From an uncultured Clostridia bacterium (GTDB lineage Bacteria > Bacillota > Clostridia > Oscillospirales > Ruminococcaceae), in the NCBI GenBank assembly GCA_946545645.1, contig CAMNNQ010000176.1, positions 1-64,000 of the forward strand: a stretch of DNA of 64,000 nt, in the 5' to 3' direction. This document shows positions 1 through 64,000 of the stretch, piece by piece; positions within the stretch are counted from its first letter, which is position 1; every line of letters starts with the position of its first letter. The translations under genes and the position numbers were made by a program. The notes beneath the pieces are model-generated. The model ran no database searches, was not told where the DNA came from, and saw only the letters and a program-made list of their open reading frames with translations.

Positions 1-1596
1 CTTTCAATAGAAAATCAGAAGCTGATACTGACGAAGTACGTCAAAGAACAGGGCTGGAACTTGATCGACATTTATGTTGATGACGGTTACTCAGGTACGG
101 ATTTTGACCGTCCCGGGGTACAGCGTTTGCTCGAAGATGCGAAGACAGGAAAGATCAATCTGATAATCTGTAAAGACCTTTCTCGTTTCGGAAGGAATTA
201 CATTCAGGTCGGACAGTACACAGATTACATTTTCCCGACCTACAATATCCGTTTTATTGCGCTTAATGACAATGTCGATACAGCTGCTAAAGATAGTTCA
301 GCTCTGGACATGATGCCGATACTCAATTTATTCAACGAGTGGCACGCCGCTTCTACCAGCAAAAAAATAAAGGCTGTCATTGAAGCAAATGCTAAGGCAG
401 GGAAATACAGAGCCCGCTGCGCTCCGTATGGTTATGTCAAAAGCAATACCGAGAATAGGCTGCCGGTTCCCGATGAGCCTGCGGCAAGCATCGTGAAACG
501 AATTTTTGAACTGCGGGCAAAAGGTGTAAGTCCTCGTCATATCTGCGATATGTTTAATGATGAGCATATCCCCACTCCGGCTGATTATGCAGCAGAAAAG
601 CATGGCATTTTCAATTCCCGTACCGTTAATCACCTCTGGTATCCCGAAGGAATAAGGCGAATCATAAGCAACCCGCTTTATCTCGGACATTTGGTACAGC
701 TAAGAACGACTACGGTCAGCTACAAAAATCACAAGGTCGTGAAAAAAAGCGAGGAGGAAATGGTGATCATCAAGAACACCCATGAGCCGCTTGTTTCACA
801 AGAACTTTGGGATAAAGTCAAGGAAATGGAAGCATCGGTCAGCCAGGGCAAGCGTGACAAGCATGGTGAGATCATGCCGCTTTCAGGGCTGATGTACTGT
901 GCAGACTGCGGTGATAAAATGCGGCTCGGCTGGAACAACACAACGGCAGGCAGCAAGAAAAAGCCTCGCAAGTATTTAAGGCACAACTATCAGTGCGGTA
1001 AGTACAGCAGGTTCGGCAAGTATCTTTGCACAAGTCATCACATCAAAATGAAAGACATCAATGCAATAGTGCTTGCGGATATTCGGTCAAAGGCGGCATT
1101 GGTAATTGCAGACGAGGAGTATGCTAGAGAATTCTTTCTCTCGCAAAAGGAGCAGTACAACACCAAGCAGTCCGAAGTTGACACAAAGCGTCTGCGTGTG
1201 TGCATGGCAAGACTTGACGAGTTGGCAAAGCTGATACCCTCTATTTATGAGGACAAAGTGATCGGCAAGATCCCCGAGGATATTTGCGTTAGCCTTCTGG
1301 AAAAGTATCAGACGGAGCAGACTGCTCTTACCGAGGAGGTCGAGCAGATAGAAAGCAAGCTGTCTGCTGCAACGAAGGACAAGCAGGATGTCGAGGAATA
1401 CATAAGGCGATTAAAGAAATATGCAGACGTTCCCGAGCTTACCCGTGAGATGTGCTTGGAGCTGATCGAGTACATCACCGTTGACGAATATGCGGCTGAC
1501 AGGCCGAGGGATATTCACATTTACTACAAGCTGCTGGACAAGCCGCTGCCGAACAAGATGAGGCTGGAGATCAACGCAAATGATGAAACCGCGTGA
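1..1596 (+). CDS. Large serine recombinase, 5' end outside window
   Basis: Site-specific recombinase of the large serine (resolvase/TnpX-like) type, which cuts and rejoins DNA through a serine-DNA bond to move an element. The reading frame is open from base 1, so the N terminus with the catalytic serine lies upstream. Visible are the end of the resolvase fold (DDGYSGTDFDRPG and KDLSRFGRNYIQVGQY), a recombinase domain, a zinc-ribbon-like stretch (CADCGDKMRLGW ... YQCGKYSRFGKYLC), a coiled coil and a DUF4368-like C terminus. The gene ends in a perfect hairpin overlapping its stop. It lies beside an integrase scrap, so its own element probably inserted there. The family call is firm; the element it moves cannot be seen here. 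Confidence 0.92.
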   Translation, partial: LSIENQKLILTKYVKEQGWNLIDIYVDDGYSGTDFDRPGVQRLLEDAKTGKINLIICKDLSRFGRNYIQVGQYTDYIFPTYNIRFIALNDNVDTAAKDSSALDMMPILNLFNEWHAASTSKKIKAVIEANAKAGKYRARCAPYGYVKSNTENRLPVPDEPAASIVKRIFELRAKGVSPRHICDMFNDEHIPTPADYAAEKHGIFNSRTVNHLWYPEGIRRIISNPLYLGHLVQLRTTTVSYKNHKVVKKSEEEMVIIKNTHEPLVSQELWDKVKEMEASVSQGKRDKHGEIMPLSGLMYCADCGDKMRLGWNNTTAGSKKKPRKYLRHNYQCGKYSRFGKYLCTSHHIKMKDINAIVLADIRSKAALVIADEEYAREFFLSQKEQYNTKQSEVDTKRLRVCMARLDELAKLIPSIYEDKVIGKIPEDICVSLLEKYQTEQTALTEEVEQIESKLSAATKDKQDVEEYIRRLKKYADVPELTREMCLELIEYITVDEYAADRPRDIHIYYKLLDKPLPNKMRLEINANDETA

Positions 1597-1611
1597 ATGC
1601 GCGGTTTCATC
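1582..1611 (+). terminator. Stem-loop overlapping recombinase stop codon
   Basis: A perfect 12-bp inverted repeat (GATGAAACCGCG / CGCGGTTTCATC) with a 6-base loop that contains the TGA stop. No T-run follows, so it is either a weak terminator or a structural mark near the end of the recombinase element. Confidence 0.5.
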
Positions 1612-1629
1612 AAAAGCTATTTGTGTGTC

Positions 1630-1844
1630 CTTATGAGGTGTTGACTACTTTGAACTTGTATTCCCATATGTTCAGAGAAAACCAAGTCAGAGCCTGCGAC
1701 GCTGTTGCAAATGCTCTGAGCTTTAACAAACCCGAGCCTACACCGCCCAAAGACCCAGAACCGACTATCACGGCAGACAATTGTAATGAAAGTGACATCA
1801 ACCGTGCGAAGATCATCTGCATCAAGACAGGCTACGGTGCGTGA
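1630..1844 (+). pseudogene. C-terminal remnant of a tyrosine integrase
   Basis: The frame reads TTLNLYSHMFRENQVRA, the catalytic-tyrosine region found at the C terminus of phage and ICE tyrosine recombinases (compare TTLNIYSH). Everything upstream of this block, including the R and HxxR residues, is missing; the sequence before about 1630 belongs to the serine recombinase side. The remnant lies just before a terminator hairpin and a 23-bp tRNA-Glu 3'-end copy. That is the same arrangement as the intact integrase at 12824-14014. I infer it is the integrase of an older element in the same tRNA site, later broken by insertion or deletion. Confidence 0.75.
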
Positions 1845-1898
1845 AGACAGCGTAAGTCCCAAGTAAGTCCCAAGAGCAATTTTTCAGAAAATAAAAAA

Positions 1899-1930
1899 CT
1901 CTGAAACAACGTATCTACGCCGTTTCAGAG
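1899..1930 (-). terminator. Minus-strand terminator beside left att copy
   Basis: Nested perfect stems (CTCTGAAAC / GTTTCAGAG around CGTA-TC-TACG). Read on the minus strand the hairpin is followed by TTTTTTATTTT. It matches in position the hairpin after the intact tRNA-Glu at 14072-14111. Confidence 0.7.
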
Positions 1931-1940
1931 CCTAAAATTG

Positions 1941-1963
1941 TGGTGACCCGTACGGGAATTGAA
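1941..1963. repeat. Left attachment-site copy (tRNA-Glu 3' end)
   Basis: Twenty-three bases identical to 14117-14139, the 3' end of the intact tRNA-Glu including CCA (core ACCCGTACGGGAATTGAA). The identity stops sharply on both sides (g versus t before, a versus c after). This is the expected result of site-specific integration into a tRNA gene. Confidence 0.9.
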
Positions 1964-2132
1964 AATCCCCCCACGCTTTTTCGATGTTTTTGAAACTTCT
2001 CAAAACATCGGAATTTCGGGCATTTCAGCGAAATTGCCTCTTGTGTCTTTCACCAAGTTTTTACGGCGATAATGAACAAATAAAGAACAAGAATCACGGT
2101 GTGTCTCTTTTTTTGTACAGTTTCATATTTCA

Positions 2133-2486
2133 ATGTCGGTCAAAATCGACTTTATATTGAAATATGAAACTTTTTGCTTGTTCCTCAAAATTGAATTAAG
2201 GTCAATCATACAAGAATATTTACTTTTGAGTAGAATCTTTTCAGATTGTAAATATCCCAACAGGCTTTGCAGACTCCTCAATGAGCGGATGATCATACTG
2301 TGTCTCGCTGATATGGAGCAGAAATTCGATGAGGCTATCTCCTGTTAGGGAGAACTTTGGAAGCAGAACGACAGCGGTTATCAGAAAGTTGTCCTTGCTG
2401 CCGATGCAGAGAAGATGCTCGGTCTTGAAAACTGCTTCATAAGTATGGCGAGAGAAGCGGTGTTTGAGTGTATGGTTTATATTTGA
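2133..2486 (+). pseudogene. Decayed small ORF with in-frame stop
   Basis: One frame reads gene-like peptide on both sides of a TAG at 2346-2348: CLADMEQKFDEAISC before it, then GELWKQNDSGYQKVVLAADA and MLGLENCFISMAREAVFEC, ending at TGA 2484-2486. The part before about 2227 looks random. The 3' end overlaps the end of the minus-strand gene at 2477 and the repeat described at 2469-2526. I do not recognise the family. It could be chance, but the second half has normal amino-acid composition. Confidence 0.35.
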
Positions 2487-2526
2487 TGTTCAACGGCTGT
2501 GCCTTCGGGTGCAGCCGTTCCTTGTT
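2469..2526. repeat. Shared module-end repeat, copy 1
   Basis: About 58 bp resembling 4392-4451, including the exact run GGCTGTGCCTTCGGGT. It encodes the final PEGTA..QI residues of the minus-strand protein ending at 2477. It holds an inverted repeat (AACGGCTG / CAGCCGTT). Confidence 0.7.
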
Positions 2527-3271
2527 TGTTTATTGAAAACAAACTTATGTAACTATTCTGAGTCATCTCACGAATCTTTCTCCAAGCATACCTGTTATCA
2601 CAATTATCATCGATTGTTTTTAAGAATTCACCGATTTCTTCTAACAATGGTACAAGATTGCCTATTTGATCTGATAACACTTTCGCAACTCGTGTATTAG
2701 AAGATGTAATATAATCTATCATATTTTTGTTTTGCTTAAGATTATCTATTTTTTCTTCTATAATAGCACATCTTATCAGATTTACGCTATTTTCTATTGG
2801 TGTGAATTTTTGAAATGTTTCTGTTTGGAAAGAAAAAAGTCTTTTCTCAATATCATTTTTCTTTCTGAAACAAGAATAATCTACACCTCGCAAAAAATAT
2901 ACTTGCGATTTTATCATTTGAGTTGTATTATCAAAAACGTTCTCAGGAATTTGTGTATCAGGATGTGACTGGAAATCAAGAATGTTATGCTGCATCAAGA
3001 ATAAAGATTGATATAGATATAAAGTTTGAAAGAATAGTTGGTTTTCAGTGTTTTTCTTTTCAATCAGATATTTGTTTATTTCACAAAACAATACCACTAA
3101 AGTACTTGCAAATACTCCGCCAAAAACAGTTAACAAGAAATTGTTTGAAATCCAAATTGTGTTTAACGAGATAAAATTGCTTTCAATATTTACAGTAATC
3201 AAGTAAGTGATTATTAAAAATATAGTAGATAGTATACTTGTGAACTTTATGATTTTAATACTTGTGCTCAT
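2477..3271 (-). CDS. Two-TM membrane protein of unknown function
   Basis: A 264-residue protein I do not recognise. It has two hydrophobic segments, at about residues 9-30 and 42-63. A mostly helical, probably cytoplasmic region of about 200 residues follows, rich in Lys, Glu and Asn. The start follows an aggaggac-type ribosome binding site close behind the stop of the GIY-YIG gene at 3292, about 20 bases away, so the two are probably one transcript. The last residues (PEGTAVEHQI) resemble the tail of the HEPN protein ending at 4401 and come from a repeated DNA segment. The pairing of a nuclease-fold protein with a membrane protein suggests a defence effector, but this is inference. Confidence 0.7.
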   Translation of the reverse strand: MSTSIKIIKFTSILSTIFLIITYLITVNIESNFISLNTIWISNNFLLTVFGGVFASTLVVLFCEINKYLIEKKNTENQLFFQTLYLYQSLFLMQHNILDFQSHPDTQIPENVFDNTTQMIKSQVYFLRGVDYSCFRKKNDIEKRLFSFQTETFQKFTPIENSVNLIRCAIIEEKIDNLKQNKNMIDYITSSNTRVAKVLSDQIGNLVPLLEEIGEFLKTIDDNCDNRYAWRKIREMTQNSYISLFSINKQGTAAPEGTAVEHQI

Positions 3272-3291
3272 TAGTCCTCCTAATAAAATGA

Positions 3292-4188
3292 TTATGATTG
3301 ATCCTCCAAATCATGCAACGTCTTTCCATCCTTAGTCTTCCATGATACCCATCCATTACAGCTTTTACCCGTAACGAATTGTGCTGCACTTGTAGGACTG
3401 TTAAACAAAACATCTTCCTGAAGAATATCATCTATGATTTTGCACTCTTCACGCTTCTTTAGGTTACCAGACGATATAGTATCATCCGTACCGCTGCTGG
3501 GAGCGATCTTGCTGCCTTTCAGAACAACAAAGCCCTCAGAGGTCTGCTTGGCAGATGCTTCGACGGTAAAGTTGAGCTTCTTGATAGTACGAGTGAAGAA
3601 AAGCTCAATCTCCTCAGATGGAGTATCTGTAGCATCTTCAACAACAGGTGCAGTTTTGTTTAGGGGAACAAAAATTTTATGGCCAAGTGTCCCCATTATG
3701 AGCTTGGCATAATCTACGAATTCTTCAAGCTCGCTCTCTTTCTCCTCGGTGATATGTCCGGGAGACGGATCGTTTCCGTTCTTAACGATATATCTGTTAG
3801 CTTCGATAGCCAAATTGCAGAATTTGTTTTCAAGATAGCTTATCTCAGTCGGACCGAAAGAGTTGTTGGAGGTTGTAAACACTACAGCTTCTGTCCAGTA
3901 ATCCTTATCAGGATTCCGCTTATGCTCCATAAGACGATAAAGGATACCTTCACCGTTCTTTCTGATACCAGCCTGTCCTATGTAAGCGATGTTCTCACCA
4001 GTATCATCAGAAATGCCAAAAAGGAAATATACTCCGCTCCATTTGAGATCCTCACGGTTTTTGCATTTTTCAATTTCAGTGCGAGGTATCTTATAAGCAA
4101 CGCCTGTCCAGTTGGCAAGTGTGCATTTGATACGTCCGCTTGCATCTCCGTCCATAAGGAAGAGATTTATGTTTTTTCCTCGGGGCAT
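3292..4188 (-). CDS. GIY-YIG nuclease-fold protein with DUF4357
   Basis: The N-terminal part has a GIY-YIG core: GVYFLFG at residues 52-58, AYIGQAG at 68-74, Arg85 in the following helix, and a Glu near residue 120 in ISYLENKF. This fold binds a metal and cuts phosphodiester bonds. The C-terminal part (about 225-298, SPTSAAQFVTGKSCNGW ... GKTLHDLE) matches DUF4357, a domain often fused to GIY-YIG and found near restriction systems. The ORF starts at ATG after an aaaggagg-type site and is followed closely by the two-TM gene. Family assignment is good. Whether it attacks foreign DNA is not shown by the sequence. Confidence 0.85.
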   Translation of the reverse strand: MPRGKNINLFLMDGDASGRIKCTLANWTGVAYKIPRTEIEKCKNREDLKWSGVYFLFGISDDTGENIAYIGQAGIRKNGEGILYRLMEHKRNPDKDYWTEAVVFTTSNNSFGPTEISYLENKFCNLAIEANRYIVKNGNDPSPGHITEEKESELEEFVDYAKLIMGTLGHKIFVPLNKTAPVVEDATDTPSEEIELFFTRTIKKLNFTVEASAKQTSEGFVVLKGSKIAPSSGTDDTISSGNLKKREECKIIDDILQEDVLFNSPTSAAQFVTGKSCNGWVSWKTKDGKTLHDLEDQS

Positions 4189-4391
4189 AATAAACCTCCT
4201 TTTACGTTGATATATGATTTTTAATCATTCTCATCTTCATTTGATTCAGGATTATTTGTTATGTATTTTCTCATTTTTATCATTTAACGGCAGATTTTCG
4301 ATCGTACTGTAGTTAATTGGTTGTGAACAATCTGGAAGGCAGTTCAAAGTATCACTAAGAAGTTTGGAAATTCAGGGAAAATCTATTTTGG

Positions 4392-4451
4392 GTAAATGGT
4401 TCATATTTGATAATCATCGGCTGTGCCTTCGGGTTCAGTCGTTTCGTTTGA
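4392..4451. repeat. Shared module-end repeat, copy 2
   Basis: Counterpart of 2469-2526 with the same GGCTGTGCCTTCGGGT run. It covers the end of the HEPN-protein gene and encodes its PEGTADDYQI tail. The inverted repeat present in copy 1 is imperfect here. Confidence 0.7.
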
Positions 4452-6209
4452 ATTATCATTGCTTGAAGGAGGAGTAGAGTACTTGACAGCATCACAACAT
4501 AAAAATATATCATCTTCTTTAAATTTTTCTTTTGATGATAATTCCTTAATGATTTTTTCAATCTGAAATATCTCGTCAATTAATACATTGTCGATAGAAT
4601 ATAGATGCTTTTCTGATGTAAGCGAGACCATTAATTGCCAAATACATACATCTACATAACTATGCAAGTGTTCGCCAAGCGGCTTGAGATTGTTAGGTTT
4701 ATCACCAGAATGTATTATTGAATTACGAGTTCGATATAGTCTTATTAAGTGCCATGTTATTCTTCGAGTAAATCGCTCTAAATCAATTAAAAAACTATTT
4801 CTGCGTTTACATATAGTGTTCATCTGAGCTATTCTACTTCTAAGTATTGGGTAATTATTCAAATATATGTATAGCTTTTGTCTTAAAGCATCATACTTAT
4901 CCAGAGTAATTAATGCGGCAATTTTGTATTTATTATCATTTCCATCAATCGAATTGATAATATTATTATACTGTTCTATTAATAAATTATCCTTGAGATT
5001 ACCATCTAATTCCTTAAATAGCATTATTATATATTCTTTTTGTAGCAGAGGAATGGCTTTTCTTTCTATTTCATTTATTTTAGCACGATCTTTATCTGAA
5101 ACAAATAGTACTTCAAGTATTGACCATAGATTCAAAAATCCATTGCTTAGATTAGTATTCTCTAAAGCGGTATTATGTAATGAAATAACTTTATCAATTT
5201 TATCAAACGAACCTCTACTAGCGTTGGTAAGTAGAGCAGTGATCATTAGCTCTGATAATTCGCTTGATTTTTCTGCATCTTCATTTTCTGGAAAGTTAAA
5301 ACGTTGTACTGTTAAGTCTACAAAAGCATAATCGGATTCAGTATATCGAACCATACATTTGTTTAAAAACCACTTTTTTCGGTCGTCATTCATAAACCGA
5401 TAAAACTTATAGAAAATATCCAGCTGTTCATATGCAATGTTAGCAGCCTGTCTTTTATCCAACGCTTCGATTTCAAGTTTTGCAATGATGTACTTGTTTT
5501 CTGGATACTTAAACTCTTTTGCTTCGCTTATATCAAAATCAAAATCGACATCTAATTTTTGATTCAGTATATCTTTAAAGTTTTGAGCACTTTTGTGTAA
5601 TGCTACATATACACTATATGTTCTTTTCCTAAAATCAAAGCGATTAAGAAACTCTTCTAACAGCTCACGATCTTTTTTATCTGAATTAGTGAATACCGTT
5701 TTATTATGATAATAAATGTAATCAGAACTATATCCCCTATCTAGTAATCCTGGAATATAACAGCGTAAAGCCTGCTCAATCAATCGCTTTTCTTTTTCTT
5801 GCGGAGTAATCTTAAGAAGATATTCTTTACACCAATAATCATATTTGCTTAACAGATGAAGGATATAGTGCATCACTTTGTTTCTATCAAATTCAGTACT
5901 GCTGTTAAGTTTATTTACTAGCGTTGTTTTTTCTTCTTCAGGGATATACTCTTTAATTATTATATCGTTTTCAAACGATTCTAAAAACTCCTCGAAAATG
6001 AATTTTAAGTGTGATTGGTCTATTATCCCTTTTTTTACCAGATCTGCTGTTATTAAATACTCTTTAACCAGCAAATAGGTGTTGAGCACAGGTGCTTTAT
6101 AAATGTGGTAAGTTGAGTGTTTCAGCATTTCATCAATTCTTTGTGAAAAATAAAGAATGCCGTCATTTATCGGATTTTCATCCGACTTATTCATAGTAAA
6201 AAACTTCAT
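4401..6209 (-). CDS. HEPN-motif protein, putative defence RNase
   Basis: A 602-residue, mostly helical protein. Near the C terminus RTRNSIIHSG gives the Rx4H signature of HEPN ribonucleases (R495 to H500) in a helix-rich setting that resembles ApeA-like HEPN domains. I see no known domain in the first 400 residues. The ATG overlaps the methylase stop (ATGA), so it is translationally coupled to the restriction-modification genes. HEPN proteins beside restriction systems often act as abortive-infection RNases. That role is inferred here from the motif and context. The tail PEGTADDYQI is shared with the gene ending at 2477. Confidence 0.75.
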   Translation of the reverse strand: MKFFTMNKSDENPINDGILYFSQRIDEMLKHSTYHIYKAPVLNTYLLVKEYLITADLVKKGIIDQSHLKFIFEEFLESFENDIIIKEYIPEEEKTTLVNKLNSSTEFDRNKVMHYILHLLSKYDYWCKEYLLKITPQEKEKRLIEQALRCYIPGLLDRGYSSDYIYYHNKTVFTNSDKKDRELLEEFLNRFDFRKRTYSVYVALHKSAQNFKDILNQKLDVDFDFDISEAKEFKYPENKYIIAKLEIEALDKRQAANIAYEQLDIFYKFYRFMNDDRKKWFLNKCMVRYTESDYAFVDLTVQRFNFPENEDAEKSSELSELMITALLTNASRGSFDKIDKVISLHNTALENTNLSNGFLNLWSILEVLFVSDKDRAKINEIERKAIPLLQKEYIIMLFKELDGNLKDNLLIEQYNNIINSIDGNDNKYKIAALITLDKYDALRQKLYIYLNNYPILRSRIAQMNTICKRRNSFLIDLERFTRRITWHLIRLYRTRNSIIHSGDKPNNLKPLGEHLHSYVDVCIWQLMVSLTSEKHLYSIDNVLIDEIFQIEKIIKELSSKEKFKEDDIFLCCDAVKYSTPPSSNDNSNETTEPEGTADDYQI

Positions 6210-7768
6210 ATAGCACCGCCTTTCACAATCAACTCGGATAATTTGTCACAACGTACTTTTGATAATTCACGAGGTTCTATTTTCTTTAATCCTCCTCCGT
6301 AAACACGCCCCTGACTTTCAAGATCATAGCGAGATATTGAACGCAGGGCTTTCCATATTTCAAATAAAGATTCAGGATTTCTGCTTAAAAAGCTTAAAAC
6401 ATCTTCTTTGGGATAAAGCATCATATATGAGTTAGTTGCAACAGCATTGGTATGATTAAGAATGAATCTGAATGGATTATCAAACTCACTTTTGCTTCTT
6501 CCCATATATGAACATAAGAATGGTGTGGCTGAACGTCTTTCTTGAAAATACCATTTTTTACGATTTCGACATAAGTATTTTCTTCCTGTTGTTTCTTTTC
6601 CACTTTCCAAATATGCCCATACCCCTGGATGATTAGCTCTCAAATCTTCTTCCGAAAGAGTACAATCTAATAAAAAATACTGTGTTTCAAGAAGAGGGTA
6701 TCCAGATGTGTCCTTAAATATTTCATTTTCCTTTAATTTGTGTGGACTGGGCAAAATCGGCGTGAAGAATGACATATCTAAACCAAGCTCAGTTATTTGC
6801 TCTTTGGAAAGAATAAAAAAACCATTGTCGCCTGTTGCCAAACCTCTTTTTATTGTAAAGAAATCTCCTAATGTTGGTACTTCTATATTATTTGTAGAAA
6901 CAGACTCGGCTGTTATATTAGTCCATTTGTCCTTTTCAATCAGTTGCTTTTTAGTTACTATTTTGGATACTTCGGGGGTGTCATGTGTACCACCATAAGA
7001 CAATTCGATTTCATAATCAGAGTGAATGATTTCGTTCCTGAACCATACAACACAAGAAGAAACTAACGCATCTTTGAATTTACTGTTTTCTGGTGTGTAT
7101 CTATGAATTCTTAGAAGATGCACACTGTTTAATAAATAATCTTTCACTGCTTTTCCGTAGTTAACATCCATAAACTCGCTTGGGATCAACCAGCCAGATA
7201 TTGCACCTGGTTTGAGTTGTTTATGTGCTGATAGCAGAAAATAACAATAAAGTCCTGCAAGTCCTGAAATAGAAGTATTGGTTTCTTTTTTTATCTTTCT
7301 AACCAAATTTGCCTTCTGTTCCTTATCAATAAGATGATGACGAACATATGGCGGATTACTGATTACAAGATTAAAAAGTTTATCATCTTGCGAACAAAGG
7401 AAATCACCACAAATCAGATTATAATAGTTTTCTTTCCATAATGAGACGGACTTTTGATAGATTTCAGAATCTATTTCGTAACCTGTTATACTTTTAATCC
7501 TTTTGATGCACTTAATTGATTGCAAAGCTGAAAAAAAAGCTCCAGTTCCAAATGATGGCTCTAAAAAGTCGATTTCGTCATCTTCCAACAAAGATACTCC
7601 ATACGACACAATCTCTTTTGCTAAGTCGTACGGAGTAGCAAACTGTCCCAAGGCACGACGTTCTTCTATATCCTTAGAACTATCGATTTGACATTGAATT
7701 ATCTCTCTTTGTTTTTCAGTGGAAGTTATATTCCTAACTGAGTTAGATCTTCTATTCTGTGTTCCCAT
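6206..7768 (-). CDS. N6-adenine DNA methyltransferase (Eco57I-like)
   Basis: Type II modification methylase that transfers a methyl group from SAM to adenine N6 in the target site. Motif X/I region: QFATPYDLAKEIV, then DFLEPSFGTGAFF at about 69-81. Catalytic motif IV is ISNPPYV at about 138-144. The C-terminal half should hold target recognition. ATG at 7768 follows AAGGAA by ten bases; a TTG two codons earlier (7774) is the alternative. It overlaps the upstream restriction gene by about 43 bases and the downstream HEPN gene by 4. It should protect the host against the enzyme encoded at 7726-8691. Confidence 0.9.
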   Translation of the reverse strand: MGTQNRRSNSVRNITSTEKQREIIQCQIDSSKDIEERRALGQFATPYDLAKEIVSYGVSLLEDDEIDFLEPSFGTGAFFSALQSIKCIKRIKSITGYEIDSEIYQKSVSLWKENYYNLICGDFLCSQDDKLFNLVISNPPYVRHHLIDKEQKANLVRKIKKETNTSISGLAGLYCYFLLSAHKQLKPGAISGWLIPSEFMDVNYGKAVKDYLLNSVHLLRIHRYTPENSKFKDALVSSCVVWFRNEIIHSDYEIELSYGGTHDTPEVSKIVTKKQLIEKDKWTNITAESVSTNNIEVPTLGDFFTIKRGLATGDNGFFILSKEQITELGLDMSFFTPILPSPHKLKENEIFKDTSGYPLLETQYFLLDCTLSEEDLRANHPGVWAYLESGKETTGRKYLCRNRKKWYFQERRSATPFLCSYMGRSKSEFDNPFRFILNHTNAVATNSYMMLYPKEDVLSFLSRNPESLFEIWKALRSISRYDLESQGRVYGGGLKKIEPRELSKVRCDKLSELIVKGGAI

Positions 7769-8691
7769 ATCCAATCAATTCCTTCTGCTGCTTCGTAGCC
7801 AAGATAGCCAGAATCAAAGTAGCCACATAAAAACAATGAATAAGATACATTCGTTCCATATGTTCGTTTTAATTGTTGCATTTTGGTTGCTTCTTCTTTT
7901 CGTCGTTTGTTAACATTGGTGAAATCTCCTGCTGACTTCGCTTCAATAAGAATTGGCATAGAGTTTTGTGCTGCACTTAATGGCATAATAACAACATCAA
8001 CAGGAATATTGACTGTTGTTTCAGCTCCATCCGCAACTAAAACGGGAACATTAGTATGAAATGAATATGTACCTTTTGGCATTTCAGAATACTTTGTATT
8101 CTTTTCGGATTTTTTATACCCTTTTGCATTGAGAAACGCTGATATAGCATCTAACTGACGCTTTTCTTGAGCATTTCTTATTATTGGATCTGCTACAGCA
8201 CCACATAAACGGTCAGCTACGATAGTTGATGATCGTTGAACCTCTATATCTGATGGTTTTCTTTTTTCATCGAGCCAAACAAAAATATCAGGATCAGCCA
8301 TTTTAATAATTGTTGTAGATATTTTTGTAAGCTGATCATAAAGCATATTTTCGCTCATTCTTGGAGAAACACGAGGATTATCATTATCCTCCATATTTTC
8401 AACAAGACTTTTTGATACTCCTGCCAAACCTACAAGCCTGTCACGAGCAATTGGTGGACAAGTAGACATTCTTAGAATTGGCAGTATTTCTGGATGATCT
8501 TTCAATAATTCGGGCGAAATATTTAGCAGATAGTTTGAATTAATCAATGCAGATTCGACTTTGCTTGCTGTTGAAATACGAGTATCTCTAAATGCTTTTG
8601 GCGCAAATTCCATAAACCATTCGTTATATAAATCGACAGATGCTTGAACATCTCTTTTCCATAAATCAGGTTTATCTCTATTAATCCCCAT
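7726..8691 (-). CDS. XamI-like type II restriction endonuclease
   Basis: A 321-residue protein resembling the XamI restriction enzyme family, whose type member cuts GTCGAC. The N-terminal signature SVDLYNEWFMEFAPKAFRDT fits that family. A PD-(D/E)xK-type core is visible as Asp232 (PVDVVIMP) and Glu250-Ala-Lys252 (ILIEAKSAG). It starts at ATG after aaaggag and is the first gene of the minus-strand operon. A good promoter lies at 8733-8761. The partner methylase follows immediately. The target site of this protein is inferred from the family, not seen. Confidence 0.8.
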   Translation of the reverse strand: MGINRDKPDLWKRDVQASVDLYNEWFMEFAPKAFRDTRISTASKVESALINSNYLLNISPELLKDHPEILPILRMSTCPPIARDRLVGLAGVSKSLVENMEDNDNPRVSPRMSENMLYDQLTKISTTIIKMADPDIFVWLDEKRKPSDIEVQRSSTIVADRLCGAVADPIIRNAQEKRQLDAISAFLNAKGYKKSEKNTKYSEMPKGTYSFHTNVPVLVADGAETTVNIPVDVVIMPLSAAQNSMPILIEAKSAGDFTNVNKRRKEEATKMQQLKRTYGTNVSYSLFLCGYFDSGYLGYEAAEGIDWIWEHRIEDLTQLGI

Positions 8692-8732
8692 ATTTAATTC
8701 TCCTTTACAGTGAATCTAATACTTTTATTCTA

Positions 8733-8761
8733 ATTATAACACAAATACGTTGAAAAATCAA
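8733..8761 (-). promoter_or_regulatory. Promoter of restriction-modification operon
   Basis: Minus-strand TTGATT, 17 bases, TATAAT, about 40 bases before the XamI-like gene. Confidence 0.75.
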
Positions 8762-9930
8762 CCAAAAACCTATATTTTGCTTAAGTATTGTTGCATGACA
8801 TCTTTGAGTCTCCACGCAAATCAAAGTCCGTTTTATTGTTTCCATTATTATTGCCTTCCTCTTACTTATTCTCATAAGGATGCATTTATATAGTAGATAT
8901 AACGAGAAATCAAAAAAACTTGCTCTTTCAATTTATCGTGAGATTCTTTTTATTGTTCAGCTCTGATACTTTGATTGAAATATTACAAATTATTACAGTT
9001 TTCAAATTACCCTTAAATCCGGTTACAAAAATCGCGAGTTCTGTATTTACTTATGATAGGTGTCGCACAGAATCTCAATCATCAAATCCAATTACATTTG
9101 CAGTACCCCGACTGTTGGAAATATCTCGGCACATTAAACATAATTCTTCTGTCCGTCTTGTTCAAGGCTACAAAGTTTTTCCTAAAAGCGTTGATCGCAC
9201 TGATTTTCACTTAAAAAAGTGCCGTCTTTTGTAGTGTCTTATGAAAGGTGGTTTTATCAGAAAGAATCTTTCAACATTCAGATCACCCTCAACTATGCCG
9301 GATATGCAGATTACACATTTTTATCGAGCCCGTCTTAGTGAAAACGCAGAAGATTATTACAAGTTTTCCGAAACCGCTTATAAAATCGGCTTCAAGTGTC
9401 CTTACTTATGAATGGCAGTTTCATATAAGTCGGATCATAAATATGCGAGGAGAATCCACAGGTCTTAACAATAAGCAGACAATCTCTCTGCTTATGTGTA
9501 ATATGCCCCGAATGAAGTCAGCATCCGATCGAGTGTTGTACAAGTAACCAAACTTGAAATAGGTAGGTTAACTAAAGCGGGTCTAAGTGTGCTTATTTAT
9601 GGAGGGACTTTTTTATCGCATAATATTTTTCTGCTCTCCCCCTCATCATCACAGCTGCATTGTGCAATTTCAAAATGAACAGGCTCTTAATATGATTGAA
9701 AATGTGCAAGCCTACAATCTTTTGAAAAGTGGTTCCGAAAAATGCGTTCAAATGTACTACCTTTTGGAAAGCCCCTTTATTGTCGCGGTAATGACCGCCA
9801 TTCGAGTATGACATCTGCCCCACAAGACCGCTGTCCCGCCAACAGATGTTAAGAGAGCAGATGTCCACAACAACCGTAATCAATTTAAGGAGATGATACA
9901 GGCGACCATATATATTATACATAACAATAA
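8762..9930. other. Gene-poor AT-rich stretch with decayed repeats
   Basis: No convincing gene. Two segments look related (about 8966-9056 and 9347-9411): both have attattacag/aagtttt, then a ...ttacttatga end. The second reads a 35-codon frame (9304-9411, ARLSENAEDYYKFSETAYK, stop TGA), probably the end of a decayed gene. The rest holds only short open frames with no ribosome binding sites. Confidence 0.5.
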
Positions 9931-9932
9931 TG

Positions 9933-10027
9933 TCGGAGCATACCGCCGCTGCTCCGATATAAGATAGAACGGAGATAGTCTCTGATGCTCGGCTCTGCTG
10001 CCAAGCCGTGTGCAGCTGATATCTCCG
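9933..10027 (+). other. Structured leader before the HTH gene
   Basis: Two perfect inverted repeats in tandem: TCGGAGCA / TGCTCCGA (9933-9957) and CGGAGATA / TATCTCCG (9970-10027). The second encloses a further small stem (GGCT / AGCC). They lie 58 bases before the start of the small HTH gene. This could be a regulatory leader or part of a replication or transfer region. Confidence 0.5.
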
Positions 10028-10084
10028 AAATGATCACCTAACACATTATGAACAAAAAAAACGAAACTGGAAAGGATGATGCAA

Positions 10085-10378
10085 ATGAAATTAACGCAAA
10101 AACAGGAACTCATCGCTCAGGTGACCGAGCTGCTCGAGAAGCTCATTGAGGTCGAGAGCGTCAATGATACACCTAAACCCGATGCTATTGCGGACAAGCC
10201 GCTGGAGATGCTGACGGTCAAGGAGTGCGCCGCTCTTGTGGACGGCTTGTCGGAGAATACCGTCCGACAGCTTTGTGCGCAGGACAAGGTCGCCCATGTG
10301 CGGGCGGGCGCAGGGCGCAACGGGAAGATTCTTGTGAGCAAAATGTCGCTGCTCAAATATCTCGGCATAGCCGGCTGA
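10085..10378 (+). CDS. Small HTH/excisionase-type DNA-binding protein
   Basis: About 97 residues. The C-terminal part (LTVKECAALVDGLSENTVRQLC ... KILVSKMSLLKYL, split here by a short loop) fits the helix-turn-helix fold of excisionase and MerR-like proteins. The first 40 residues look like a coiled coil. ATG at 10085 is preferred because GGAAAGG ends nine bases before it; the in-frame ATGs at 10076 and 10079 are too close. It is the first plus-strand gene of the element's backbone, ahead of the mobilisation genes. It may control excision or mobilisation. Confidence 0.7.
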   Translation: MKLTQKQELIAQVTELLEKLIEVESVNDTPKPDAIADKPLEMLTVKECAALVDGLSENTVRQLCAQDKVAHVRAGAGRNGKILVSKMSLLKYLGIAG

Positions 10379-10458
10379 ATGCAAATTGCCGCAGCCCTAT
10401 ACGGGCGGCCAAAAATATGTTATTTGTATTATGTTTTTTTCTAAGAATAGCAAGTACA

Positions 10459-10515
10459 GATAGTCCCGGCAGATTACCGGGACTATCACCCAAATATGAA
10501 AATCTTTCATATTTG
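10459..10515. other. Candidate origin of transfer (oriT)
   Basis: Two perfect 11-bp inverted repeats lie side by side directly upstream of mobC and the relaxase: GATAGTCCCGG / CCGGGACTATC (7-base loop) and CAAATATGAAA / TTTCATATTTG (3-base loop). Their position and paired symmetry are typical of oriT. No nick site was recognised. Confidence 0.5.
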
Positions 10516-10585
10516 CGCCGTTTAGCGGTTGAGCAACGCTACACGACGGTTCGCTATAAACGAGCCGAAATTTCAAAACATAATA

Positions 10586-10945
10586 GTGAAAGGGTTGATA
10601 ATTATAGCAAGAAAAAATCCTGATCTCCGCCGCAAGGAGATCGTCTATTCTGCGCAGGAGTGGAACGAGATAGAGAAGAAGGCTGCGGAGTGTCATCTGA
10701 AAACTTCGACGTATATCCGCTGCAAGTCCCTGTCGGGGGATATCTATGTTTACGATATGAAAGAGATCGCGCCCTTGCTGAACGGGCTGCGCATTATTTC
10801 CAAGAACATCAATCAGATAGCGAAGAAAGCGAACGAGACGAACAATCTGTATGCCGATGATATTGATAAACTGCGAGAGGAGATCGGTGCCGTATCCCTT
10901 ACTGTAAATCAGTGGCTGTCCACGCTCACGTCAAGCAAAGTTTGA
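10586..10945 (+). CDS. mobC: MobC-like mobilisation accessory protein
   Basis: Resembles the MobC family, which helps the relaxase open oriT DNA. Visible features are a short basic N-terminal region (RKNPDLRRKEIVYSAQEW), an arm-helix-helix pattern, and the family's conserved block LNGLRIISKNINQIAKKANE at about residues 68-87. The start is uncertain: GTG 10586 or TTG 10595 are possible. The frame extends to a TTG at 10529, but that would run into the inverted repeats. The 3' end overlaps the relaxase start by about 34 bases. Confidence 0.8.
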   Translation: MKGLIIIARKNPDLRRKEIVYSAQEWNEIEKKAAECHLKTSTYIRCKSLSGDIYVYDMKEIAPLLNGLRIISKNINQIAKKANETNNLYADDIDKLREEIGAVSLTVNQWLSTLTSSKV

Positions 10946-12339
10946 GGTATATATTAAACCCAGACAAGACCGAGGACAGGCTGCTGACGTCCTCTATAAA
11001 CTGCATGACCGAACCCGAGTTCGCCTACACCGCTATGTCGGCGGTTTACGATCAGTATGCTAAAGACCGCTTCGACAGCCCTTCGCCAAATTCGGGGAAA
11101 GGGACTGTCAAGGCGATCCATTACATAATGAGCTTTGCCGATTCGGAGAATGTCACGCCCGAACTCGCCCACAAGATAGGTAAGGCGCTCGTCAGGAAAA
11201 TGTTTGGCGACGATGCAGTGGCGGTTATCGCTACGCACGTCAACGCAGAGCATATCCACAACCATATCCTCGTGTGTTCTTACTCGCTGTCGGGGCAGAA
11301 GTTTTACGACAACAAAGCGACTGTCCGCAAAATGCGCGAGACCACAAACGGGGTATGCCGTGCTTATGGTATCACTCCTGCGCTCAACTTTGAGAACGAG
11401 GGGCGCTCTATGAACTATTCGGAATGGCAGCACAGGAGGAACGGTACTTCGTGGAAAGAGCAGATCAGACAAGAAATCGACAGGCTGATACCTACGGTGA
11501 ATGATCTTGATGATCTGCTGTCCGAGCTTGAACGGCGGGGCTACACGATCAAGAGAGATAAGTATCTGTATATCAAAGCCCCCAGGCAGAAGCGCTCTGT
11601 AAGCTTGTGGAAGCTCGGTGAGGACTATACCGAATACAGTCTTAATGCTCGGATAATTTGGAGAGCGGTGGGTAACGGGAATAGTGAACTCCGTTTCACG
11701 AACAGCGAGATCGAGCGAGCACATCTTGGCATCATATCCAAGGTCAGAATTCTTGCTGCGGAGAACAAAAAAGTTCCTCGCAGGGCGGATAATAACGCTC
11801 CGTACTCGGTGAAAAATGATCTGGATGTTTTCTGCCTATCCGCACAGCTCACGGTTATTAACCGTGACCGCATTCATTCGATTGGAGATCTTGAGGGCAG
11901 AATCAAAAAAATCTCCGCTGAATATTCAGCTATGCAGGAACAGCTTGCGCAGGAACTTCTTGAACAGGAAAAGCTACAGACGCTGATAGAACAGTGCGAG
12001 TATTATTTTGCCAACCGTGACAATTACGATATGACAGCCGAAGATATTAATCGTCTGGAGATCATTAAAAACATTATTCGAGAATATAATATTTCTTCGC
12101 CGCAGGATTTAATCGGACTGCGATTTCGTAATAATGATCTGTTAAAAAACATCACTGACACTAAAGATATGCTGTCGCAGAGAAAGAATAAGCTGGTGCG
12201 GTATGTGGATATTCGTGATACTTACAATAGAATTTCTCACGGAGATTATATTTCAAACCTTGTCGAGGAAGAAAAAAGCCGCAGGGAACAAGAAAAGCAA
12301 AAAGAAAACAACAAACCTAAAAAACGGAAAGGAAGATGA
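10912..12339 (+). CDS. Relaxase / mobilisation nuclease
   Basis: Relaxase of the MobA/VirD2-like group, which nicks oriT and stays bound to the transferred strand. The metal-binding histidine triad is seen in HVNAEHIHNHILVC at about residues 108-121, and the N-terminal motif region has YILNPDKTEDRLLTSSINC. A second domain and a long coiled coil (about 330-475) follow, with a Lys-rich end. The start is a GTG within mobC, overlapping its 3' end, so the two are coupled. The N terminus is rather short for the family, so an upstream start through a frameshift cannot be excluded. Confidence 0.88.
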   Translation: MAVHAHVKQSLRYILNPDKTEDRLLTSSINCMTEPEFAYTAMSAVYDQYAKDRFDSPSPNSGKGTVKAIHYIMSFADSENVTPELAHKIGKALVRKMFGDDAVAVIATHVNAEHIHNHILVCSYSLSGQKFYDNKATVRKMRETTNGVCRAYGITPALNFENEGRSMNYSEWQHRRNGTSWKEQIRQEIDRLIPTVNDLDDLLSELERRGYTIKRDKYLYIKAPRQKRSVSLWKLGEDYTEYSLNARIIWRAVGNGNSELRFTNSEIERAHLGIISKVRILAAENKKVPRRADNNAPYSVKNDLDVFCLSAQLTVINRDRIHSIGDLEGRIKKISAEYSAMQEQLAQELLEQEKLQTLIEQCEYYFANRDNYDMTAEDINRLEIIKNIIREYNISSPQDLIGLRFRNNDLLKNITDTKDMLSQRKNKLVRYVDIRDTYNRISHGDYISNLVEEEKSRREQEKQKENNKPKKRKGR

Positions 12340-12344
12340 TTTGA

Positions 12345-12692
12345 ATGGGAAGAAAGGCTAATATTGACAACTTGATCAGGGACGCAAAGAGGGCTGACGA
12401 GCGAATCGCAGATATCGAGAAAATGCTCAAAACAGCAAAGGATGATTCTGCAAGTGCTTGGGATAAGGTCGCTGTGCGAAAAAATGAATTGGAGCAGGAG
12501 AACAATAACGGTCTCGCAAAAGAAATCAAAGCCGTGTTCGGGGATGATATTTCTGCTGCGGAGCTGAAAAGACAGCTGGAGGAGCTTTTGCTTATTGACG
12601 AGGTGAGGGAGTATATTGAGTCGGAGAGGTGGAAGCGCAAGGCGGATGATTATAATAACGCAGATGCGGCTGATGATAATATAAGCTGCTAA
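12345..12692 (+). CDS. Coiled-coil protein behind the relaxase
   Basis: A charged, helical 115-residue protein that begins five bases after the relaxase stop, with AAGGAAG ten bases before the ATG. Residues 5-55 are predicted coiled coil (heptad-like Leu/Ile/Ala). The C-terminal part is acidic. It resembles in style the small DUF3847/DUF4315-type proteins of mobile elements, but I cannot assign a family. It is probably part of the mobilisation operon. Confidence 0.6.
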   Translation: MGRKANIDNLIRDAKRADERIADIEKMLKTAKDDSASAWDKVAVRKNELEQENNNGLAKEIKAVFGDDISAAELKRQLEELLLIDEVREYIESERWKRKADDYNNADAADDNISC

Positions 12693-12823
12693 GCAACGGT
12701 ATAATATGTGGTATAAAACGGCATATCTTCTTAAAACTTCACATAACTTCTATTGACTTTAAAGCGTGAAAGCATTATAATATAAAAAAGAGATATGCCG
12801 TGATATACCTAAGGAGGTCTATT

Positions 12824-14014
12824 ATGGCAAATATAACCAAACGTGGCAAAACATATTCTATCCGTGTATCCTGTGGGTACGACAGCAAAGGCAAGCAGGT
12901 CATCCAGTCTATGACATGGAAACCCGAGCCGAACATGACTGCAAGGCAGATCGAAAAAGAGTTGAACCGACAGGCGGTGATGTTCGAGGAAGCCTGCAAC
13001 AGAGGATATCAGAGCAGGGCGGTCAAGTTTGAGGTGTTCGCTGAGGAATGGTTTGAAAGCTATGCGAAACCCAACCTCAGAAATACTACATACGAGAGAA
13101 TGCTCCAGCTGCGAGGCAGGGCATATGCCGCTATCGGTCATCTGAGAATGGACAAGATCACTCCCAGACAGATACAGGCTTTCGTGAACACCTTGTCTAA
13201 GGACGGAGCAAACGAGCGCACAGGCAAGCCCCTTGCGCCGAAAACTATCCGCCACAATCTCAGCTTCATCAGCGATGTGTTCAGCTATGCTGTCAAGATG
13301 GGCGTAGTGAGCGATAATCCGTGTTCAAAGGTGACGATACCCAAATCGCAGCCCACGGAGAAGAAAATCTATACTTTGGAGGAGGTTGAAAAGTTTTTGA
13401 CCCTGCTGAATGACGAGCCGCTGAAATACCGCACATTCTTCAACATTATGATTTACAGCGGATTCAGGCGGGGCGAGATGCTGGCGCTTGAATGGAAAGA
13501 TGTGGATTTTGAAAACAACGTCATAAGTATCCGCAGGACGAGTAATTACACTGCCAAGCAGGGAGTATATACCGATACGACCAAAACCAGGCGCTCGCAG
13601 CGTTCGCTGAAATTCCCTCATGAGATCATAGATATGCTCAAAGAGTATAAGGAAGAGCAGGACGCGCAGGTTTTGAAGTACGGTGACAAATGGATCGAGA
13701 CCGACAGGCTCTACACAAAGTGGAACGGTGCTCCTATGCAGAACGGCACACCCTACTTCTGGCTCGGAGAGTTCTGTGAGAAGCACGATCTTCCGTTTTA
13801 CGGTCTGCACAGTTTCAGGCACCTGTTCTGTTCAATGCTCGTGAACAACGGCGTTGATATTGCAACGGTTTCGGGCGCTATGGGACATTCCTGCATCAGT
13901 ACAACGAGCAACGTGTACTGTCATATGATCGGTGACGCGCAGGCAAAGGTTTCCAAGGCGGTTTCAGATTTTCTTAATTTCCGCAAGAAGAAAGATCAGA
14001 AAAGCCCTGCATAA
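12824..14014 (+). CDS. Tyrosine integrase of the element
   Basis: A 396-residue site-specific recombinase. The N-terminal arm-binding domain (MANITKRGKTYSIRVSCGYD) resembles AP2-like integrase domains. A SAM-like core-binding domain follows at about 65-160. The catalytic domain shows Arg in IYSGFRRGEML, HSFRH (HxxR), MGHS and the nucleophile in TTSNVYCHMI. ATG 12824 follows an ideal AAGGAGGT by five bases. The gene ends about 100 bases from the tRNA-Glu attachment site, so it almost certainly catalysed the insertion bounded by 1941 and 14139. Confidence 0.95.
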   Translation: MANITKRGKTYSIRVSCGYDSKGKQVIQSMTWKPEPNMTARQIEKELNRQAVMFEEACNRGYQSRAVKFEVFAEEWFESYAKPNLRNTTYERMLQLRGRAYAAIGHLRMDKITPRQIQAFVNTLSKDGANERTGKPLAPKTIRHNLSFISDVFSYAVKMGVVSDNPCSKVTIPKSQPTEKKIYTLEEVEKFLTLLNDEPLKYRTFFNIMIYSGFRRGEMLALEWKDVDFENNVISIRRTSNYTAKQGVYTDTTKTRRSQRSLKFPHEIIDMLKEYKEEQDAQVLKYGDKWIETDRLYTKWNGAPMQNGTPYFWLGEFCEKHDLPFYGLHSFRHLFCSMLVNNGVDIATVSGAMGHSCISTTSNVYCHMIGDAQAKVSKAVSDFLNFRKKKDQKSPA

Positions 14015-14071
14015 AGTTGTTCATTATTATAATGAACAAGCAAAGAACAAAAGGATTTTCAGGCAAAACAA

Positions 14072-14111
14072 AAAGCTCCAAAACCGCGCATCTGCGCGGT
14101 CTCAGAGCTTT
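14072..14111 (-). terminator. Terminator after tRNA-Glu (and integrase)
   Basis: Nested stems AAAGCTC ... GAGCTTT around ACCGCGCA-TC-TGCGCGGT. On the minus strand a T-rich tract (TTTTTGTTTT) follows, ending the tRNA transcript. It may also stop integrase transcription. Confidence 0.8.
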
Positions 14112-14116
14112 GCGTT

Positions 14117-14139
14117 TGGTGACCCGTACGGGAATTGAA
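14117..14139. repeat. Right attachment-site copy inside tRNA-Glu
   Basis: Identical over 23 bases to 1941-1963; it is the T-arm to CCA end of the functional tRNA-Glu, so integration preserved the tRNA. Confidence 0.9.
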
Positions 14140-14191
14140 CCCATGATTCCGCCGTGAAAGGGCGGTGTCTTAACCTCTTGACCAACGGGCC
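14117..14191 (-). tRNA. tRNA-Glu (anticodon TTC)
   Basis: A 75-base cloverleaf with encoded CCA. Acceptor GGCCCGT pairs with ACGGGTC. The anticodon stem is CCGCC / GGCGG around CTTTCAC with anticodon TTC, and the T-loop is TTCAATT. Its 3' end is the integration target. Confidence 0.96.
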
Positions 14192-14210
14192 GAAGAATGG
14201 GAACAGCAAT

Positions 14211-14287
14211 TGGTGGCGGTAACTGGATTTGAACCGGTGACACCCTGGGTATGAACCAAGTGCTCTAGCCAACTGAGCTATACCGCC
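14211..14287 (-). tRNA. tRNA-Met, elongator (anticodon CAT)
   Basis: A 77-base cloverleaf with encoded CCA. Acceptor GGCGGTA pairs with TACCGCC. The anticodon loop TTCATAC gives CAT and matches elongator tRNA-Met rather than tRNA-Ile2. It lies 19 bases upstream of tRNA-Glu on the same transcript. Confidence 0.95.
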
Positions 14288-14314
14288 ATATGCTGTTCCC
14301 ATAGCGACTATATT

Positions 14315-14343
14315 ATTATACACTATACGTTTCGGTTTGTCAA
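14315..14343 (-). promoter_or_regulatory. Promoter of tRNA-Met/tRNA-Glu
   Basis: Minus-strand TTGACA, 17 bases, TATAAT, ending 27 bases before tRNA-Met. Confidence 0.85.
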
Positions 14344-14479
14344 GCCTTTTTTTAAAAAAATCATTATAACACCCTCTTTTTTTGTTTTTTCTGAGCCGGA
14401 TCCTGCCTGATTTTGTGCAAAATGACCTTGCCCGACTCTTTGTGGACCCCGATTTCTACACACCATTTGCTTTATTATA

Positions 14480-14508
14480 TTGACACAGGATTAAATTTGT
14501 ATTATAAT
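14480..14508 (+). promoter_or_regulatory. Promoter of the ABC exporter operon
   Basis: TTGACA, 17 bases, TATAAT, about 92 bases before the ABC ATPase start. The rest of 14344-14600 shows no gene. Confidence 0.8.
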
Positions 14509-14600
14509 TTAATCAGTGCTTTCCGGCATCTTTGTCTCACACAGACATCCGGATCCTGAGGCAGCACTATATTATAGGGGAAACTTGAAAGGAGACAGTA

Positions 14601-15350
14601 ATGAGTACTGAGACACAAAACATTAACGTTCTCGAAGTACGCGGGCTTTCAAAGCAGTACAAAAAGGGCGTTTACGCATCGCAGGGCGTTACATTCAACG
14701 TCCGCAAAGGCGAGATATTCGCGCTCATCGGCCCTAACGGTGCCGGCAAAACAACAACTATCCGTATGATCTCTACCCTGCTCAAAGCAACAGAGGGCGA
14801 TGCTATCGTTGACGGGCACAGCATCCTTACCGAGCCCGAAAAGGTGCGCCGTGCTATAACCTACCTTCCCGATGAGGCCGGTGCCTACAAAACTATGACA
14901 GGCAAAGCCTACCTGGAGTTCATGGCCGGTATCTATGCCGACAACGCTCAGCAGGTCAAGGAATTTGTCGCACGGGGAGCAGAGATCAGTGAGCTCGGTG
15001 AAAGACTGAAGGATAAGATCGGCAGCTATTCAAGAGGTATGATCCGTAAGCTGCTGCTGGCCAGAGCTATGATGCCGAAGCCCGCCCTCGCTATACTCGA
15101 TGAGCCTACATCCGGTCTTGACATAATCAACGCTCTTGAGATCAGACGAATGATAAAATCTCTTGCCGAAAAAGGCATGAGCTTCCTCCTCTCCTCGCAT
15201 AATATGCTGGAGATCGAGTTCGTTTCCGACAGAGTCGGCATCATCGCCAAAGGGCATCTTCTCGAGGTCGGGACACCTCAGGAGCTCAAGGAGAAATATA
15301 ATACCAAGAACCTTGAAGAAGTATTTGAACAGGTGGTGATGTCAAAATGA
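14601..15350 (+). CDS. ABC transporter ATP-binding protein (NatA type)
   Basis: ATPase subunit of an ABC-2 type exporter; it powers the permease encoded next. Walker A GPNGAGKT is at residues 44-51, the signature is the variant YSRGM at about 143-147, and Walker B LAILDE with the D-loop SGLD is at about 163-174. The switch His sits in SSHNML. The 249-residue length is normal. ATG follows GAAAGGAGAC. The stop overlaps the permease start by four bases (ATGA). Similar pairs export sodium ions or drugs; the substrate is not evident. Confidence 0.92.
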   Translation: MSTETQNINVLEVRGLSKQYKKGVYASQGVTFNVRKGEIFALIGPNGAGKTTTIRMISTLLKATEGDAIVDGHSILTEPEKVRRAITYLPDEAGAYKTMTGKAYLEFMAGIYADNAQQVKEFVARGAEISELGERLKDKIGSYSRGMIRKLLLARAMMPKPALAILDEPTSGLDIINALEIRRMIKSLAEKGMSFLLSSHNMLEIEFVSDRVGIIAKGHLLEVGTPQELKEKYNTKNLEEVFEQVVMSK

Positions 15351-16681
15351 AATTCACACATCTCTTCAAAAAGGAAATCAAGGAAATGATCACTCCTCAG
15401 ATGATCGCTATCCTTGTAATGATCTATCTTGGCTTTACCCTTATGGGCAACGTTATGAAGAAGCAGGTCGATGAGATAGCCAAAGACAGCTCCAAGATCG
15501 TTATCTGCGACCAGGATCAGACAGATTTCACCGGCGCGATCATCGAGCTTATGAAAACGCCTGTCAACGGCGAAGCCAACGATGTCAAGAGCGTTACATT
15601 TGAATCAGATGACTATCCCAAGGAGCTCGACCGGATCGGTGAAAAATGCGTTATCATCATCCCCAAGGGATTTACCGACCAGGTCAACCAGCACAAAGTC
15701 GCTGATCTCATCTATGTCAATAAGATGACCTCCCTCTCGACCCTCAGCAATGCCTCGGTAGGCTCGGATAATGCAAAGGGTATCATCCGAACCGCAGTCG
15801 TCTCCAAGCTCTATAAGGAAAAGCTGGCTGCCAATCAGCTCACTGCTGATGAGATCAAACAGCTCGAACTGCCTATCGAGATAAAGGAAAAGACTGTCGT
15901 CTCCGACAAGACCGCAGATATCGAATCCTCCGTCGTCGCCAAACTCAAGCAGATGGAGACTATGTTCTTCCCGATCATCGTTTTCCTGCTCATTATGTAC
16001 TCCTCTCAGATGGTGCTCAATGCCGTCTCGACTGAAAAGATCGACAAGACTCTGGAAACTCTGCTTTCTGCCCCTGTTTCCCGTCTTGCTGTGCTCAGTT
16101 CCAAGATGCTGGCTGCCGGTGTTATCTCCGCCATCTATGCTGTCGTAATGATGTTCGGCATGAACAATATGATGAATTCCCTCCCCATGGGCGATACCAA
16201 CCAGTATAAGGAAAGCATCGAAGCCCTCGGCCTTACCCTCTCTGCCGGACAGTATATCCTTATAGGCCTGCAGATGTTCGTAAGTATCCTTATCGCGCTC
16301 TCCGTTTCGCTGGTCCTCGGCGTTCTTGCCAAGGATGCGAAATCCGGCCAGTCGCTGCTCCTGCCGATACAGCTTCTCTCAATGGTGCCCTATATGCTCT
16401 CTATGATGATGGACATCAAGCAGCTCTCCCCTGTTATCAGATATGTGATCTACGCTATTCCTTTCACTCACACCTTCATGGCAGGCGAGAATCTTATGTT
16501 CAATAACACCTCCCTATATGTCGGAGGACTCATCTACCAGCTCATACTTCTTGCCTTCTGCATGAGCTTCGCTATCAGAGTATTCACCAGCGACCGTATC
16601 TTTACTATGACTCTCGGCGGAAAGAAAAAACGTTCCGGCGGGCTCTTCGGAAAGAAAAAAGCTGAACATAACGAAGAATAA
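15347..16681 (+). CDS. ABC-2 type permease (NatB-like)
   Basis: A 444-residue membrane partner of the preceding ATPase. It has one N-terminal transmembrane helix (about 18-38), a large external domain (about 40-200), then five or so helices from about 205 onward, ending in a basic tail. This one-plus-five layout with a big first loop is typical of NatB/ABC2_membrane_3 permeases. Translation is coupled to the ATPase by a 4-bp overlap. A hairpin terminator follows at 16724. Confidence 0.9.
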   Translation: MKFTHLFKKEIKEMITPQMIAILVMIYLGFTLMGNVMKKQVDEIAKDSSKIVICDQDQTDFTGAIIELMKTPVNGEANDVKSVTFESDDYPKELDRIGEKCVIIIPKGFTDQVNQHKVADLIYVNKMTSLSTLSNASVGSDNAKGIIRTAVVSKLYKEKLAANQLTADEIKQLELPIEIKEKTVVSDKTADIESSVVAKLKQMETMFFPIIVFLLIMYSSQMVLNAVSTEKIDKTLETLLSAPVSRLAVLSSKMLAAGVISAIYAVVMMFGMNNMMNSLPMGDTNQYKESIEALGLTLSAGQYILIGLQMFVSILIALSVSLVLGVLAKDAKSGQSLLLPIQLLSMVPYMLSMMMDIKQLSPVIRYVIYAIPFTHTFMAGENLMFNNTSLYVGGLIYQLILLAFCMSFAIRVFTSDRIFTMTLGGKKKRSGGLFGKKKAEHNEE

Positions 16682-16723
16682 GCTCTGACACGCAAAAACA
16701 CCAACAGAATATCATATCAATTC

Positions 16724-16754
16724 ATCGCCGCGCTGCTGTTTGCAGTGCGGCGAT
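16724..16754 (+). terminator. Hairpin after the ABC permease
   Basis: ATCGCCGC(G/A)CTGC-type inverted repeat with GCGGCGAT at the far side; no strong T-run. Confidence 0.55.
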
Positions 16755-16779
16755 CTTCTGTATCAGCTTCCTATAACAG

Positions 16780-16809
16780 AAAAGGGAGACCCGCACAGGT
16801 CTCCCTTTT
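16780..16809. terminator. Bidirectional terminator
   Basis: Perfect AAAAGGGAGACC / GGTCTCCCTTTT with a 6-base loop. It sits between the convergent ABC operon and glgP and can stop both. Confidence 0.85.
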
Positions 16810-16849
16810 GTTTTCATTTTTCTCTGTTTCAGCGCCAGGACTGAAAGGC

Positions 16850-19267
16850 TTACTTGGACAGATGCCAGATATTTCTTGCATAGTCCTCGACAGATCTGTC
16901 TGCGGAGAAGATACCGGCATTTGCAATGTTTGCCAGCGACATTTTCTGCCACTTCTTCTTGTCTCTGTAACACTCGGAGGCGTAAGCCTGAGCTCTCTGA
17001 TAGGAATCGAAATCAGCCAAAGCCATATACGGGTCGCTGTTTTTCAGCGAGGTAGCTATCTCGGAGAACTGCTCGCCGTTGATGCCGCGGGTAAGTCTGT
17101 CGATAGCCTCGCGAACTATGCCGTTCTGGTTGTAGATATCTATCGGCCTGTAATTCGGCTTAGCAGCGTTTACCTGATCGACATTCATACCGAAGATAAT
17201 GATATTATCGCTGCCTACCTGCTCGTGGATCTCAACATTTGCACCGTCCATAGTGCCGAGAGTGATAGCGCCGTTTATCATGAGCTTCATATTGCCTGTT
17301 CCTGATGCCTCTGTTCCTGCAAGAGAGATCTGCTCAGAGATCTCGGCGGCAGGCATCAGCAGCTCGGAAAGGGATACGCAGTAATCCTCAAGGAAGATGA
17401 CGTTCAGCTTCTCGGAAAGCCTCTTATCGTTTCTCAGCTCCTGAGAGATGTTCCAGATCAGCTTGATTATCTGCTTGGCCATATAATAGCCGGGAGCAGC
17501 CTTTGCAGCGAAGATATATGTCTTTGGAACAAAATCCGCATCGGGGTTCTGCTTGAGGTAGTTATACTGCGCGATGATATTCAGAGCGTTGAGCTGCTGG
17601 CGCTTATACTCGTGCAGACGCTTTACCTGAACATCGAATATCGAATCTGTATTGAGGATGACACCGTACTGATTCTTGACATACTTGGCAAAGTTATCTT
17701 TATTAGTCTTCTTGATAGCGGCAAGTCTTTCAAGGACATCTTTATCGTTGGCATACTTATTGAAATTTGCCAGCTTGGAAGCATCTCTGAGGAAACCGTC
17801 GCCGATCTTCTCTCTGAGCAGAGAGGTCAGGCCCTCGTTGGACTGATAGAGCCATCTTCTGTAAGCGATACCGTTGGTAACGTTTGTGAACTTCTCGGGA
17901 GTATAGTCATACTCATCGCGGAAGGTCTCGCGCTTGATGATCTCGGAATGGATCTTTGCAACGCCGTTTACATGGTGGCAGGCGTGAACGCAGAGTGTCG
18001 CCATCTTGACCTTGTTGTTCTCAATGATGGACATCCTTGTTACCTTGTTCTGGTCGCCGTATCGCTCCCAGAGCTGACGGCAGTAGCGCTCGTTAATCTC
18101 AACGATGATGGAGAAGATACGCGGTGTTACGCTCTTCAGCAGATTGCAGTCCCACTTCTCCAGAGCCTCGGGCATAACTGTATGGTTAGTATATGCGAAA
18201 GTCTTCTGAACGATGCTCCAGGCCTTATCCCAGGAATAGCCGCAGTCATCCAACATAACTCTCATCAGCTCGGGGATAGCAAGAGTCGGGTGAGTATCGT
18301 TGATATGGATAGCAACCTTTTCGTGGAGGTTGTCGAGAGTGCCGTAAACGCTGATATGCTGGTTTACGATATCGCCTATGGAAGCTGCGCAGAGGAAGTA
18401 CTGCTGCCTGAGCCTGAGGCTCTTGCCCTCAGCGTGGTTATCGTTGGGGTAAAGGACTTTGGTTATAGCCTGCGACATGATGTTCAGACCGAGAGCCTTG
18501 CTGTAATCGCCCTTGTTGAACATAGACATATCGAAGGAGGGCACTTCTGCCTTCCAGAGCCTGAGCTTGGAGACAGCCTCGCTGCTGTAGCCCGAAACGA
18601 ACATATCATAAGGAACAGCGAGAACAGAGGTATAGTTCTCGTGTGTTACACAGTGATACTGATTATCCCAGTATTCCTTGAGCTCGCCGTCGAATCTTAC
18701 TTCGATAGCCTTGCTGGGTACAGGGACGAGCCATGCCGAGCCGCCGGGGAGCCAGTTATCGGGGAGCTCTGTCTGCCAGCCTTCGTCCAGCTTCTGCTTG
18801 AAGATACCGTACTCATAGCAGATCGAGAAGCCGGTGCCGTGATATCCGTCTGCGGCGAGGCCGTCCAGATAGCAGGCAGCAAGCCTTCCGAGGCCGCCGT
18901 TGCCGAGGCCGGCATCGGGCTCGCACTCATATATACCGTTGATCGAGATACCGAACTCATCCAGGACCGCCTTGGTCTGGTTTATCATTTCAAGATTATA
19001 GAGGCTTGTCTTGAGGGAGCGCCCCATAAGGAACTCCATAGAGAGATAATAGACCTTCTTATTTCCCGCCGAATGTGTCTTGACGGTGAAATGCGTTCTC
19101 TTGGCCTTCATTATCCTTACGACTATCTTAGTCAGAGCCTCATAGACCTGCTGGTCGGAAGCCTCATCGGGAGTAGTCTGAAAGTCTCCGTGAAGGATAT
19201 CCAGAAACTGCTTTTTCAGCTCCTCTCGTGTGATAGTCTTTTCAACTGCCTTCTTTGGCCTTGCCAT
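16850..19267 (-). CDS. glgP: Glycogen/maltodextrin phosphorylase
   Basis: Releases glucose-1-phosphate from alpha-1,4-glucan ends using phosphate and pyridoxal phosphate, in the cytoplasm. At 805 residues it has the normal family length. Family landmarks are SMEFLMGRSL, the N-terminal ECEPDAGLGNGGLGRLAAC block, and the PLP region EASGTGNMKLMINGA with the Schiff-base Lys, about three quarters along. The short basic N terminus (MARPKKAVEK) is slightly unusual. ATG follows AGGAGGG. Two promoters lie upstream (19347-19492). It stands alone with no other glycogen genes near. Confidence 0.96.
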   Translation of the reverse strand: MARPKKAVEKTITREELKKQFLDILHGDFQTTPDEASDQQVYEALTKIVVRIMKAKRTHFTVKTHSAGNKKVYYLSMEFLMGRSLKTSLYNLEMINQTKAVLDEFGISINGIYECEPDAGLGNGGLGRLAACYLDGLAADGYHGTGFSICYEYGIFKQKLDEGWQTELPDNWLPGGSAWLVPVPSKAIEVRFDGELKEYWDNQYHCVTHENYTSVLAVPYDMFVSGYSSEAVSKLRLWKAEVPSFDMSMFNKGDYSKALGLNIMSQAITKVLYPNDNHAEGKSLRLRQQYFLCAASIGDIVNQHISVYGTLDNLHEKVAIHINDTHPTLAIPELMRVMLDDCGYSWDKAWSIVQKTFAYTNHTVMPEALEKWDCNLLKSVTPRIFSIIVEINERYCRQLWERYGDQNKVTRMSIIENNKVKMATLCVHACHHVNGVAKIHSEIIKRETFRDEYDYTPEKFTNVTNGIAYRRWLYQSNEGLTSLLREKIGDGFLRDASKLANFNKYANDKDVLERLAAIKKTNKDNFAKYVKNQYGVILNTDSIFDVQVKRLHEYKRQQLNALNIIAQYNYLKQNPDADFVPKTYIFAAKAAPGYYMAKQIIKLIWNISQELRNDKRLSEKLNVIFLEDYCVSLSELLMPAAEISEQISLAGTEASGTGNMKLMINGAITLGTMDGANVEIHEQVGSDNIIIFGMNVDQVNAAKPNYRPIDIYNQNGIVREAIDRLTRGINGEQFSEIATSLKNSDPYMALADFDSYQRAQAYASECYRDKKKWQKMSLANIANAGIFSADRSVEDYARNIWHLSK

Positions 19268-19346
19268 ACGATTCCCTCCTATTGATAAAAGCCCGTCCGG
19301 GCTGACTTAGTCGCACAATCTGTTCAGATGATGATACAACTATTTT

Positions 19347-19492
19347 ATTATATCACAAAACGCCTTCGCTTTCAAGCCCTTTTAGTGAATAGGTAAAATC
19401 ATTTGATAGTAGAGCTAGCAAAAAGAGGCTCAGCGATAACGTTTTCGATACCCATACATACTAATTATATGTGCATTTTCCTCAAATGTCAA
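19347..19492 (-). promoter_or_regulatory. Two tandem promoters of glgP
   Basis: Proximal: TTGAAA-17-TATAAT (19347-19375). Distal: TTGACA-17-TATAAT (19464-19492). Both point to glgP, giving a short and a roughly 190-base leader. I see no riboswitch in the leader. Nothing else is visible in 19268-19591. Confidence 0.75.
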
Positions 19493-19591
19493 GCGCATTA
19501 TTTGTATATGCTGCTATATTTAGTGTATTATACACAATACACAAATGTTGCGCCCGATTTTTAGGGATATTAACATCAAAACCCGCTGCTG

Positions 19592-20299
19592 TCATCTCAT
19601 CATATCTCTTATCCGCTTATGCTCCGGGCAGTATCTTTCGACCAGAGCCCAGAAATCAGCGCTGTGATCCATATATACCAGATGGCAGAGTTCGTGGATC
19701 AGGACATAATCTATACATTCCGCCGGGTAGAAGATGACGTTCTCGTTTATCGAGATGTTCCCGGAGGAGGAGCAGCGCCCCCAGCTCGCGGACATCTTCC
19801 TGACGGTGAGCTTTCTCGGGCGGAGGCCTGTCTGTGCGCAAAGGCGTTCAAAGGCTTCCGTTATGATCTTTGCGCCGCGCTTTCCTATGGCCTTCCTTGC
19901 CTGCGAGTCGATATACTCATTCCGAGCGGCGCTGTCCCCGAACTGCCCGTCGAACACTGCGACGACCAGCTTACCGTTCCCGAATCTCGGCTCGAAATAT
20001 TTAGGCGCACTTTCGCAGCAGAGGGTATACCTTTCCCCGCAGAGAGTAAAGCACCCGCCCTCGCAGAAGCGCTCCGGCCTTACTGCCGCAGGCTCGGTCG
20101 GGGTCAGGCATTTTAGCACCCAGCTCCCCTTTTTTCGCAGAAAGCTCTCCCCTCTTGCGGCATCAGCCCTCTGCGGCAGCTTCAGAACGACTCTTCCCTC
20201 CTTGACAGAGATATAGATATTCTGCCGCCTGCCGCGGTCGATATAGTATTCCAGCTCTCTGCCGTCGTCCAGGCGCATGGTGAAGGGCCCGCTAAGCAT
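19592..20299 (-). CDS. YgjP/DUF45-type zinc metallopeptidase
   Basis: A 235-residue protein of the YgjP-like (DUF45, M48-related) family. The zinc site is HELCH near residue 199 in VLIHELCHLVYMDHS, followed by HSADFWALVERYCPEH, as in the family. The N-terminal half is a beta-rich domain with the family's SWGRCSSSGNISIN block. No signal peptide is present, so it is cytoplasmic. ATG follows AGGGGAG. It lies 22 bases behind the Sir2 gene and is probably the last gene of that operon. The substrate is unknown. Confidence 0.88.
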   Translation of the reverse strand: MLSGPFTMRLDDGRELEYYIDRGRRQNIYISVKEGRVVLKLPQRADAARGESFLRKKGSWVLKCLTPTEPAAVRPERFCEGGCFTLCGERYTLCCESAPKYFEPRFGNGKLVVAVFDGQFGDSAARNEYIDSQARKAIGKRGAKIITEAFERLCAQTGLRPRKLTVRKMSASWGRCSSSGNISINENVIFYPAECIDYVLIHELCHLVYMDHSADFWALVERYCPEHKRIRDMMR

Positions 20300-20321
20300 C
20301 GGATAACTCCCCTTTCAAGCC

Positions 20322-21032
20322 TCAGACAGTTATCGCACCCAGCACCTTGCCGACGCTGTCATGTATGACAAGATCACATTCCTTGTCCATAGGCGTCGGG
20401 TCGCGGTTTATTAGGACAAGATCGTTGCCCCTGAAATAGCGTATAAAGCCTGCTGCGGGGTATACAGTCAGTGATGTGCCGGCTATTATCAGAGTATCGC
20501 AGGAGGCTATCGCCGCGATAGACTTGTCGATGCAATCGGAATCCAGAGATTCCTCGTAGAGCACCACATCTGGCTTGATCAGCCCGCCGCACTGACATTT
20601 CGGAACACCGCCGAAGTTCTTGACGAACTCCGCAGTATAGCTCTTTCCGCATTTCATGCAGTAATTGCGGTGCACAGAGCCGTGCAGCTCATAGACCTTC
20701 TTACTGCCTGCCGCCTGATGGAGCCCGTCGATATTCTGAGTTATGACACAATCCAGCTTGCCCTTCTCTTCCATCTCAGCAAGTTTAAGATGCGCGGCAT
20801 TGGGCTTTGCATCCAGCGCCAGCATCTTGTCGCAGTAGAAACGATAGAATTCCTCCGTGTTCTTCATAAAGAAGGAATGAGATATTATGGTCTCCGGAGG
20901 ATAATCATATTTCTGGTTGTAAAGGCCGTCCTGTGAGCGGAAATCAGGTATCCCGCTCTCGGTGGAAACTCCTGCTCCCCCGAAAAATACGATCTTATCG
21001 GAGGAATCAACTATCTGCTGAAGTGTTTTCAT
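20322..21032 (-). CDS. cobB: Sir2-family NAD-dependent protein deacylase
   Basis: Removes acyl groups from protein lysines using NAD. Motifs: FFGGAGVSTESGIPDFRS (NAD binding), TQNIDGLHQAAGS, ELHGSVHR with the catalytic His, and a zinc site CMKCGKSY ... CQCGG. The end has AGTSLTVYPAAG. Start ATG 21032 (MKTLQQIVDSS) is supported by AAGGAGAAGGA eight bases upstream; a longer frame exists. The start overlaps the previous gene by about 26 bases, so they are coupled. Confidence 0.94.
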   Translation of the reverse strand: MKTLQQIVDSSDKIVFFGGAGVSTESGIPDFRSQDGLYNQKYDYPPETIISHSFFMKNTEEFYRFYCDKMLALDAKPNAAHLKLAEMEEKGKLDCVITQNIDGLHQAAGSKKVYELHGSVHRNYCMKCGKSYTAEFVKNFGGVPKCQCGGLIKPDVVLYEESLDSDCIDKSIAAIASCDTLIIAGTSLTVYPAAGFIRYFRGNDLVLINRDPTPMDKECDLVIHDSVGKVLGAITV

Positions 21033-22023
21033 TGGTCCTTCTCCTTTCAACAAAATATCTTACGGTCGCTGCAAGGCAAAATGCCACGCAGATGATATAC
21101 ACTGCCGGATGTATCCCCTGCTCCGAAAACAGCATGAGCTCGCACCAGCCGCTGAACACTGCAAGTAACAGCTTTATGCTGTCAAAAAGCTTTGCCAGGG
21201 GTGCGCAGCCTTTCTTTACCGCCTTTACCGAGCCCACTTCGCAGAGCAGCATTATCGGCACAGCAATGATAAAGGGCAGGAAGAGCATCCATTTGTCGTA
21301 ATACCCGCCCAGATCCTCGAACCAGGCCTGACCGTGATGGAGATCCGCCAGATCGTCCTTCGGCAGACGTTCAAGGCAAAACAGAAATATCGGTGTCAGC
21401 ATCACCACGATGATCCAGCTAACTGCCCGGCTCAGGCGGCGGAACTTCCCGCTGTCCATTTTATCCGAGCTGCCGGTCAGCAGGAAGCGGAGCCTCTGCT
21501 TCCGCTTTTCTTTAGGGGAAAGATCTTGCTGATCGGAGCCTTTATCTCTGTATATCCTTGCAACTACACACTGGAACATCGCTCCTAAAGTAGCGAAAGT
21601 CAATGCCACACTAAACAGATCCCCGGACATCATCATAACTCCGGGGTCCTGCACCGAGACAGCATAAGTCCAGCAGCAGAAGATAAGCACGATGAGCAAA
21701 GCGACTATATCAAGATCTATCACCATCGAGCTGATGATGAGCCTTTTGCCTTTTTCGCTTACTTTGAGCCCCAGCTTGAGCTTTTCTCTGCCGACCACAA
21801 AGGTGAGCAGCGTATTCGCCGCCAGAACGATCAGCGAGATAAGATGCGGATAAAAGCCGTAGACCTTCGAGGCATAGACATCGAAGTCGCCACGATCAAA
21901 GTGTATGCCCGGCTCTTCCGGCAGAGAGCCCCAGTGCACAAGAAAGAAGATCAATTGCCAGACAAGGCCGACCCAGCCTGCGATCAGTAAGATCCAGTGC
22001 AATGCCCCGGCTTTTTTATACAT
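21007..22023 (-). CDS. Multi-pass membrane protein, DUF1648-like start
   Basis: About 338 residues with seven to eight hydrophobic helices. The first part (helix, then LPEEPGIHFDRGDFDVY) resembles the DUF1648 pattern of a helix followed by a loop with P-x-HF. The rest I do not recognise. A basic segment (PKEKRKQRLR) lies between helices. Start ATG 22023 (MYKKAG) is favoured by GAGGA about ten bases before. It overlaps the Sir2 gene downstream, suggesting a shared operon. Function unknown. Confidence 0.7.
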   Translation of the reverse strand: MYKKAGALHWILLIAGWVGLVWQLIFFLVHWGSLPEEPGIHFDRGDFDVYASKVYGFYPHLISLIVLAANTLLTFVVGREKLKLGLKVSEKGKRLIISSMVIDLDIVALLIVLIFCCWTYAVSVQDPGVMMMSGDLFSVALTFATLGAMFQCVVARIYRDKGSDQQDLSPKEKRKQRLRFLLTGSSDKMDSGKFRRLSRAVSWIIVVMLTPIFLFCLERLPKDDLADLHHGQAWFEDLGGYYDKWMLFLPFIIAVPIMLLCEVGSVKAVKKGCAPLAKLFDSIKLLLAVFSGWCELMLFSEQGIHPAVYIICVAFCLAATVRYFVERRRTNENTSADS

Positions 22024-22108
22024 ACAGACACCGTCCTCTGTCAATTCGTACAATTCTATTATACAACAAGGCTCCGCATTTGTCAATAACAGCGAAGCCT
22101 TTAAGGGC

Positions 22109-23302
22109 TCAGATAAGCCCTGACCATATTATATTCTGGACATTGTAGAGCGGTTCCGCCGACCATCCGCCTGCGCCCTCGTCAAACGGAACGAACCAGG
22201 CCGCAACGAGCTGCTCGTCCAGATCTATATCCAGCGAGGAAGCGCCCGCTCCTTCGTGCATGATCGTTCTGTCGGAATAGTTGAAGGAAGGAGTGCGCCT
22301 GATATCAAAGCCGATGCCGTAAAGCCTGTTGGGCTCGCGGGCTCCCCAGCAGTTGTCGGGGACTCCGCTGAGCTGGGGAGTGCTCATCTTTTCGACTGTC
22401 TTTCTTCCCAGCAGCCTTACTCCGTCGAACCTGCCGCCGAAAGCGTAAGCGTTGCCGAAGCGGACAAGATCGTATGCTGTGGAATGCAGCCCGCCTGATG
22501 TGGAAGGAAGCAGATCATAGAAGCCCTCCTCCTGCTCGTTTCCTGTCCTCTCTCCTGAGACGATAGATGCCATATATTCCTTGAAGCTCCCGCTGCCGCA
22601 GAAAGCCCTTGCTGCCGTGTCGGCGTTATAGCGGAAATCCGTATCATTCAGGCCGAGAGGACGGAGAATGTTATTTCTGATATAGTCGTTGGCATAAACG
22701 CCTCCGGCGCGGGTAATCACCTCTCCCAGCAGGCAGAAGCCGAAGGAGCAGTACATCCATTCCTTGCCGACAGGTCTTCTCAGCCCGGCAGATATCCCAG
22801 CCTTGACCCAATCGAATTCTCCCTGCCTGTCCCAGCTCTCATAGGCATCTGCGATACGGCTCCAGGAGTTTGTCGGCAAGGGCTCATCAAAGCAGCCGGA
22901 ATCCGGGTAGAGCCCGGAGGTGTGAGTCAGAAGATCTATTATCCTGATATCAGAAAAGGGCTTTTCCTTAAACTGAGGCAGGAACTTTGAGACATAGTCG
23001 CTCAGATTTACTATCCCGTCCTCCACGAGCTGCATTATCGCCGTTGCAGTAAAGACCTTTGTCAGGGATGCGATGCGAAAAACAGTATCGGGCTTCATAA
23101 GAGCACCGTCCCCGAGCATACTTCCCTTTCCGAGTGCAGCGTGCGCGATGACCTTGCCCTTGTGGGAAATACAGTATTCAGCACCGTATATGACCCTTCT
23201 TTCGATCATAGACTCAAATCTCTCGTTCAGCTTGTCGATCCTGCTCCCGTCATAGCCTGTTTCAGCCGGGGTGCAGTCAGTCCTGCCCTTGAAGATCTCC
23301 AT
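22109..23302 (-). CDS. Serine hydrolase, class C beta-lactamase fold
   Basis: A 397-residue protein of the beta-lactamase/esterase (EstB-like, PF00144) family. It has the SxxK nucleophile motif in FRIASLTKVFTAT at about residues 91-103, Tyr in the second motif (MYCSFGF) and a HxG-type third motif (MHEGAG). No signal peptide is visible, so it may act in the cytoplasm as an esterase or peptidase. ATG follows GGGGGAT. It is the first gene of the minus-strand run to 19592. Confidence 0.88.
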   Translation of the reverse strand: MEIFKGRTDCTPAETGYDGSRIDKLNERFESMIERRVIYGAEYCISHKGKVIAHAALGKGSMLGDGALMKPDTVFRIASLTKVFTATAIMQLVEDGIVNLSDYVSKFLPQFKEKPFSDIRIIDLLTHTSGLYPDSGCFDEPLPTNSWSRIADAYESWDRQGEFDWVKAGISAGLRRPVGKEWMYCSFGFCLLGEVITRAGGVYANDYIRNNILRPLGLNDTDFRYNADTAARAFCGSGSFKEYMASIVSGERTGNEQEEGFYDLLPSTSGGLHSTAYDLVRFGNAYAFGGRFDGVRLLGRKTVEKMSTPQLSGVPDNCWGAREPNRLYGIGFDIRRTPSFNYSDRTIMHEGAGASSLDIDLDEQLVAAWFVPFDEGAGGWSAEPLYNVQNIIWSGLI

Positions 23303-23390
23303 AATTATCCCCCTTTTCTCCCCTGCCCGGGCTCTCCGGGCATCTTTATGAGGATATTATAGCATATCCGGGCAGATTTTACAATACCTG

Positions 23391-23419
23391 TTGACAAAAA
23401 CGCCTGCTTATGTTATAAT
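23391..23419 (+). promoter_or_regulatory. Promoter of the TerD-like gene
   Basis: TTGACA, 17 bases, TATAAT, about 95 bases before the start at 23515. Confidence 0.85.
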
Positions 23420-23514
23420 GTAATACTTTAGAAAAGTATCTGTCTGCCCTGATGCTCATATCAGAAAGAACAGCCGAAGGGATAAGGACTTTAAAGAATA
23501 CAGGAGGGGTAAAT

Positions 23515-25518
23515 ATGGATCACGATATGCTGCTTTTTTCAGAGCTGAGAGTTGTCGCTGTCAGCCCGAAGGAGTCCGAGACCACAGAAGAAGATCTTGT
23601 CCGGGCTGTTACTGTCAATGAAGAGCTGATGGCTCTCGGGCTGACACTGGCTCCCAAGGATATAGTCAGACTTGCAGGCTCGGATGATATCGCCGGGTTC
23701 CTGCCTCGCATCAGAGAATACCTTGGCGATGTCAAGGCCGCACCTATGTATCCGGATTTCCCGGAGCAGGTCATGGCTCTCGACGAATGTGTCCTGCGGT
23801 TCCATCAGGCTCTTCACTATTTCACTACATACGGCCTTGAAGAACTGGCAGGAGTGCAGGTCACAAGAGGCTGGCTGCCTGATATGACAGCGACAGAAAA
23901 GACTCAGCAGGACAAGGCACTGCTGGATGCCAAAGTCATAGCTCTCATTGATGCCTCCGAAAGATTCAGCTACCCCTTCAAGACCATTCTCTCCAAGACC
24001 GAGCGGATGACCGACAAGGAGCGTATGCTCATCGCGGAATGTGCAAAAAATATGCAGCCCGATGAGCTTACCAGCGTAAATGTCACCTTCAAGCAGAATC
24101 TGCTCCTGATCTTCAACGAGATCTTTGCCTCCGAGGGCATTGACAGCGCAAAGAAACTCTCCTGTCTGCACGCCCTCTGCCAGCATACGGGAGATGTCTG
24201 GAAGTGTATGGATTACGCTCTGACCCACTCCCGCTTCCATTTCAGAACATCTCAGAAAAGGCTTATAGTCAAGCTGCTGGAAAGCTACCCTATCGAAGAT
24301 TTCAAGGGCAACCTTGTCCTCTCTAACAAGAAGGCCGAGCGCACTCTGCTCATGCTGAAATACATCGACTTCAATGAGTATTCCCGCAAACGTGAATTCA
24401 AAAACGCCGTAGCCGATCTCCGCTCCGGCAGGATACGCTCCTGGGAATCCGGCGTTAAGTTCCTGGTCGGGAGGAAGGTCCCCGATGCTCTTGATGTATA
24501 CGCAGAGCGCCCGGGTATGATGATAAGACACCTTACATATCTGCTTCGCAACGGCTACAATGCCGGAGATATATTCTCCCGCCTGTCGCCCAGAGCTTCC
24601 CAGCTCAAAACACAGACTCTGGTAAGCCTTGTCAGCTTCTTCCGCCATGAGGTCGAAAAGAATGAGAACGAGCGCAGCTATAACGAAGGGCTGGTCCTCG
24701 GAAAGATGGCGGACCATCTCCTCGGGCAGCGCCTTGCCGCCTGTGAGACACCTCTCAAAGGCAAAAAGGTCTATGTTGACGACTCCGGCTTCGATCTCTC
24801 CCTCTCTGCAATAAGAGTTACCGATAAGTCCTCCGAGGGCGGATATATCCGCTCCGGTCTGGCATATAAGATCCCCGAGGATGTCAGACGCATCCGCTTC
24901 TTTGTTTACTGGAACGATGAGAATCGGGTAGATATCGACCTCCACGCTTCCGCCAACCAGCTTAACGGCGAACTTATGAGGATCGGCTGGAACAGTGATC
25001 TTAAAAACGGAATGATCGTCTTCAGCGGCGACATAACCCATTCCGATGCCGCAGAGTATATCGACATCGACCTGGATAAGGCTCTGTTCGAGCTGGAAGA
25101 TGTCACACTCAATATCAACCTTTTCTCAGGCTATAAGACATTCTCCGAGATCGACGAATGTTTTGTGGGCGCTATGGCTGTCGAAAAGACCGGTGCGGAC
25201 ATTCAGCTCTACGACCCAAAAAACTGCTTCTTTGTCCACTACCTCAAGAGCAAGATGCGGATCATGCACTACGGCTATGTCGATACCCAGCGCCGTGCCA
25301 TCGTATTCGACGGCTTGGAGAGCAGCAACAGCAGCTATTATGAAAAGCCGGAAAGGAACAACTCTTTCTCAGTCAACGATTATCTTGAGATCCTGTTCCG
25401 CGCTCAGGGAACAGCCAAAGTATTCTCTCCCGACGACGCGGATGTCATCCTCGTAATGGGCAAGCCCTCCTCCGAGAAGGAGCTCAGCCTTATCGACAAC
25501 AACTTCTTTATGGAATAA
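23515..25518 (+). CDS. Large protein with C-terminal TerD-like domain
   Basis: A 667-residue cytoplasmic protein. The C-terminal 230 residues (VDDSGFDLSLSA ... IRFFVYWNDENRVDIDLHAS ... IGWNSDL ... FSGDITHSDA) resemble the TerD-like domain of the MXAN_6230/SCO0854 family, including acidic residues of the calcium-binding type. The rest is helical and matches that family's overall shape. ATG 23515 follows an ideal AGGAGGGG. The frame extends 21 codons upstream without support. Function is unknown; TerD domains are tied to stress responses. Confidence 0.75.
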   Translation: MDHDMLLFSELRVVAVSPKESETTEEDLVRAVTVNEELMALGLTLAPKDIVRLAGSDDIAGFLPRIREYLGDVKAAPMYPDFPEQVMALDECVLRFHQALHYFTTYGLEELAGVQVTRGWLPDMTATEKTQQDKALLDAKVIALIDASERFSYPFKTILSKTERMTDKERMLIAECAKNMQPDELTSVNVTFKQNLLLIFNEIFASEGIDSAKKLSCLHALCQHTGDVWKCMDYALTHSRFHFRTSQKRLIVKLLESYPIEDFKGNLVLSNKKAERTLLMLKYIDFNEYSRKREFKNAVADLRSGRIRSWESGVKFLVGRKVPDALDVYAERPGMMIRHLTYLLRNGYNAGDIFSRLSPRASQLKTQTLVSLVSFFRHEVEKNENERSYNEGLVLGKMADHLLGQRLAACETPLKGKKVYVDDSGFDLSLSAIRVTDKSSEGGYIRSGLAYKIPEDVRRIRFFVYWNDENRVDIDLHASANQLNGELMRIGWNSDLKNGMIVFSGDITHSDAAEYIDIDLDKALFELEDVTLNINLFSGYKTFSEIDECFVGAMAVEKTGADIQLYDPKNCFFVHYLKSKMRIMHYGYVDTQRRAIVFDGLESSNSSYYEKPERNNSFSVNDYLEILFRAQGTAKVFSPDDADVILVMGKPSSEKELSLIDNNFFME

Positions 25519-25523
25519 ACACA

Positions 25524-25550
25524 GCATCCGTCTGCGGCGGGGACGGATGC
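25524..25550 (+). terminator. Hairpin after the TerD-like gene
   Basis: Perfect GCATCCGTC / GACGGATGC with a 9-base loop six bases after the stop; no T-run. Confidence 0.5.
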
Positions 25551-25562
25551 ACAGATCAGTAC

Positions 25563-25591
25563 TTGACTTGCCCGCCGGTTTATAGTATAAT
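25563..25591 (+). promoter_or_regulatory. Promoter of a large noncoding RNA
   Basis: TTGACT, 17 bases, TATAAT with no gene behind it. The expected start, seven bases after the -10, falls on the GGG that opens the first RNA helix. Confidence 0.85.
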
Positions 25592-25597
25592 GGTTCA

Positions 25598-26306
25598 GGG
25601 CAAACGTTCACGCATGATCATAGCAGCATACTTTTACTTTGTCACCTGTGAGTGCCCGAAAGGGCGCACAGTTATCATGCAGTGAGCAGGCTGTTTCATA
25701 GTTTGCCCGGAATACACGCAAGCGTTCCTGCATAGTTTAGACAACTTCCTTTTACACTACTGGGAGGCAGCGTCTCCGAAAGGAGACCTGCTTGTGTTTA
25801 TGCAGTGAGTCTGTTGTCAGACAGCTTGCCAAACCCCCGCGGCCGGAAAGCGTTTCCTGCACCCATTTTGTGCGGCGTTTCCGTCACAAAGCGGCAGCTT
25901 CCTTTTAAAAAACATGTCTTGTTTTTGTGCAGGCAAGTCCGCTGTCTCATAGCTTTCCGGTCTATTTTTTCCGTTTACAGACGAGGCTCCCTTTCGGAGC
26001 GGAAAATGTTTCTGTTCCCGGCTTACTTTTAATAGCTTTTTCAGCGGACTGAGGCTCATGCTTCAGCCTGCCTTCGATCGGGAGCTGATCGCCGGCAAAC
26101 AGTCTGTAAGCAAAAAAGGCAGCCCTTCGGTGCTGCCGGACGATAAGCGTTTGAAGAACTTGTGGGTAATCGCCTTTGAACGGGCAGATGACTTCCTTTT
26201 GATCCTTCACCATTTCCCCTTCACTTTTCTTCAAGTAAGTCATCAGGCAGCTTATCGTTTTATAGTAAAAAACACCGCCCCGGGGCTCCCCGAGGCGGTA
26301 TTCTTT
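25598..26306 (+). ncRNA. Large structured RNA with repeated modules
   Basis: About 710 bases with no gene, between a consensus promoter and a terminator. Three adjacent modules share one plan: an outer helix, gtt(c/t), an inner helix, an internal hairpin, then a linker. Outer helices: GGGCAAAC/GTTTGCCC (25598, 25701), GCAAGC/GCTTGC (25718, 25824), CCGGAAAGC/GCTTTCCGG (25843, 25952). Inner helices: GCATGAT/ATCATGC, CTGCATA/TATGCAG, CCTGCAC/GTGCAGG. A fourth module has CGATAAGC/GCTTATCG (26141, 26250) and GATGACTT/AAGTCATC. Pairing is kept while bases differ, which indicates selected RNA structure. Two internal hairpins carry GAAA loops; another, at 26118-26137, has a TTCG loop. CTTCCTTTT occurs at 25745, 25898 and 26192. 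The class is not recognised. Confidence 0.8.
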
Positions 26307-26308
26307 TT
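26274..26308. terminator. Bidirectional terminator ending the RNA
   Basis: ACCGCC ... GGCGGT around GGGG-CCCC, followed by ATTCTTTTT on the plus strand and TTTTTT on the minus strand. It also serves the serine hydrolase gene whose stop it touches. Confidence 0.85.
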
Positions 26309-27431
26309 ATGAATTGAAGTAATTGTAAACATACTGCGAAACGTATGCGAAATAGTAATTGAGATCGAAGGCTATATCCGGACATTCGCACATCAGTACA
26401 AGGATATAGTCCTCACAGGGAGACTCGACTATCGCAGCATCATGGGAAACATCATAGGTATCTCCGGTCTTGTTGGCAACGAACACTCCGTAAGGTATCC
26501 CTGCCGGGATCTTGCCGCGCCAGTGCTGCTTTCCAAGCATATCAAGTATCTTTTCGGAGGCCTCTTCGTTGACACATTTCCCCCGGTATATCATTTCCAG
26601 GCAGTGGCCGACATCCGAAGCACAGGTCTGGTTGCTGCCTTCGTGCCAGGCAAGACCTTCGTAGTTTGTTGAGGGCTGCAGGCCGTGATACTGCTTGGTA
26701 TTGGGCAGGCCGTTGGCCTCGCACCATTTGGTTATGTATTCCGGGCCCATCGCCCAGACCATAGCATTGAAGGCCTGATTGTTGCTCATTACCGCCATAT
26801 TATACATATAGGGATTATATGCGTTCTCGTCTATCTCGCCGGCATAGATCTTCTCATAGCTGGCGCAGAGGGCGAAGAGCTTTATCATACTTGCGGGATA
26901 AAGGACATGATCGTTTATCGTGAATTTCTCGCCGGTATCTAGATTCTGCATATAGCAGCTCCATTCTCCCGGATACTGGGAGATCATCTCCTCGATATCG
27001 TCCTTGAGGTCTGCTATGGGCAGCTTTTTGTGGTTCGGGTTATTGTCAATGATAGGCTCCGGCTCGGTGGTGACTTCTTCTGTCGTTACGACCGGCGACT
27101 CTGTAACGGTATCCGGCTCCGAGCTATCGTCAGGAGGCGCTGTCTGAGTCGGTGCAGGAGTCGCAGTCTCTGTTTCGGGGGCAGTTACGCTTTCGGGGGC
27201 TGTCGTCTCATCAGGCTTGGAGAAGATCGTGACCAGCGGCGGATCGTTCATCATATTCTGAGTAAGGAACGGGGTCAGAGAAGATGTATCTTTGTCATTT
27301 CTGTCAGAGGTTGCGAACAGAACTATCAGGACCACAAGTGCAACTATAACGACACCTATAACGCCAAGCCCCACAGGCCCGATCTTCTTGAAAGCGCCGC
27401 CTACCCGGCTGCTATCGCCTGAATCTTTCAT
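26307..27431 (-). CDS. Membrane-anchored class A beta-lactamase-like protein
   Basis: A 374-residue protein with an N-terminal transmembrane helix (about 18-40) and a Thr/Pro/Glu-rich linker (about 70-125). An extracellular serine hydrolase domain follows with the three active-site motifs: SMIK in YPASMIKLFAL, SNN in MSNNQAF, and KTG in ANKTGDTYD. Such proteins belong to the penicillin-binding/beta-lactamase-2 group. They may hydrolyse peptidoglycan peptides or antibiotics; the lack of the usual Glu166 region in an obvious form makes true beta-lactamase activity uncertain. ATG follows GGAGG. The linker is like that of the carboxypeptidase at 30473. Confidence 0.88.
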   Translation of the reverse strand: MKDSGDSSRVGGAFKKIGPVGLGVIGVVIVALVVLIVLFATSDRNDKDTSSLTPFLTQNMMNDPPLVTIFSKPDETTAPESVTAPETETATPAPTQTAPPDDSSEPDTVTESPVVTTEEVTTEPEPIIDNNPNHKKLPIADLKDDIEEMISQYPGEWSCYMQNLDTGEKFTINDHVLYPASMIKLFALCASYEKIYAGEIDENAYNPYMYNMAVMSNNQAFNAMVWAMGPEYITKWCEANGLPNTKQYHGLQPSTNYEGLAWHEGSNQTCASDVGHCLEMIYRGKCVNEEASEKILDMLGKQHWRGKIPAGIPYGVFVANKTGDTYDVSHDAAIVESPCEDYILVLMCECPDIAFDLNYYFAYVSQYVYNYFNS

Positions 27432-27584
27432 CTTCCGCCTCCGTTCTATACATTTTGTCTTTTTACATCACAAATTTTATTCTATCATATCAGCAATGAA
27501 AAGTCAAGAAAGCCCGCGAAAGCTCGGCATTTCATACAGTTTGGCGAACCGCCTGACCTTATGCTTGTTGTTATTTTGCACAGC

Positions 27585-27613
27585 TTGACAGCCGCTGCTT
27601 AAAATGATATAAT
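27585..27613 (+). promoter_or_regulatory. Promoter of the PH-domain gene
   Basis: TTGACA, 17 bases, TATAAT, about 40 bases before the start at 27653. Confidence 0.85.
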
Positions 27614-27652
27614 AAAGGATGACAAATATTACATAATAAGGGGGAATACCAG

Positions 27653-28039
27653 ATGTCTGTCAGCTTTAACCAGGATTCTGTTTTTAACCTGAAACCGATC
27701 TCACTGGATGATGTCAGAGGAGAGCTACAGGGGCTTCTCATCGAAGGAGAATCCGCCGTCATGGCTTTCAGGACTGTCCGCGACCAGCTCGTTTTCACTA
27801 ACAAGCGGATAGTTTCCATCGATGTCCAGGGTATCACCGGGCGCCGCAAATCCTTTACCTCAATGCCCTATTCCAAGATACAGTTTTTTTCGATCCAGAC
27901 TCCCGGCTTCATTGAGATCTTCCCGGATAATGAGCTCTACATAGTGTTCAGCAACGGGACTACCGCGACCTTTGAATTCAAGGGCGGCGTAGACATTGGT
28001 ATGATCGGCCGGTTGATCTCTCAGTATGTTCTGAGATAG
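27653..28039 (+). CDS. Bacterial PH-domain protein
   Basis: A 128-residue protein of the bacterial pleckstrin-homology type (bPH, YvbH-like). The core reads RDQLVFTNKRIVSIDVQG, then KSFTSMPYSKIQFFSIQT and a strand-rich end with ATFEFKGGVD, the usual seven-strand plus helix pattern. No membrane segment is seen. ATG follows GGGGGAATACC. It is a single-gene unit with its own promoter and a strong terminator. Function is unknown; similar proteins are linked to membrane or stress roles. Confidence 0.88.
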   Translation: MSVSFNQDSVFNLKPISLDDVRGELQGLLIEGESAVMAFRTVRDQLVFTNKRIVSIDVQGITGRRKSFTSMPYSKIQFFSIQTPGFIEIFPDNELYIVFSNGTTATFEFKGGVDIGMIGRLISQYVLR

Positions 28040-28071
28040 CGCCCGGATCGTCGGCAAGGAAAAGATACAGT

Positions 28072-28110
28072 AAAAAACGCCGCACTGATTTCTCAGCGCG
28101 GCGTTTTTTT
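28072..28110. terminator. Terminator between PH-domain and SpoIIE genes
   Basis: AAAAAACGCCGC with GCGGCGTTTTTTT around a 14-base loop region; symmetric A and T runs let it serve both convergent genes. Confidence 0.9.
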
Positions 28111-28143
28111 ACCTTTCAGATCGTTTTACTCTTCTCATTCTGC

Positions 28144-29916
28144 TCAGTTCAGTTTTATACCCAGCATCGTCAGATCGTCAAACTGCGGCGCATCTCCTAC
28201 AAATTCGTCAACCGCTTCCCTTACGTTATGGAGCAGTTTGTCAGGAGAAGCATCCGGCTCCTTGTTGAGAGCATCTATCAAGCGGTCGAGCTTGAACATC
28301 TCGCCCTGGCTGTCAGTCGCTTCGGGAACACCGTCAGTGTAAACGAAAAGAGCGCCTCCCGGCTGGATATTGAAGTGGTACTGCTTATATCTCATACCGC
28401 TTATCCCGCCGACTACAAAGCAATGCTTTTCCTTGAAGATCTCGAATTTCCCGTCCGGCTGCCTTACGATCGGGTATTCGTGCCCTGCATTGACAGCAGT
28501 TATATCTCCGGTCTTGAGGTCTAGCACACCGAACCAGACGGTAACAAACATTTTCTGGACATTATTCTCGCAGAGCTTATCGTTGACACGTTCAAGGACT
28601 TCGTGAGGCTCAAGCCCCATGGAGGCGAAGTTGTTTATAAGGATTCTTGACATCATCATGAACAGCGCCGCCGGGACGCCTTTATCGGAAACATCCGCGA
28701 TCACCAGGCCGAGATGATCGTTGTCGATAAAGAAGAAATCGTAAAAATCTCCGCCGACCTCCTTGGCCGGAGTCATTGAAGCATATATATCGAATTCGTC
28801 TCTGTCCGGAAATGCGGGGAATACGCTGGGGAGTTGCCCGGCCTGGATATTCTTGGCCATATCCAGCTCTGCGGCGACTCTTTCCTTTTCTCCTGCAAGT
28901 CGGACATTCTCGGCTGTATAGCTGTCGATCTCCCGGGAAAGCTCAGCGATATTATCAGAGAGCAGACCGAACTCGTTTCCGGACTTGACTGCCCCCATAG
29001 CGTCTGTGACCTTTTTGCTGTCCTTGGTCTCGATATAGTCTCTGACGCTTCTCTGTATCCTGCCGACAGGCTTGATAGCAAGGCGGTAAAGCAGGAACAG
29101 CAGGGCGACCATAATGAGCGCCATACCGCCGATACCGATCAGCAGAGCCTTGTGCATAGACTTGAACATCATTGTCTGGAAATCAGACCAGTCATAGGAC
29201 ATTCCGATAACGGCTCTTACCTTTTCCTCGACAACTATCGGTTTGTAGCCGATATACTGGCTGCCGCTGCAAACGAAATCCTTTGTCTTTTCAAAAACTA
29301 TATCCCCCGAAGGCGAACCCAGCAGGTCCTCAAGTACAGGGTGGTCTTTAATATCGAATGAGAACCATTCTCCCAGCTTGCGGTTCCCGTTCTTGTTGCA
29401 GAATTCCGTAAACACAAAGCCCTCATAAGGTGCGTTTATGTCAATGATAAAGAGGCTGTTGTATTTCTCGTCGGTAATGCTGTACTGCTGTATCAGCCTG
29501 AGAAGCCTGTAATTTGTTGCCGCGCAGTATTCCTGCACTGCATCAGACTGTTTTTCAAGAAAATCTTTTGTCCAGCATCCGACATCATAGCTGTTCTCAT
29601 CCAGGTCTTCGGCATCTTCATCGGAAAGCCCTCCGTAGAGTAGATCATCATTCAGCTCATACTGCATACCCGGATGCTTTTCCCAGTAATCGAACATGAA
29701 GCTGTCGATGTAGGTCGGGATCATCCCGTACATACGCTCGAGAGAATCGGAGATAAATGAATTCTGCCCCCCGAGGACGTTATTTACTGAATTACGGTAC
29801 ATCGCAAAGGTCATGTTTGCGATCATGAGGAGAAACATGGGTATGATGAGAGCTGCGACCTGAAGGAGGAGCTTTTTATTCTTTTTCTTTGGCTTATCGT
29901 TATCCAATAGTTTCAT
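28144..29916 (-). CDS. Sensor-linked SpoIIE/RsbU-type PP2C phosphatase
   Basis: A 590-residue membrane protein likely to dephosphorylate an anti-anti-sigma factor or similar partner. It has TM helix 1 (about 15-38) and an external sensor domain, perhaps Cache-like (about 40-235). TM helix 2 and a HAMP domain (RLAIKPVGRIQRSV) come next, then a coiled coil (ELDMAKNIQAGQLP). The PP2C-like domain has GGDFYDFFF, IADVSDKGVPAALFM and QFDDLTML metal-binding blocks. ATG 29916 (MKLLDND) has GAGG six bases before; the longer frame lacks support. No sigma-factor genes lie next to it. Confidence 0.9.
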   Translation of the reverse strand: MKLLDNDKPKKKNKKLLLQVAALIIPMFLLMIANMTFAMYRNSVNNVLGGQNSFISDSLERMYGMIPTYIDSFMFDYWEKHPGMQYELNDDLLYGGLSDEDAEDLDENSYDVGCWTKDFLEKQSDAVQEYCAATNYRLLRLIQQYSITDEKYNSLFIIDINAPYEGFVFTEFCNKNGNRKLGEWFSFDIKDHPVLEDLLGSPSGDIVFEKTKDFVCSGSQYIGYKPIVVEEKVRAVIGMSYDWSDFQTMMFKSMHKALLIGIGGMALIMVALLFLLYRLAIKPVGRIQRSVRDYIETKDSKKVTDAMGAVKSGNEFGLLSDNIAELSREIDSYTAENVRLAGEKERVAAELDMAKNIQAGQLPSVFPAFPDRDEFDIYASMTPAKEVGGDFYDFFFIDNDHLGLVIADVSDKGVPAALFMMMSRILINNFASMGLEPHEVLERVNDKLCENNVQKMFVTVWFGVLDLKTGDITAVNAGHEYPIVRQPDGKFEIFKEKHCFVVGGISGMRYKQYHFNIQPGGALFVYTDGVPEATDSQGEMFKLDRLIDALNKEPDASPDKLLHNVREAVDEFVGDAPQFDDLTMLGIKLN

Positions 29917-29978
29917 TTTGAACCTCACAGATAAAAGGACGGATCTTGTACTCATTGTAACATATATCCCGCAAAAAA

Positions 29979-30298
29979 TCAAGAGGGCATACCGAAGATC
30001 TGCGGTCTTATGCTTATCGGAGCCGCTTTGAGGACGTATTCTGATTTAAGCTCCGGCAAGCGCAGCGGGATAATATAACCGTCAGCTTTGTGAACAGCGT
30101 TCCGTTTAATGATCTTCTGCTCTTCCGGCGAAAAGCTGCTGATCTCCGATTTTTTTAAAAAGCATGAAATCCATGATCCGCAGGGTGATCTTCGCTCCCT
30201 TCATCGCAGTATACTGCTCCGATCCTCTCTGGGATATATCTGGAAGTCGTGCTTTTGCCTGAGCATGGCAAGCCCTCCACTATGATAAGTCTGTTCAA
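29979..30298 (-). pseudogene. Broken P-loop kinase-like gene
   Basis: A TTG at 30298 opens NRLIIVEGLPCSGKSTTSRY, a clear Walker A (GLPCSGKST), followed by CDEGSEDHPADHGFHAF and a stop. A second frame then reads FSPEEQKIIKRNAVHKADGY and on to IRPQIFGMPS, ending at 29979, which looks like the C terminus of the same family. The middle of the gene is missing and the frame changes at a run of seven A/T, so it is a deleted, dead copy. Whether the cell has another copy cannot be seen. Confidence 0.6.
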
Positions 30299-30357
30299 TG
30301 TGCATTCCCCCATAGACCCGTTATTTCAGTAATGATCCCGGCACAGCAACTCTGCGC

Positions 30358-30409
30358 TGTCAACAGAAACGCCATAGTATTTCTGACCTCATATCAGAAA
30401 TACTATGGC
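30358..30409. repeat. Dispersed hairpin repeat, copy 1
   Basis: A 52-base unit starting TGTCAACAGAAACGCC and ending in a perfect 16-bp inverted repeat (GCCATAGTATTTCTGA / TCAGAAATACTATGGC, 7-base loop). A near-identical copy lies at 51943-51994. Confidence 0.85.
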
Positions 30410-30472
30410 TTGGATCTTCCGTTTCAGCGCCGGGCTTACAGGCCGGACTTTGGTATTATCGAGCTGTCCCGG

Positions 30473-31660
30473 TCAGACCCGAGGCAGCTTAGAAGAGATA
30501 AGGGCAGTTACCGCAGCATATCTGTCTTCTGTGGTAAGAGTCCCCATAGCGGCGCAGAGGTATGTTTTCCCACCCCTGCGGACAGCAGCGATAAGGCAGC
30601 ACCCTGCATCACCGGTAGTGCCTGTCTTGCAGCCAATACAATCCGCGACATAATAGCCGCTGTAAGGGTTGATGAGCTGGTTAGTGTTGCTCCAGGCCAG
30701 AGTCTGCCCCGAAAGCAGTACTGCCTGCTTGTATCTTGTCGAAACGATCTCCGCAAGAACCGGCTGGCTGAGAGCATACTGTGTGAGTACGAACATATCT
30801 GAGAGCGTTGAGAAATGATCGGGGTCGTCCCAGCCCTCGGGATTGGCGAAATGGCTCGAGAGCATCCCTAACTGTCCGGCAGTATCATTCATCAGTTTAA
30901 CAAAGATATTGACAGCCTGTTCATCGGTGAGCTGTGCCTGCGGATTGAGCTTTCTGGCGACATTGACCGCGACGACATACGCCGCATCGTTGCCCGAAGG
31001 GAGCATCAGGCCGTAGAGGAGCTGCTCCACTGTCAGCTTGTTGCCGACAGCCAGCCCGGCGACGGTGGAATAGGGCTTCGTCATCCAGACCTCTGTCCCG
31101 ACGGTAACGACATCCGGGAGCTTCAGATATTTCAGCGCCAGAGACGCAGTCAGCAGCTTTGTTGTGCTGGCAATGGAGATGCGCCCGGTGTAGTTGCTGC
31201 TGTAAAGCAGCTCCTTATCTTCGATACAGTAGACCGCCGCAGCCTTGCAGTATGGCATGAGCGGCTCTGCCGGCGGGAGCTCCGCCTGAGTCGGCTGGGA
31301 AGGCTTTGCAGTCGTGGTTGTTGTAGTTGTTGTGGTTGTAGTGGTAGTGGTTGTGGTGATTGTAGTGGTAGTTGTAGCAGCAGTGGTCGTTGCAGCGGTC
31401 GTGGCAGCCGCAGCGGAAGAAGCCTCAGCCGTTTCCGGCCTGGAACTCTGCTCTGACGCAGGGCCGGTCTCAGAAGCCGCCGTCTTTTCCGGGGCGGATG
31501 TATCTGCCGCTGCCGTAAGAGACTCATCCCCGGCAGCCGTAGCTGCTGCGGATACAGGTGCCTGAGTCGTCATCGGGAGGCTGTTATCTTCGATTACATT
31601 CCCGCAGGCCGCGAAAATCAGCGCAGCAGCAAGAGCCGCTGTAAACACTTTCAACTTCAT
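30473..31660 (-). CDS. D-Ala-D-Ala carboxypeptidase lipoprotein
   Basis: A 395-residue penicillin-binding protein of the DacF/PBP5 type that trims the terminal D-Ala of peptidoglycan stem peptides. Motifs: SxxK in IASTTKLLTAS, SGN in LPSGNDAAYV, KTG in GCKTGTTGDAG. The N terminus is a lipoprotein-like signal (ALIFAAC, Cys19). A long low-complexity linker (about 25-125) includes a pure Thr/Ala tract. The usual C-terminal beta domain of PBP5 is absent. ATG follows CGAGGAGAT. It lies 29 bases behind the small gene at 31690. Confidence 0.9.
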   Translation of the reverse strand: MKLKVFTAALAAALIFAACGNVIEDNSLPMTTQAPVSAAATAAGDESLTAAADTSAPEKTAASETGPASEQSSRPETAEASSAAAATTAATTTAATTTTTITTTTTTTTTTTTTTTTAKPSQPTQAELPPAEPLMPYCKAAAVYCIEDKELLYSSNYTGRISIASTTKLLTASLALKYLKLPDVVTVGTEVWMTKPYSTVAGLAVGNKLTVEQLLYGLMLPSGNDAAYVVAVNVARKLNPQAQLTDEQAVNIFVKLMNDTAGQLGMLSSHFANPEGWDDPDHFSTLSDMFVLTQYALSQPVLAEIVSTRYKQAVLLSGQTLAWSNTNQLINPYSGYYVADCIGCKTGTTGDAGCCLIAAVRRGGKTYLCAAMGTLTTEDRYAAVTALISSKLPRV

Positions 31661-31689
31661 ATCGTTATCTCCTCGGTAATACGGTCAGC

Positions 31690-31896
31690 TCATTCACTGA
31701 CGAGCTCGCCGTAGGTCTCTATATCTTTATCGCTGATGCTCCCGCCGACGTCCCAGTTCATACGGTAGGCGAGCATATCCGGAACTCTGACTTCTCTGCC
31801 GTCCTCAAGACGGAGCAGGACAGTGGGCTCCTCGCCGGGCATAAAGCCCTCACAGCCGTGGTCGGGTTCGGTAAGGTCTGTTATTTTCAGAAGCAT
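31690..31896 (-). CDS. Small acidic protein, unknown
   Basis: A 68-residue protein with no recognised family. It looks beta-rich (LLKITDLTEP ... VLLRLEDGREVRVPD). ATG follows a strong GAGGAGATATCC site and a consensus promoter lies about 95 bases upstream, so it is probably real. It precedes the carboxypeptidase gene on the same strand. Confidence 0.7.
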   Translation of the reverse strand: MLLKITDLTEPDHGCEGFMPGEEPTVLLRLEDGREVRVPDMLAYRMNWDVGGSISDKDIETYGELVSE

Positions 31897-31991
31897 GGAT
31901 ATCTCCTCTTTTGTGTACGATTTTCAGTACAGTTATGTTTCCTTAGCGCATATATCCGCCGGCATTGACTGCATAGCGGAACAGCACTATT

Positions 31992-32020
31992 ATTATACAC
32001 CTCTTTGCGGCCAAAGTCAA
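31992..32020 (-). promoter_or_regulatory. Promoter of the 31896/31660 gene pair
   Basis: Minus-strand TTGACT, 17 bases, TATAAT. Confidence 0.8.
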
Positions 32021-32052
32021 CCGCCAGGCTGTTAATTTTCCTGACTGCCCTG

Positions 32053-32081
32053 TTGCATATTCAGAACATTTGTGTTATAAT
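32053..32081 (+). promoter_or_regulatory. Promoter of the DMT transporter
   Basis: TTGCAT, 17 bases, TATAAT, about 50 bases before the gene at 32131. Confidence 0.75.
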
Positions 32082-32130
32082 ATCAGGAGAAGAACATATA
32101 TTCAGTTGATAACGGATAGGAGCCGATAAT

Positions 32131-33099
32131 ATGCCCTCGCAGCAGGAAAACACCCAGCCCGCAGCCGGGAAAGGCGGGATAAAACAAAGCCTGGCTGTCT
32201 TTTTCGGAGCCTTTGTGTGCTGCTTCCTCTGGGGGAGCGCTTTCCCGGGCATAAAGATCGGCTACCGCCTCTGGGATATAGACAACGGCGATACTCCGGC
32301 TATGATACGCTTTGCCGGGATAAGGTTTTTCCTTGCAGGGCTGCTGGTCATACTCTTTGCGGCTGCACTGAGAAGAAAGCTCCCTGTCCCCGCAAAGGGA
32401 GAATGGGGAAAGATAGCTCTTCTCAGCCTCTTCCAGACTGTCGGGCAGTATGTCTTCTTTTATGTCGGCCTCGCACACACAACAGGTGTCAATTCTGCGG
32501 TCGTTGACTCGCTGACAGCCTTTTTCGCCATTATCTGCGCCAGCCTGCTCATGCGTATGGAGAAGCTGACAGCCAGAAAGCTGCTGGGATGCCTGCTGGG
32601 ATTTACCGGAGTTCTTATCGTCAGCCTTACCTCAGAGGGGTTCTCCTTCCGCCCGCTCGGGGACGGTCTCGTCGCCCTCTCCGCTCTTTGCTACGGCGTA
32701 TCATCGACTATGATAAAACGCTATTCCAGAGAACACGATACTGTCCTTTTCAGCGGCTATCAGTTCATGCTGGGCGGCCTTGTGATGACCGTTTCCGGTC
32801 AGGCATGGCTTATGATCTCCGGCGCTCCGGCAGGCTTTTCCGCCCCTGAGCCCGGCAAAGCCGTACTGATACTAATCTATCTCGCGCTGGTCTCCAGTGT
32901 CGCCTATACCCTATGGGGGATACTTCTCCGGAAGAATGATGTCTCCAGGATCTCAGTCTTCGGGTTTATGAACCCTGTCATCGGAGTCATACTCTCGGCA
33001 GTTCTTCTTGGAGAATCAGCCAGCCTCGGCCCCCGCCACATCATTGCCCTGCTGCTCATCGGAGCAGGGATAGTTACAGTAAATACGGAGAGCCGGTAA
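32131..33099 (+). CDS. EamA/DMT-family transporter
   Basis: A 322-residue membrane protein with ten hydrophobic helices in two EamA repeats (about 25-160 and 175-315). Family-like features are the first-helix FFGAFVCCFLWGSAFPGIKIG and the end of repeat two with FGFMNPVIGVILSAVLLGE. Such proteins export amino acids or related metabolites. ATG follows AGGAG. The Y-family polymerase gene begins 32 bases later, though the two are unlikely to work together. The substrate is unknown. Confidence 0.92.
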   Translation: MPSQQENTQPAAGKGGIKQSLAVFFGAFVCCFLWGSAFPGIKIGYRLWDIDNGDTPAMIRFAGIRFFLAGLLVILFAAALRRKLPVPAKGEWGKIALLSLFQTVGQYVFFYVGLAHTTGVNSAVVDSLTAFFAIICASLLMRMEKLTARKLLGCLLGFTGVLIVSLTSEGFSFRPLGDGLVALSALCYGVSSTMIKRYSREHDTVLFSGYQFMLGGLVMTVSGQAWLMISGAPAGFSAPEPGKAVLILIYLALVSSVAYTLWGILLRKNDVSRISVFGFMNPVIGVILSAVLLGESASLGPRHIIALLLIGAGIVTVNTESR

Positions 33100-33131
33100 T
33101 ATCCTGTTTGCATCGAGAAAGGCGGTGACTT

Positions 33132-34619
33132 ATGGACAAGGTATATGTTGCCATCGACTTGAAGTCGTTTTACGCTTCCTGCGAATGTGTCCGGCGCGGG
33201 CTGGACCCGCTTGACGCAAATCTCGTTGTAGCTGATATCAGCCGCACCGAAAAGACAATATGCCTTGCAGTATCGCCCTCGCTGAAAAGCTACGGTATCC
33301 CCGGAAGAGCCAGGCTCTTCGAGGTGATCCGGAAGGTAAAGGATGTCAACACCGAAAGGCAGTTGAATGCCCCCGGCCGTAAGCTGACCGGGAAAAGCTG
33401 CTTCGGCTCCGAGCTTGCCGGGGACCCTTCTCTCGCCGTCGATTATATAGTCGCCACTCCGCAGATGGCCGATTATATGAAGGTCAGCGCTAAGATCTAC
33501 GGGATATACCTCAAATATGTCGCCCCGGAGGATATCTTCGCCTATTCAGTCGATGAGGTGTTCATCGACGCTACAGGCTATTTGCAGACCTATCATATCG
33601 ACCCCCGCGGCTTTACCCGTATGCTGATACAGGATGTCCTTGCCTCGACAGGCATAACTGCCACCGCCGGGATAGGGACAAATATGTATCTCTGCAAAGT
33701 TGCTATGGATATAGTCGCAAAGCATATCCCCGCCGATAAGGACGGTGTCCGCATCGCCAGCCTTGACGAGCAGACCTATAAGGAAAAGCTGTGGGCTCAC
33801 AGGCCGATAACCGATTTCTGGAGAGTCGGCAAGGGCATCTCCGCCCGGCTGGAAAGAATGGGCATCTTCACTATGGGAGATATAGCCCGGCTCTCCCTCA
33901 GCAGGTTCTATATCGGGAATCTCTACAAAGCCTTCGGCAAGAACGCCGAGCTGCTGATCGACCATGCCTGGGGTATTGAGCCGACAGCTATAGCCGATGT
34001 CAAAGCCTACAAGCCGCAGAGCAGCAGCATAAGCTCCGGGCAGGTGCTCTCGGAGCCCTGCGGCTATGAAAGGACAAAGCTGATAGTCTGGGAAATGGCA
34101 GATATGATCTCTCTTGACCTGGTGGATAAGGGGCTGCTGACAGATATGATAGTCCTTACTGTGAACTATGACCGCGAGAGCCTTGCCGACGGGCGCTATC
34201 ATGGCGAGATCGTCCGAGACTATTACGGAAGAGATGTGCCCAAGCACGCCCACGGCACCGTTCGCCTTGGCAGGCATACATCCTCAACAAAGAAGATCAT
34301 AGAGGCGACAATGGAGCTCTTCGACAGAATAACAGATAAGGAGCTGCTGGCAAGACGGCTCAATATCACTGTCTGCAATGTCATCCGCGAAGAGGATATC
34401 CCGGACAGCGAGCGCTTCGAGCAGCTAAGCCTGTTTGACCCGCCTCCGGAGGAACAAAAATCCTGTGAGGAAGCCACAGACAAGGAACGCGCTCTGCAAA
34501 AAGCCGTCCTGAAGATCAAGCATAAATACGGTAAGAACGCCGTCCTCAAGGGCAAGAACTTTACAGAGGGCGCAACAGCCAAAGACCGCAACCGCCAGAT
34601 TGGCGGACACAAAGCATAG
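33132..34619 (+). CDS. Y-family DNA polymerase (UvrX/UmuC-like)
   Basis: Lesion-bypass polymerase of the UvrX/UmuC branch, 495 residues. Catalytic blocks: VYVAIDLKSFYASCECV with the first Asp, and AYSVDEVFIDATGYL with the Asp-Glu pair. The thumb has TAGIGTNMYLCKVAMDI; the little-finger domain and a Lys-rich tail follow. A beta-clamp-like motif (QLSLFD) is seen near residue 435. ATG follows GAAAGGCGGTG. It leads a four-gene unit with a YolD-like gene, the usual partner of UvrX in Firmicutes. Confidence 0.93.
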   Translation: MDKVYVAIDLKSFYASCECVRRGLDPLDANLVVADISRTEKTICLAVSPSLKSYGIPGRARLFEVIRKVKDVNTERQLNAPGRKLTGKSCFGSELAGDPSLAVDYIVATPQMADYMKVSAKIYGIYLKYVAPEDIFAYSVDEVFIDATGYLQTYHIDPRGFTRMLIQDVLASTGITATAGIGTNMYLCKVAMDIVAKHIPADKDGVRIASLDEQTYKEKLWAHRPITDFWRVGKGISARLERMGIFTMGDIARLSLSRFYIGNLYKAFGKNAELLIDHAWGIEPTAIADVKAYKPQSSSISSGQVLSEPCGYERTKLIVWEMADMISLDLVDKGLLTDMIVLTVNYDRESLADGRYHGEIVRDYYGRDVPKHAHGTVRLGRHTSSTKKIIEATMELFDRITDKELLARRLNITVCNVIREEDIPDSERFEQLSLFDPPPEEQKSCEEATDKERALQKAVLKIKHKYGKNAVLKGKNFTEGATAKDRNRQIGGHKA

Positions 34620-34635
34620 GAAAGAAGGAAGGACT

Positions 34636-35322
34636 GTGAAAGTAAGCAGGAGCTGGAAATATGAGGGCTTTGCCGCAGACGGCGAGGGCATTCTCTGTAT
34701 AAGCGATATGGATCACTGGAAAAACGACCCGGATGTCAGAGACCCGAGAGGAGTCACCTTCGAGATCGGAGAAGGTATCACCGACATCGAGGAGGGCTTT
34801 TTCGACCTGTTTCCTACCCTGACCCGCATGATCGTCCCCGGAAGCCTGAAAAAGATCCACGTTTCCGGGGCGACCCTTGAAATGTTCCGGCGAAACGGTG
34901 TCATTATAACAGGCGAATTCGACAGCTATGCTGAGGATTTTGCCAGAGAGCACGGGCTTAACTTCATCCATTCGGATATACTCCTCGGAAGAAGCGGCAG
35001 CTATTACGACCACGGCTCCAATATCATAACCCTGCGGTTCCTCTTGGACGGCAGAGCAATGATTTTCCAGGAATCTTTCTCTTCGGGCATATCCGCAGGC
35101 AACAACGGAGGCGGAGAGGAAAATATAACGCTGAAGCCGGATTTCTACAGAACGCTCTCGCAGAATGATATCGCGGATATGTGCTGGGGCTGCTGCTACA
35201 GCAAGATCAGAGACAACGCTGAGCTGGGCAGATTTCTGAAGAAAGCCAAAGCCAAGGGCGGCTACTCTTTCTGGTTCGGAAGAACTCAAAAAAGCAGCGG
35301 CAAAGCGCCCGGGGAGAAGTAA
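34636..35322 (+). CDS. Unknown protein in the UvrX/YolD cluster
   Basis: About 228 residues, not recognised. GTG at 34636 is chosen because GAAGGAAGG precedes it; a TTG 36 bases upstream overlaps the polymerase stop. The N-terminal half (ITDIEEGFFDLFPTLTRMIV, then GSLKKIHVSGATLEMF) resembles a leucine-rich-repeat-like cap of the BspA type. A middle beta region and a helical end with a CWGCC cluster follow. The setting between polymerase and YolD suggests a DNA-damage link. That is inference only. Confidence 0.65.
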   Translation: MKVSRSWKYEGFAADGEGILCISDMDHWKNDPDVRDPRGVTFEIGEGITDIEEGFFDLFPTLTRMIVPGSLKKIHVSGATLEMFRRNGVIITGEFDSYAEDFAREHGLNFIHSDILLGRSGSYYDHGSNIITLRFLLDGRAMIFQESFSSGISAGNNGGGEENITLKPDFYRTLSQNDIADMCWGCCYSKIRDNAELGRFLKKAKAKGGYSFWFGRTQKSSGKAPGEK

Positions 35323-35327
35323 AGACT

Positions 35328-35759
35328 ATGGATGATTACAGCGATATAATTGCTCTCTCCCGCCCTCAGTATGACGACCTGCCGCCTATGCCGGTGTCTG
35401 ACAGAGCAGCGCAGTTCTCCCCTTTCGCTGCGCTGGTGGGTTACGACGATGCAGTCGATGAGACCGCAAGGCTGACAGACAGTAAATACGAGCTCACCGA
35501 AGACGAAGAGAACGAGCTCAATGCCGAGCTTGGCCGTCTCCTTGAAATGCTCGGAGAGTGCCCCGAGGTCAGAGCCGCCTATTTCATCCCCGACGATAAA
35601 AAAGCCGGCGGAAGATACGCTGACAAGACCGGAAATGTCCGAACATTTGACAGCTACACCAAAGAGCTGGTATTTACCGACGGTGTCAGGATAGCTGTCT
35701 CTGAGATCTGCAAGCTCACAATAACAGGCTGCCCCGATGAGCCCCGGGAGGAGGAATGA
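35328..35759 (+). CDS. YolD-like protein
   Basis: A 143-residue protein of the YolD-like family, which accompanies UvrX polymerases. The N-terminal signature is MPVSDRAAQFSPFAALVGYDD at about 21-41, followed by a helical acidic stretch and a C-terminal beta part ending in ICKLTI. ATG follows GGGGAGAAGT, five bases after the previous stop. It may modulate the polymerase encoded at 33132. Confidence 0.88.
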   Translation: MDDYSDIIALSRPQYDDLPPMPVSDRAAQFSPFAALVGYDDAVDETARLTDSKYELTEDEENELNAELGRLLEMLGECPEVRAAYFIPDDKKAGGRYADKTGNVRTFDSYTKELVFTDGVRIAVSEICKLTITGCPDEPREEE

Positions 35760-35763
35760 CAGT

Positions 35764-36471
35764 ATGCCGGAACAGGCAAAGCGAGGCTTCATGCCCTCAG
35801 ACAAGCAGGATTTCAGCGAACAGGCGCTGCCCGCACTCAGAAAAGCCGCTGCTGAGATCTGCTACCTCATCAGCAGAGGCTACCCCGTTCTGAGCGCTGT
35901 ACGGTTTGTCGGAGACCACTATCAGTTCTCCGAGCGGCAGCGGCTCGCACTGGCAAGAGCAGTCTCTCCCCAGGAGAGCATCCGCTCCCGGAAAAGCCGA
36001 CAGGTCACAGATATATCAGGCGAAAAGATCTACATCGACGGCTTCAATATCATCATAAGCCTGGAGATCGCTTTCTCCGGCTCGATGCTCTTTTCCTGTA
36101 TGGACGGCACTGTCAGAGATCTGGCGGGGCTCCACGGCACATACCGTCTCATCCCACAGACAGACAAGGCAATAAAAGCCCTGCTTGCAGCCCTTGAAGA
36201 GCTGCGTGTTTCGGGAGCTGTCATATACCTTGACAGGCCTGTCTCCAATTCCGGAAGGCTCAGGGAGCGGATATGTTCCCTGGCGGAAGGCATACCTTTC
36301 GGACTTGACGTCGAGATCCGGGACTCTGTTGACACTCTGCTTAAAAGCGAGCCTCTTGTAGCATCCGGCGATGCGATAATCCTGGACCGATGCGACAGGT
36401 GGTTCGATCTCACAAGATACGTCATAAGCTCCGCTCTCGGAGGATACGATTACATTTATCTGGCGCCGTAA
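35764..36471 (+). CDS. DUF434 domain protein
   Basis: A 235-residue protein. Residues 1-65 match DUF434 (KRGFMPSDKQDFS ... GYPVLSAVRFVGDHYQ ... ERQRLALARAV). The rest fits the DUF5616 region that usually follows it (IYIDGFNIIISLE ... VIYLDRP). The conserved acidic residues in DGFN, LDRP and LDRCD suggest a PIN-like metal site, which is inference. ATG 35764 follows GAGGAATGACAGT; the YolD stop is five bases upstream. Its stop lies inside a terminator stem. Confidence 0.85.
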   Translation: MPEQAKRGFMPSDKQDFSEQALPALRKAAAEICYLISRGYPVLSAVRFVGDHYQFSERQRLALARAVSPQESIRSRKSRQVTDISGEKIYIDGFNIIISLEIAFSGSMLFSCMDGTVRDLAGLHGTYRLIPQTDKAIKALLAALEELRVSGAVIYLDRPVSNSGRLRERICSLAEGIPFGLDVEIRDSVDTLLKSEPLVASGDAIILDRCDRWFDLTRYVISSALGGYDYIYLAP

Positions 36472-36489
36472 CGCACAGCGTTACGGCGC
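36463..36489 (+). terminator. Terminator overlapping DUF434 stop
   Basis: Perfect 12-bp GCGCCGTAACGC / GCGTTACGGCGC with a 3-base loop; the TAA stop is within the left arm and TTTG follows. Confidence 0.75.
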
Positions 36490-36516
36490 TTTGTACTGAA
36501 CCGGAAAGAAAAAGAA

Positions 36517-36546
36517 AAAAGAGCGAGGCTTTGGCTTCGCTCTTTT
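36517..36546 (-). terminator. Terminator of ireB
   Basis: AAAAGAGCGA / TCGCTCTTTT stem; the minus strand runs into TTTTTTCTTTTTC. Confidence 0.85.
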
Positions 36547-36568
36547 GATATTATCTCGGAAATGTGTC

Positions 36569-36814
36569 TTAAACATCCAGATATGACCTTACAAGCTCCT
36601 GTAAGAGCTCATCGCGGTCGATATGACGCACAAGACTCCTCGCACTGTTATAGGTGGTTATGTATGTCGGATCCTCGGAAAGGATATAGCCTACGATCTG
36701 ATTGATAGGATTATATCCCTTCTCTTTCAGCGCGTCATAAATGGCGGTAAGGTTTTTCTTTATCTCTGCCTTATTATCCTTAACTACTGAAAATTCCATT
36801 GTCTGATCGTGCAT
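36569..36814 (-). CDS. ireB: IreB-family regulatory phosphoprotein (UPF0297)
   Basis: An 81-residue protein of the IreB/UPF0297 family. In enterococci it is a substrate of the IreK kinase and controls cephalosporin resistance. The signature is [20 protein letters not shown] and then [18 protein letters not shown] 36814 follows GGAAGGAG; the longer frame is unsupported. A Thr near the N terminus (HDQTMEF) could be the phosphosite. It stands alone here rather than with ruvX and alaS as in many Firmicutes. Confidence 0.93.
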
Positions 36815-36947
36815 ACAATCATCTCCTTCCGGGGAACTGTCCAATCCAAATCCCTTATAATATTATATACCATAACGGTTCAAATAACAATAGTTTTTCA
36901 AAAAAATAGTAGGTATGCACAAATCAGAGCTTGGTTTTTTGTTTACT

Positions 36948-39359
36948 TTACCGTCTCTCAGCGCCAAGCTCGGAGAGCGCCTTTACGACCTTCTCCATAG
37001 CCTTGTCAGCCTGCTCGTCGGTAAGAGTCCCCTCGTGGGAACGCATGGAGATCGAGTAGGAAACAGATTTCTTGCCCGCCTCGATCTGCTCTCCGGTATA
37101 AACGTCGAAGAGAGTTACCTTTTCGAGTATCCCGCCGACAGCCTTTCTGATAGCCTTCTCCAGCTTTGCTACAGGCAGAGCCGCATCGCAGGCAACAGAG
37201 ATATCTCTCGTAGTCGCGGGGAACCTTGGCAGCGGAGAATATGTCTTGTCGGGGCAGCTCTTGGCCATAAGCTCCGGGATGTTGATCTTAGCAGCATAAG
37301 CGCGTGTGCCGATGCCGTAGTTTTCCAGAACTGCCGGATGCAGCTCACCGAAAATACCGAGCTGCTCACCGTCAGCGATAATGACAGCCGATCTTCCGGG
37401 ATGGAAGGCAGACTTCTCATCGAAGATGCAGCTCTCGTCAGGGCGCTCTATCTCGTAATCCTTGACCCCGGCCTTTCTGAGTACGCCCTCGACTATACCC
37501 TTGAGGTCGAAGAAATCAAAGCTGTCCTTGGTGTCATAAACACCGATGCCCAGACGGACAGGCTCAGCAGGCAGCTCCTCTCCGTCAACGGGAAGATACT
37601 CGTTGCCCATCTCGAATACATAAGCCTCGGGGTTGCGGTAGCTGTAGTTCCTTGCCAGCACCTCGCAGACAGATGGCAGAACAGTAGTACGCATAACGCT
37701 GGTGTCCTCGCCGAGAGGATTTGTTATCGTAACAGTCCTGCGGAGCGTGGAATCAGCCGGGAGAGCGATCTTGTCGAAATACTTGGGCGAGATGAAGGAG
37801 AAGGTGGCGATCTCGTTTACGCCCATAGCGATGACAGCCTCTCTGATGCTGCGCTCGAACTTCTGCTTTTCAGTCAGCTTGGCATTGGCGACACCGCGGA
37901 TAATAGTGTCGGGGAGCTTATTGTAATCGTAGAGCCTTGCAACTTCCTCTGCGATGTCTGCCTTGACCTCCAGATCGATCCTGTACCAGGGGGAGATCGC
38001 CATACCGTTCTCTACCCTGATGCCAAGCCTGTTCAGGTAGTCGATCATCTGAGCCTCGGGAATGTCTGAGCCGAGGAAACGGTTGATCCAATCGGGGTCG
38101 AACTTCACCTTTCTGGGCTCCTCAGACTGATAGTTGCAGTCGATATAGTTCTTGATAACTTCTCCTGCGCCCAGCTCTTCAACAAGCTGGCAGGCACGCA
38201 TGAGCGCCTCATAGCACTCGTGCGGGTCAAGGCCCTTTTCGTATCTTGCAGAGGCGTCTGTTCTCATCCCCAGCTTCTTGGCGGTAGTCCTTACCGAAGC
38301 ACCGTCAAAGCAGGCGGATTCAAATACGACGGTAGCAGTGTCATCCATGATACCGCTGTACTCGCCGCCCATTACGCCCGCTACAGCAACAGGTTTCTTT
38401 GCATCTGCGATGACCAGCATCTCCTCTGAGAGCTCTCTCTCTACACCGTCAAGAGTCGTGATCTTTTCGCCGGGTCTCGCGTTTCTTACATTGATCTCTC
38501 CTCCCTCGACATAGCGGAGGTCGAAGGCGTGCATCGGTCTGCCGTATTCCAGCATAACGAAGTTGGTTATATCAACGAAGTTGTTGATCGGACGTACTCC
38601 GCAGGCTCTGAGCCTTTCTCTCATCCAGCGGGGAGAGGGGCCGATCCTGACATTCTTGACGATAGCTCCGATATATCTCTTGCAGAGGTCCGTGTTATGG
38701 ACAGCGACCTTCAGATAGTCGTTGACATCGCCCTCGACACCCTTGTATTCGGGTTTCTTTACATTCAGCGGGATATTGTAGGTCGCGGCAGTCTCTCTGG
38801 CAAGACCGATGACAGCCAGACAGTCGGGGCGGTTGGAGGTTATCTCGAACTCGACCGTAGTATCGTTGAAGCCGATAGCCTCGCGGATATCCTTGCCAAG
38901 GGTCTTGTCGCAGTCGTCTCCGAGGATGAAGATACCGTCCTCGATAGCGTAGGGGAAATCGTGGACAGTAAGACCCAGCTCCGCCAGCGAGCAGAGCATA
39001 CCGTTGGACTCGACACCTCTCAGCTTGCCCTTGGTGATCTTGACCTCCTTGCCCTCGTGAAGGACTGTGGACTTGTGCTTTGCCACGGGGACATAATCGC
39101 CCTGCTTTACATTCTGTGCGCCGGTGACGATCTGGATATTCTCCGCCTCACCGACATTTATCTGTGTTATCCACATATGGTCGGAATCCGGGTGGCGCTC
39201 TATAGCTTCTACCCTGCCGACAACCACATTGGAGAGATAAGCACCCTCCTCGCTGTAACATTCTACCTTAGAGCCCGAGATAGTAATATCCGAGCAGAAC
39301 TGCTTTACATCGGCTTTCAGGTCAACATAGTCCCTGAGCCATCTCATTGAAAGATCCAT
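36948..39359 (-). CDS. pheT: Phenylalanyl-tRNA synthetase beta subunit
   Basis: An 803-residue beta chain of the tetrameric enzyme that charges tRNA-Phe. It has an N-terminal OB-fold tRNA-binding domain (about 40-150), B3/B4 editing domain, B5 domain, a catalytic-like core, and a C-terminal ferredoxin-like anticodon-binding domain (FPATTRDISVACD ... SYSISMRSHEGTLTDEQ). Length is normal. It follows an unknown gene that separates it from pheS, with a 49-base gap. It is probably under the Phe T-box at 41932-42185. Confidence 0.96.
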   Translation of the reverse strand: MDLSMRWLRDYVDLKADVKQFCSDITISGSKVECYSEEGAYLSNVVVGRVEAIERHPDSDHMWITQINVGEAENIQIVTGAQNVKQGDYVPVAKHKSTVLHEGKEVKITKGKLRGVESNGMLCSLAELGLTVHDFPYAIEDGIFILGDDCDKTLGKDIREAIGFNDTTVEFEITSNRPDCLAVIGLARETAATYNIPLNVKKPEYKGVEGDVNDYLKVAVHNTDLCKRYIGAIVKNVRIGPSPRWMRERLRACGVRPINNFVDITNFVMLEYGRPMHAFDLRYVEGGEINVRNARPGEKITTLDGVERELSEEMLVIADAKKPVAVAGVMGGEYSGIMDDTATVVFESACFDGASVRTTAKKLGMRTDASARYEKGLDPHECYEALMRACQLVEELGAGEVIKNYIDCNYQSEEPRKVKFDPDWINRFLGSDIPEAQMIDYLNRLGIRVENGMAISPWYRIDLEVKADIAEEVARLYDYNKLPDTIIRGVANAKLTEKQKFERSIREAVIAMGVNEIATFSFISPKYFDKIALPADSTLRRTVTITNPLGEDTSVMRTTVLPSVCEVLARNYSYRNPEAYVFEMGNEYLPVDGEELPAEPVRLGIGVYDTKDSFDFFDLKGIVEGVLRKAGVKDYEIERPDESCIFDEKSAFHPGRSAVIIADGEQLGIFGELHPAVLENYGIGTRAYAAKINIPELMAKSCPDKTYSPLPRFPATTRDISVACDAALPVAKLEKAIRKAVGGILEKVTLFDVYTGEQIEAGKKSVSYSISMRSHEGTLTDEQADKAMEKVVKALSELGAERR

Positions 39360-39408
39360 ATTATCAAATCCTCATTTCTTTTATTATCAGATCAGCTATA
39401 CCGTATTT

Positions 39409-40086
39409 TCAGCGTATATATCCCCGCAGACGTTCGATGAACAGCTTTCCCTTTATCATTCCGAGGAATGCTTTTTCATCAAATCCGTATTCAAATCCAA
39501 GCGTTACGCCCTTATATTCGAGTATCATATAAGCACGGAAGCCCTGGATGAGCACCGCTTTGTAATCCATCTCCGCCGGAATGTCTTTTGATGCGATACA
39601 TCTGCCCATTTCTGCTGTAAAGGGTATATCGGGGTATCGGGGCTCAAAGCTCAGCATACCGCTGCCGTCCGTGCGGACACTGAATACGGGGACGGTCCTG
39701 GCTACCCCTCCTGCCGTAAAGCTGACCTCACCGGTCCTGACACACAGCAGGGTATTGCCGTTCACTTCATAATCGACTATTTCCTTTCCCACAGCGGAAG
39801 CGAAATTCATTATCCTTTGCAGATCGGCCAGACTGTCTTTGCTCGTTTCAAATTCTGCGATACATACAGTCCCGTTCTCCGTAACGATCTCCTGCCCGTA
39901 ATAGTCATTGGTGCAATTCAGACCGTACTGCGGGAGAAGCGCATCCAGAATGAACTCGTTCATATCGTCGGCAGTAAGACATATGCAGTAATTGCCCGCC
40001 CGGCTGTTCCTGTGAACGCCGAATGCTACCGGCTCATAACCGGGGCTGCTGTATTTGGGAAGTATCACGCTCTTGATATTTTTCAT
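39409..40086 (-). CDS. Unknown protein between pheS and pheT
   Basis: A 225-residue protein not recognised. It looks like a mixed alpha/beta soluble protein with no signal or membrane segment. A possible internal strand-rich part is LLCVRTGEVSFTAGGV, and the end is FEYGFDEKAFLGMIKGKLF. It lies 15 bases after pheS and 49 before pheT on the same strand, so it is cotranscribed with both. An unrelated gene inside pheST is unusual. Whether it has a role in translation is not known. Confidence 0.75.
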   Translation of the reverse strand: MKNIKSVILPKYSSPGYEPVAFGVHRNSRAGNYCICLTADDMNEFILDALLPQYGLNCTNDYYGQEIVTENGTVCIAEFETSKDSLADLQRIMNFASAVGKEIVDYEVNGNTLLCVRTGEVSFTAGGVARTVPVFSVRTDGSGMLSFEPRYPDIPFTAEMGRCIASKDIPAEMDYKAVLIQGFRAYMILEYKGVTLGFEYGFDEKAFLGMIKGKLFIERLRGYIR

Positions 40087-40101
40087 AAGATAACTCCCGG
40101 A

Positions 40102-41121
40102 TCAGAACTGCTCCAAGAACCTCATATCGTTCTCATAGAGGAGGCGCATATCGTTGATGCTGTATCTGCCCATAGTTATACGCTCCAGACCGATGCCGAA
40201 GGCGAAGCCGGAATATACCTCCGGGTCTATGCCGCACTCTTCAAGCACCTTGGGGTGTACCATTCCTGCGCCGAGGAGCTCAACATAGCCCTCCTGCTTG
40301 CACATGGAGCAGCCCTTTCCGTGGCAGTTGAAGCACATAAGATCGACCTCGGCCGAGGGCTCGGTGTAGGGGAAATGATGCGGGCGGAGCCTTATCTTGG
40401 TATCCTCGCCGTAGAGCCTCTTCATCAGCAGCTCAAGAGTTCCCTTGAGGTCCGCCATTGTAACGCCCTTGTCGATTACCAGCCCCTCGATCTGGTGGAA
40501 CAGCGGCGAGTGAGTAGCATCGACAGCGTCGGAGCGATATACTCTTCCGGGAGAGATTATCCTGATAGGCGGCTTCATCTTCTCCATAGTCCTGATCTGG
40601 ACTGAGGATGTCTGTGTTCTCAGCAGGACATTGTCGTTTATATAGAATGTATCCTGAGTATCTCTTGCAGGGTGGTGCTTGGGCATATTCAGCGCCTCGA
40701 AGCAGTAGTAGTCGCTCTCGACCTCAGGACCCTCAACTATATCGAAGCCCATTCCGAGGAACACCTCCTCGACCTCTGCGAGGACTGCGTTCAGCGGATG
40801 CGGTCTGCCTGCTCTCGGAGCCTTTCCGGGAAGTGTAACGTCCAGAGTCTCGGCTGCCAGCTTCTTCTCAGCCAGCGCAGCCTTCATCTGCTTCTGCTTC
40901 TCCTGGATAGCTGCCTCAATGTCGGCGCGTACTGTGTTTGCCAACTGCCCGATGACAGGTCTTTCCTCGGCGGAGAGGCCGCCCATCTGCTTCAGGATGG
41001 CTGTTACCTCGCCCTTTTTGCCCAGGAATCTTACCCTGATCTCTTCCAGCAGCTTGATGTCAGAGACTTTTTCAAGCTCCGCCTTGGCACGCTCTTCAAT
41101 GCTTTTGAGCTGTTCCTTCAT
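40102..41121 (-). CDS. pheS: Phenylalanyl-tRNA synthetase alpha subunit
   Basis: A 339-residue alpha chain, normal length. An N-terminal coiled coil is followed by the class II catalytic core: motif 2 region PGRVYRSDAVDATHSPLFHQIEG (split: PGRVYRSD, then HSPLFHQIEG) and motif 3 GIGLERITM. A CXXC-like zinc cluster, CFNCHGKGCSMC, is present, as in a subset of bacterial PheS proteins. ATG follows AGGAGGAATAA. It lies 32 bases after the methyltransferase gene and is read from the Phe T-box leader. Confidence 0.96.
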   Translation of the reverse strand: MKEQLKSIEERAKAELEKVSDIKLLEEIRVRFLGKKGEVTAILKQMGGLSAEERPVIGQLANTVRADIEAAIQEKQKQMKAALAEKKLAAETLDVTLPGKAPRAGRPHPLNAVLAEVEEVFLGMGFDIVEGPEVESDYYCFEALNMPKHHPARDTQDTFYINDNVLLRTQTSSVQIRTMEKMKPPIRIISPGRVYRSDAVDATHSPLFHQIEGLVIDKGVTMADLKGTLELLMKRLYGEDTKIRLRPHHFPYTEPSAEVDLMCFNCHGKGCSMCKQEGYVELLGAGMVHPKVLEECGIDPEVYSGFAFGIGLERITMGRYSINDMRLLYENDMRFLEQF

Positions 41122-41153
41122 GTTTATTCCTCCTAAAAAAATAGATTACTGTT

Positions 41154-41912
41154 TTAAGGTCTCCTGACCGTTTTAAGTATATATGTATCTTTAAAGACGA
41201 CCCTGTTCCCGTGAGCCAGGACAGCCTTGCGTATCCCCTCAAAGAACGGTGTCCTGTACGGTTCTTCAAGCATAATGTGGTCGCTGTGAGTCCCGATGTA
41301 TTTCAGATAATCATCTGCGCTGTATTCACGCTCTCCGTGAAAACATACCGTTTCAAGCTCGGTGAAGCCGTAGTCAAGAGCATTGTCATATATAAACGCC
41401 CGGTCATACGTATATTCTTCCTTCCTTATGAAATACTCATCATAGACCTTCTGTATATCAGCGAAAAGCTCCGGGTCTGGAGTCTTATAATCTCCGTTCA
41501 GGAACATCATCGCAAGCATACCGCCGCTTTTCAGGAGATCAAAGGTCTTGCCGAAGGCGATCTCCTCGGGTATCCACTGTATGGCCGCCGCAGAGTAGAT
41601 AAAGTCAAACTTCTCCGCACCGAAGTCATGAGTGATGAAGTCGTCGTTTATCAGCTTGTAATTCTCCCGGGAGCCATACTTTTTCCTGAGCATTTCCGAA
41701 AAATTCTTCCCGAGCTCTATGGCGGTGTAATCACAGCCGGTATCGAGTATCGGGTCGGTCGCCTGACCGGTACCGGGGCCCAGCTCAAGGGCTTTAGTCC
41801 CCCTGCCTATCTCTGCCTTAGCGATCAGATGCTCATAAAGCTCCGGGCAGTAGCGGACTCTGTACTTATCGAACTGCTCCGGGATCGTGTCAAAACAAAA
41901 CCTGAACTCCAT
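41154..41912 (-). CDS. Class I SAM-dependent methyltransferase
   Basis: A 252-residue Rossmann-fold methyltransferase. Motif I is ALELGPGTGQATDPIL; the post-I acidic residue is in YTAIELGKNF; motif IV is in FDFIYSAAAIQWIPEE. It resembles trans-aconitate/ubiquinone-type small-molecule methylases (Methyltransf_11 or _25). ATG 41912 follows AGGAGG by five bases. It is the first gene behind the Phe T-box, upstream of pheS. The link to phenylalanine supply is odd for such an enzyme. Confidence 0.88.
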   Translation of the reverse strand: MEFRFCFDTIPEQFDKYRVRYCPELYEHLIAKAEIGRGTKALELGPGTGQATDPILDTGCDYTAIELGKNFSEMLRKKYGSRENYKLINDDFITHDFGAEKFDFIYSAAAIQWIPEEIAFGKTFDLLKSGGMLAMMFLNGDYKTPDPELFADIQKVYDEYFIRKEEYTYDRAFIYDNALDYGFTELETVCFHGEREYSADDYLKYIGTHSDHIMLEEPYRTPFFEGIRKAVLAHGNRVVFKDTYILKTVRRP

Positions 41913-41931
41913 GACTGCCTCCTGCCAAAAC

Positions 41932-42185
41932 AAAAAAGCCCTGCCCCAATACGGGACAAGACCGATGCTTGCTTATAAACCACCCATATCGCAAGGAAGC
42001 CGACACTTCCGCCCCCTTAACGCAGGTATACGTCAGCGCCTACTATGTTTCAACACTGCCGCTCGCGGATGAAATTCGGTCTGCATACTGCCGTAAACGG
42101 GCTTTCAGCCGACGACCCGTTCTCTCTTTGAAGGCACTCTGCCGCAGACTTACTGTGTCCGGTCAAAGCGTTTGATAAATTTACA
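41932..42185 (-). promoter_or_regulatory. T-box leader, probably tRNA-Phe sensing
   Basis: A T-box-type transcription attenuator read on the minus strand. Stem I shows AGTA then, across the helix, GAATTTCA with specifier codon TTC (bases 42073-42071), and the distal elements AGAGAGAA and GGCTGAAAG. A diverged T-box sequence GGGTGGTTTATAAGC (41985-41971) replaces the usual GGTACCGCG form. The terminator is TTGTCCC-loop-GGGGCA then TTTTTT (41962-41932). Uncharged tRNA-Phe would permit readthrough into the methyltransferase, pheS and pheT. The specifier fits the genes. Confidence 0.82.
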
Positions 42186-42191
42186 AGTAAC

Positions 42192-42220
42192 AGTATATCA
42201 CTATTATCCGACATTTGCAA
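42192..42220 (-). promoter_or_regulatory. Promoter of the T-box operon
   Basis: Minus-strand TTGCAA, 17 bases, TATACT; the start would fall near 42185, just before stem I. Confidence 0.8.
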
Positions 42221-42270
42221 GAGGGCGTAACAAAAAATTTACAACTGCTCCTGCCGGAGCCAAAACAGCT

Positions 42271-42381
42271 TTATATTACGCTGTCTTTAAACTCAGCAGT
42301 ACATACCGTCAGCTCAGACAGCAATTCTTCTTTCTTGTCATCGGCTGGATCAATAAACAGATGATCCGGCCCCTCGATCAT
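42271..42381 (-). CDS. Possible 36-residue small protein
   Basis: A frame of 36 codons beginning six bases after the stop of the gene at 42388, reading MIEGPDHLFIDPADDKKEEL and ending EFKDSVI. Composition is protein-like and the position fits the end of the operon. The ribosome binding site is weak (AATCAGG), so this is a tentative call. Confidence 0.35.
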   Translation of the reverse strand: MIEGPDHLFIDPADDKKEELLSELTVCTAEFKDSVI

Positions 42382-42387
42382 CCTGAT

Positions 42388-43002
42388 TCACAGCCCGTGT
42401 TTATGCAGCGGATCCCACAGATCATCCTCGGTCTCTTCGTCCTCGATGACATTGTAGTTTTTCTTCGGATATTTTATCTTTGCGTGAAGCTCGTTTATCA
42501 GATAGAGCTTTGCTTTTGTGTCCTGAAAGCTGAGGGTCAGCTTATGCTCCGAAAGCTCCGCGAGCTGACGTTTTCCGGCGCCCTCAGTTTTCGGAGAAGC
42601 CGTCTCCTTAAAGCAGAAGGTCATATCCCCCCGGGGCGTCTGCTCGGAGCGCAGTATATCGTCATAAGAAAACTCCGCAGAAAAATATTTTCCTTTGAAG
42701 ATGCTCCCCTGCTTATGCTCTATATGATCGTCATAGATACGGGTATAACATTCTGTATCCCGGCTCAGAGCCGAATATCTGTAAAGCAGACCTGAGACAG
42801 CTATGTTCCCCGCTCCGATGAGTATCAGCAGTATCTTTATGACGGCCACAGGGACAAACAGCGCCAGAACGCAGACAGCTACCCCGATAATCGTTCCTCG
42901 CAGCAGTGTTTTCTGCATCTTCTTGTGTTCGGCAAGATCGTTTGCCGCCTTCTGCTGCCTCTGCGAGCGGGACAGCTTCGGGGGGTATTCGTACAGAAGC
43001 AT
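42388..43002 (-). CDS. Membrane protein with YcxB-like domain
   Basis: About 204 residues. Two adjacent hydrophobic helices (about 35-80) are followed by a strand-rich domain (YDDHIEHKQG ... FSAEFSYDDILRSEQT) that resembles the YcxB/PH-like domain often found after two TM helices. The end is acidic. ATG 43002 follows AAAGGAG by five bases. It lies after the HAD phosphatase gene in the tgt-containing operon. Function unknown. Confidence 0.65.
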   Translation of the reverse strand: MLLYEYPPKLSRSQRQQKAANDLAEHKKMQKTLLRGTIIGVAVCVLALFVPVAVIKILLILIGAGNIAVSGLLYRYSALSRDTECYTRIYDDHIEHKQGSIFKGKYFSAEFSYDDILRSEQTPRGDMTFCFKETASPKTEGAGKRQLAELSEHKLTLSFQDTKAKLYLINELHAKIKYPKKNYNVIEDEETEDDLWDPLHKHGL

Positions 43003-43097
43003 CTTATCTCCTTTCATGCTCCGCTATGAGCTGCCGCTTTACAGCCTTACAGATCAGGCAGGCTGGCTGCGGCGAGGCGTTTCTTATCTTCAGGGTC

Positions 43098-43754
43098 TCA
43101 ATTCCCGGCCGCGATGCGGAAAATATCCTCGGGTGCGGCAGCGATATAGTCGCATCCGCTTTCCCGGAGCTCCTTTTCGCCTCTGAAGCCCCAGACACAT
43201 CCGATACAGGGCAGCCCCGCATTATGTGCAGTTTCAACATCGACACTGCTGTCTCCGATGAATACTGCGCTTTCGGTCCCGACTCCCAGTTCCTTGCAGA
43301 TATTGAAAACTATATCCGGCTGCGGCTTGGTAGGGACTCCTTCCCGCTTGCCCATGACCAGCGCGAAAGCACCCTCGCCGTAGAGCTTTTCAACTACCCT
43401 TTTTGAGAACACATCAGGCTTGTTGGAGGCAACCGCGCACAGCACTCCCGCAGCGGAGAGCTTCTTCACCAGCTCCGGCATACCGTCGTAGGCGGTGGTA
43501 TGTGCGAAGCCGCAGGCCTCATAATACTTGGCAAAGCCCTCCAGCACAGCCTTTTTATTCTCCTCGGTCTTCCTGCCCTCAGGGAGTATCCTCTCGCAGA
43601 GGGTCGCAGCTCCGTTGCCGACGAACATTTTATAATCCTCGATCGGATGCTGCGGAAAACCCAGCTCCGCCAGGCTCTTGTTGGCCGAATCTCCGAGATC
43701 GAAAAGAGAATCTATAAGTGTCCCGTCAAGATCGAATATCGCTGTTTTGATCAT
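43098..43754 (-). CDS. HAD hydrolase, phosphoglycolate phosphatase-like
   Basis: A 218-residue HAD-superfamily phosphatase. Motif I is FDLDGTLIDS with the nucleophile Asp, motif II is AVASNKPD, and motif III/IV are KPQPDIV and FIGDSSVD. The helical cap between motifs I and II fits the Gph/PpaX subgroup. The start overlaps the preceding gene's stop; ATG 43754 (MIKTAIF) is most like the family, with 43763 as an alternative. The substrate is not certain. Confidence 0.9.
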   Translation of the reverse strand: MIKTAIFDLDGTLIDSLFDLGDSANKSLAELGFPQHPIEDYKMFVGNGAATLCERILPEGRKTEENKKAVLEGFAKYYEACGFAHTTAYDGMPELVKKLSAAGVLCAVASNKPDVFSKRVVEKLYGEGAFALVMGKREGVPTKPQPDIVFNICKELGVGTESAVFIGDSSVDVETAHNAGLPCIGCVWGFRGEKELRESGCDYIAAAPEDIFRIAAGN

Positions 43755-43755
43755 A

Positions 43756-44436
43756 TCAAACATCACCTTCCGTTATAACTTCTATTTTATGTGAGCCCTC
43801 TCCGATGAGCAATGTCATCTCAAGCTCGCCGGCTGGGTCGTCTAAGAGCACTGTAAGCTCTGCCGGCTCCTCCCGATTTGCAGGGACAAAGATATGGCAT
43901 ACTGTGAAGCCCGATGCCTCAGGAGCATGACCTGTCCCGCTCCTGATATCCTTGCTGCGCTGCGCATATATTGCCTCGGTCATTTCTCCGAGGCAGGCGG
44001 AGATCCTGTCAAAGAGCCTTTCAAGCCTGGCAGCGTCGGCTCTTGCCCCATCGACTGTGAGGCTGTAATCCCTCTCCTGATCGAAGATATGCGGCGCACC
44101 TGAGATGAGCTTGCTCCACCTGCTGTTTTCATCATGCTCGAAGCGCAGAGTGCCGTAGTTCCCGCAGTATACATCGTATTCAGAAATATGCTCTTTCCGG
44201 TATCTCTCTTTCTGCTCATCGATCCGCCTGATGTTGCGCTTCCTGACAGCGATGGCTGCAAAAAGCAGCCCCAGCTCGCAGGCGATCATAGCTGCCCCGA
44301 CAACCGGCAGCCCCTCAACAAAAAATACGATACACAGTATCGGCAGAGCAAGAAACATTATATAGCCGACAGTAAAGACAGCATCCCCGGCCTTTTCATG
44401 TTTCTTCCCTGACTCCGTATCCTGTGATACAGCCAT
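43756..44436 (-). CDS. Two-TM protein of unknown function
   Basis: A 226-residue protein with two hydrophobic helices (about 20-42 and 45-64), then a basic linker and a soluble domain of about 150 residues. No family is recognised. ATG follows GGAGGAAACAG, 78 bases after the tgt stop. The layout resembles the gene at 42388. The pair flanks the HAD gene, and they may have a related origin. Confidence 0.65.
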   Translation of the reverse strand: MAVSQDTESGKKHEKAGDAVFTVGYIMFLALPILCIVFFVEGLPVVGAAMIACELGLLFAAIAVRKRNIRRIDEQKERYRKEHISEYDVYCGNYGTLRFEHDENSRWSKLISGAPHIFDQERDYSLTVDGARADAARLERLFDRISACLGEMTEAIYAQRSKDIRSGTGHAPEASGFTVCHIFVPANREEPAELTVLLDDPAGELEMTLLIGEGSHKIEVITEGDV

Positions 44437-44514
44437 TCTGTTTCCTCCGTTCGGCTCTTCTGAGCTCTGTTCTCGATATCAGCTCCCGTGGCCTGATTTC
44501 TTCGCCCGAGGCGG

Positions 44515-46121
<1,607 letters not shown>

Positions 46122-46123
46122 AT

Positions 46124-46861
46124 TCAATACCAGAGATCGTAAAGCGGCATAGTCTCGCGGTCGCGGTATTCGTGCTTTTCGTAATAGCCGATAAGAGCGC
46201 CGTCACTGTCCCGCAGAGCGACCATATAAACATCCTTGTTCTCTTTCTCATTCCTGAAGGTGTAAACGATATTGTGCTTATCAGAATTCACGAACCATCT
46301 TACGACCTTTTCGATCTTCTCCTGCGAATCCTTATTGTGGCAGTCCAGCAGTGACCTGCCTACGAGCCCTTCACCGCCCCAGCGGGAGTATTTCTCAGCG
46401 GCGGCAGGGTTCATGTAGATTATGGTGTTATCAAGGCCGCAAAGCACGACAGGTGCTCTGTCGGCATCAAGAACAGCCTTGAAAAACGGGGACAGTTCCA
46501 TAGTTTTTTTCTCCTTTTCCTTTCTTGCGGCTTCATCAGCCTTACGCTTCCTATCCAGTTCGTCTGTTGCTTCGGCTCTGCCTCTGGCCCTTGACCAAGG
46601 TGCAAGCTCGGCGTAATTCTCATCGCCGACTGTGTAATAAGGCAATGTGTAGTAATCGTCATCGGCACTGAAAAGCTCCCTGCCCTTGCTTATCCACCTA
46701 TCGGCGGACTCGTCGCCCATAGCGTCGGTGCCGAGGATGTCATATATCTCCTTCGTGATCTCGCAGAGCTGATAATAGCCTCTCCAGGACCTCTCTGCGG
46801 TATAAAGCTCTCTTTTCTCGTCATAGCAGGCTTTCCAGCCTGTGCCTTCCTTGAACTGCAT
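46124..46861 (-). CDS. PAS-domain protein in the queuosine operon
   Basis: A 245-residue soluble protein. Residues about 1-90 are a Trp/Tyr-rich helical region of unknown kind. A charged coiled coil follows (about 95-120), then a PAS domain (about 124-225: FFKAVLDADRAPVVLCGLDN, IIYMNPAAAEKYS, then GRSLLDCHN). There is no output kinase or cyclase domain, so it may sense redox or a ligand and act through a partner. ATG follows AAAGGAGAG. It sits between queA and the GNAT gene. Confidence 0.82.
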   Translation of the reverse strand: MQFKEGTGWKACYDEKRELYTAERSWRGYYQLCEITKEIYDILGTDAMGDESADRWISKGRELFSADDDYYTLPYYTVGDENYAELAPWSRARGRAEATDELDRKRKADEAARKEKEKKTMELSPFFKAVLDADRAPVVLCGLDNTIIYMNPAAAEKYSRWGGEGLVGRSLLDCHNKDSQEKIEKVVRWFVNSDKHNIVYTFRNEKENKDVYMVALRDSDGALIGYYEKHEYRDRETMPLYDLWY

Positions 46862-46891
46862 AGACCGTCTCTCCTTTTTTACTGTGGCCGA

Positions 46892-46907
46892 TGTTCCACG
46901 TAGAACA
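46892..46907. other. parS-like palindrome
   Basis: TGTTCCACGTAGAACA, one base from a perfect palindrome and two from the Bacillus parS site (TGTTCCACGTGAAACA). It lies in the 61-base gap between queA and the PAS gene. It could be a ParB site or a chance palindrome. Confidence 0.3.
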
Positions 46908-46922
46908 TTTGTTCCGCGAATC

Positions 46923-47966
46923 TTACAGGATCAGCATACAGTCTCCGAAAGAGAAAAACCTGTATTTTTCCTCTACGGCGATCTTATAGGCGTTCATGGT
47001 GTTCTCATACCCTGCAAAGGCGGAGACCAGCATGATAAGGGTGCTCTCCGGCAGATGGAAGTTGGTGATGAGCCCGTCCAGCACCTTGAACTCATAACCG
47101 GGGTAAATGAAGATATCGGTATACCCCTCGCAGGGGACGATCTCTCCCTTAAAGGTCGCTACGCTTTCGAGCGTCCTGCATGAAGTAGTCCCGACAGCGA
47201 TGACTCGTCCGCCCTTTGCCTTTGTCTCGTTTATCAGCCTTGCTGTGCGCTCCGGGAGCTCGTAATGTTCGGAGTGCATCTTATGGTCCAGGACCTTGTC
47301 CTCCTTGACAGGCCGGAAAGTCCCCAGCCCGACGTGGAGAGTAACATAAGCGATATTTATCCCTCTGCTCTCGATATCGGCCAGCATCTCTTTGGTGAAA
47401 TGCAGCCCTGCGGTCGGAGCAGCGGCAGAGCCCAGCTCGTGGGAGTAGACAGTCTGATAACGCTCCTTGTCCTGCAGCTTTTCCTTTATGTAAGGCGGCA
47501 GAGGCATCTGACCGATCTCGTCCAGCACGGCAAAGATGCTGCCCTCGCATTCAAACTCTGCGATACGGTTGCCGTCCTCCAGTATATCGGTTATGACAGC
47601 GCGGAGCTTGCCTCCCCCGAAGGAAAAGCGTGTCCCGACCTTAGCCTTCTTGCCCGGGCGGCAGAGTATCTCCCATTTCATATTCTCCCTCTGCTCCAGC
47701 AGCAGGAACTCGATGAAGGTGCCGTTGTCCTCCTTCTCACCGTAAATGCGGGCAGGTATGACACGGCTGTCGTTCAGCACCAGAAGGTCACCCTTTCTGA
47801 GATGATCGCATAGATTATAGAAACGGCAGTGCTCTGTCTCTCCGGTGGCGCGGTCGAGCTTCAGCATACGGGAGGCATTGCGGGGCTCGATAGGTGTCTG
47901 GGCTATGAGCTCTTCCGGGAGATCATACCAAAAATCCGATCTTTTCATATCATTTGTATCAAGCAT
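46923..47966 (-). CDS. queA: tRNA ribosyltransferase-isomerase QueA
   Basis: Transfers and rearranges the ribose of SAM onto preQ1-tRNA to give epoxyqueuosine. A 347-residue protein of normal length. Family blocks: [61 protein letters not shown] (split by the conserved HLPxSTL). The start is ATG 47966 with GGTGA; ATG 47948 (MKRSDF) is possible. First gene of the minus-strand run down to 42271. Confidence 0.96.
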
Positions 47967-48019
47967 AATAATTCACCGTTTTCGTTTACAAAATGTTAAG
48001 ATATTTTTTCCCTGCCCTC

Positions 48020-48048
48020 TTGACATATAAGCCAAGATTTGCTATTAT
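48020..48048 (+). promoter_or_regulatory. Promoter of the lysine operon
   Basis: TTGACA, 17 bases, TATTAT, just before the lysine riboswitch. Confidence 0.8.
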
Positions 48049-48054
48049 AATCTG

Positions 48055-48236
48055 TAAGAGATAGAGGCGCGGTCAAGAAGAGTAGCTTTCCCTGACATTT
48101 ATGTCGCGGCACCAAAGCCTGCGGGGAATGTGAAAGGCGCGACCGCCGAAGCGCGGGTGTTGGGATCCCGCAGCTGACCGCTGCTTTAACAGAGCCCCGG
48201 TTGTCATCATGCTTTATGATGGAGTGCTATCGACAT
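48055..48236 (+). promoter_or_regulatory. Lysine riboswitch (L box)
   Basis: The aptamer shows the conserved blocks AGATAGAGGCGCGG, AGAGTAG, GTGAAAGGCGCGACCGCCGA and GGTGTTGGGATCCC (each in order), closed by GATAG (48059) pairing with CTATC (48227). A terminator follows at 48279. Lysine binding should stop transcription before asd-dapA-dapB, which make the lysine and diaminopimelate precursor. Confidence 0.93.
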
Positions 48237-48278
48237 AAGTTATATTGTGTCAACATTCTTATTATATTGTATGATGCG

Positions 48279-48300
48279 CCGGTTTTCAACCGGTTTTTTT
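48279..48300 (+). terminator. Riboswitch-controlled terminator
   Basis: CCGGTT-TTC-AACCGG followed by seven T, between the lysine aptamer and asd. Confidence 0.9.
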
Positions 48301-48397
48301 ATTATCTCTGTAAATTTTATGTTTTGCGCAGTTTAACGTGCAGTTAAAAGCACGCTTTGGGCAAAAAGCACAACATTCCGAGAAAGGGAGTATTGAA

Positions 48398-49480
48398 ATG
48401 AAGAAGTTTAAGGTCGGTATCATCGGAGCAACGGGTATGGTGGGTCAGAGATTCGCTCTGCTCCTCGACAAGCACCCGTGGTTTGACGTAGTCGCTTTGG
48501 CGGCATCTGCAAGGAGCGCCGGAAAGACTTACAGAGAAGCAGCCGGCTCCAAATGGAAGCTGAAGGATCCGATGCCCGAATCTATGGCTGATATGATCAT
48601 AATGAATGCTGAGGAAGATGTCGAGAAGCTGGCTTCTATGGTTGACTTCTGCTTCTGCGCTGTCGATATGAAGAAAGACGAGATCCGTGCTCTCGAAGAG
48701 AGATATGCCAAGGCTGAGTGCCCTATCGTATCCAATAACTCCGCTCACAGATTTACGGACGATGTTCCTATGGTCATCCCCGAGATCAACCCCGAGCATA
48801 TCGAGATCATCGCCGCTCAGAGAAAGCGCCTCGGCACAAAGCGCGGCTTCATCGCTGTTAAATCCAACTGCTCGCTGCAGAGCTATGTTCCCGCTCTGGC
48901 TCCCCTTATGGACGAGTTCAAGGTAACAAAGGCTCTGGTCTGCACCTATCAGGCGATCTCCGGCGCAGGCAGAACATTCGAGACGATGCCCGAGATCATC
49001 GATAATGTCATCCCCTACATCGGCGGCGAGGAGGAGAAATCCGAGAAGGAGCCTCTGAAGATCTGGGGCAGGATCGAAGGAGATAAGATCGTTCCCGCTA
49101 CTGAGCCTTCGATCACAGCTCAGTGCCTGAGAGTCCCTGTTTCCGACGGACATACTGCCGCCGTATTTGTAAGCTTCGAGAAGAAGCCTTCAAAGGAGCA
49201 GATGCTCAAGGCCTGGAAGGACTTTGCAGGCGTTCCCCAGGAGCTTGGCCTCCCCTCCGCTCCCAAGCAGTTCCTCAACTACTTCGAGGAGGACAACAGG
49301 CCTCAGCCCAAGCTGGACCGTGACCTCGAAGGCGGTATGGCAGTCTCCATCGGCCGTCTCCGCGAGGATACACAGTATGACTACAAGTTCGTTTGCCTCT
49401 CTCACAACACACTGAGAGGCGCCGCCGGCGGAGCTGTCCTGCTTGCCGAGCTGTTGGCTTCAAAAGGCTATTTTGACTAA
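48398..49480 (+). CDS. asd: Aspartate-semialdehyde dehydrogenase
   Basis: Reduces aspartyl phosphate to aspartate semialdehyde with NADPH, at the branch point to lysine, threonine and methionine. A 360-residue protein; NADP loop GIIGATGMVGQRF, catalytic Cys in AVKSNCSLQSY. The sequence is of the archaeal/fungal-type family rather than the enteric type. ATG 48398 (MKKFKVG) is supported by AAAGGGAG; the upstream part of the frame is leader. First gene behind the lysine riboswitch. Confidence 0.95.
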   Translation: MKKFKVGIIGATGMVGQRFALLLDKHPWFDVVALAASARSAGKTYREAAGSKWKLKDPMPESMADMIIMNAEEDVEKLASMVDFCFCAVDMKKDEIRALEERYAKAECPIVSNNSAHRFTDDVPMVIPEINPEHIEIIAAQRKRLGTKRGFIAVKSNCSLQSYVPALAPLMDEFKVTKALVCTYQAISGAGRTFETMPEIIDNVIPYIGGEEEKSEKEPLKIWGRIEGDKIVPATEPSITAQCLRVPVSDGHTAAVFVSFEKKPSKEQMLKAWKDFAGVPQELGLPSAPKQFLNYFEEDNRPQPKLDRDLEGGMAVSIGRLREDTQYDYKFVCLSHNTLRGAAGGAVLLAELLASKGYFD

Positions 49481-49513
49481 ACCGAAAACTGTTTTCCGGA
49501 AAGGAGAATAATA

Positions 49514-50404
49514 ATGAAAAAGACTATTTTCACCGGTGCCGGCGTTGCTATCGCGACCCCTTTCAATGAGGACGGCTCTGTCAACTACGAAGAGCTGGGT
49601 CGGCTCATTGATTTCAATATCGACAACGGCACTGATGCTATCATCATCTGCGGAACTACAGGCGAGAGCGCCACTATGACCGACGAAGAGCACGTTGAGT
49701 GTATCAAGTATGCTGTCGAAAGGACAGCTAAGAGAGTCCCTGTGATCGCCGGCACTGGCTCCAACGACACCAAGTATGCCATCCACCTCTCTCAGGAGGC
49801 CGAGCAGCTCGGCGCCGATGCTCTGCTCCTCGTTACACCTTACTACAACAAGACCTCGCAGGCCGGTCTCATAGCTCATTATAAAATGATAGCTGAGAGC
49901 GTTTCCCTGCCTATTATCGTTTACAGCGTCGCTTCAAGAACAGGCGTCAACATCACCCCGGAGACCTGTGTTGAGCTGGCTAAGATCCCCAACATCGTCG
50001 CTATCAAGGAAGCCAGCGGCAATATCAGCCAGATCGCTCAGATCGCTGCCCTCTGCGGCGACGACCTGGATATCTACTCCGGCAACGACGACCAGATCCT
50101 TCCGATAATGGCTCTGGGCGCCAAGGGCGTTATCTCCGTGCTCTCCAATGTTATGCCCTTCGAGACCCACGAGATCGCTACCCTCTGCCTTGAGAACGAC
50201 TACACCCAGGCAAGAGAAAAGATGTTCCGTGTTCAGCAGCTCGCTAAGGATCTCTTCTGCGATGTCAACCCTATCCCTGTAAAGTATGCCCTCAATGTTA
50301 TGGGCTTCAAGGCCGGCCCCTGCCGGATGCCGCTCTGCGAAATGAGCGATGCCAACAAGCAGAAGCTGGAGGCGACAATGAAGAAAGTCGGGCTCATCAA
50401 GTAA
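49514..50404 (+). CDS. dapA: 4-hydroxy-tetrahydrodipicolinate synthase
   Basis: Condenses pyruvate with aspartate semialdehyde in the first committed lysine/diaminopimelate step. A 296-residue TIM barrel: ICGTTGESATM, the Tyr of TPYYNKTSQ, Schiff-base Lys in IVAIKEASGN, and YSGNDDQ. ATG follows GGAAAGGAGAA, 33 bases after asd. Confidence 0.97.
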   Translation: MKKTIFTGAGVAIATPFNEDGSVNYEELGRLIDFNIDNGTDAIIICGTTGESATMTDEEHVECIKYAVERTAKRVPVIAGTGSNDTKYAIHLSQEAEQLGADALLLVTPYYNKTSQAGLIAHYKMIAESVSLPIIVYSVASRTGVNITPETCVELAKIPNIVAIKEASGNISQIAQIAALCGDDLDIYSGNDDQILPIMALGAKGVISVLSNVMPFETHEIATLCLENDYTQAREKMFRVQQLAKDLFCDVNPIPVKYALNVMGFKAGPCRMPLCEMSDANKQKLEATMKKVGLIK

Positions 50405-50480
50405 GAGTTCTGCAAATCAGGCAAGGGGGCGGTAGTTCTGCCCCCTTTGTTATGATATCATAACAGAAAGGATGTTTATA

Positions 50481-51233
50481 ATGACCGATATTCTTATTTG
50501 CGGTGCCTGCGGAAAAATGGGCAGAGTCATCGCGGACATAATCTCCGGGAGAAGCGACTGTCAGGTCGTCGCAGGAGTAGACAGGCTGGACGGCGAAGCT
50601 GCTTTCCCGATCTATCACACCATTGGCGAGGTCAGGGAGAAGCCCCAGGTCATAATCGACTTCTCTCACCCCTCTGCACTGGACAGTCTTCTGGACTACG
50701 CTCTTGCCAACGGCACAGCAGTAGTCATCGGCTCAACAGGCTATTCAAAGGAGCAGACCGAGCAGATACATAAGGCTGCCGAACAGATTCCCGTATTCTT
50801 TACCTTCAATATGTCTCTGGGCATAAACCTTATGGCGGAGCTGGCTAAAAAGGCTGTCGCTGTCCTCGGCGGGCAGTTCGATATCGAGATCGTCGAGAAG
50901 CACCACAATCAGAAGATCGACGCTCCCAGCGGCACAGCTATCATGCTGGCCGACGCTATCAACGGTGAGCTGGAAAAGCCCTATGATCTTGTCTATGACC
51001 GCCATTCTGTCCGCGCTAAGAGGACATCTTCCGAGATCGGTATGCACTCTATCCGCGGCGGCACTATCGTCGGAGAACACGAGATCATATTTGCAGGCCG
51101 CGATGAGGTCATAACACTGAAGCATGAAGCACATTCCAAGTCAGTATTCGCTGTCGGTGCTGTCAATGCTGCGATATTCCTCTGCGGCAAGCCTGCCGGC
51201 CTCTACTCCATGAAGGATATGCTGGCCGATTGA
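50481..51233 (+). CDS. dapB: 4-hydroxy-tetrahydrodipicolinate reductase
   Basis: Reduces the dapA product with NAD(P)H. A 250-residue protein with GACGKMGRVI at the N terminus, IGSTGYSKEQ, and the substrate block EIVEKHHNQKIDAPSGTA. ATG 50481 follows AAAGGA by eight bases. Last gene of the lysine-riboswitch operon, closed by the terminator at 51258. Confidence 0.97.
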   Translation: MTDILICGACGKMGRVIADIISGRSDCQVVAGVDRLDGEAAFPIYHTIGEVREKPQVIIDFSHPSALDSLLDYALANGTAVVIGSTGYSKEQTEQIHKAAEQIPVFFTFNMSLGINLMAELAKKAVAVLGGQFDIEIVEKHHNQKIDAPSGTAIMLADAINGELEKPYDLVYDRHSVRAKRTSSEIGMHSIRGGTIVGEHEIIFAGRDEVITLKHEAHSKSVFAVGAVNAAIFLCGKPAGLYSMKDMLAD

Positions 51234-51257
51234 TACAGATACCCATTAAAAAGCTAG

Positions 51258-51286
51258 CCCCTGAGCGCGGTTAAAACGCTCAGGGG
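51258..51286. terminator. Terminator of the dap operon
   Basis: CCCCTGAGCG / CGCTCAGGGG with a 9-base loop, followed by TGTTTTTC. Confidence 0.88.
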
Positions 51287-51319
51287 TGTTTTTCATTTTC
51301 GGATGCCCGGGAGATATCT

Positions 51320-51868
51320 TTATATATCCCCGGCTGATATTTCAGACCGCAGGAGCATGAGAGCCTGCCCGGCAGTTATTATCCGGGCATAGCGTTTGCT
51401 CCACATAAATTCGTTATAGTACTTATAAGCTGTTTCCTTATCGAAGTAGGGGTTATCGTAGGTCGAGTTCGTATACGAAGGGACGATCATATTGAACCCC
51501 TTTTCAAACCCGCTTTTAATTGTCGCATCCATACAGTAATCTGTCGATACACCGACAGTTATAATGTCCTTTTCGCCTTTTGCCCGCAGATATTCTGTCA
51601 GCCCTGTCATCGGATGAAATGCGCTGTTTACGTTCTTTTCAAAGCGCCTCTCACAGCTTCTCGGTGCAAATTCCTCATATATCTCATAGTTTTCCGAAGA
51701 CTTGTCGAGATCGGTACCGGGGCCGTCATCGTGCTGGACAAATACGACCTCCACATTATTCTCTCTCGCAGCAGCGATCAACTGCTTTATATTGTTTCTA
51801 ACTCGTTCAAAGGCATACAGCTCTTCATTGAAACATCCCTTTTGTGTATCTACGACCAGAAGTATCAT
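51320..51868 (-). CDS. Isochorismatase-family cysteine hydrolase
   Basis: A 182-residue cysteine hydrolase. The catalytic triad is visible as Asp in LLVVDTQKGCF, a Lys in the middle region (EKNVNSAFHPMTG), and Cys in VGVSTDYCMDATIKSG. Relatives include nicotinamidases and isochorismatases; the substrate cannot be told. ATG follows AAGGAGAAACG. It has its own promoter at 51920-51948. Confidence 0.88.
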   Translation of the reverse strand: MILLVVDTQKGCFNEELYAFERVRNNIKQLIAAARENNVEVVFVQHDDGPGTDLDKSSENYEIYEEFAPRSCERRFEKNVNSAFHPMTGLTEYLRAKGEKDIITVGVSTDYCMDATIKSGFEKGFNMIVPSYTNSTYDNPYFDKETAYKYYNEFMWSKRYARIITAGQALMLLRSEISAGDI

Positions 51869-51919
51869 ACGTTTCTCCTTGCTATTAAAATAATGATAAT
51901 GCGATATACGACTGCAATG

Positions 51920-51948
51920 ATTATAGCATAAAGCAGAGGCGGTGTCAA
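51920..51948 (-). promoter_or_regulatory. Promoter of the cysteine hydrolase gene
   Basis: Minus-strand TTGACA, 17 bases, TATAAT. Its -35 hexamer is the first six bases of the dispersed repeat at 51943. Confidence 0.82.
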
Positions 51949-51994
51949 CAGAAACGCCATAGCACTTCTGACATCATATCAGAAATACTATGGC
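51943..51994. repeat. Dispersed hairpin repeat, copy 2
   Basis: Same 52-base unit as 30358-30409 with three differences: GCCATAGCACTTCTGA / TCAGAAATACTATGGC, with two pairs disturbed. Both copies point the same way. Confidence 0.85.
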
Positions 51995-52046
51995 GTAAAG
52001 CATCCGTATCATTTCCGCCGGAAAAGCGGAGGGATATCATTCAGGA

Positions 52047-53291
52047 TCAATCGTCGTCAACATCTGTGCTGACACCGTCAACTCTTCTTCTGCCCACCGG
52101 CCACTGTCTGTAATCTGTGTAATCGGCGTTGTAGTTGGTATCAAAGTCCTTGGCCTCAGCGAAGAGCGGGTCATAGAGCTTGCCGCCTACAGTGAACCAG
52201 CAATGGGAAGTGTCGTGGCAGATATAGATATCGGTATATCCGATCTCTCTGATGAGGAAGGCAGCCGCGCAGGAATCTGCAACGCAGCATCCCGAGCCGC
52301 GCTCAAAGATATCGTTGGCGAAAGTGATCTCCCAATCGGGCGAAGTCTCGTAGATATCGGAGAGAAGTCTCCAGCGGTGATAACCGTGCTCATACATCTC
52401 CCAATTGAAGAGCTTGAGTCTCTTCTGCTCCATAGTGTCTGTGGGGAGAGTCTGCTCGAGCATGATCTTATGTGCGGTCATCATAGTCTCGATCTTGTAC
52501 TCGTTGTAATCCGACTGCTCGGCCTTACCGGAAGCGTCAACATTGATGCCGTCCACCTGGCCGTTAGTCACCAGAGTGCCGTCGATACGGTCGAAGCAGT
52601 AATAAGCTCCGTCCACCTCCTGCCAGCCGGTCTGATTAACGCCGTTCTCATCGAAGAAATAGCTCTTTCCGTCTATCTCCTTGATACCCTTGGAGAGATC
52701 GCCGTCGTAGTAATACTTGAGGCCGTCCTTCTCCTCCCAGCCCTTGCGCTCGATGGCGAAGGTCCTGACTGCCTTGTTCTTGTATTCGCCCATAGCAGTC
52801 AGGGTAACGGTAGCTGTACCTACTTCAGTGTTGTTCTCATAAGTGACGGAATAATCCTTATCGCGGACGAGGACCTCTCCGTAGAGAGTAACTGTCGGCT
52901 GAGGCTCGATAGCCTGACCGGTATAAGCATATTTCTCGTCGATGCCGGTTATCTCGGCTCCTGCGATATCGTCATGGGGGCGCTCCAGCTTGGGAACGAT
53001 ATTTTCCTTGATCTCAGCGCCGCATACAGAGCATTTGCGGAGAGTATATCCTTCGCTGTCATAAGTCGGCTCAACGACGGTATCAACATATTTATGCCCG
53101 TCCATTATCGGCTCTTCAAAGGTCTTGCCGCAATCCTCACAAGTATAGGTCTTTACGCCCGGGTGAGTGCAGTCGGCTTCCTTGGTTATCTTGACAGTAT
53201 ACTTATGGACGTGCTGCCCGCAGGACGCGAGAGCTGTCACAGCAACTGTTGCGGCAGCAAGCGCTGCCACCAGCTTTCTTATCATTATCAT
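52047..53291 (-). CDS. Surface lipoprotein with transglutaminase-like end
   Basis: A 414-residue lipoprotein. Signal with a consensus lipobox LASC (Cys24). Next come two Cys-pair repeats (CTHPGVKTYTCEDCGKTF and YTLRKCSVCGAEI), an Ig-like segment (about 110-190), and repeats like cell-wall binding modules (GWEEKDGLKYYYDGD, YFFDENGVNQTGWQ). The C-terminal domain is transglutaminase-like with Cys (GSGCCVADSCAAAF), His (DTSHCWFTVGG) and Asp (LYDPLF). It may cross-link or cut wall proteins. ATG 53291 follows AGAGGAAGT. Confidence 0.82.
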   Translation of the reverse strand: MIMIRKLVAALAAATVAVTALASCGQHVHKYTVKITKEADCTHPGVKTYTCEDCGKTFEEPIMDGHKYVDTVVEPTYDSEGYTLRKCSVCGAEIKENIVPKLERPHDDIAGAEITGIDEKYAYTGQAIEPQPTVTLYGEVLVRDKDYSVTYENNTEVGTATVTLTAMGEYKNKAVRTFAIERKGWEEKDGLKYYYDGDLSKGIKEIDGKSYFFDENGVNQTGWQEVDGAYYCFDRIDGTLVTNGQVDGINVDASGKAEQSDYNEYKIETMMTAHKIMLEQTLPTDTMEQKRLKLFNWEMYEHGYHRWRLLSDIYETSPDWEITFANDIFERGSGCCVADSCAAAFLIREIGYTDIYICHDTSHCWFTVGGKLYDPLFAEAKDFDTNYNADYTDYRQWPVGRRRVDGVSTDVDDD

Positions 53292-53332
53292 ACTTCCTCT
53301 CTTATCAAACCGTTTGGTTTTTCGACACATCT

Positions 53333-53361
53333 ATTATATTCTAAAACCGTCCTCTTGTCAA
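53333..53361 (-). promoter_or_regulatory. Promoter of the surface lipoprotein
   Basis: Minus-strand TTGACA, 17 bases, TATAAT, about 40 bases before the gene. Confidence 0.85.
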
Positions 53362-53407
53362 GCGGAGAACCGAGAAATTTACAAAGTTGTCAAAACTGTC
53401 CAATTTT

Positions 53408-54844
53408 TCAGACTCGTTTGCGTTTAAGTATCCTCTCTGCAGTGCGCCTGAGCTCTTTGCGGTTAAGGAAAACTATCCCGGCAGCCGGGAAAATGCTCAG
53501 CAGGAAGTGCCTGTTCTCCAGTGTCATCACGCTTATGCTCATAAGGATCAGCAGCACCGCATTAACGACAGTTTCCATGATATCGTATCTGAAAGGTTCA
53601 TATCTCTGTATGTCGGCCATACGCAGCGAGAAACAGGCAGCATAGCTCAGGAAGGTGGCAAGGCAGGCTCCGTGTATGCCGAGCCTGGGAATAAACACAG
53701 CGTTCATCACCAGATTGGCACAGAGTGTAGCGAACACGGTGAGAAAGGCATTCATGCTGCGCTTTGTGGCGGTATAGATGCCGTAGATGAAATGGTTGAG
53801 GCAGACAAAAACAGAAGCGCAGATCAGCATCGGTGTATAGACATAAGCTCTTGAATATTCCGGGAAGGTGCTGTAATTTATCAGCAGCGCTGAGACCGGG
53901 CGCACAGTCAGTATGAGAAAGGCCGCCGAAACGAAGAGCATCGACTGATAGCCCTTGAGGACACGGCTGTAGAATTTCCGTTTCCTGCGGGACCGGTTGA
54001 CCATTATTGCCGACATATTCCAGGCCATCGAGAAGATCGTCGCCGCCATAGACAGCAGGTTCGGAACTTTTGTCGCCGCCGAATATATGCCCGCCGCTGC
54101 ATCTCCCAGCTCGACGGTATCGCTGTGCATATTCGAGATGAAGATCTGGTCAGAGAAGCCTGTGAATGTCCACATGACAGTTGAAGGTATCAGCGGGACA
54201 GCGAAGCGCAGCATCTTCTCCGATAGCTCTCTGTCCAGACAGGAAAGATCAAAAAATCGCTTGATGTTTGAGACAAAGAAAAGGCAGACCGCCGACAGCC
54301 CGTCGGAACAGATCGTCGCCAGCATAAAGCCCTCGACTCCCAAGCCCATAAAGCTGATAAAGATGATGCTGAAAAAGAAAAGAGTGACTGTGGTAAAGAT
54401 ACCGTCCAGCGAGAAGAGCTTGACAAGACCTCTTGCTCTTGTGAACTGCGAGCAGAGCTGCCGCAGAGAGCTTGTCCAGACATAGATACAGAGCAGGATG
54501 CAATAGCCCCGCACAGGCCGCAGAAAGGGTATGACAGAGAGGATCGGCACAAAGGCCAGCATAACTGTCAGCCCGAACAAGGACATAACAGCGGCGTTGG
54601 TAAAGACCCGTTTTTTCTCGTACTCCCTGTCGAGGCCGAAGCGGACGATAGCTTCGGTCATGGAGAAGGTGAACACGGGCAGAAGGAAGAGAGCGACTGT
54701 CTCGATAAGGGATTTTGTGTAGAACCCGGCCGGGTCGATATTCTTGGTGTAAAGGTTGTTGAGAACAAGGGAGAATATCTTTGAACTGAAGCTGCCGACA
54801 GCGAAAATAACCGTGTTCAGAGCCAGCCTTTTATACTTATCCAA
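53408..54844 (-). CDS. Polysaccharide flippase (Wzx/MOP type)
   Basis: A 478-residue membrane protein with about 12-14 helices, of the polysaccharide biosynthesis/MOP exporter superfamily that flips lipid-linked sugars. The N terminus YKRLALNTVIFAVGSFSSKI is typical. It has a TTG start with AGGAGG nine bases upstream. No glycosyltransferases lie beside it, which is unusual for a Wzx gene. The C-terminal end is basic. Confidence 0.87.
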   Translation of the reverse strand: MDKYKRLALNTVIFAVGSFSSKIFSLVLNNLYTKNIDPAGFYTKSLIETVALFLLPVFTFSMTEAIVRFGLDREYEKKRVFTNAAVMSLFGLTVMLAFVPILSVIPFLRPVRGYCILLCIYVWTSSLRQLCSQFTRARGLVKLFSLDGIFTTVTLFFFSIIFISFMGLGVEGFMLATICSDGLSAVCLFFVSNIKRFFDLSCLDRELSEKMLRFAVPLIPSTVMWTFTGFSDQIFISNMHSDTVELGDAAAGIYSAATKVPNLLSMAATIFSMAWNMSAIMVNRSRRKRKFYSRVLKGYQSMLFVSAAFLILTVRPVSALLINYSTFPEYSRAYVYTPMLICASVFVCLNHFIYGIYTATKRSMNAFLTVFATLCANLVMNAVFIPRLGIHGACLATFLSYAACFSLRMADIQRYEPFRYDIMETVVNAVLLILMSISVMTLENRHFLLSIFPAAGIVFLNRKELRRTAERILKRKRV

Positions 54845-54880
54845 CGCCCTATCCCCTCCTATTGTCGTTCTTTTACCTAT

Positions 54881-54909
54881 ATTATATCACATCATCATCG
54901 TTTTGTCAT
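54881..54909 (-). promoter_or_regulatory. Promoter of the flippase gene
   Basis: Minus-strand ATGACA, 17 bases, TATAAT, about 37 bases before the TTG start. Confidence 0.75.
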
Positions 54910-54950
54910 TCCTCAAATTAGCTATTTGTTACAATTTTATCAAGCTATTC

Positions 54951-54979
54951 TTGACATATCCGTCAAATGGTGTTACAAT
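54951..54979 (+). promoter_or_regulatory. Promoter of the 55033-57105 operon
   Basis: TTGACA, 17 bases, TACAAT, about 54 bases before the first gene. Confidence 0.8.
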
Positions 54980-55032
54980 TTATAGATGAAAATTGCGAAT
55001 TGTCGAACAAATTTTGAAAACGGTGATGATCT

Positions 55033-55725
55033 ATGTCAAAAAGCGATAATCAGCCAAATCTTATTGTTATGCTGACTTATAACGATAAGACCGTTGCGGA
55101 TGCTTACAGTATCTTTGAAGAATGCAAGGATTGCAGTGTTCAATACTGGGGCTTCAAAGAGGAGGATCTGCCTCTCCCCGAAATGAAAAAACTGTTCGCG
55201 TATATAAAGAGCCTCGGCAAGACCGCCGTTCTTGAAGTAGTTGCCTATACCGAAGAAAAATGCTTTGAGGGCGCTGAAATGGCTCATGAGTGCGGAGTCG
55301 ATATCCTTATGGGGACTGTGTATTCCGATAAGATCAACGATTACTGCCGCGAGAACGGGCTGCTCTATATGCCCTTTGTCGGTGATGTTTACGACAGACC
55401 GTCTGTCCTGGGCGGGTCTATCGACGGAATGATAGATGAAGCCAAAGAGCTGCTCAAAAAAGGAGTATACGGATTTGATCTCCTCGCCTACCGCTTCACA
55501 GGCGATGCGGGCGAACTCATCAGACGCTTTGTTTCCGAGATAGATGCACCGGTCTGCCTCGCAGGGAGCGTTGACAGCTACGAGAAGATAGACGAGATAC
55601 TGGATGTCTCGCCCTGGGCATTTACCATCGGCAGCGCTTTCTTCGATAATTGTTTCGGCGGCAGGTTCAGCCAGCAGATAAACAGTGTCTGCAAGTACCT
55701 GGAAAACAGCCCTGTAAAAGTCTGA
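55033..55725 (+). CDS. Probable TIM-barrel protein, unknown
   Basis: A 230-residue soluble protein. Alternating strands and helices with barrel-like strand ends (AVLEVVAYTEEK, VDILMGTVYSD, LLYMPFVGDV, YGFDLLAYRFTG, APVCLAGSVDSYEKI, WAFTIGSAFFD) suggest a ribulose-phosphate-binding TIM barrel. I cannot name the enzyme. ATG follows GGTGATG. It leads the YqeG and VanW genes, with 12 bases to the next start. Confidence 0.7.
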   Translation: MSKSDNQPNLIVMLTYNDKTVADAYSIFEECKDCSVQYWGFKEEDLPLPEMKKLFAYIKSLGKTAVLEVVAYTEEKCFEGAEMAHECGVDILMGTVYSDKINDYCRENGLLYMPFVGDVYDRPSVLGGSIDGMIDEAKELLKKGVYGFDLLAYRFTGDAGELIRRFVSEIDAPVCLAGSVDSYEKIDEILDVSPWAFTIGSAFFDNCFGGRFSQQINSVCKYLENSPVKV

Positions 55726-55737
55726 GGAGAAATAAAA

Positions 55738-56268
55738 ATGCTCAAGGATATTTTCCCTTACGAGTATGCGGAAAGTGTTTACGGGATCGATTACAAAAAG
55801 CTCTATGATATGGGCTACCGCGGCCTTATCTTCGATATCGACAATACCCTTACCCATCACGGCGACGACGCTACTCCCGAAGCAGAAAAGCTCCTCGGGA
55901 AACTCACCGAAATGGGCTTTAAAGTTGTCCTGCTTTCGGACAATGATAAGGAGCGCTGCGACAGATTTGTAAAAAACTGCGATGTACCTTATGTCTGCGA
56001 TGCGGATAAGCCCCATTCTGCAGGCTTCAAGCGTGCTATACAGACTCTCAGGATGTCAAAGAAAAAAACTGTCTGCATCGGAGACCAGCTCTTTTACGAT
56101 ATCCTCGGAGCCAACAGGCTCGGCATCGCAACAATTATGGTGCATTTCATCACCGCCCCGGGCGAAACAAGGATCGGCAAGCGCAGATATGCCGAATTCT
56201 CCCTCCTGCGGCTTTGGAAACATACCAGGCTCTGCGGAAGGCTTGGAGATATTTTTAAGGAGGATTGA
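55738..56268 (+). CDS. YqeG-family HAD IIIA phosphatase
   Basis: A 176-residue HAD phosphatase of the YqeG type. Motif I is LIFDIDNTLTHHG, motif II is VVLLSDNDKER, and the later motifs are KPHSAGF and CIGDQLFYDILGANRLG. The family is widespread in Firmicutes and often next to ribosome-assembly genes; here it is not. ATG follows TGAGGAG. The VanW gene begins three bases after its stop. Confidence 0.93.
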   Translation: MLKDIFPYEYAESVYGIDYKKLYDMGYRGLIFDIDNTLTHHGDDATPEAEKLLGKLTEMGFKVVLLSDNDKERCDRFVKNCDVPYVCDADKPHSAGFKRAIQTLRMSKKKTVCIGDQLFYDILGANRLGIATIMVHFITAPGETRIGKRRYAEFSLLRLWKHTRLCGRLGDIFKED

Positions 56269-56271
56269 ACA

Positions 56272-57105
56272 ATGCGTTTACTCGGTAAAAATTTCTGCGA
56301 CATAAGCCCTACCTGCTACGCTATCTCCGAAAAGAAGGAGGAACTCAGAAGGATAATAAACGACCGCCTCAGCGGTGAAAAATTCGCTAAGGACAGGCTC
56401 AGAAAAAAACTGCCCAATCTAGTTTCCTCATATTCAAATACGATAATCAAGAAAGGCCCCGGCATAGACCCTGTCCTCCAGGAGAACAAGGCTGTAAATC
56501 TCAGACTTGCCGGCGGCAGGCTCAACGGCATCATCATCCACCCCGGAGAGGTCTTCTCCTTCTGGAAGACCGTCGGCAGCATAACCAAGAAGAAAGGCTA
56601 TATGGAAGGCCGTATCATCTCTCAGAACAAGATCGTGCCCGGTCTCGGAGGCGGCCTCTGCAATCTGGGGAATACTGTGCATCTGCTGGTCATCCACAGC
56701 CCTCTGACCGTTACTGAGTTCCACACCCATTCTGATGCACTCGGCCCCGACGAGCACGGAAGAGTCCCCATGAGCGCAGGAACATCAGTCTGCTATAATT
56801 ACATAGACTTCAGATTCAAGAACACTACCGATCAGGATGTCGAGCTCTGTATCTGGTGCGAGGACGGTATCCTCAAGGGCGAGCTCCGCAGCGAAAGGCC
56901 TTTCCCCTATACCTACTCCATCTCCGAGGAGGGGCATTGCTTCAAAAAAGAGGAAGACGGCAAATTCTACCGTGTCTCCAAGATCTATAAAAACACCTTC
57001 GACCGGGAGAGCGGAGTGCTCATCGACAAGACCCTCATCTGGGATAACCATTCTGAGGTAATGTTCGATTACAGCCTTATCCCCGAGGACCAGATCTCCG
57101 AATAA
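56272..57105 (+). CDS. VanW family protein
   Basis: A 277-residue VanW-type protein, a family named from vancomycin clusters but of unknown function. Core motifs: IIIHPGEVFSFWKTVG, IVPGLGGGLCNLGNTVH, FHTHSDALGPDEHGRVP and NYIDFRFKNTT. No signal peptide is seen, unlike many larger VanW proteins. ATG follows AAGGAGGATT. A strong terminator follows at 57111. Confidence 0.92.
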   Translation: MRLLGKNFCDISPTCYAISEKKEELRRIINDRLSGEKFAKDRLRKKLPNLVSSYSNTIIKKGPGIDPVLQENKAVNLRLAGGRLNGIIIHPGEVFSFWKTVGSITKKKGYMEGRIISQNKIVPGLGGGLCNLGNTVHLLVIHSPLTVTEFHTHSDALGPDEHGRVPMSAGTSVCYNYIDFRFKNTTDQDVELCIWCEDGILKGELRSERPFPYTYSISEEGHCFKKEEDGKFYRVSKIYKNTFDRESGVLIDKTLIWDNHSEVMFDYSLIPEDQISE

Positions 57106-57110
57106 AACAC

Positions 57111-57152
57111 AAATACCGCCGCACCGGGCCATCTTCCGGTGCGGCGGTATTT
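57111..57152. terminator. Terminator after vanW-like gene
   Basis: Perfect 17-bp AAATACCGCCGCACCGG stem with an 8-base loop. Confidence 0.9.
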
Positions 57153-57499
57153 GATGATATGGAGGAAATCTTATTATCTTTCGTTCTGTCTATAAGTATA
57201 CCCGGCTTTCTTAAAAGCAGACTAAAAGCATTGTGAAAAACAGATGAAAGTTTATGGGGCAAGATCAGAATATATGAACTTATTGTTAACATCTCCGGAT
57301 GCTTTGTCGAATTTTTACATTTCCCCAAGTGCCGAAAAACTGCGGCTCAGACACGCAAATCCCGTATTATTCAGCATCAAGACGTGAACAGGCCTTGAAA
57401 TATTGAGAAAATAAATACAAAAATACACTTGAAGCCTACTTTGATTTTAATGAAATTCAACGAATATTACTCCAAAGCCCGAAAAATGCGCGTTTTTAT
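57153..57499. other. AT-rich gap before HU gene
   Basis: About 350 bases with no gene, no clear hairpin and no extra promoter that I can support. It may hold upstream control sites for the HU gene. Confidence 0.4.
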
Positions 57500-57528
57500 T
57501 TGACAAATCCCGCAAAATACGCTATAAT
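57500..57528 (+). promoter_or_regulatory. Strong promoter of the HU operon
   Basis: TTGACA, 17 bases, TATAAT: full consensus, fitting a highly expressed gene. Confidence 0.9.
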
Positions 57529-57562
57529 ACAAGCAGAAAATTTGAATTGGAGGTAATCTACC

Positions 57563-57841
57563 ATGACTAAAGCAGAACTCGTAGCAGCCGTTGCTGCAAA
57601 GGGCGGTTACAACACTAAGAAAGACGCTGAGAAGGCTCTCGCCGCTGTAGTTGATTCCATTACAGATGCTCTTAAGGACGGCCAGAAGGTTTCTCTCGTT
57701 GGCTTCGGTACTTTTGAGGTTAGACACAGAGCTGCCAAGGAAGCTATCAATCCCGTTACCAAGAAGCCTATCCATGTTGATGCTAAGGATGTTCCCGCTT
57801 TCAAGGCCGGCAAGGCTCTGAAGGATGCTGTAAACAAGTAA
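57563..57841 (+). CDS. hup: HU nucleoid protein
   Basis: A 92-residue histone-like HU protein that bends and packs DNA. The family core is present: TKAELVAAVAAKGGYNTKKD, VSLVGFGTFEVRHRAAKEA, INPVTKKPIHVDA, FKAGKALKDAV. ATG follows TGGAGGTAATC. Codon use is strongly biased, as in highly expressed genes. It is cotranscribed with the H1-like gene 34 bases downstream. Confidence 0.97.
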   Translation: MTKAELVAAVAAKGGYNTKKDAEKALAAVVDSITDALKDGQKVSLVGFGTFEVRHRAAKEAINPVTKKPIHVDAKDVPAFKAGKALKDAVNK

Positions 57842-57875
57842 TCTGATCACAAAACAGAAAAGGAGATCTTTTATT

Positions 57876-58319
57876 ATGGCTACTGCAAAGAAAGAGACCA
57901 AGGCTGCTGAAGTAAAGGCAGAGGTTAAGGCTGCTGAGGAGACCGTAAAGGCTGACGCTAAGGCTGCTAAGGAGACCGTTAAGAAAACCGCTAAGAAGGC
58001 TGCTACTGCTGCCAAGAAGACTGTCAAGAAGGTTGCCGAGAAGGCTGAGACCAAGGCTGCTGCCGCTAAGAAGGCTGTCAAGAAGGCTGCTCCTGCTGCT
58101 AAGAAGGCTGCTCCCGCTAAGAAGGCTGCTGCCAGCGACAATGTTGTTCTTCAGTTCAAAGGCAAGGACGTTGAGATGAAGAGCGTTCTCGAGGCTTGCA
58201 AGGCTGATTATAAGGCTCAGACCAAGAAGACTGCAAAGAACGTTACCGTTTATGTTAAGCCCGAGGATGGCAAGGCTTACTATGTAGTCGGCGATTTCAA
58301 CGGCGAAGTTGCTTTCTGA
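57876..58319 (+). CDS. Histone H1-like tail with DUF6465 domain
   Basis: A 147-residue protein. Residues 1-92 are a Lys/Ala repeat tract (motifs such as AAKKTVKKVAEKAE and KKAAPAAKKAAPAKK) like eukaryotic H1 tails and bacterial Hc1-type proteins. Residues about 95-147 (VVLQFKGKDVEMKSVLEACK ... VTVYVKPEDGKAYYVVGDF) match DUF6465. It probably binds DNA with HU, whose operon it shares. ATG follows AAAGGAG. Codon use is as biased as that of HU. Confidence 0.88.
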   Translation: MATAKKETKAAEVKAEVKAAEETVKADAKAAKETVKKTAKKAATAAKKTVKKVAEKAETKAAAAKKAVKKAAPAAKKAAPAKKAAASDNVVLQFKGKDVEMKSVLEACKADYKAQTKKTAKNVTVYVKPEDGKAYYVVGDFNGEVAF

Positions 58320-58358
58320 TTTTTTTCAAGACCTACAGTTTGATAAACTTCATTTTGC

Positions 58359-58394
58359 AAAAAAGCGCTTTCGGAAACGAAGGCGCTCTTTTTT
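58359..58394 (+). terminator. Terminator of the HU operon
   Basis: AAAAAAGCGC ... GCGCTCTTTTTT stem-loop about 40 bases after the DUF6465 stop. Confidence 0.88.
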
Positions 58395-58446
58395 GGTTCT
58401 TTTCGCATAAAAAAAGCACCGCCCGCCCGGCGATGCCTCGGTCTGC

Positions 58447-58701
58447 TCACATCTGCGTTAGCTTTATGTTTTTACGGCAGTAAGACATATCCATGAGCAC
58501 TGCCATTACCTTTGCGGCAAAGGTCTTGTCCTCTATCTCATCGTAATCCGTTATCATGAACTCGATCTCGCGGTCTGTCCTCAGAAGATAATCCCGGAAG
58601 CCCTCGAAAGAGTCTATCTGCTCGTCATTGAATTCATGGTTGACATACGAAAGGAATGTACTTTCCTCTTTGATCTTGATGTCGTCCAGCAAAACTATCA
58701 T
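58447..58701 (-). CDS. Small acidic protein, perhaps barstar-like
   Basis: An 84-residue acidic protein. The pattern IVLLDDIKIKEESTFLSYVN, then DSFEGFRDYLLR and EIEFMITDYDEI, loosely resembles barstar, the RNase inhibitor, but key residues are not clear enough to claim it. ATG 58701 follows GGGGGAGG by nine bases. It has its own promoter at 58747-58775. No barnase-like gene is near. Confidence 0.65.
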   Translation of the reverse strand: MIVLLDDIKIKEESTFLSYVNHEFNDEQIDSFEGFRDYLLRTDREIEFMITDYDEIEDKTFAAKVMAVLMDMSYCRKNIKLTQM

Positions 58702-58746
58702 CACTGTCATCCTCCCCCTTTTATCTGTTATGCTTATATAAGAGTT

Positions 58747-58775
58747 ATTATATCAAAAAAGCGGTCAGAAGTCAA
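58747..58775 (-). promoter_or_regulatory. Promoter of the 58701 gene
   Basis: Minus-strand TTGACT, 17 bases, TATAAT. Confidence 0.8.
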
Positions 58776-58815
58776 GGAAAAAGCAAAAAGCTCCCGCCTG
58801 AACAAGCAGGAGCCT

Positions 58816-59283
58816 TTAAAGCTCGTAAACTATAACGCCGTCCTTGCCTGTCCTTGTCTTTCCGTAAACGATGCGGAATTTGGACATTATCTCGCTGTTT
58901 ACGACGATGACAGCAGCCTCGGCGTTTTCCTTGGCGCAAAGCTCGTCTCCGGCGACAACGCTGTCTCCGACAGAGACCATGCTCTCCAGCTCCTCGTTTT
59001 TCTCCGAGGCCTCGATACAGACCAGTATACAGACTCCGTCATTACCTGTTATCGTATAGGTATGCCCGTTGTCCGAGATATCTGTCACCTTCCCGCTGAT
59101 GGGAGCAGTTATGGAAGGAACCGAACAATGCACACAGAATCCTTCCCCAAGGATCTTCATAGAGATTGCACGGTTTTTGGAATTAGCGATATCCACGACC
59201 TCTCCTTCGCAGCAAGTCAGAATGATACGCTTTTTTGAATTGCGCTCACTATTGGCTCGATTTCTGAACAGTGTCACAGACAT
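58816..59283 (-). CDS. EIIA(Glc)-like protein without phospho-His
   Basis: A 155-residue protein with the glucose-type PTS EIIA fold: GEVVDI, KILGEGFCV, TAPISGKVTDI, then NGHTYTI and GVCILVCIEAS, and later VSVGDSVVAGDEL. The first active-site His is kept (His74), but the residue that normally carries the phosphate is Cys89. It cannot act as a normal phosphocarrier and may be a regulator or sugar-binding remnant. ATG 59283 follows AAGGTGGGTG. No EIIBC gene is near. Upstream lies a repeat-rich control region. Confidence 0.75.
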   Translation of the reverse strand: MSVTLFRNRANSERNSKKRIILTCCEGEVVDIANSKNRAISMKILGEGFCVHCSVPSITAPISGKVTDISDNGHTYTITGNDGVCILVCIEASEKNEELESMVSVGDSVVAGDELCAKENAEAAVIVVNSEIMSKFRIVYGKTRTGKDGVIVYEL

Positions 59284-59384
59284 CACCCACCTTCTACATA
59301 TTATTTTAACAAATGCTCGACTGTTTTGCAACAGTTTTTTAGCTTTTTATTGCATTTTGCAAAATATTTGTGACTATTACTAAC

Positions 59385-59481
59385 TTGAAGCGCTTTATTA
59401 TTTGTATCATTGTGCATATTCCTAAACAGTTAGGAAACGAAACATTCATAATATAATAACACATTAGTAAACGAAGCATTC
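59385..59481. promoter_or_regulatory. Operator-like repeats upstream of EIIA-like gene
   Basis: TTGAAGCGCTTTAT (59385-59398) resembles a CcpA cre site. TTCCTAA-acag-TTAGGAA (59419-59436) is a perfect palindrome. TTAGGAAACGAAACATTC (59430-59447) and TTAGTAAACGAAGCATTC (59464-59481) are direct repeats 34 bases apart. These suggest binding of one or more regulators between the two divergent genes. Confidence 0.55.
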
Positions 59482-59546
59482 CGGAGAAGAAAAACATCCC
59501 GGTCTTGGCAAAGAAATATCCTGCTCCGGCTTTTGTTCCCGATGTC

Positions 59547-59575
59547 TTTACATTTGCTTTGAAATATGATATAAT
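59547..59575 (+). promoter_or_regulatory. Promoter of the ABC-F gene
   Basis: TTTACA, 17 bases, TATAAT, about 38 bases before the TTG start. Confidence 0.75.
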
Positions 59576-59613
59576 GACTAATAATTATACATTTTTAAAG
59601 GTGGGCTCATAAA

Positions 59614-61551
59614 TTGCTTCTTAATGTCGAGCATCTCTATAAGTATTTCGGCGGTGAACCGCTGTTTTCCGATATTTTTCTTACTGTCAACGAGCGCGAG
59701 ACTCTTGGCATAATCGGTCGTAACGGCTGCGGCAAAACGACGCTGCTTAATATCATAACCGGACGCACCGGCTTCGATAAGACCCCTGAGGGCTTAGGCT
59801 CGGTGTCGCTCTCTTCAAAGGCTAAGGTCGGCTATCTGGAACAGAACAGCGGCCTGGAAAGCAGCTCCACAATAGAAGCCGAGATGCAGCACGCTTTCGA
59901 CGACCTTATCTCCGCCAAGCGCCGTATGGAAGAAATAGAATCGCTTATGACTTCCCTGCCCGCCGATCAGATCGAGCTGCTCAGCTCGGAATATTCACAG
60001 CTTTCTGCCTTTTTTGAAGCGCGGGACGGCTACCAAACCGATGTCCGCATACGCACTGTCCTCAACGGTATGGGCTTTGGCGACACTCCCACAGACCGCC
60101 TTATCTCTACTCTCTCCGGCGGCGAGAAGACCCGCCTTGCGCTGGCGAAGCTCCTGCTTGAAGAGCCGGATCTGCTCATTCTCGACGAGCCTACCAACCA
60201 TCTCGACCTCAAGACCCTTACCTGGCTTGAGGGCTATCTGAAAGGCTATAAGGGGGCAATAATCCTTGTCTCTCACGACAGATATTTTCTCGACAAGCTC
60301 TGCACCCGTATCTGCGAGCTGGAAAACGGCAGGCTTACCTCTTACAATGGCGGTTACAGTTCCTACCTCGTCCTCAAAAAGGCCGACACCGAGCGCAGGA
60401 TCAAAGAATATGAATCCCAGCAGCGCGAGATAGAAAAGCTGGAGGAATATATCGTAAGGAACAAAGTCCGGGCATCTACTGCAAAGATGGCAAAATCCCG
60501 GCAGCACGCTCTTGACCGCATCGAGCGTATCGATAAGCCGATAGAGTTTACCAAGCCCCCCAAGATCAAGCTGGAATACGACATAGAACCGACCAAAGAG
60601 ATCTTCAAGGTGGAGCGCTGCCCTGTGGCTGTGGGAGAGGGAGAAAAGCGCAGGACATTACTGCCGTCTCTCGATATGACAGTCGCGAGGGGGGAACATC
60701 TTGCCATCATCGGTCCAAACGGTATAGGAAAAACGACCGTCCTGAAGCTGATCCAGGGGCTCATCCCTCACGAGGGCGGCTCCATAACCCGGGGCGGGAA
60801 CGTTAAGATCTCCTATTTCGATCAGGAGCACGCCTCTCTCGACCCTAGAGATACTGTCATCGGCTCGGTGGAGAGAAAGTTCCCAAGAGAATCCGAGCTG
60901 AAGCTCAGGAGCGTCCTGGGAGCGGTCCTGCTCTCGGGAGAGGATGTTTTCAAGCCGGTATCCGTCCTCAGCGGCGGTGAGCGGGCAAAGCTCAGCTTCG
61001 CCCACCTTATCCTCAACCGCGGAAATGTCCTTGTCCTGGACGAGCCTACCAACCATATCGACCTCGGAACAAAAGAAGTCCTGGAGGATTCCCTTGCGGA
61101 GTTCGGCGGGACGATAGTTCTGGTCTCCCACGACCGGTATCTTATCAATAAAGTCGCTACCAGAGTCATTGAGCTCTCGGAGGAAGGCGCACGATCCTTC
61201 GAGGGCAACTACGACAGCTATGCGGATGTCATCGCTGCCGAGACCGCCGAGGCAGAAAGGCTCCGCTCGGAGGAAAAACAGGCGCAGCAGCTTCTGGAAT
61301 ACAGGGAGAACAAACAGAAGCAGTACCGCTCCAAGCAGCAGCGTGCTGAAGACGCAAAGCGAAGAGCAAGAGTAAAAGAACTGGAGGATATGATCGCCTC
61401 TCTTGAAGAAAAGCTCAGCGAGCTGGAAACAGAGATAACCCAGCCGGAGGTGGCTGCCGATTTCGGGCTCATGTCTGCAAAATGCGCCGAACTGGATTCT
61501 TCAAGGAACAGGCTGGACGAACTTATGGAGGAATGGGCGGAGCTGGCATGA
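59614..61551 (+). CDS. ABC-F ATPase (Uup/YdiF-like)
   Basis: A 645-residue soluble protein with two ABC domains and no membrane part; ABC-F proteins act on the ribosome. Domain 1: GRNGCGKTT, TLSGGEKTRLALAKLLL, LLILDEPTNHLD. The P-site tRNA interaction motif linker follows (about 240-310). Domain 2: GPNGIGKTT, VLSGGERAKLSFAHL, LVLDEPTNHID. A C-terminal coiled coil (about 540-645) resembles Uup/YdiF. It has a TTG start with AAAGGTGG. It could be a housekeeping translation factor rather than a resistance protein. Confidence 0.93.
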   Translation: MLLNVEHLYKYFGGEPLFSDIFLTVNERETLGIIGRNGCGKTTLLNIITGRTGFDKTPEGLGSVSLSSKAKVGYLEQNSGLESSSTIEAEMQHAFDDLISAKRRMEEIESLMTSLPADQIELLSSEYSQLSAFFEARDGYQTDVRIRTVLNGMGFGDTPTDRLISTLSGGEKTRLALAKLLLEEPDLLILDEPTNHLDLKTLTWLEGYLKGYKGAIILVSHDRYFLDKLCTRICELENGRLTSYNGGYSSYLVLKKADTERRIKEYESQQREIEKLEEYIVRNKVRASTAKMAKSRQHALDRIERIDKPIEFTKPPKIKLEYDIEPTKEIFKVERCPVAVGEGEKRRTLLPSLDMTVARGEHLAIIGPNGIGKTTVLKLIQGLIPHEGGSITRGGNVKISYFDQEHASLDPRDTVIGSVERKFPRESELKLRSVLGAVLLSGEDVFKPVSVLSGGERAKLSFAHLILNRGNVLVLDEPTNHIDLGTKEVLEDSLAEFGGTIVLVSHDRYLINKVATRVIELSEEGARSFEGNYDSYADVIAAETAEAERLRSEEKQAQQLLEYRENKQKQYRSKQQRAEDAKRRARVKELEDMIASLEEKLSELETEITQPEVAADFGLMSAKCAELDSSRNRLDELMEEWAELA

Positions 61552-61587
61552 CAGCCCCGGCTCTCATCAGCAGAAGGAGGTAATACT

Positions 61588-61665
61588 GTGTTATCGGTCA
61601 TTATCATCGCTGCCCCGGCAGCAATTATCTTCGGAATATTCGATTGCGTAAAAAGATACAAATAG
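61588..61665 (+). CDS. 25-residue single-helix membrane peptide
   Basis: GTG start after a perfect AAGGAGG spaced six bases. The peptide is one hydrophobic helix with a basic end (SVIIIAAPAAIIFGIFDCVK then RYK). It lies 36 bases after the ABC-F stop. The strong ribosome site and membrane-peptide composition make it a likely small protein; function unknown. Confidence 0.6.
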   Translation: MLSVIIIAAPAAIIFGIFDCVKRYK

Positions 61666-61701
61666 ATCCGGACATATTATTTCAGAAACGGAGGATTTGA
61701 T

Positions 61702-61964
61702 ATGTATACCGATTACAAAGAAGCAAAAAGCTCGGCCAGAACGATATAACCTTCCGCATCAAGGAAGACACCGCTATCCTCTGCCTGAGAGACAGCGGCG
61801 ACTTGACAGCTTTATACAAGACCGCCCTCCCCCTGCCTTGCGTATCCGGGAGATGGCGAACTGAAAACGGTATATCTCCCGACCCCCTGCCGGAAGATAT
61901 ACCGTTTTCTTATGAATGCCCGCACATCCGGTGGGCATTTATTTTTCGATATTTCTTGATTTGA
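61702..61964 (+). pseudogene. Small gene with a frameshift at an A-run
   Basis: ATG after GGAGGATTTG opens MYTDYKEAKSSARTI and stops at 61749. One extra A in the run at 61725-61729 would give EAKKLGQNDITFRIKEDT and then AILCLRDSGDLTALYKTA, a plausible protein. The open frame then runs through a terminator hairpin to 61964, so its true end is unclear. It may be a real frameshift, a programmed slip or a sequencing error. Family unknown. Confidence 0.45.
61864..61908. terminator. Terminator between ABC-F unit and cyclase gene
   Basis: Perfect 14-bp AAAACGGTATATCT / AGATATACCGTTTT around a GC-rich loop; usable from both sides. Confidence 0.85.
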
Positions 61965-63153
61965 GCAGGCACTTGCGCTCGTACATTTTCTTATCGGCGC
62001 GTTCAAACACCGAAGAGAAGCTTTTGTCTGTTTCCGGGTCAAATATATCTATACCCGTCGAGACGACTACGGCGCCTTTTTCAAGGTTTTCGTCTACCTG
62101 TTTGTCAAAGGCCTGCAGCAGCTCTTCTCTGTGCTCATAATCCTGCCCCGACAGCAGGACGGTAAATTCATCTCCGCCGATACGGAACACCGGGCTGTGG
62201 CAGAACTGCCGGCAGATCAGAGCGCAGCCTTCCTTGAGGAATCTGTCTCCCGACTCATGCCCCAGAGTGTCATTTATGATCTTCAGCCCGTTAAGATCAA
62301 ATACTATAACTCCGAACTCATTGATGCTGCCGCTCTCGATCTCTGCATCGATCCTCTGTGTTGCTTCCTGATAGGCGGTCTTATTCTTTACACCTGTAAG
62401 TGAATCGGTATAGGCAAGATGCCTTGCAGAGCCAAGCTCCTGTTTCTGCTCCTGCTCCCGCTGGAGCGTTTCCTCAAGTTCCTTGCGATACTGATCCTTC
62501 TCCCCTTCCAGAGCGGTAGTACGGGTCAGGAACGCCAGAGCTATGCCGATAGTCAGTACGATCATCGAAACGATGATGACTACCGCCTTATGAGAGATCA
62601 TCATACTGTCGTACCAGTCGGCATTGAAATCTACACCGACTATCCCTGCAACCTCTCCTTTTGAATCGAATACCGGGCTGTAAGCCGAATAGAAATTACC
62701 CCATTCATCGCTGTGAGGTTCCTTATCGACTCCGGCCTTGCCCTTTGCGGCACCGCTGAGAGCATCTGTCGTCTCCACCAGCTTGCCGAAATCTCCGGGG
62801 TCAAACTGATCCGGGTCGATGGTAAAGGTAAATGTCCCGTTGGGCTCTGCCCGCAGGGCGTAGATATAGTCAAGCTGGATATGCTCCTGAAAAGATGCAA
62901 GGATGTTCAGAGCCCTGGTATACTTCTCTGTCCCGATATCTCCGGCGGTAAGGGTCTTGAGATCGTCGCCGTTGAGCTGGAAGGCTGCGGTGTTGGATAC
63001 ATCCAGCATACGCTGTTCTATCTGGCTGCGGACGGCATTTTCCGACATCTCGATGAGGATTATGCCCATGACTATATGAGTCAGGAGCAGCAGTATGAAG
63101 GCAATAACAAAGAAACGCTTGTTGATATTCAGTATTTTTGAAGCTCTGCCCAT
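61939..63153 (-). CDS. Membrane diguanylate cyclase (GGDEF)
   Basis: A 404-residue enzyme that makes cyclic di-GMP from two GTP. TM helix 1 (about 12-32), an external sensor domain (about 33-185, Cache-like, with GVDFNADWYDSM near its end), TM helix 2 (about 190-210), a coiled coil, then the GGDEF domain with HLAYTDSLTGVKNKTAY, intact FRIGGDEFTVLLSG and FERADKKMY. The RxxD inhibitory site before GGDEF is absent, so product feedback may be lacking. No EAL protein is near. Confidence 0.93.
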   Translation of the reverse strand: MGRASKILNINKRFFVIAFILLLLTHIVMGIILIEMSENAVRSQIEQRMLDVSNTAAFQLNGDDLKTLTAGDIGTEKYTRALNILASFQEHIQLDYIYALRAEPNGTFTFTIDPDQFDPGDFGKLVETTDALSGAAKGKAGVDKEPHSDEWGNFYSAYSPVFDSKGEVAGIVGVDFNADWYDSMMISHKAVVIIVSMIVLTIGIALAFLTRTTALEGEKDQYRKELEETLQREQEQKQELGSARHLAYTDSLTGVKNKTAYQEATQRIDAEIESGSINEFGVIVFDLNGLKIINDTLGHESGDRFLKEGCALICRQFCHSPVFRIGGDEFTVLLSGQDYEHREELLQAFDKQVDENLEKGAVVVSTGIDIFDPETDKSFSSVFERADKKMYERKCLLKSRNIEK

Positions 63154-63417
63154 AAGTCACCTCGCTTTCCGGCCGATGGCCTCAGGTATGCTAAAAAACC
63201 TGTTTTCTTTATTATAACATACAATTTCAAATAAAGAAATAGATTTTTTAATATTTTCTAAAAATATTTTTCAGATATTCAAAAGAGTTTGTCCATTATT
63301 ACCTGATTCAGGAAAATTGGCTTTTTCTGCCGTTTGTTTCTCTGATGTCATATTCCCGACCGGGGGAGAATATACTGTTTTAGCAAGCAAAAAAACTGAC
63401 TAACGGAGGAATATGCT

Positions 63418-64000
63418 ATGGCTGCTACACAATTGACCCTCGGGAGGCAGACCCTTGTCAGGAGCTGCACCGTGCTTGATACCAGCTTCGAGCAATCGGT
63501 GGAAAAGGATTTTGTCCTGCCCGATTACTGCCCCGATGTATTCAGGATCCTTAAATGCCGCGTAACGCCCTGCGTAACATCACAAGCTATCCGCAGCGGC
63601 AAGCTGACAGTTGAAACAGAGGCGAAGGTCCGCGTCATCTATCTTGCGGAGAACAGCGGCAGGCTCAACCTGCTGGAGCAGAAGCTCTCGTTCTCAAAGA
63701 CACTTGATCTCCCCGAGGGAGCTCTTTCTCCCGCCGTCAGAGCTTCGGCTGTCACAGACTATGTCAATTGCCGGGTCGTCAGCCGGAGAAGAGTCGATAT
63801 CCGGGGAGCGTTTACGGTAAGAGTAGCTGTCGAGGGCGAGAAACGGCAGCAGTTCATCAGCTCTGCCGAGGGCAGCGGGATACAGCTCAAAAAGATACAG
63901 GCTGTCTTCCCTTCCGCAAGGCTGACAGCTTCAAAAAAGGTAACTGTCTTTGAAGAGCTGGAGCTCGGGGGCGCCAAGCCGCCTGTCGGAGCGGTCATCA
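63418..64000 (+). CDS. DUF3794/SPOCS protein, 3' end outside window
   Basis: The frame is open from ATG 63418 to the window end, 194 codons so far. ATG follows CGGAGGA by seven bases. The N-terminal sequence (LGRQTLVRSCTVLDTSFEQ, EKDFVLPDYCPDVFRILKC, then VRVIYLAENSGRLNLLEQKL) matches DUF3794 (SPOCS) domains, often repeated and ending in LysM in spore-forming Firmicutes. It may be a spore-coat or envelope protein. The full length and any LysM domain lie beyond the window. Confidence 0.9.
   Translation, partial: MAATQLTLGRQTLVRSCTVLDTSFEQSVEKDFVLPDYCPDVFRILKCRVTPCVTSQAIRSGKLTVETEAKVRVIYLAENSGRLNLLEQKLSFSKTLDLPEGALSPAVRASAVTDYVNCRVVSRRRVDIRGAFTVRVAVEGEKRQQFISSAEGSGIQLKKIQAVFPSARLTASKKVTVFEELELGGAKPPVGAVI

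What the first reader, a model, noticed from the sequence alone, without database searches (positions are those of the whole stretch)
25563..26308. Promoter-driven large structured RNA with covarying repeat modules
A consensus promoter leads to about 710 bases with no gene, ended by a terminator. At least three adjacent modules of roughly 120 bases have the same nested plan: outer helix, gtt(c/t), inner helix, internal hairpin. The paired sequences differ between modules yet stay complementary: GGGCAAAC/GTTTGCCC, GCAAGC/GCTTGC, CCGGAAAGC/GCTTTCCGG for the outer helix, and GCATGAT/ATCATGC, CTGCATA/TATGCAG, CCTGCAC/GTGCAGG for the inner one. A fourth, looser module has CGATAAGC/GCTTATCG. The predicted start falls on the first G of the first helix. 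I know of no class with this plan, though size recalls OLE, GOLLD and ROOL RNAs.
Basis: partly seen in the sequence, partly recalled or inferred. Interest (0 to 1): 0.95.

Follow-up and report, generated by a model that had tools for sequence, protein, structure and literature searches.

The report
Pseudoknot RNA partnering a Ro60-like protein
A gut bacterium carries a roughly 700-base RNA made of five similar folded modules, its relatives turn up in the same sampled genomes as one uncharacterised protein and mostly right beside its gene, and the two are predicted to form an RNA-protein particle that likely works like the Ro60-Y RNA complexes of animals and bacteria.

Summary
Window 25598-26257 holds five tandem modules (one by eye only) between a promoter and a terminator. 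P1 and PK pair in 96% of cells across 64 modules; 12 of 14 pairs change on both sides. No Rfam class reaches its cut-off.

The RNA has a partner. A protein of about 670 aa (window 23452-25518) occurs in exactly the 14 of 396 family genomes that have the RNA. In a scan of public genomes, 63 of 76 genes had modules beside them, always on the gene's strand, 31 upstream and 32 downstream. AlphaFold gives it a TerD domain and a helical part resembling Ro60/Rsr; sequence profiles do not confirm Ro60. Distant homologues on phage-like contigs and in Streptomyces, phage XacN1 and Niallia also have adjacent UCCUUCU hairpins, some enclosing tRNA-like, YrlA-like (Y RNA) domains.

Verdict: a new, widespread RNA class and probably a divergent Ro60-Y RNA-type particle. 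Partnership is strongly supported; Ro60-like action is inferred.

The parts
25563..25591 (+). sigma-70-type promoter TTGACT-17-TATAAT
   Evidence: 39 of 72 distinct arrays score >=9/12 just before their first module versus 1.7% of random positions
25598..25708 (+). module 1: P1 25598-25605/25701-25708; P2 25612-25618/25674-25680; PK 25622-25627/25690-25695; core ATACTTTTA 25628-25636
25717..25829 (+). module 2: P1 25718-25723/25824-25829; P2 25728-25734/25799-25805; PK 25740-25745/25813-25818; core TTCCTTTTA 25746-25754
25843..25960 (+). module 3: P1 25843-25851/25952-25960; P2 25856-25862/25927-25933; PK 25893-25898/25941-25946; core TTCCTTTTA 25899-25907
25973..26111 (+). module 4 (divergent): P1 25973-25982/26102-26111; PK CCGGC/GCCGG near 26018-26022/26091-26095; core TTACTTTTA 26023-26031
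   Evidence: pairing by eye; not scored by model R1 at E<=0.05; its counterpart in relative L008 2551-2679 is (E 0.012)
26141..26257 (+). module 5: P1 26141-26148/26250-26257; P2 26151-26158/26227-26234; PK 26187-26192/26239-26244; core TTCCTTTTG 26193-26201
26273..26306 (+). terminator: GC-rich hairpin then T-rich run
   Evidence: read from the sequence
23452..25518 (+). partner protein, 688 aa from the first ATG (667 aa from 23515 by homology): N-terminal helical, Ro60-like by predicted fold; C-terminal TerD-like

Best explanation
The element is a free-standing RNA of five tandem pseudoknot modules, each of which is predicted to bind one copy of the protein encoded just upstream, so that RNA and protein would form a particle that likely works like the Ro60-Y RNA complex in handling damaged or misfolded RNA. 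Shown: modular structure with covariation; promoter and terminator sequences; co-occurrence with the protein in the same sampled genomes; adjacency on the gene's strand, upstream or downstream; a related UCCUUCU hairpin beside distant homologues in phages and actinobacteria. Predicted: the protein has a C-terminal TerD domain and an N-terminal helical part resembling the Ro60 ring. Inferred: the conserved unpaired core next to the inner helix is the protein-binding site; modules gather several protein copies on one RNA; the RNA tethers or gates the ring as Y RNA does for Rsr. In some phage versions the module loop encloses a tRNA-like domain, as in the bacterial Y RNA YrlA. Neither transcription, binding nor a cellular role has been tested.
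Confidence: 0.66

Rival explanations
1. A protein-RNA toxin-antitoxin pair of the type III kind: tandem pseudoknot RNA modules inhibit the neighbouring protein.
For: Tandem pseudoknot units next to one protein gene, patchy distribution; type III systems pair a protein toxin with a repeat RNA (abstract starts in the listing).
Against: Protein is about 670 aa with TerD-like and Ro60-like parts; no toxin family in the Pfam results or in PADLOC. Modules are about 100 nt and differ in sequence. In G007 and G014 the array lies away from the protein gene.
Confidence: 0.1
2. A cis-acting leader or autoregulatory element: the protein binds copies of its own RNA signal to control its expression.
For: 31 of 63 linked loci have the RNA upstream of the gene; several lack an obvious terminator between.
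Against: 32 of 63 are downstream, many with their own consensus promoter and a terminator; arrays lie on other contigs in G007 and G014; G285, G409 and G419 have a second array without the gene beside it.
Confidence: 0.15
3. A new ornate RNA of unrelated function (ROOL/GOLLD-like scaffold) that merely shares a genomic island with the protein.
For: Size, gut habitat, modular build; no Rfam match at cut-off.
Against: Identical presence in 14 of 396 genomes, also where unlinked; either side of the gene but always on its strand; a related hairpin beside homologues of about 21-26% identity.
Confidence: 0.07

Closest known systems
Ro60/Rsr protein with bacterial Y RNA (YrlA)
   Same: RNA gene beside the protein gene; predicted fold match to the helical ring; some phage versions enclose a tRNA-like (T-arm, acceptor, D-arm) domain in a hairpin; rtcR about 1.3 kb away in one Variovorax plasmid, as Rsr and Y RNA lie in rtcBA operons of some bacteria (PMC7790460 passages)
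   Different: No TROVE sequence match; TerD-like instead of vWA; pseudoknot modules in arrays of up to five; no YrlA match above cut-off, none at all in the window
MXAN_6230/SCO0854 family RING domain-containing protein (NCBIfam NF041916)
   Same: 26 of 29 diverse homologues match it (best E 1e-23); four Streptomyces and one Kitasatospora member have the short hairpin upstream
   Different: The window protein scores 47 bits against a cut-off of 600; the search for the two locus names gave 0 papers
ROOL, GOLLD, OLE RNAs
   Same: Large structured noncoding RNA of bacteria
   Different: No Rfam match; tandem pseudoknot modules; tight link to a protein
Type III toxin-antitoxin RNAs (ToxI)
   Same: Repeated pseudoknot units next to a protein gene
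   Different: Unit length (ToxI unit recalled, about 36 nt), protein fold and size

Membership tests
Ro60/TROVE proteins | TROVE sequence profile (PF05731) | tested here: not met
   no Pfam family at E<=10 for the window protein; not among the families listed for 53 and 29 homologues (one search shows 25 families at most); hhalign probability 0.1
Ro60/TROVE proteins | helical-repeat ring fold | tested here: inconclusive
Ro60/TROVE proteins | C-terminal vWA domain | tested here: not met
Ro60/TROVE proteins | binds a noncoding RNA, often encoded next door | not testable with these tools
   adjacency met in 63 of 76 loci; binding itself needs a bench test
Bacterial Y RNA (YrlA, RF02553) | covariance-model match above cut-off | tested here: not met
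   window: none; phage relatives: below cut-off, best E 5.6e-5
Bacterial Y RNA (YrlA, RF02553) | tRNA-like effector domain on a basal helix | tested here: inconclusive
   phage versions: pattern in 9 of 72 loci, 0 on the opposite strand; gut arrays: T-arm in 4 of 72; window: none
ROOL, GOLLD, OLE | Rfam match | tested here: not met
Type III toxin-antitoxin | small endoribonuclease toxin of the ToxN kind | tested here: not met
   about 670 aa, other domains; no such family among Pfam results or in PADLOC (3 proteins)
MXAN_6230/SCO0854 family | NF041916 score above 600 bits | tested here: not met
   46.9 bits for the window protein; homologous region 450-604

The most novel reading that the evidence does not exclude
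A whole superfamily of Ro60-like proteins (TerD in place of vWA) in gut Firmicutes, actinobacteria, proteobacteria and jumbo phages, each with its own dedicated RNA built on a UCCUUYU hairpin module; in gut clostridia the module became a pseudoknot and multiplied, giving a multi-ring particle on one RNA, while in phages it carries a tRNA mimic as in Y RNA.
Probability: 0.5. Interest if true: 0.95.

Novelty: new variant of a known kind. Interest (0 to 1): 0.92.

Why it matters
Ro60 and Y RNAs occur from bacteria to people, yet bacterial Ro60 and Y RNA had been studied functionally only in Deinococcus as of the passage seen in PMC7790460. A second, abundant lineage of such particles, with an RNA class absent from Rfam and a clear RNA signature (UCCUUYU next to a helix), would give many new systems in which to ask what these particles do. 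It also proposes a partner RNA for the uncharacterised MXAN_6230/SCO0854 proteins and would account for gaps next to their genes in Streptomyces and phage XacN1.

Tried and rejected
Rfam scans of the window and relatives gave no class for the array at cut-off (one search lists four weak matches far below their cut-offs). blastn against phages found nothing for the array. The window protein has no Pfam match and no convincing solved relative by sequence. Profile comparison with TROVE failed. Foldseek on the N-domain alone did not list Ro60 in its top 50. Class-wide samples of 341 genomes added little: RNA in 1 (own), protein in 2 (own and G677). A strict pattern of the gut module had no hit in viral contigs. 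The strict gut descriptor hit only 1 of 72 viral loci; the second motif was found by reading the weak hits, so the count comes from the sequences on which the motif was defined. The script flags 3 of its 32 loci as duplicates (L227, L228, L230), and the hits in L225 and L234 lack the GGCU part. Of the 13 named records, five had been looked at before; of the eight new ones, five have the motif. The gene start given to that script for L249 was my estimate. A looser scan hit both strands and was dropped. Canonical TROVE genes occur in 3 of 396 family genomes, none of them among the 14. RtcB was not found in 10 phage records. G006 was first counted as unlinked; its gene (C58:241-2238) and array (C142) both lie near contig ends, so a contig break may separate neighbours, and I dropped it.

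Full report
1. The observation. The window has a near-consensus promoter at 25563-25591, five tandem modules from 25598 to 26257 and a terminator after them. Folding is much better than shuffles (z -5.84). ORFs lying in the stretch are 80-93 aa (which lists 80 aa and more). No Rfam family reaches its cut-off here; at E<=10 there are four weak matches far below theirs, three around the terminator and one upstream.

2. Each module holds a third helix that makes a pseudoknot: six bases just before a conserved run (WUMCUUUUA) pair with six bases just after the inner helix. With relatives from two genomes, ten modules pair in 99.2% of cells for outer helix plus pseudoknot helix, with 10 of 14 pairs changing on both sides; sliding one strand by 1 to 3 columns drops pairing to 25-49%. 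A covariance model of that structure (R1) found 64 modules in 23 loci: 96.3% paired, 12 of 14 pairs with double changes. A second set gives 109 distinct modules with 96.3% paired. These sets were fitted to the model, so the numbers lean towards it, and not every measure beats its shuffles: pair types (492 of 500 shuffles as high) and pairs with double change (115 of 500) do not. P2, which the model does not use, is an independent check: mean stem score 20.1 against 12.7 (sd 0.38, highest of 200 trials 13.7) when partners are swapped between loci, and 20.1 against 12.6 in the second set. In that set the run C-N-U-M-C-U-U-Y-U spans the end of the pseudoknot's first strand and what follows it in 114 of 114 matches; the model favours it, so this is partly built in.

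3. The transcript. Among 72 distinct arrays with upstream sequence, 39 have a promoter of at least 9 of 12 matches placed just before the first module, against 1.7% of random positions; 36 have a terminator-like hairpin within 120 nt downstream, against 12 of 258 random places. Many single-module RNAs upstream of Lachnospiraceae-type genes have neither by this test; L147 and L131 have a -10-like box a little further up.

4. The partner. Thirteen of the 23 array loci have the same gene of about 670 codons upstream on the same strand, and two have it downstream. The RNA model finds 14 of 396 family genomes; the protein profile finds 14 of 396, the same handles. If independent, that agreement has a chance of about 5e-26, or 2e-10 counting the 6 of 126 genera; relatedness makes the true figure less extreme. 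In the genus, RNA is in 9 of 16 and protein in 8 of 16 genomes, all 8 among the 9; the odd one, G002, is 77% complete. In G007 and G014 the two lie on different contigs, with other genes around the array; in G006 too, but there a contig break may part them. G285, G409 and G419 have one array with and one without the gene beside it.

5. A second scan started from the protein. With filters off, matches appear just upstream at five more (L128 E 3e-4; L136, L137, L132, L143 weak, E 0.2-3.8). L166 has no module but the short hairpin of section 7 on both sides. Seven stay empty: L093, L110, L113, L160, L161, L162, L165 (L110 only in 65, L110 and L161 not in 146), three of them (L110, L161, L162) at contig ends.

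7. Wider reach. Distant homologues (mostly 21-26% identity) lie on virus-like contigs, many over 100 kb. Weak model hits there sit mostly just upstream on the gene's strand, and reading them showed a simpler unit: GGCUAU, stem, WUCCUUCUA, loop, stem, AAUUUCC. A descriptor of it hits 32 of 72 loci on the gene's strand (64 hits), none on the opposite strand, none in shuffled sequence. In named records the unit is found in 10 of 13: Xanthomonas phage XacN1, four Streptomyces, Kitasatospora, Niallia, Variovorax and two other phage records; not in Embleya, Deinococcus or Rhodococcus phage Weasels2; 15 hits on the gene's strand, 2 on the other (both in XacN1), 1 in 65 shuffles. The four Streptomyces genes and the Kitasatospora gene are annotated MXAN_6230/SCO0854. 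One class genome, G677, has a distant homologue (E 2e-13) but no module, and no gene-strand hairpin in the 3.9 kb held.

8. The Y RNA link. Seven viral loci were scanned with Rfam; in four of them YrlA (bacterial Y RNA) scores below its cut-off at E 6e-5 to 2e-3 in five places, and at E 0.09 in a sixth. Of the five places folded, all five show a T-arm and an acceptor-like hairpin, four a D-arm, and four the closing stem next to CAUCCUUCU: the order of a permuted tRNA mimic. By pattern, 9 of 72 loci have UCCUUCU, T-arm and D-arm in this order, 0 on the opposite strand (two of the nine, L182 and L227, are duplicates). None of 10 phage records searched, eight of them with a tRNA-like domain, has a canonical TROVE gene (most are fragments). 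In gut arrays a strict T-arm occurs in 4 of 72, 0 on the opposite strand, 0.05 expected from shuffling; the window has none. In a Variovorax plasmid the gene lies about 1.3 kb from rtcR, the activator of the RNA repair operon that in some bacteria holds Rsr and Y RNAs (PMC7790460 passages). For YrlA the basal stem holds the Rsr ring and the tRNA-like part holds PNPase (PMC8394870 passages).

9. Reading. RNA and protein are partners: I hold this at about 0.9. That the protein is a ring of Ro60 type and the RNA its tether or gate is the best-supported mechanism, inferred from predicted fold, arrangement and the tRNA-like insert, about 0.66. The array form would let one RNA carry several protein copies. 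Nothing here shows expression or binding.

10. Literature. A search for MXAN_6230 or SCO0854 gave no paper; for TROVE with TerD, no title or abstract start among the ten listed joins them, and the two papers opened do not (passages). Papers under other licences are not covered; the 2017 survey of candidate RNAs and the bacterial Y RNA review were not held. What I say of YrlA and Rsr rests on passages, of type III systems on abstract starts, of OLE, GOLLD and ROOL on the finding and the listing.

Noticed in passing
window 48054-48237: Lysine riboswitch (RF00168, E 5e-22).
   Followed up: no
window 14117-14287: tRNA-Glu and tRNA-Met on the minus strand.
   Followed up: no
window 26307-27431 and 22109-23302: Two beta-lactamase-fold proteins flank the pair (PF13354, PF00144).
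   Followed up: no
L256 (Variovorax sp. WDL1 plasmid): The distant homologue lies about 1.3 kb from rtcR, activator of the RNA repair operon.
   Followed up: partly
L189, L212, L249: Phage loci of distant homologues hold tmRNA and several tRNAs near the gene.
   Followed up: partly
L258 (Rhodococcus phage Weasels2): Homologue sits just after a phage tRNA cluster; no UCCUUCU hairpin found.
   Followed up: no
L055 4052-4558: A second consensus promoter lies between modules 2 and 3 of one array, as if it were two transcripts (by eye).
   Followed up: no
L146-L157: Several Lachnospiraceae-type homologues are 790-950 aa with a long insert (coiled-coil-like by eye) before the TerD-like part.
   Followed up: no
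L168, L169 (G177, G067): A separate group of TROVE proteins of about 550 aa in the same bacterial family; one search found 3248 relatives.
   Followed up: no
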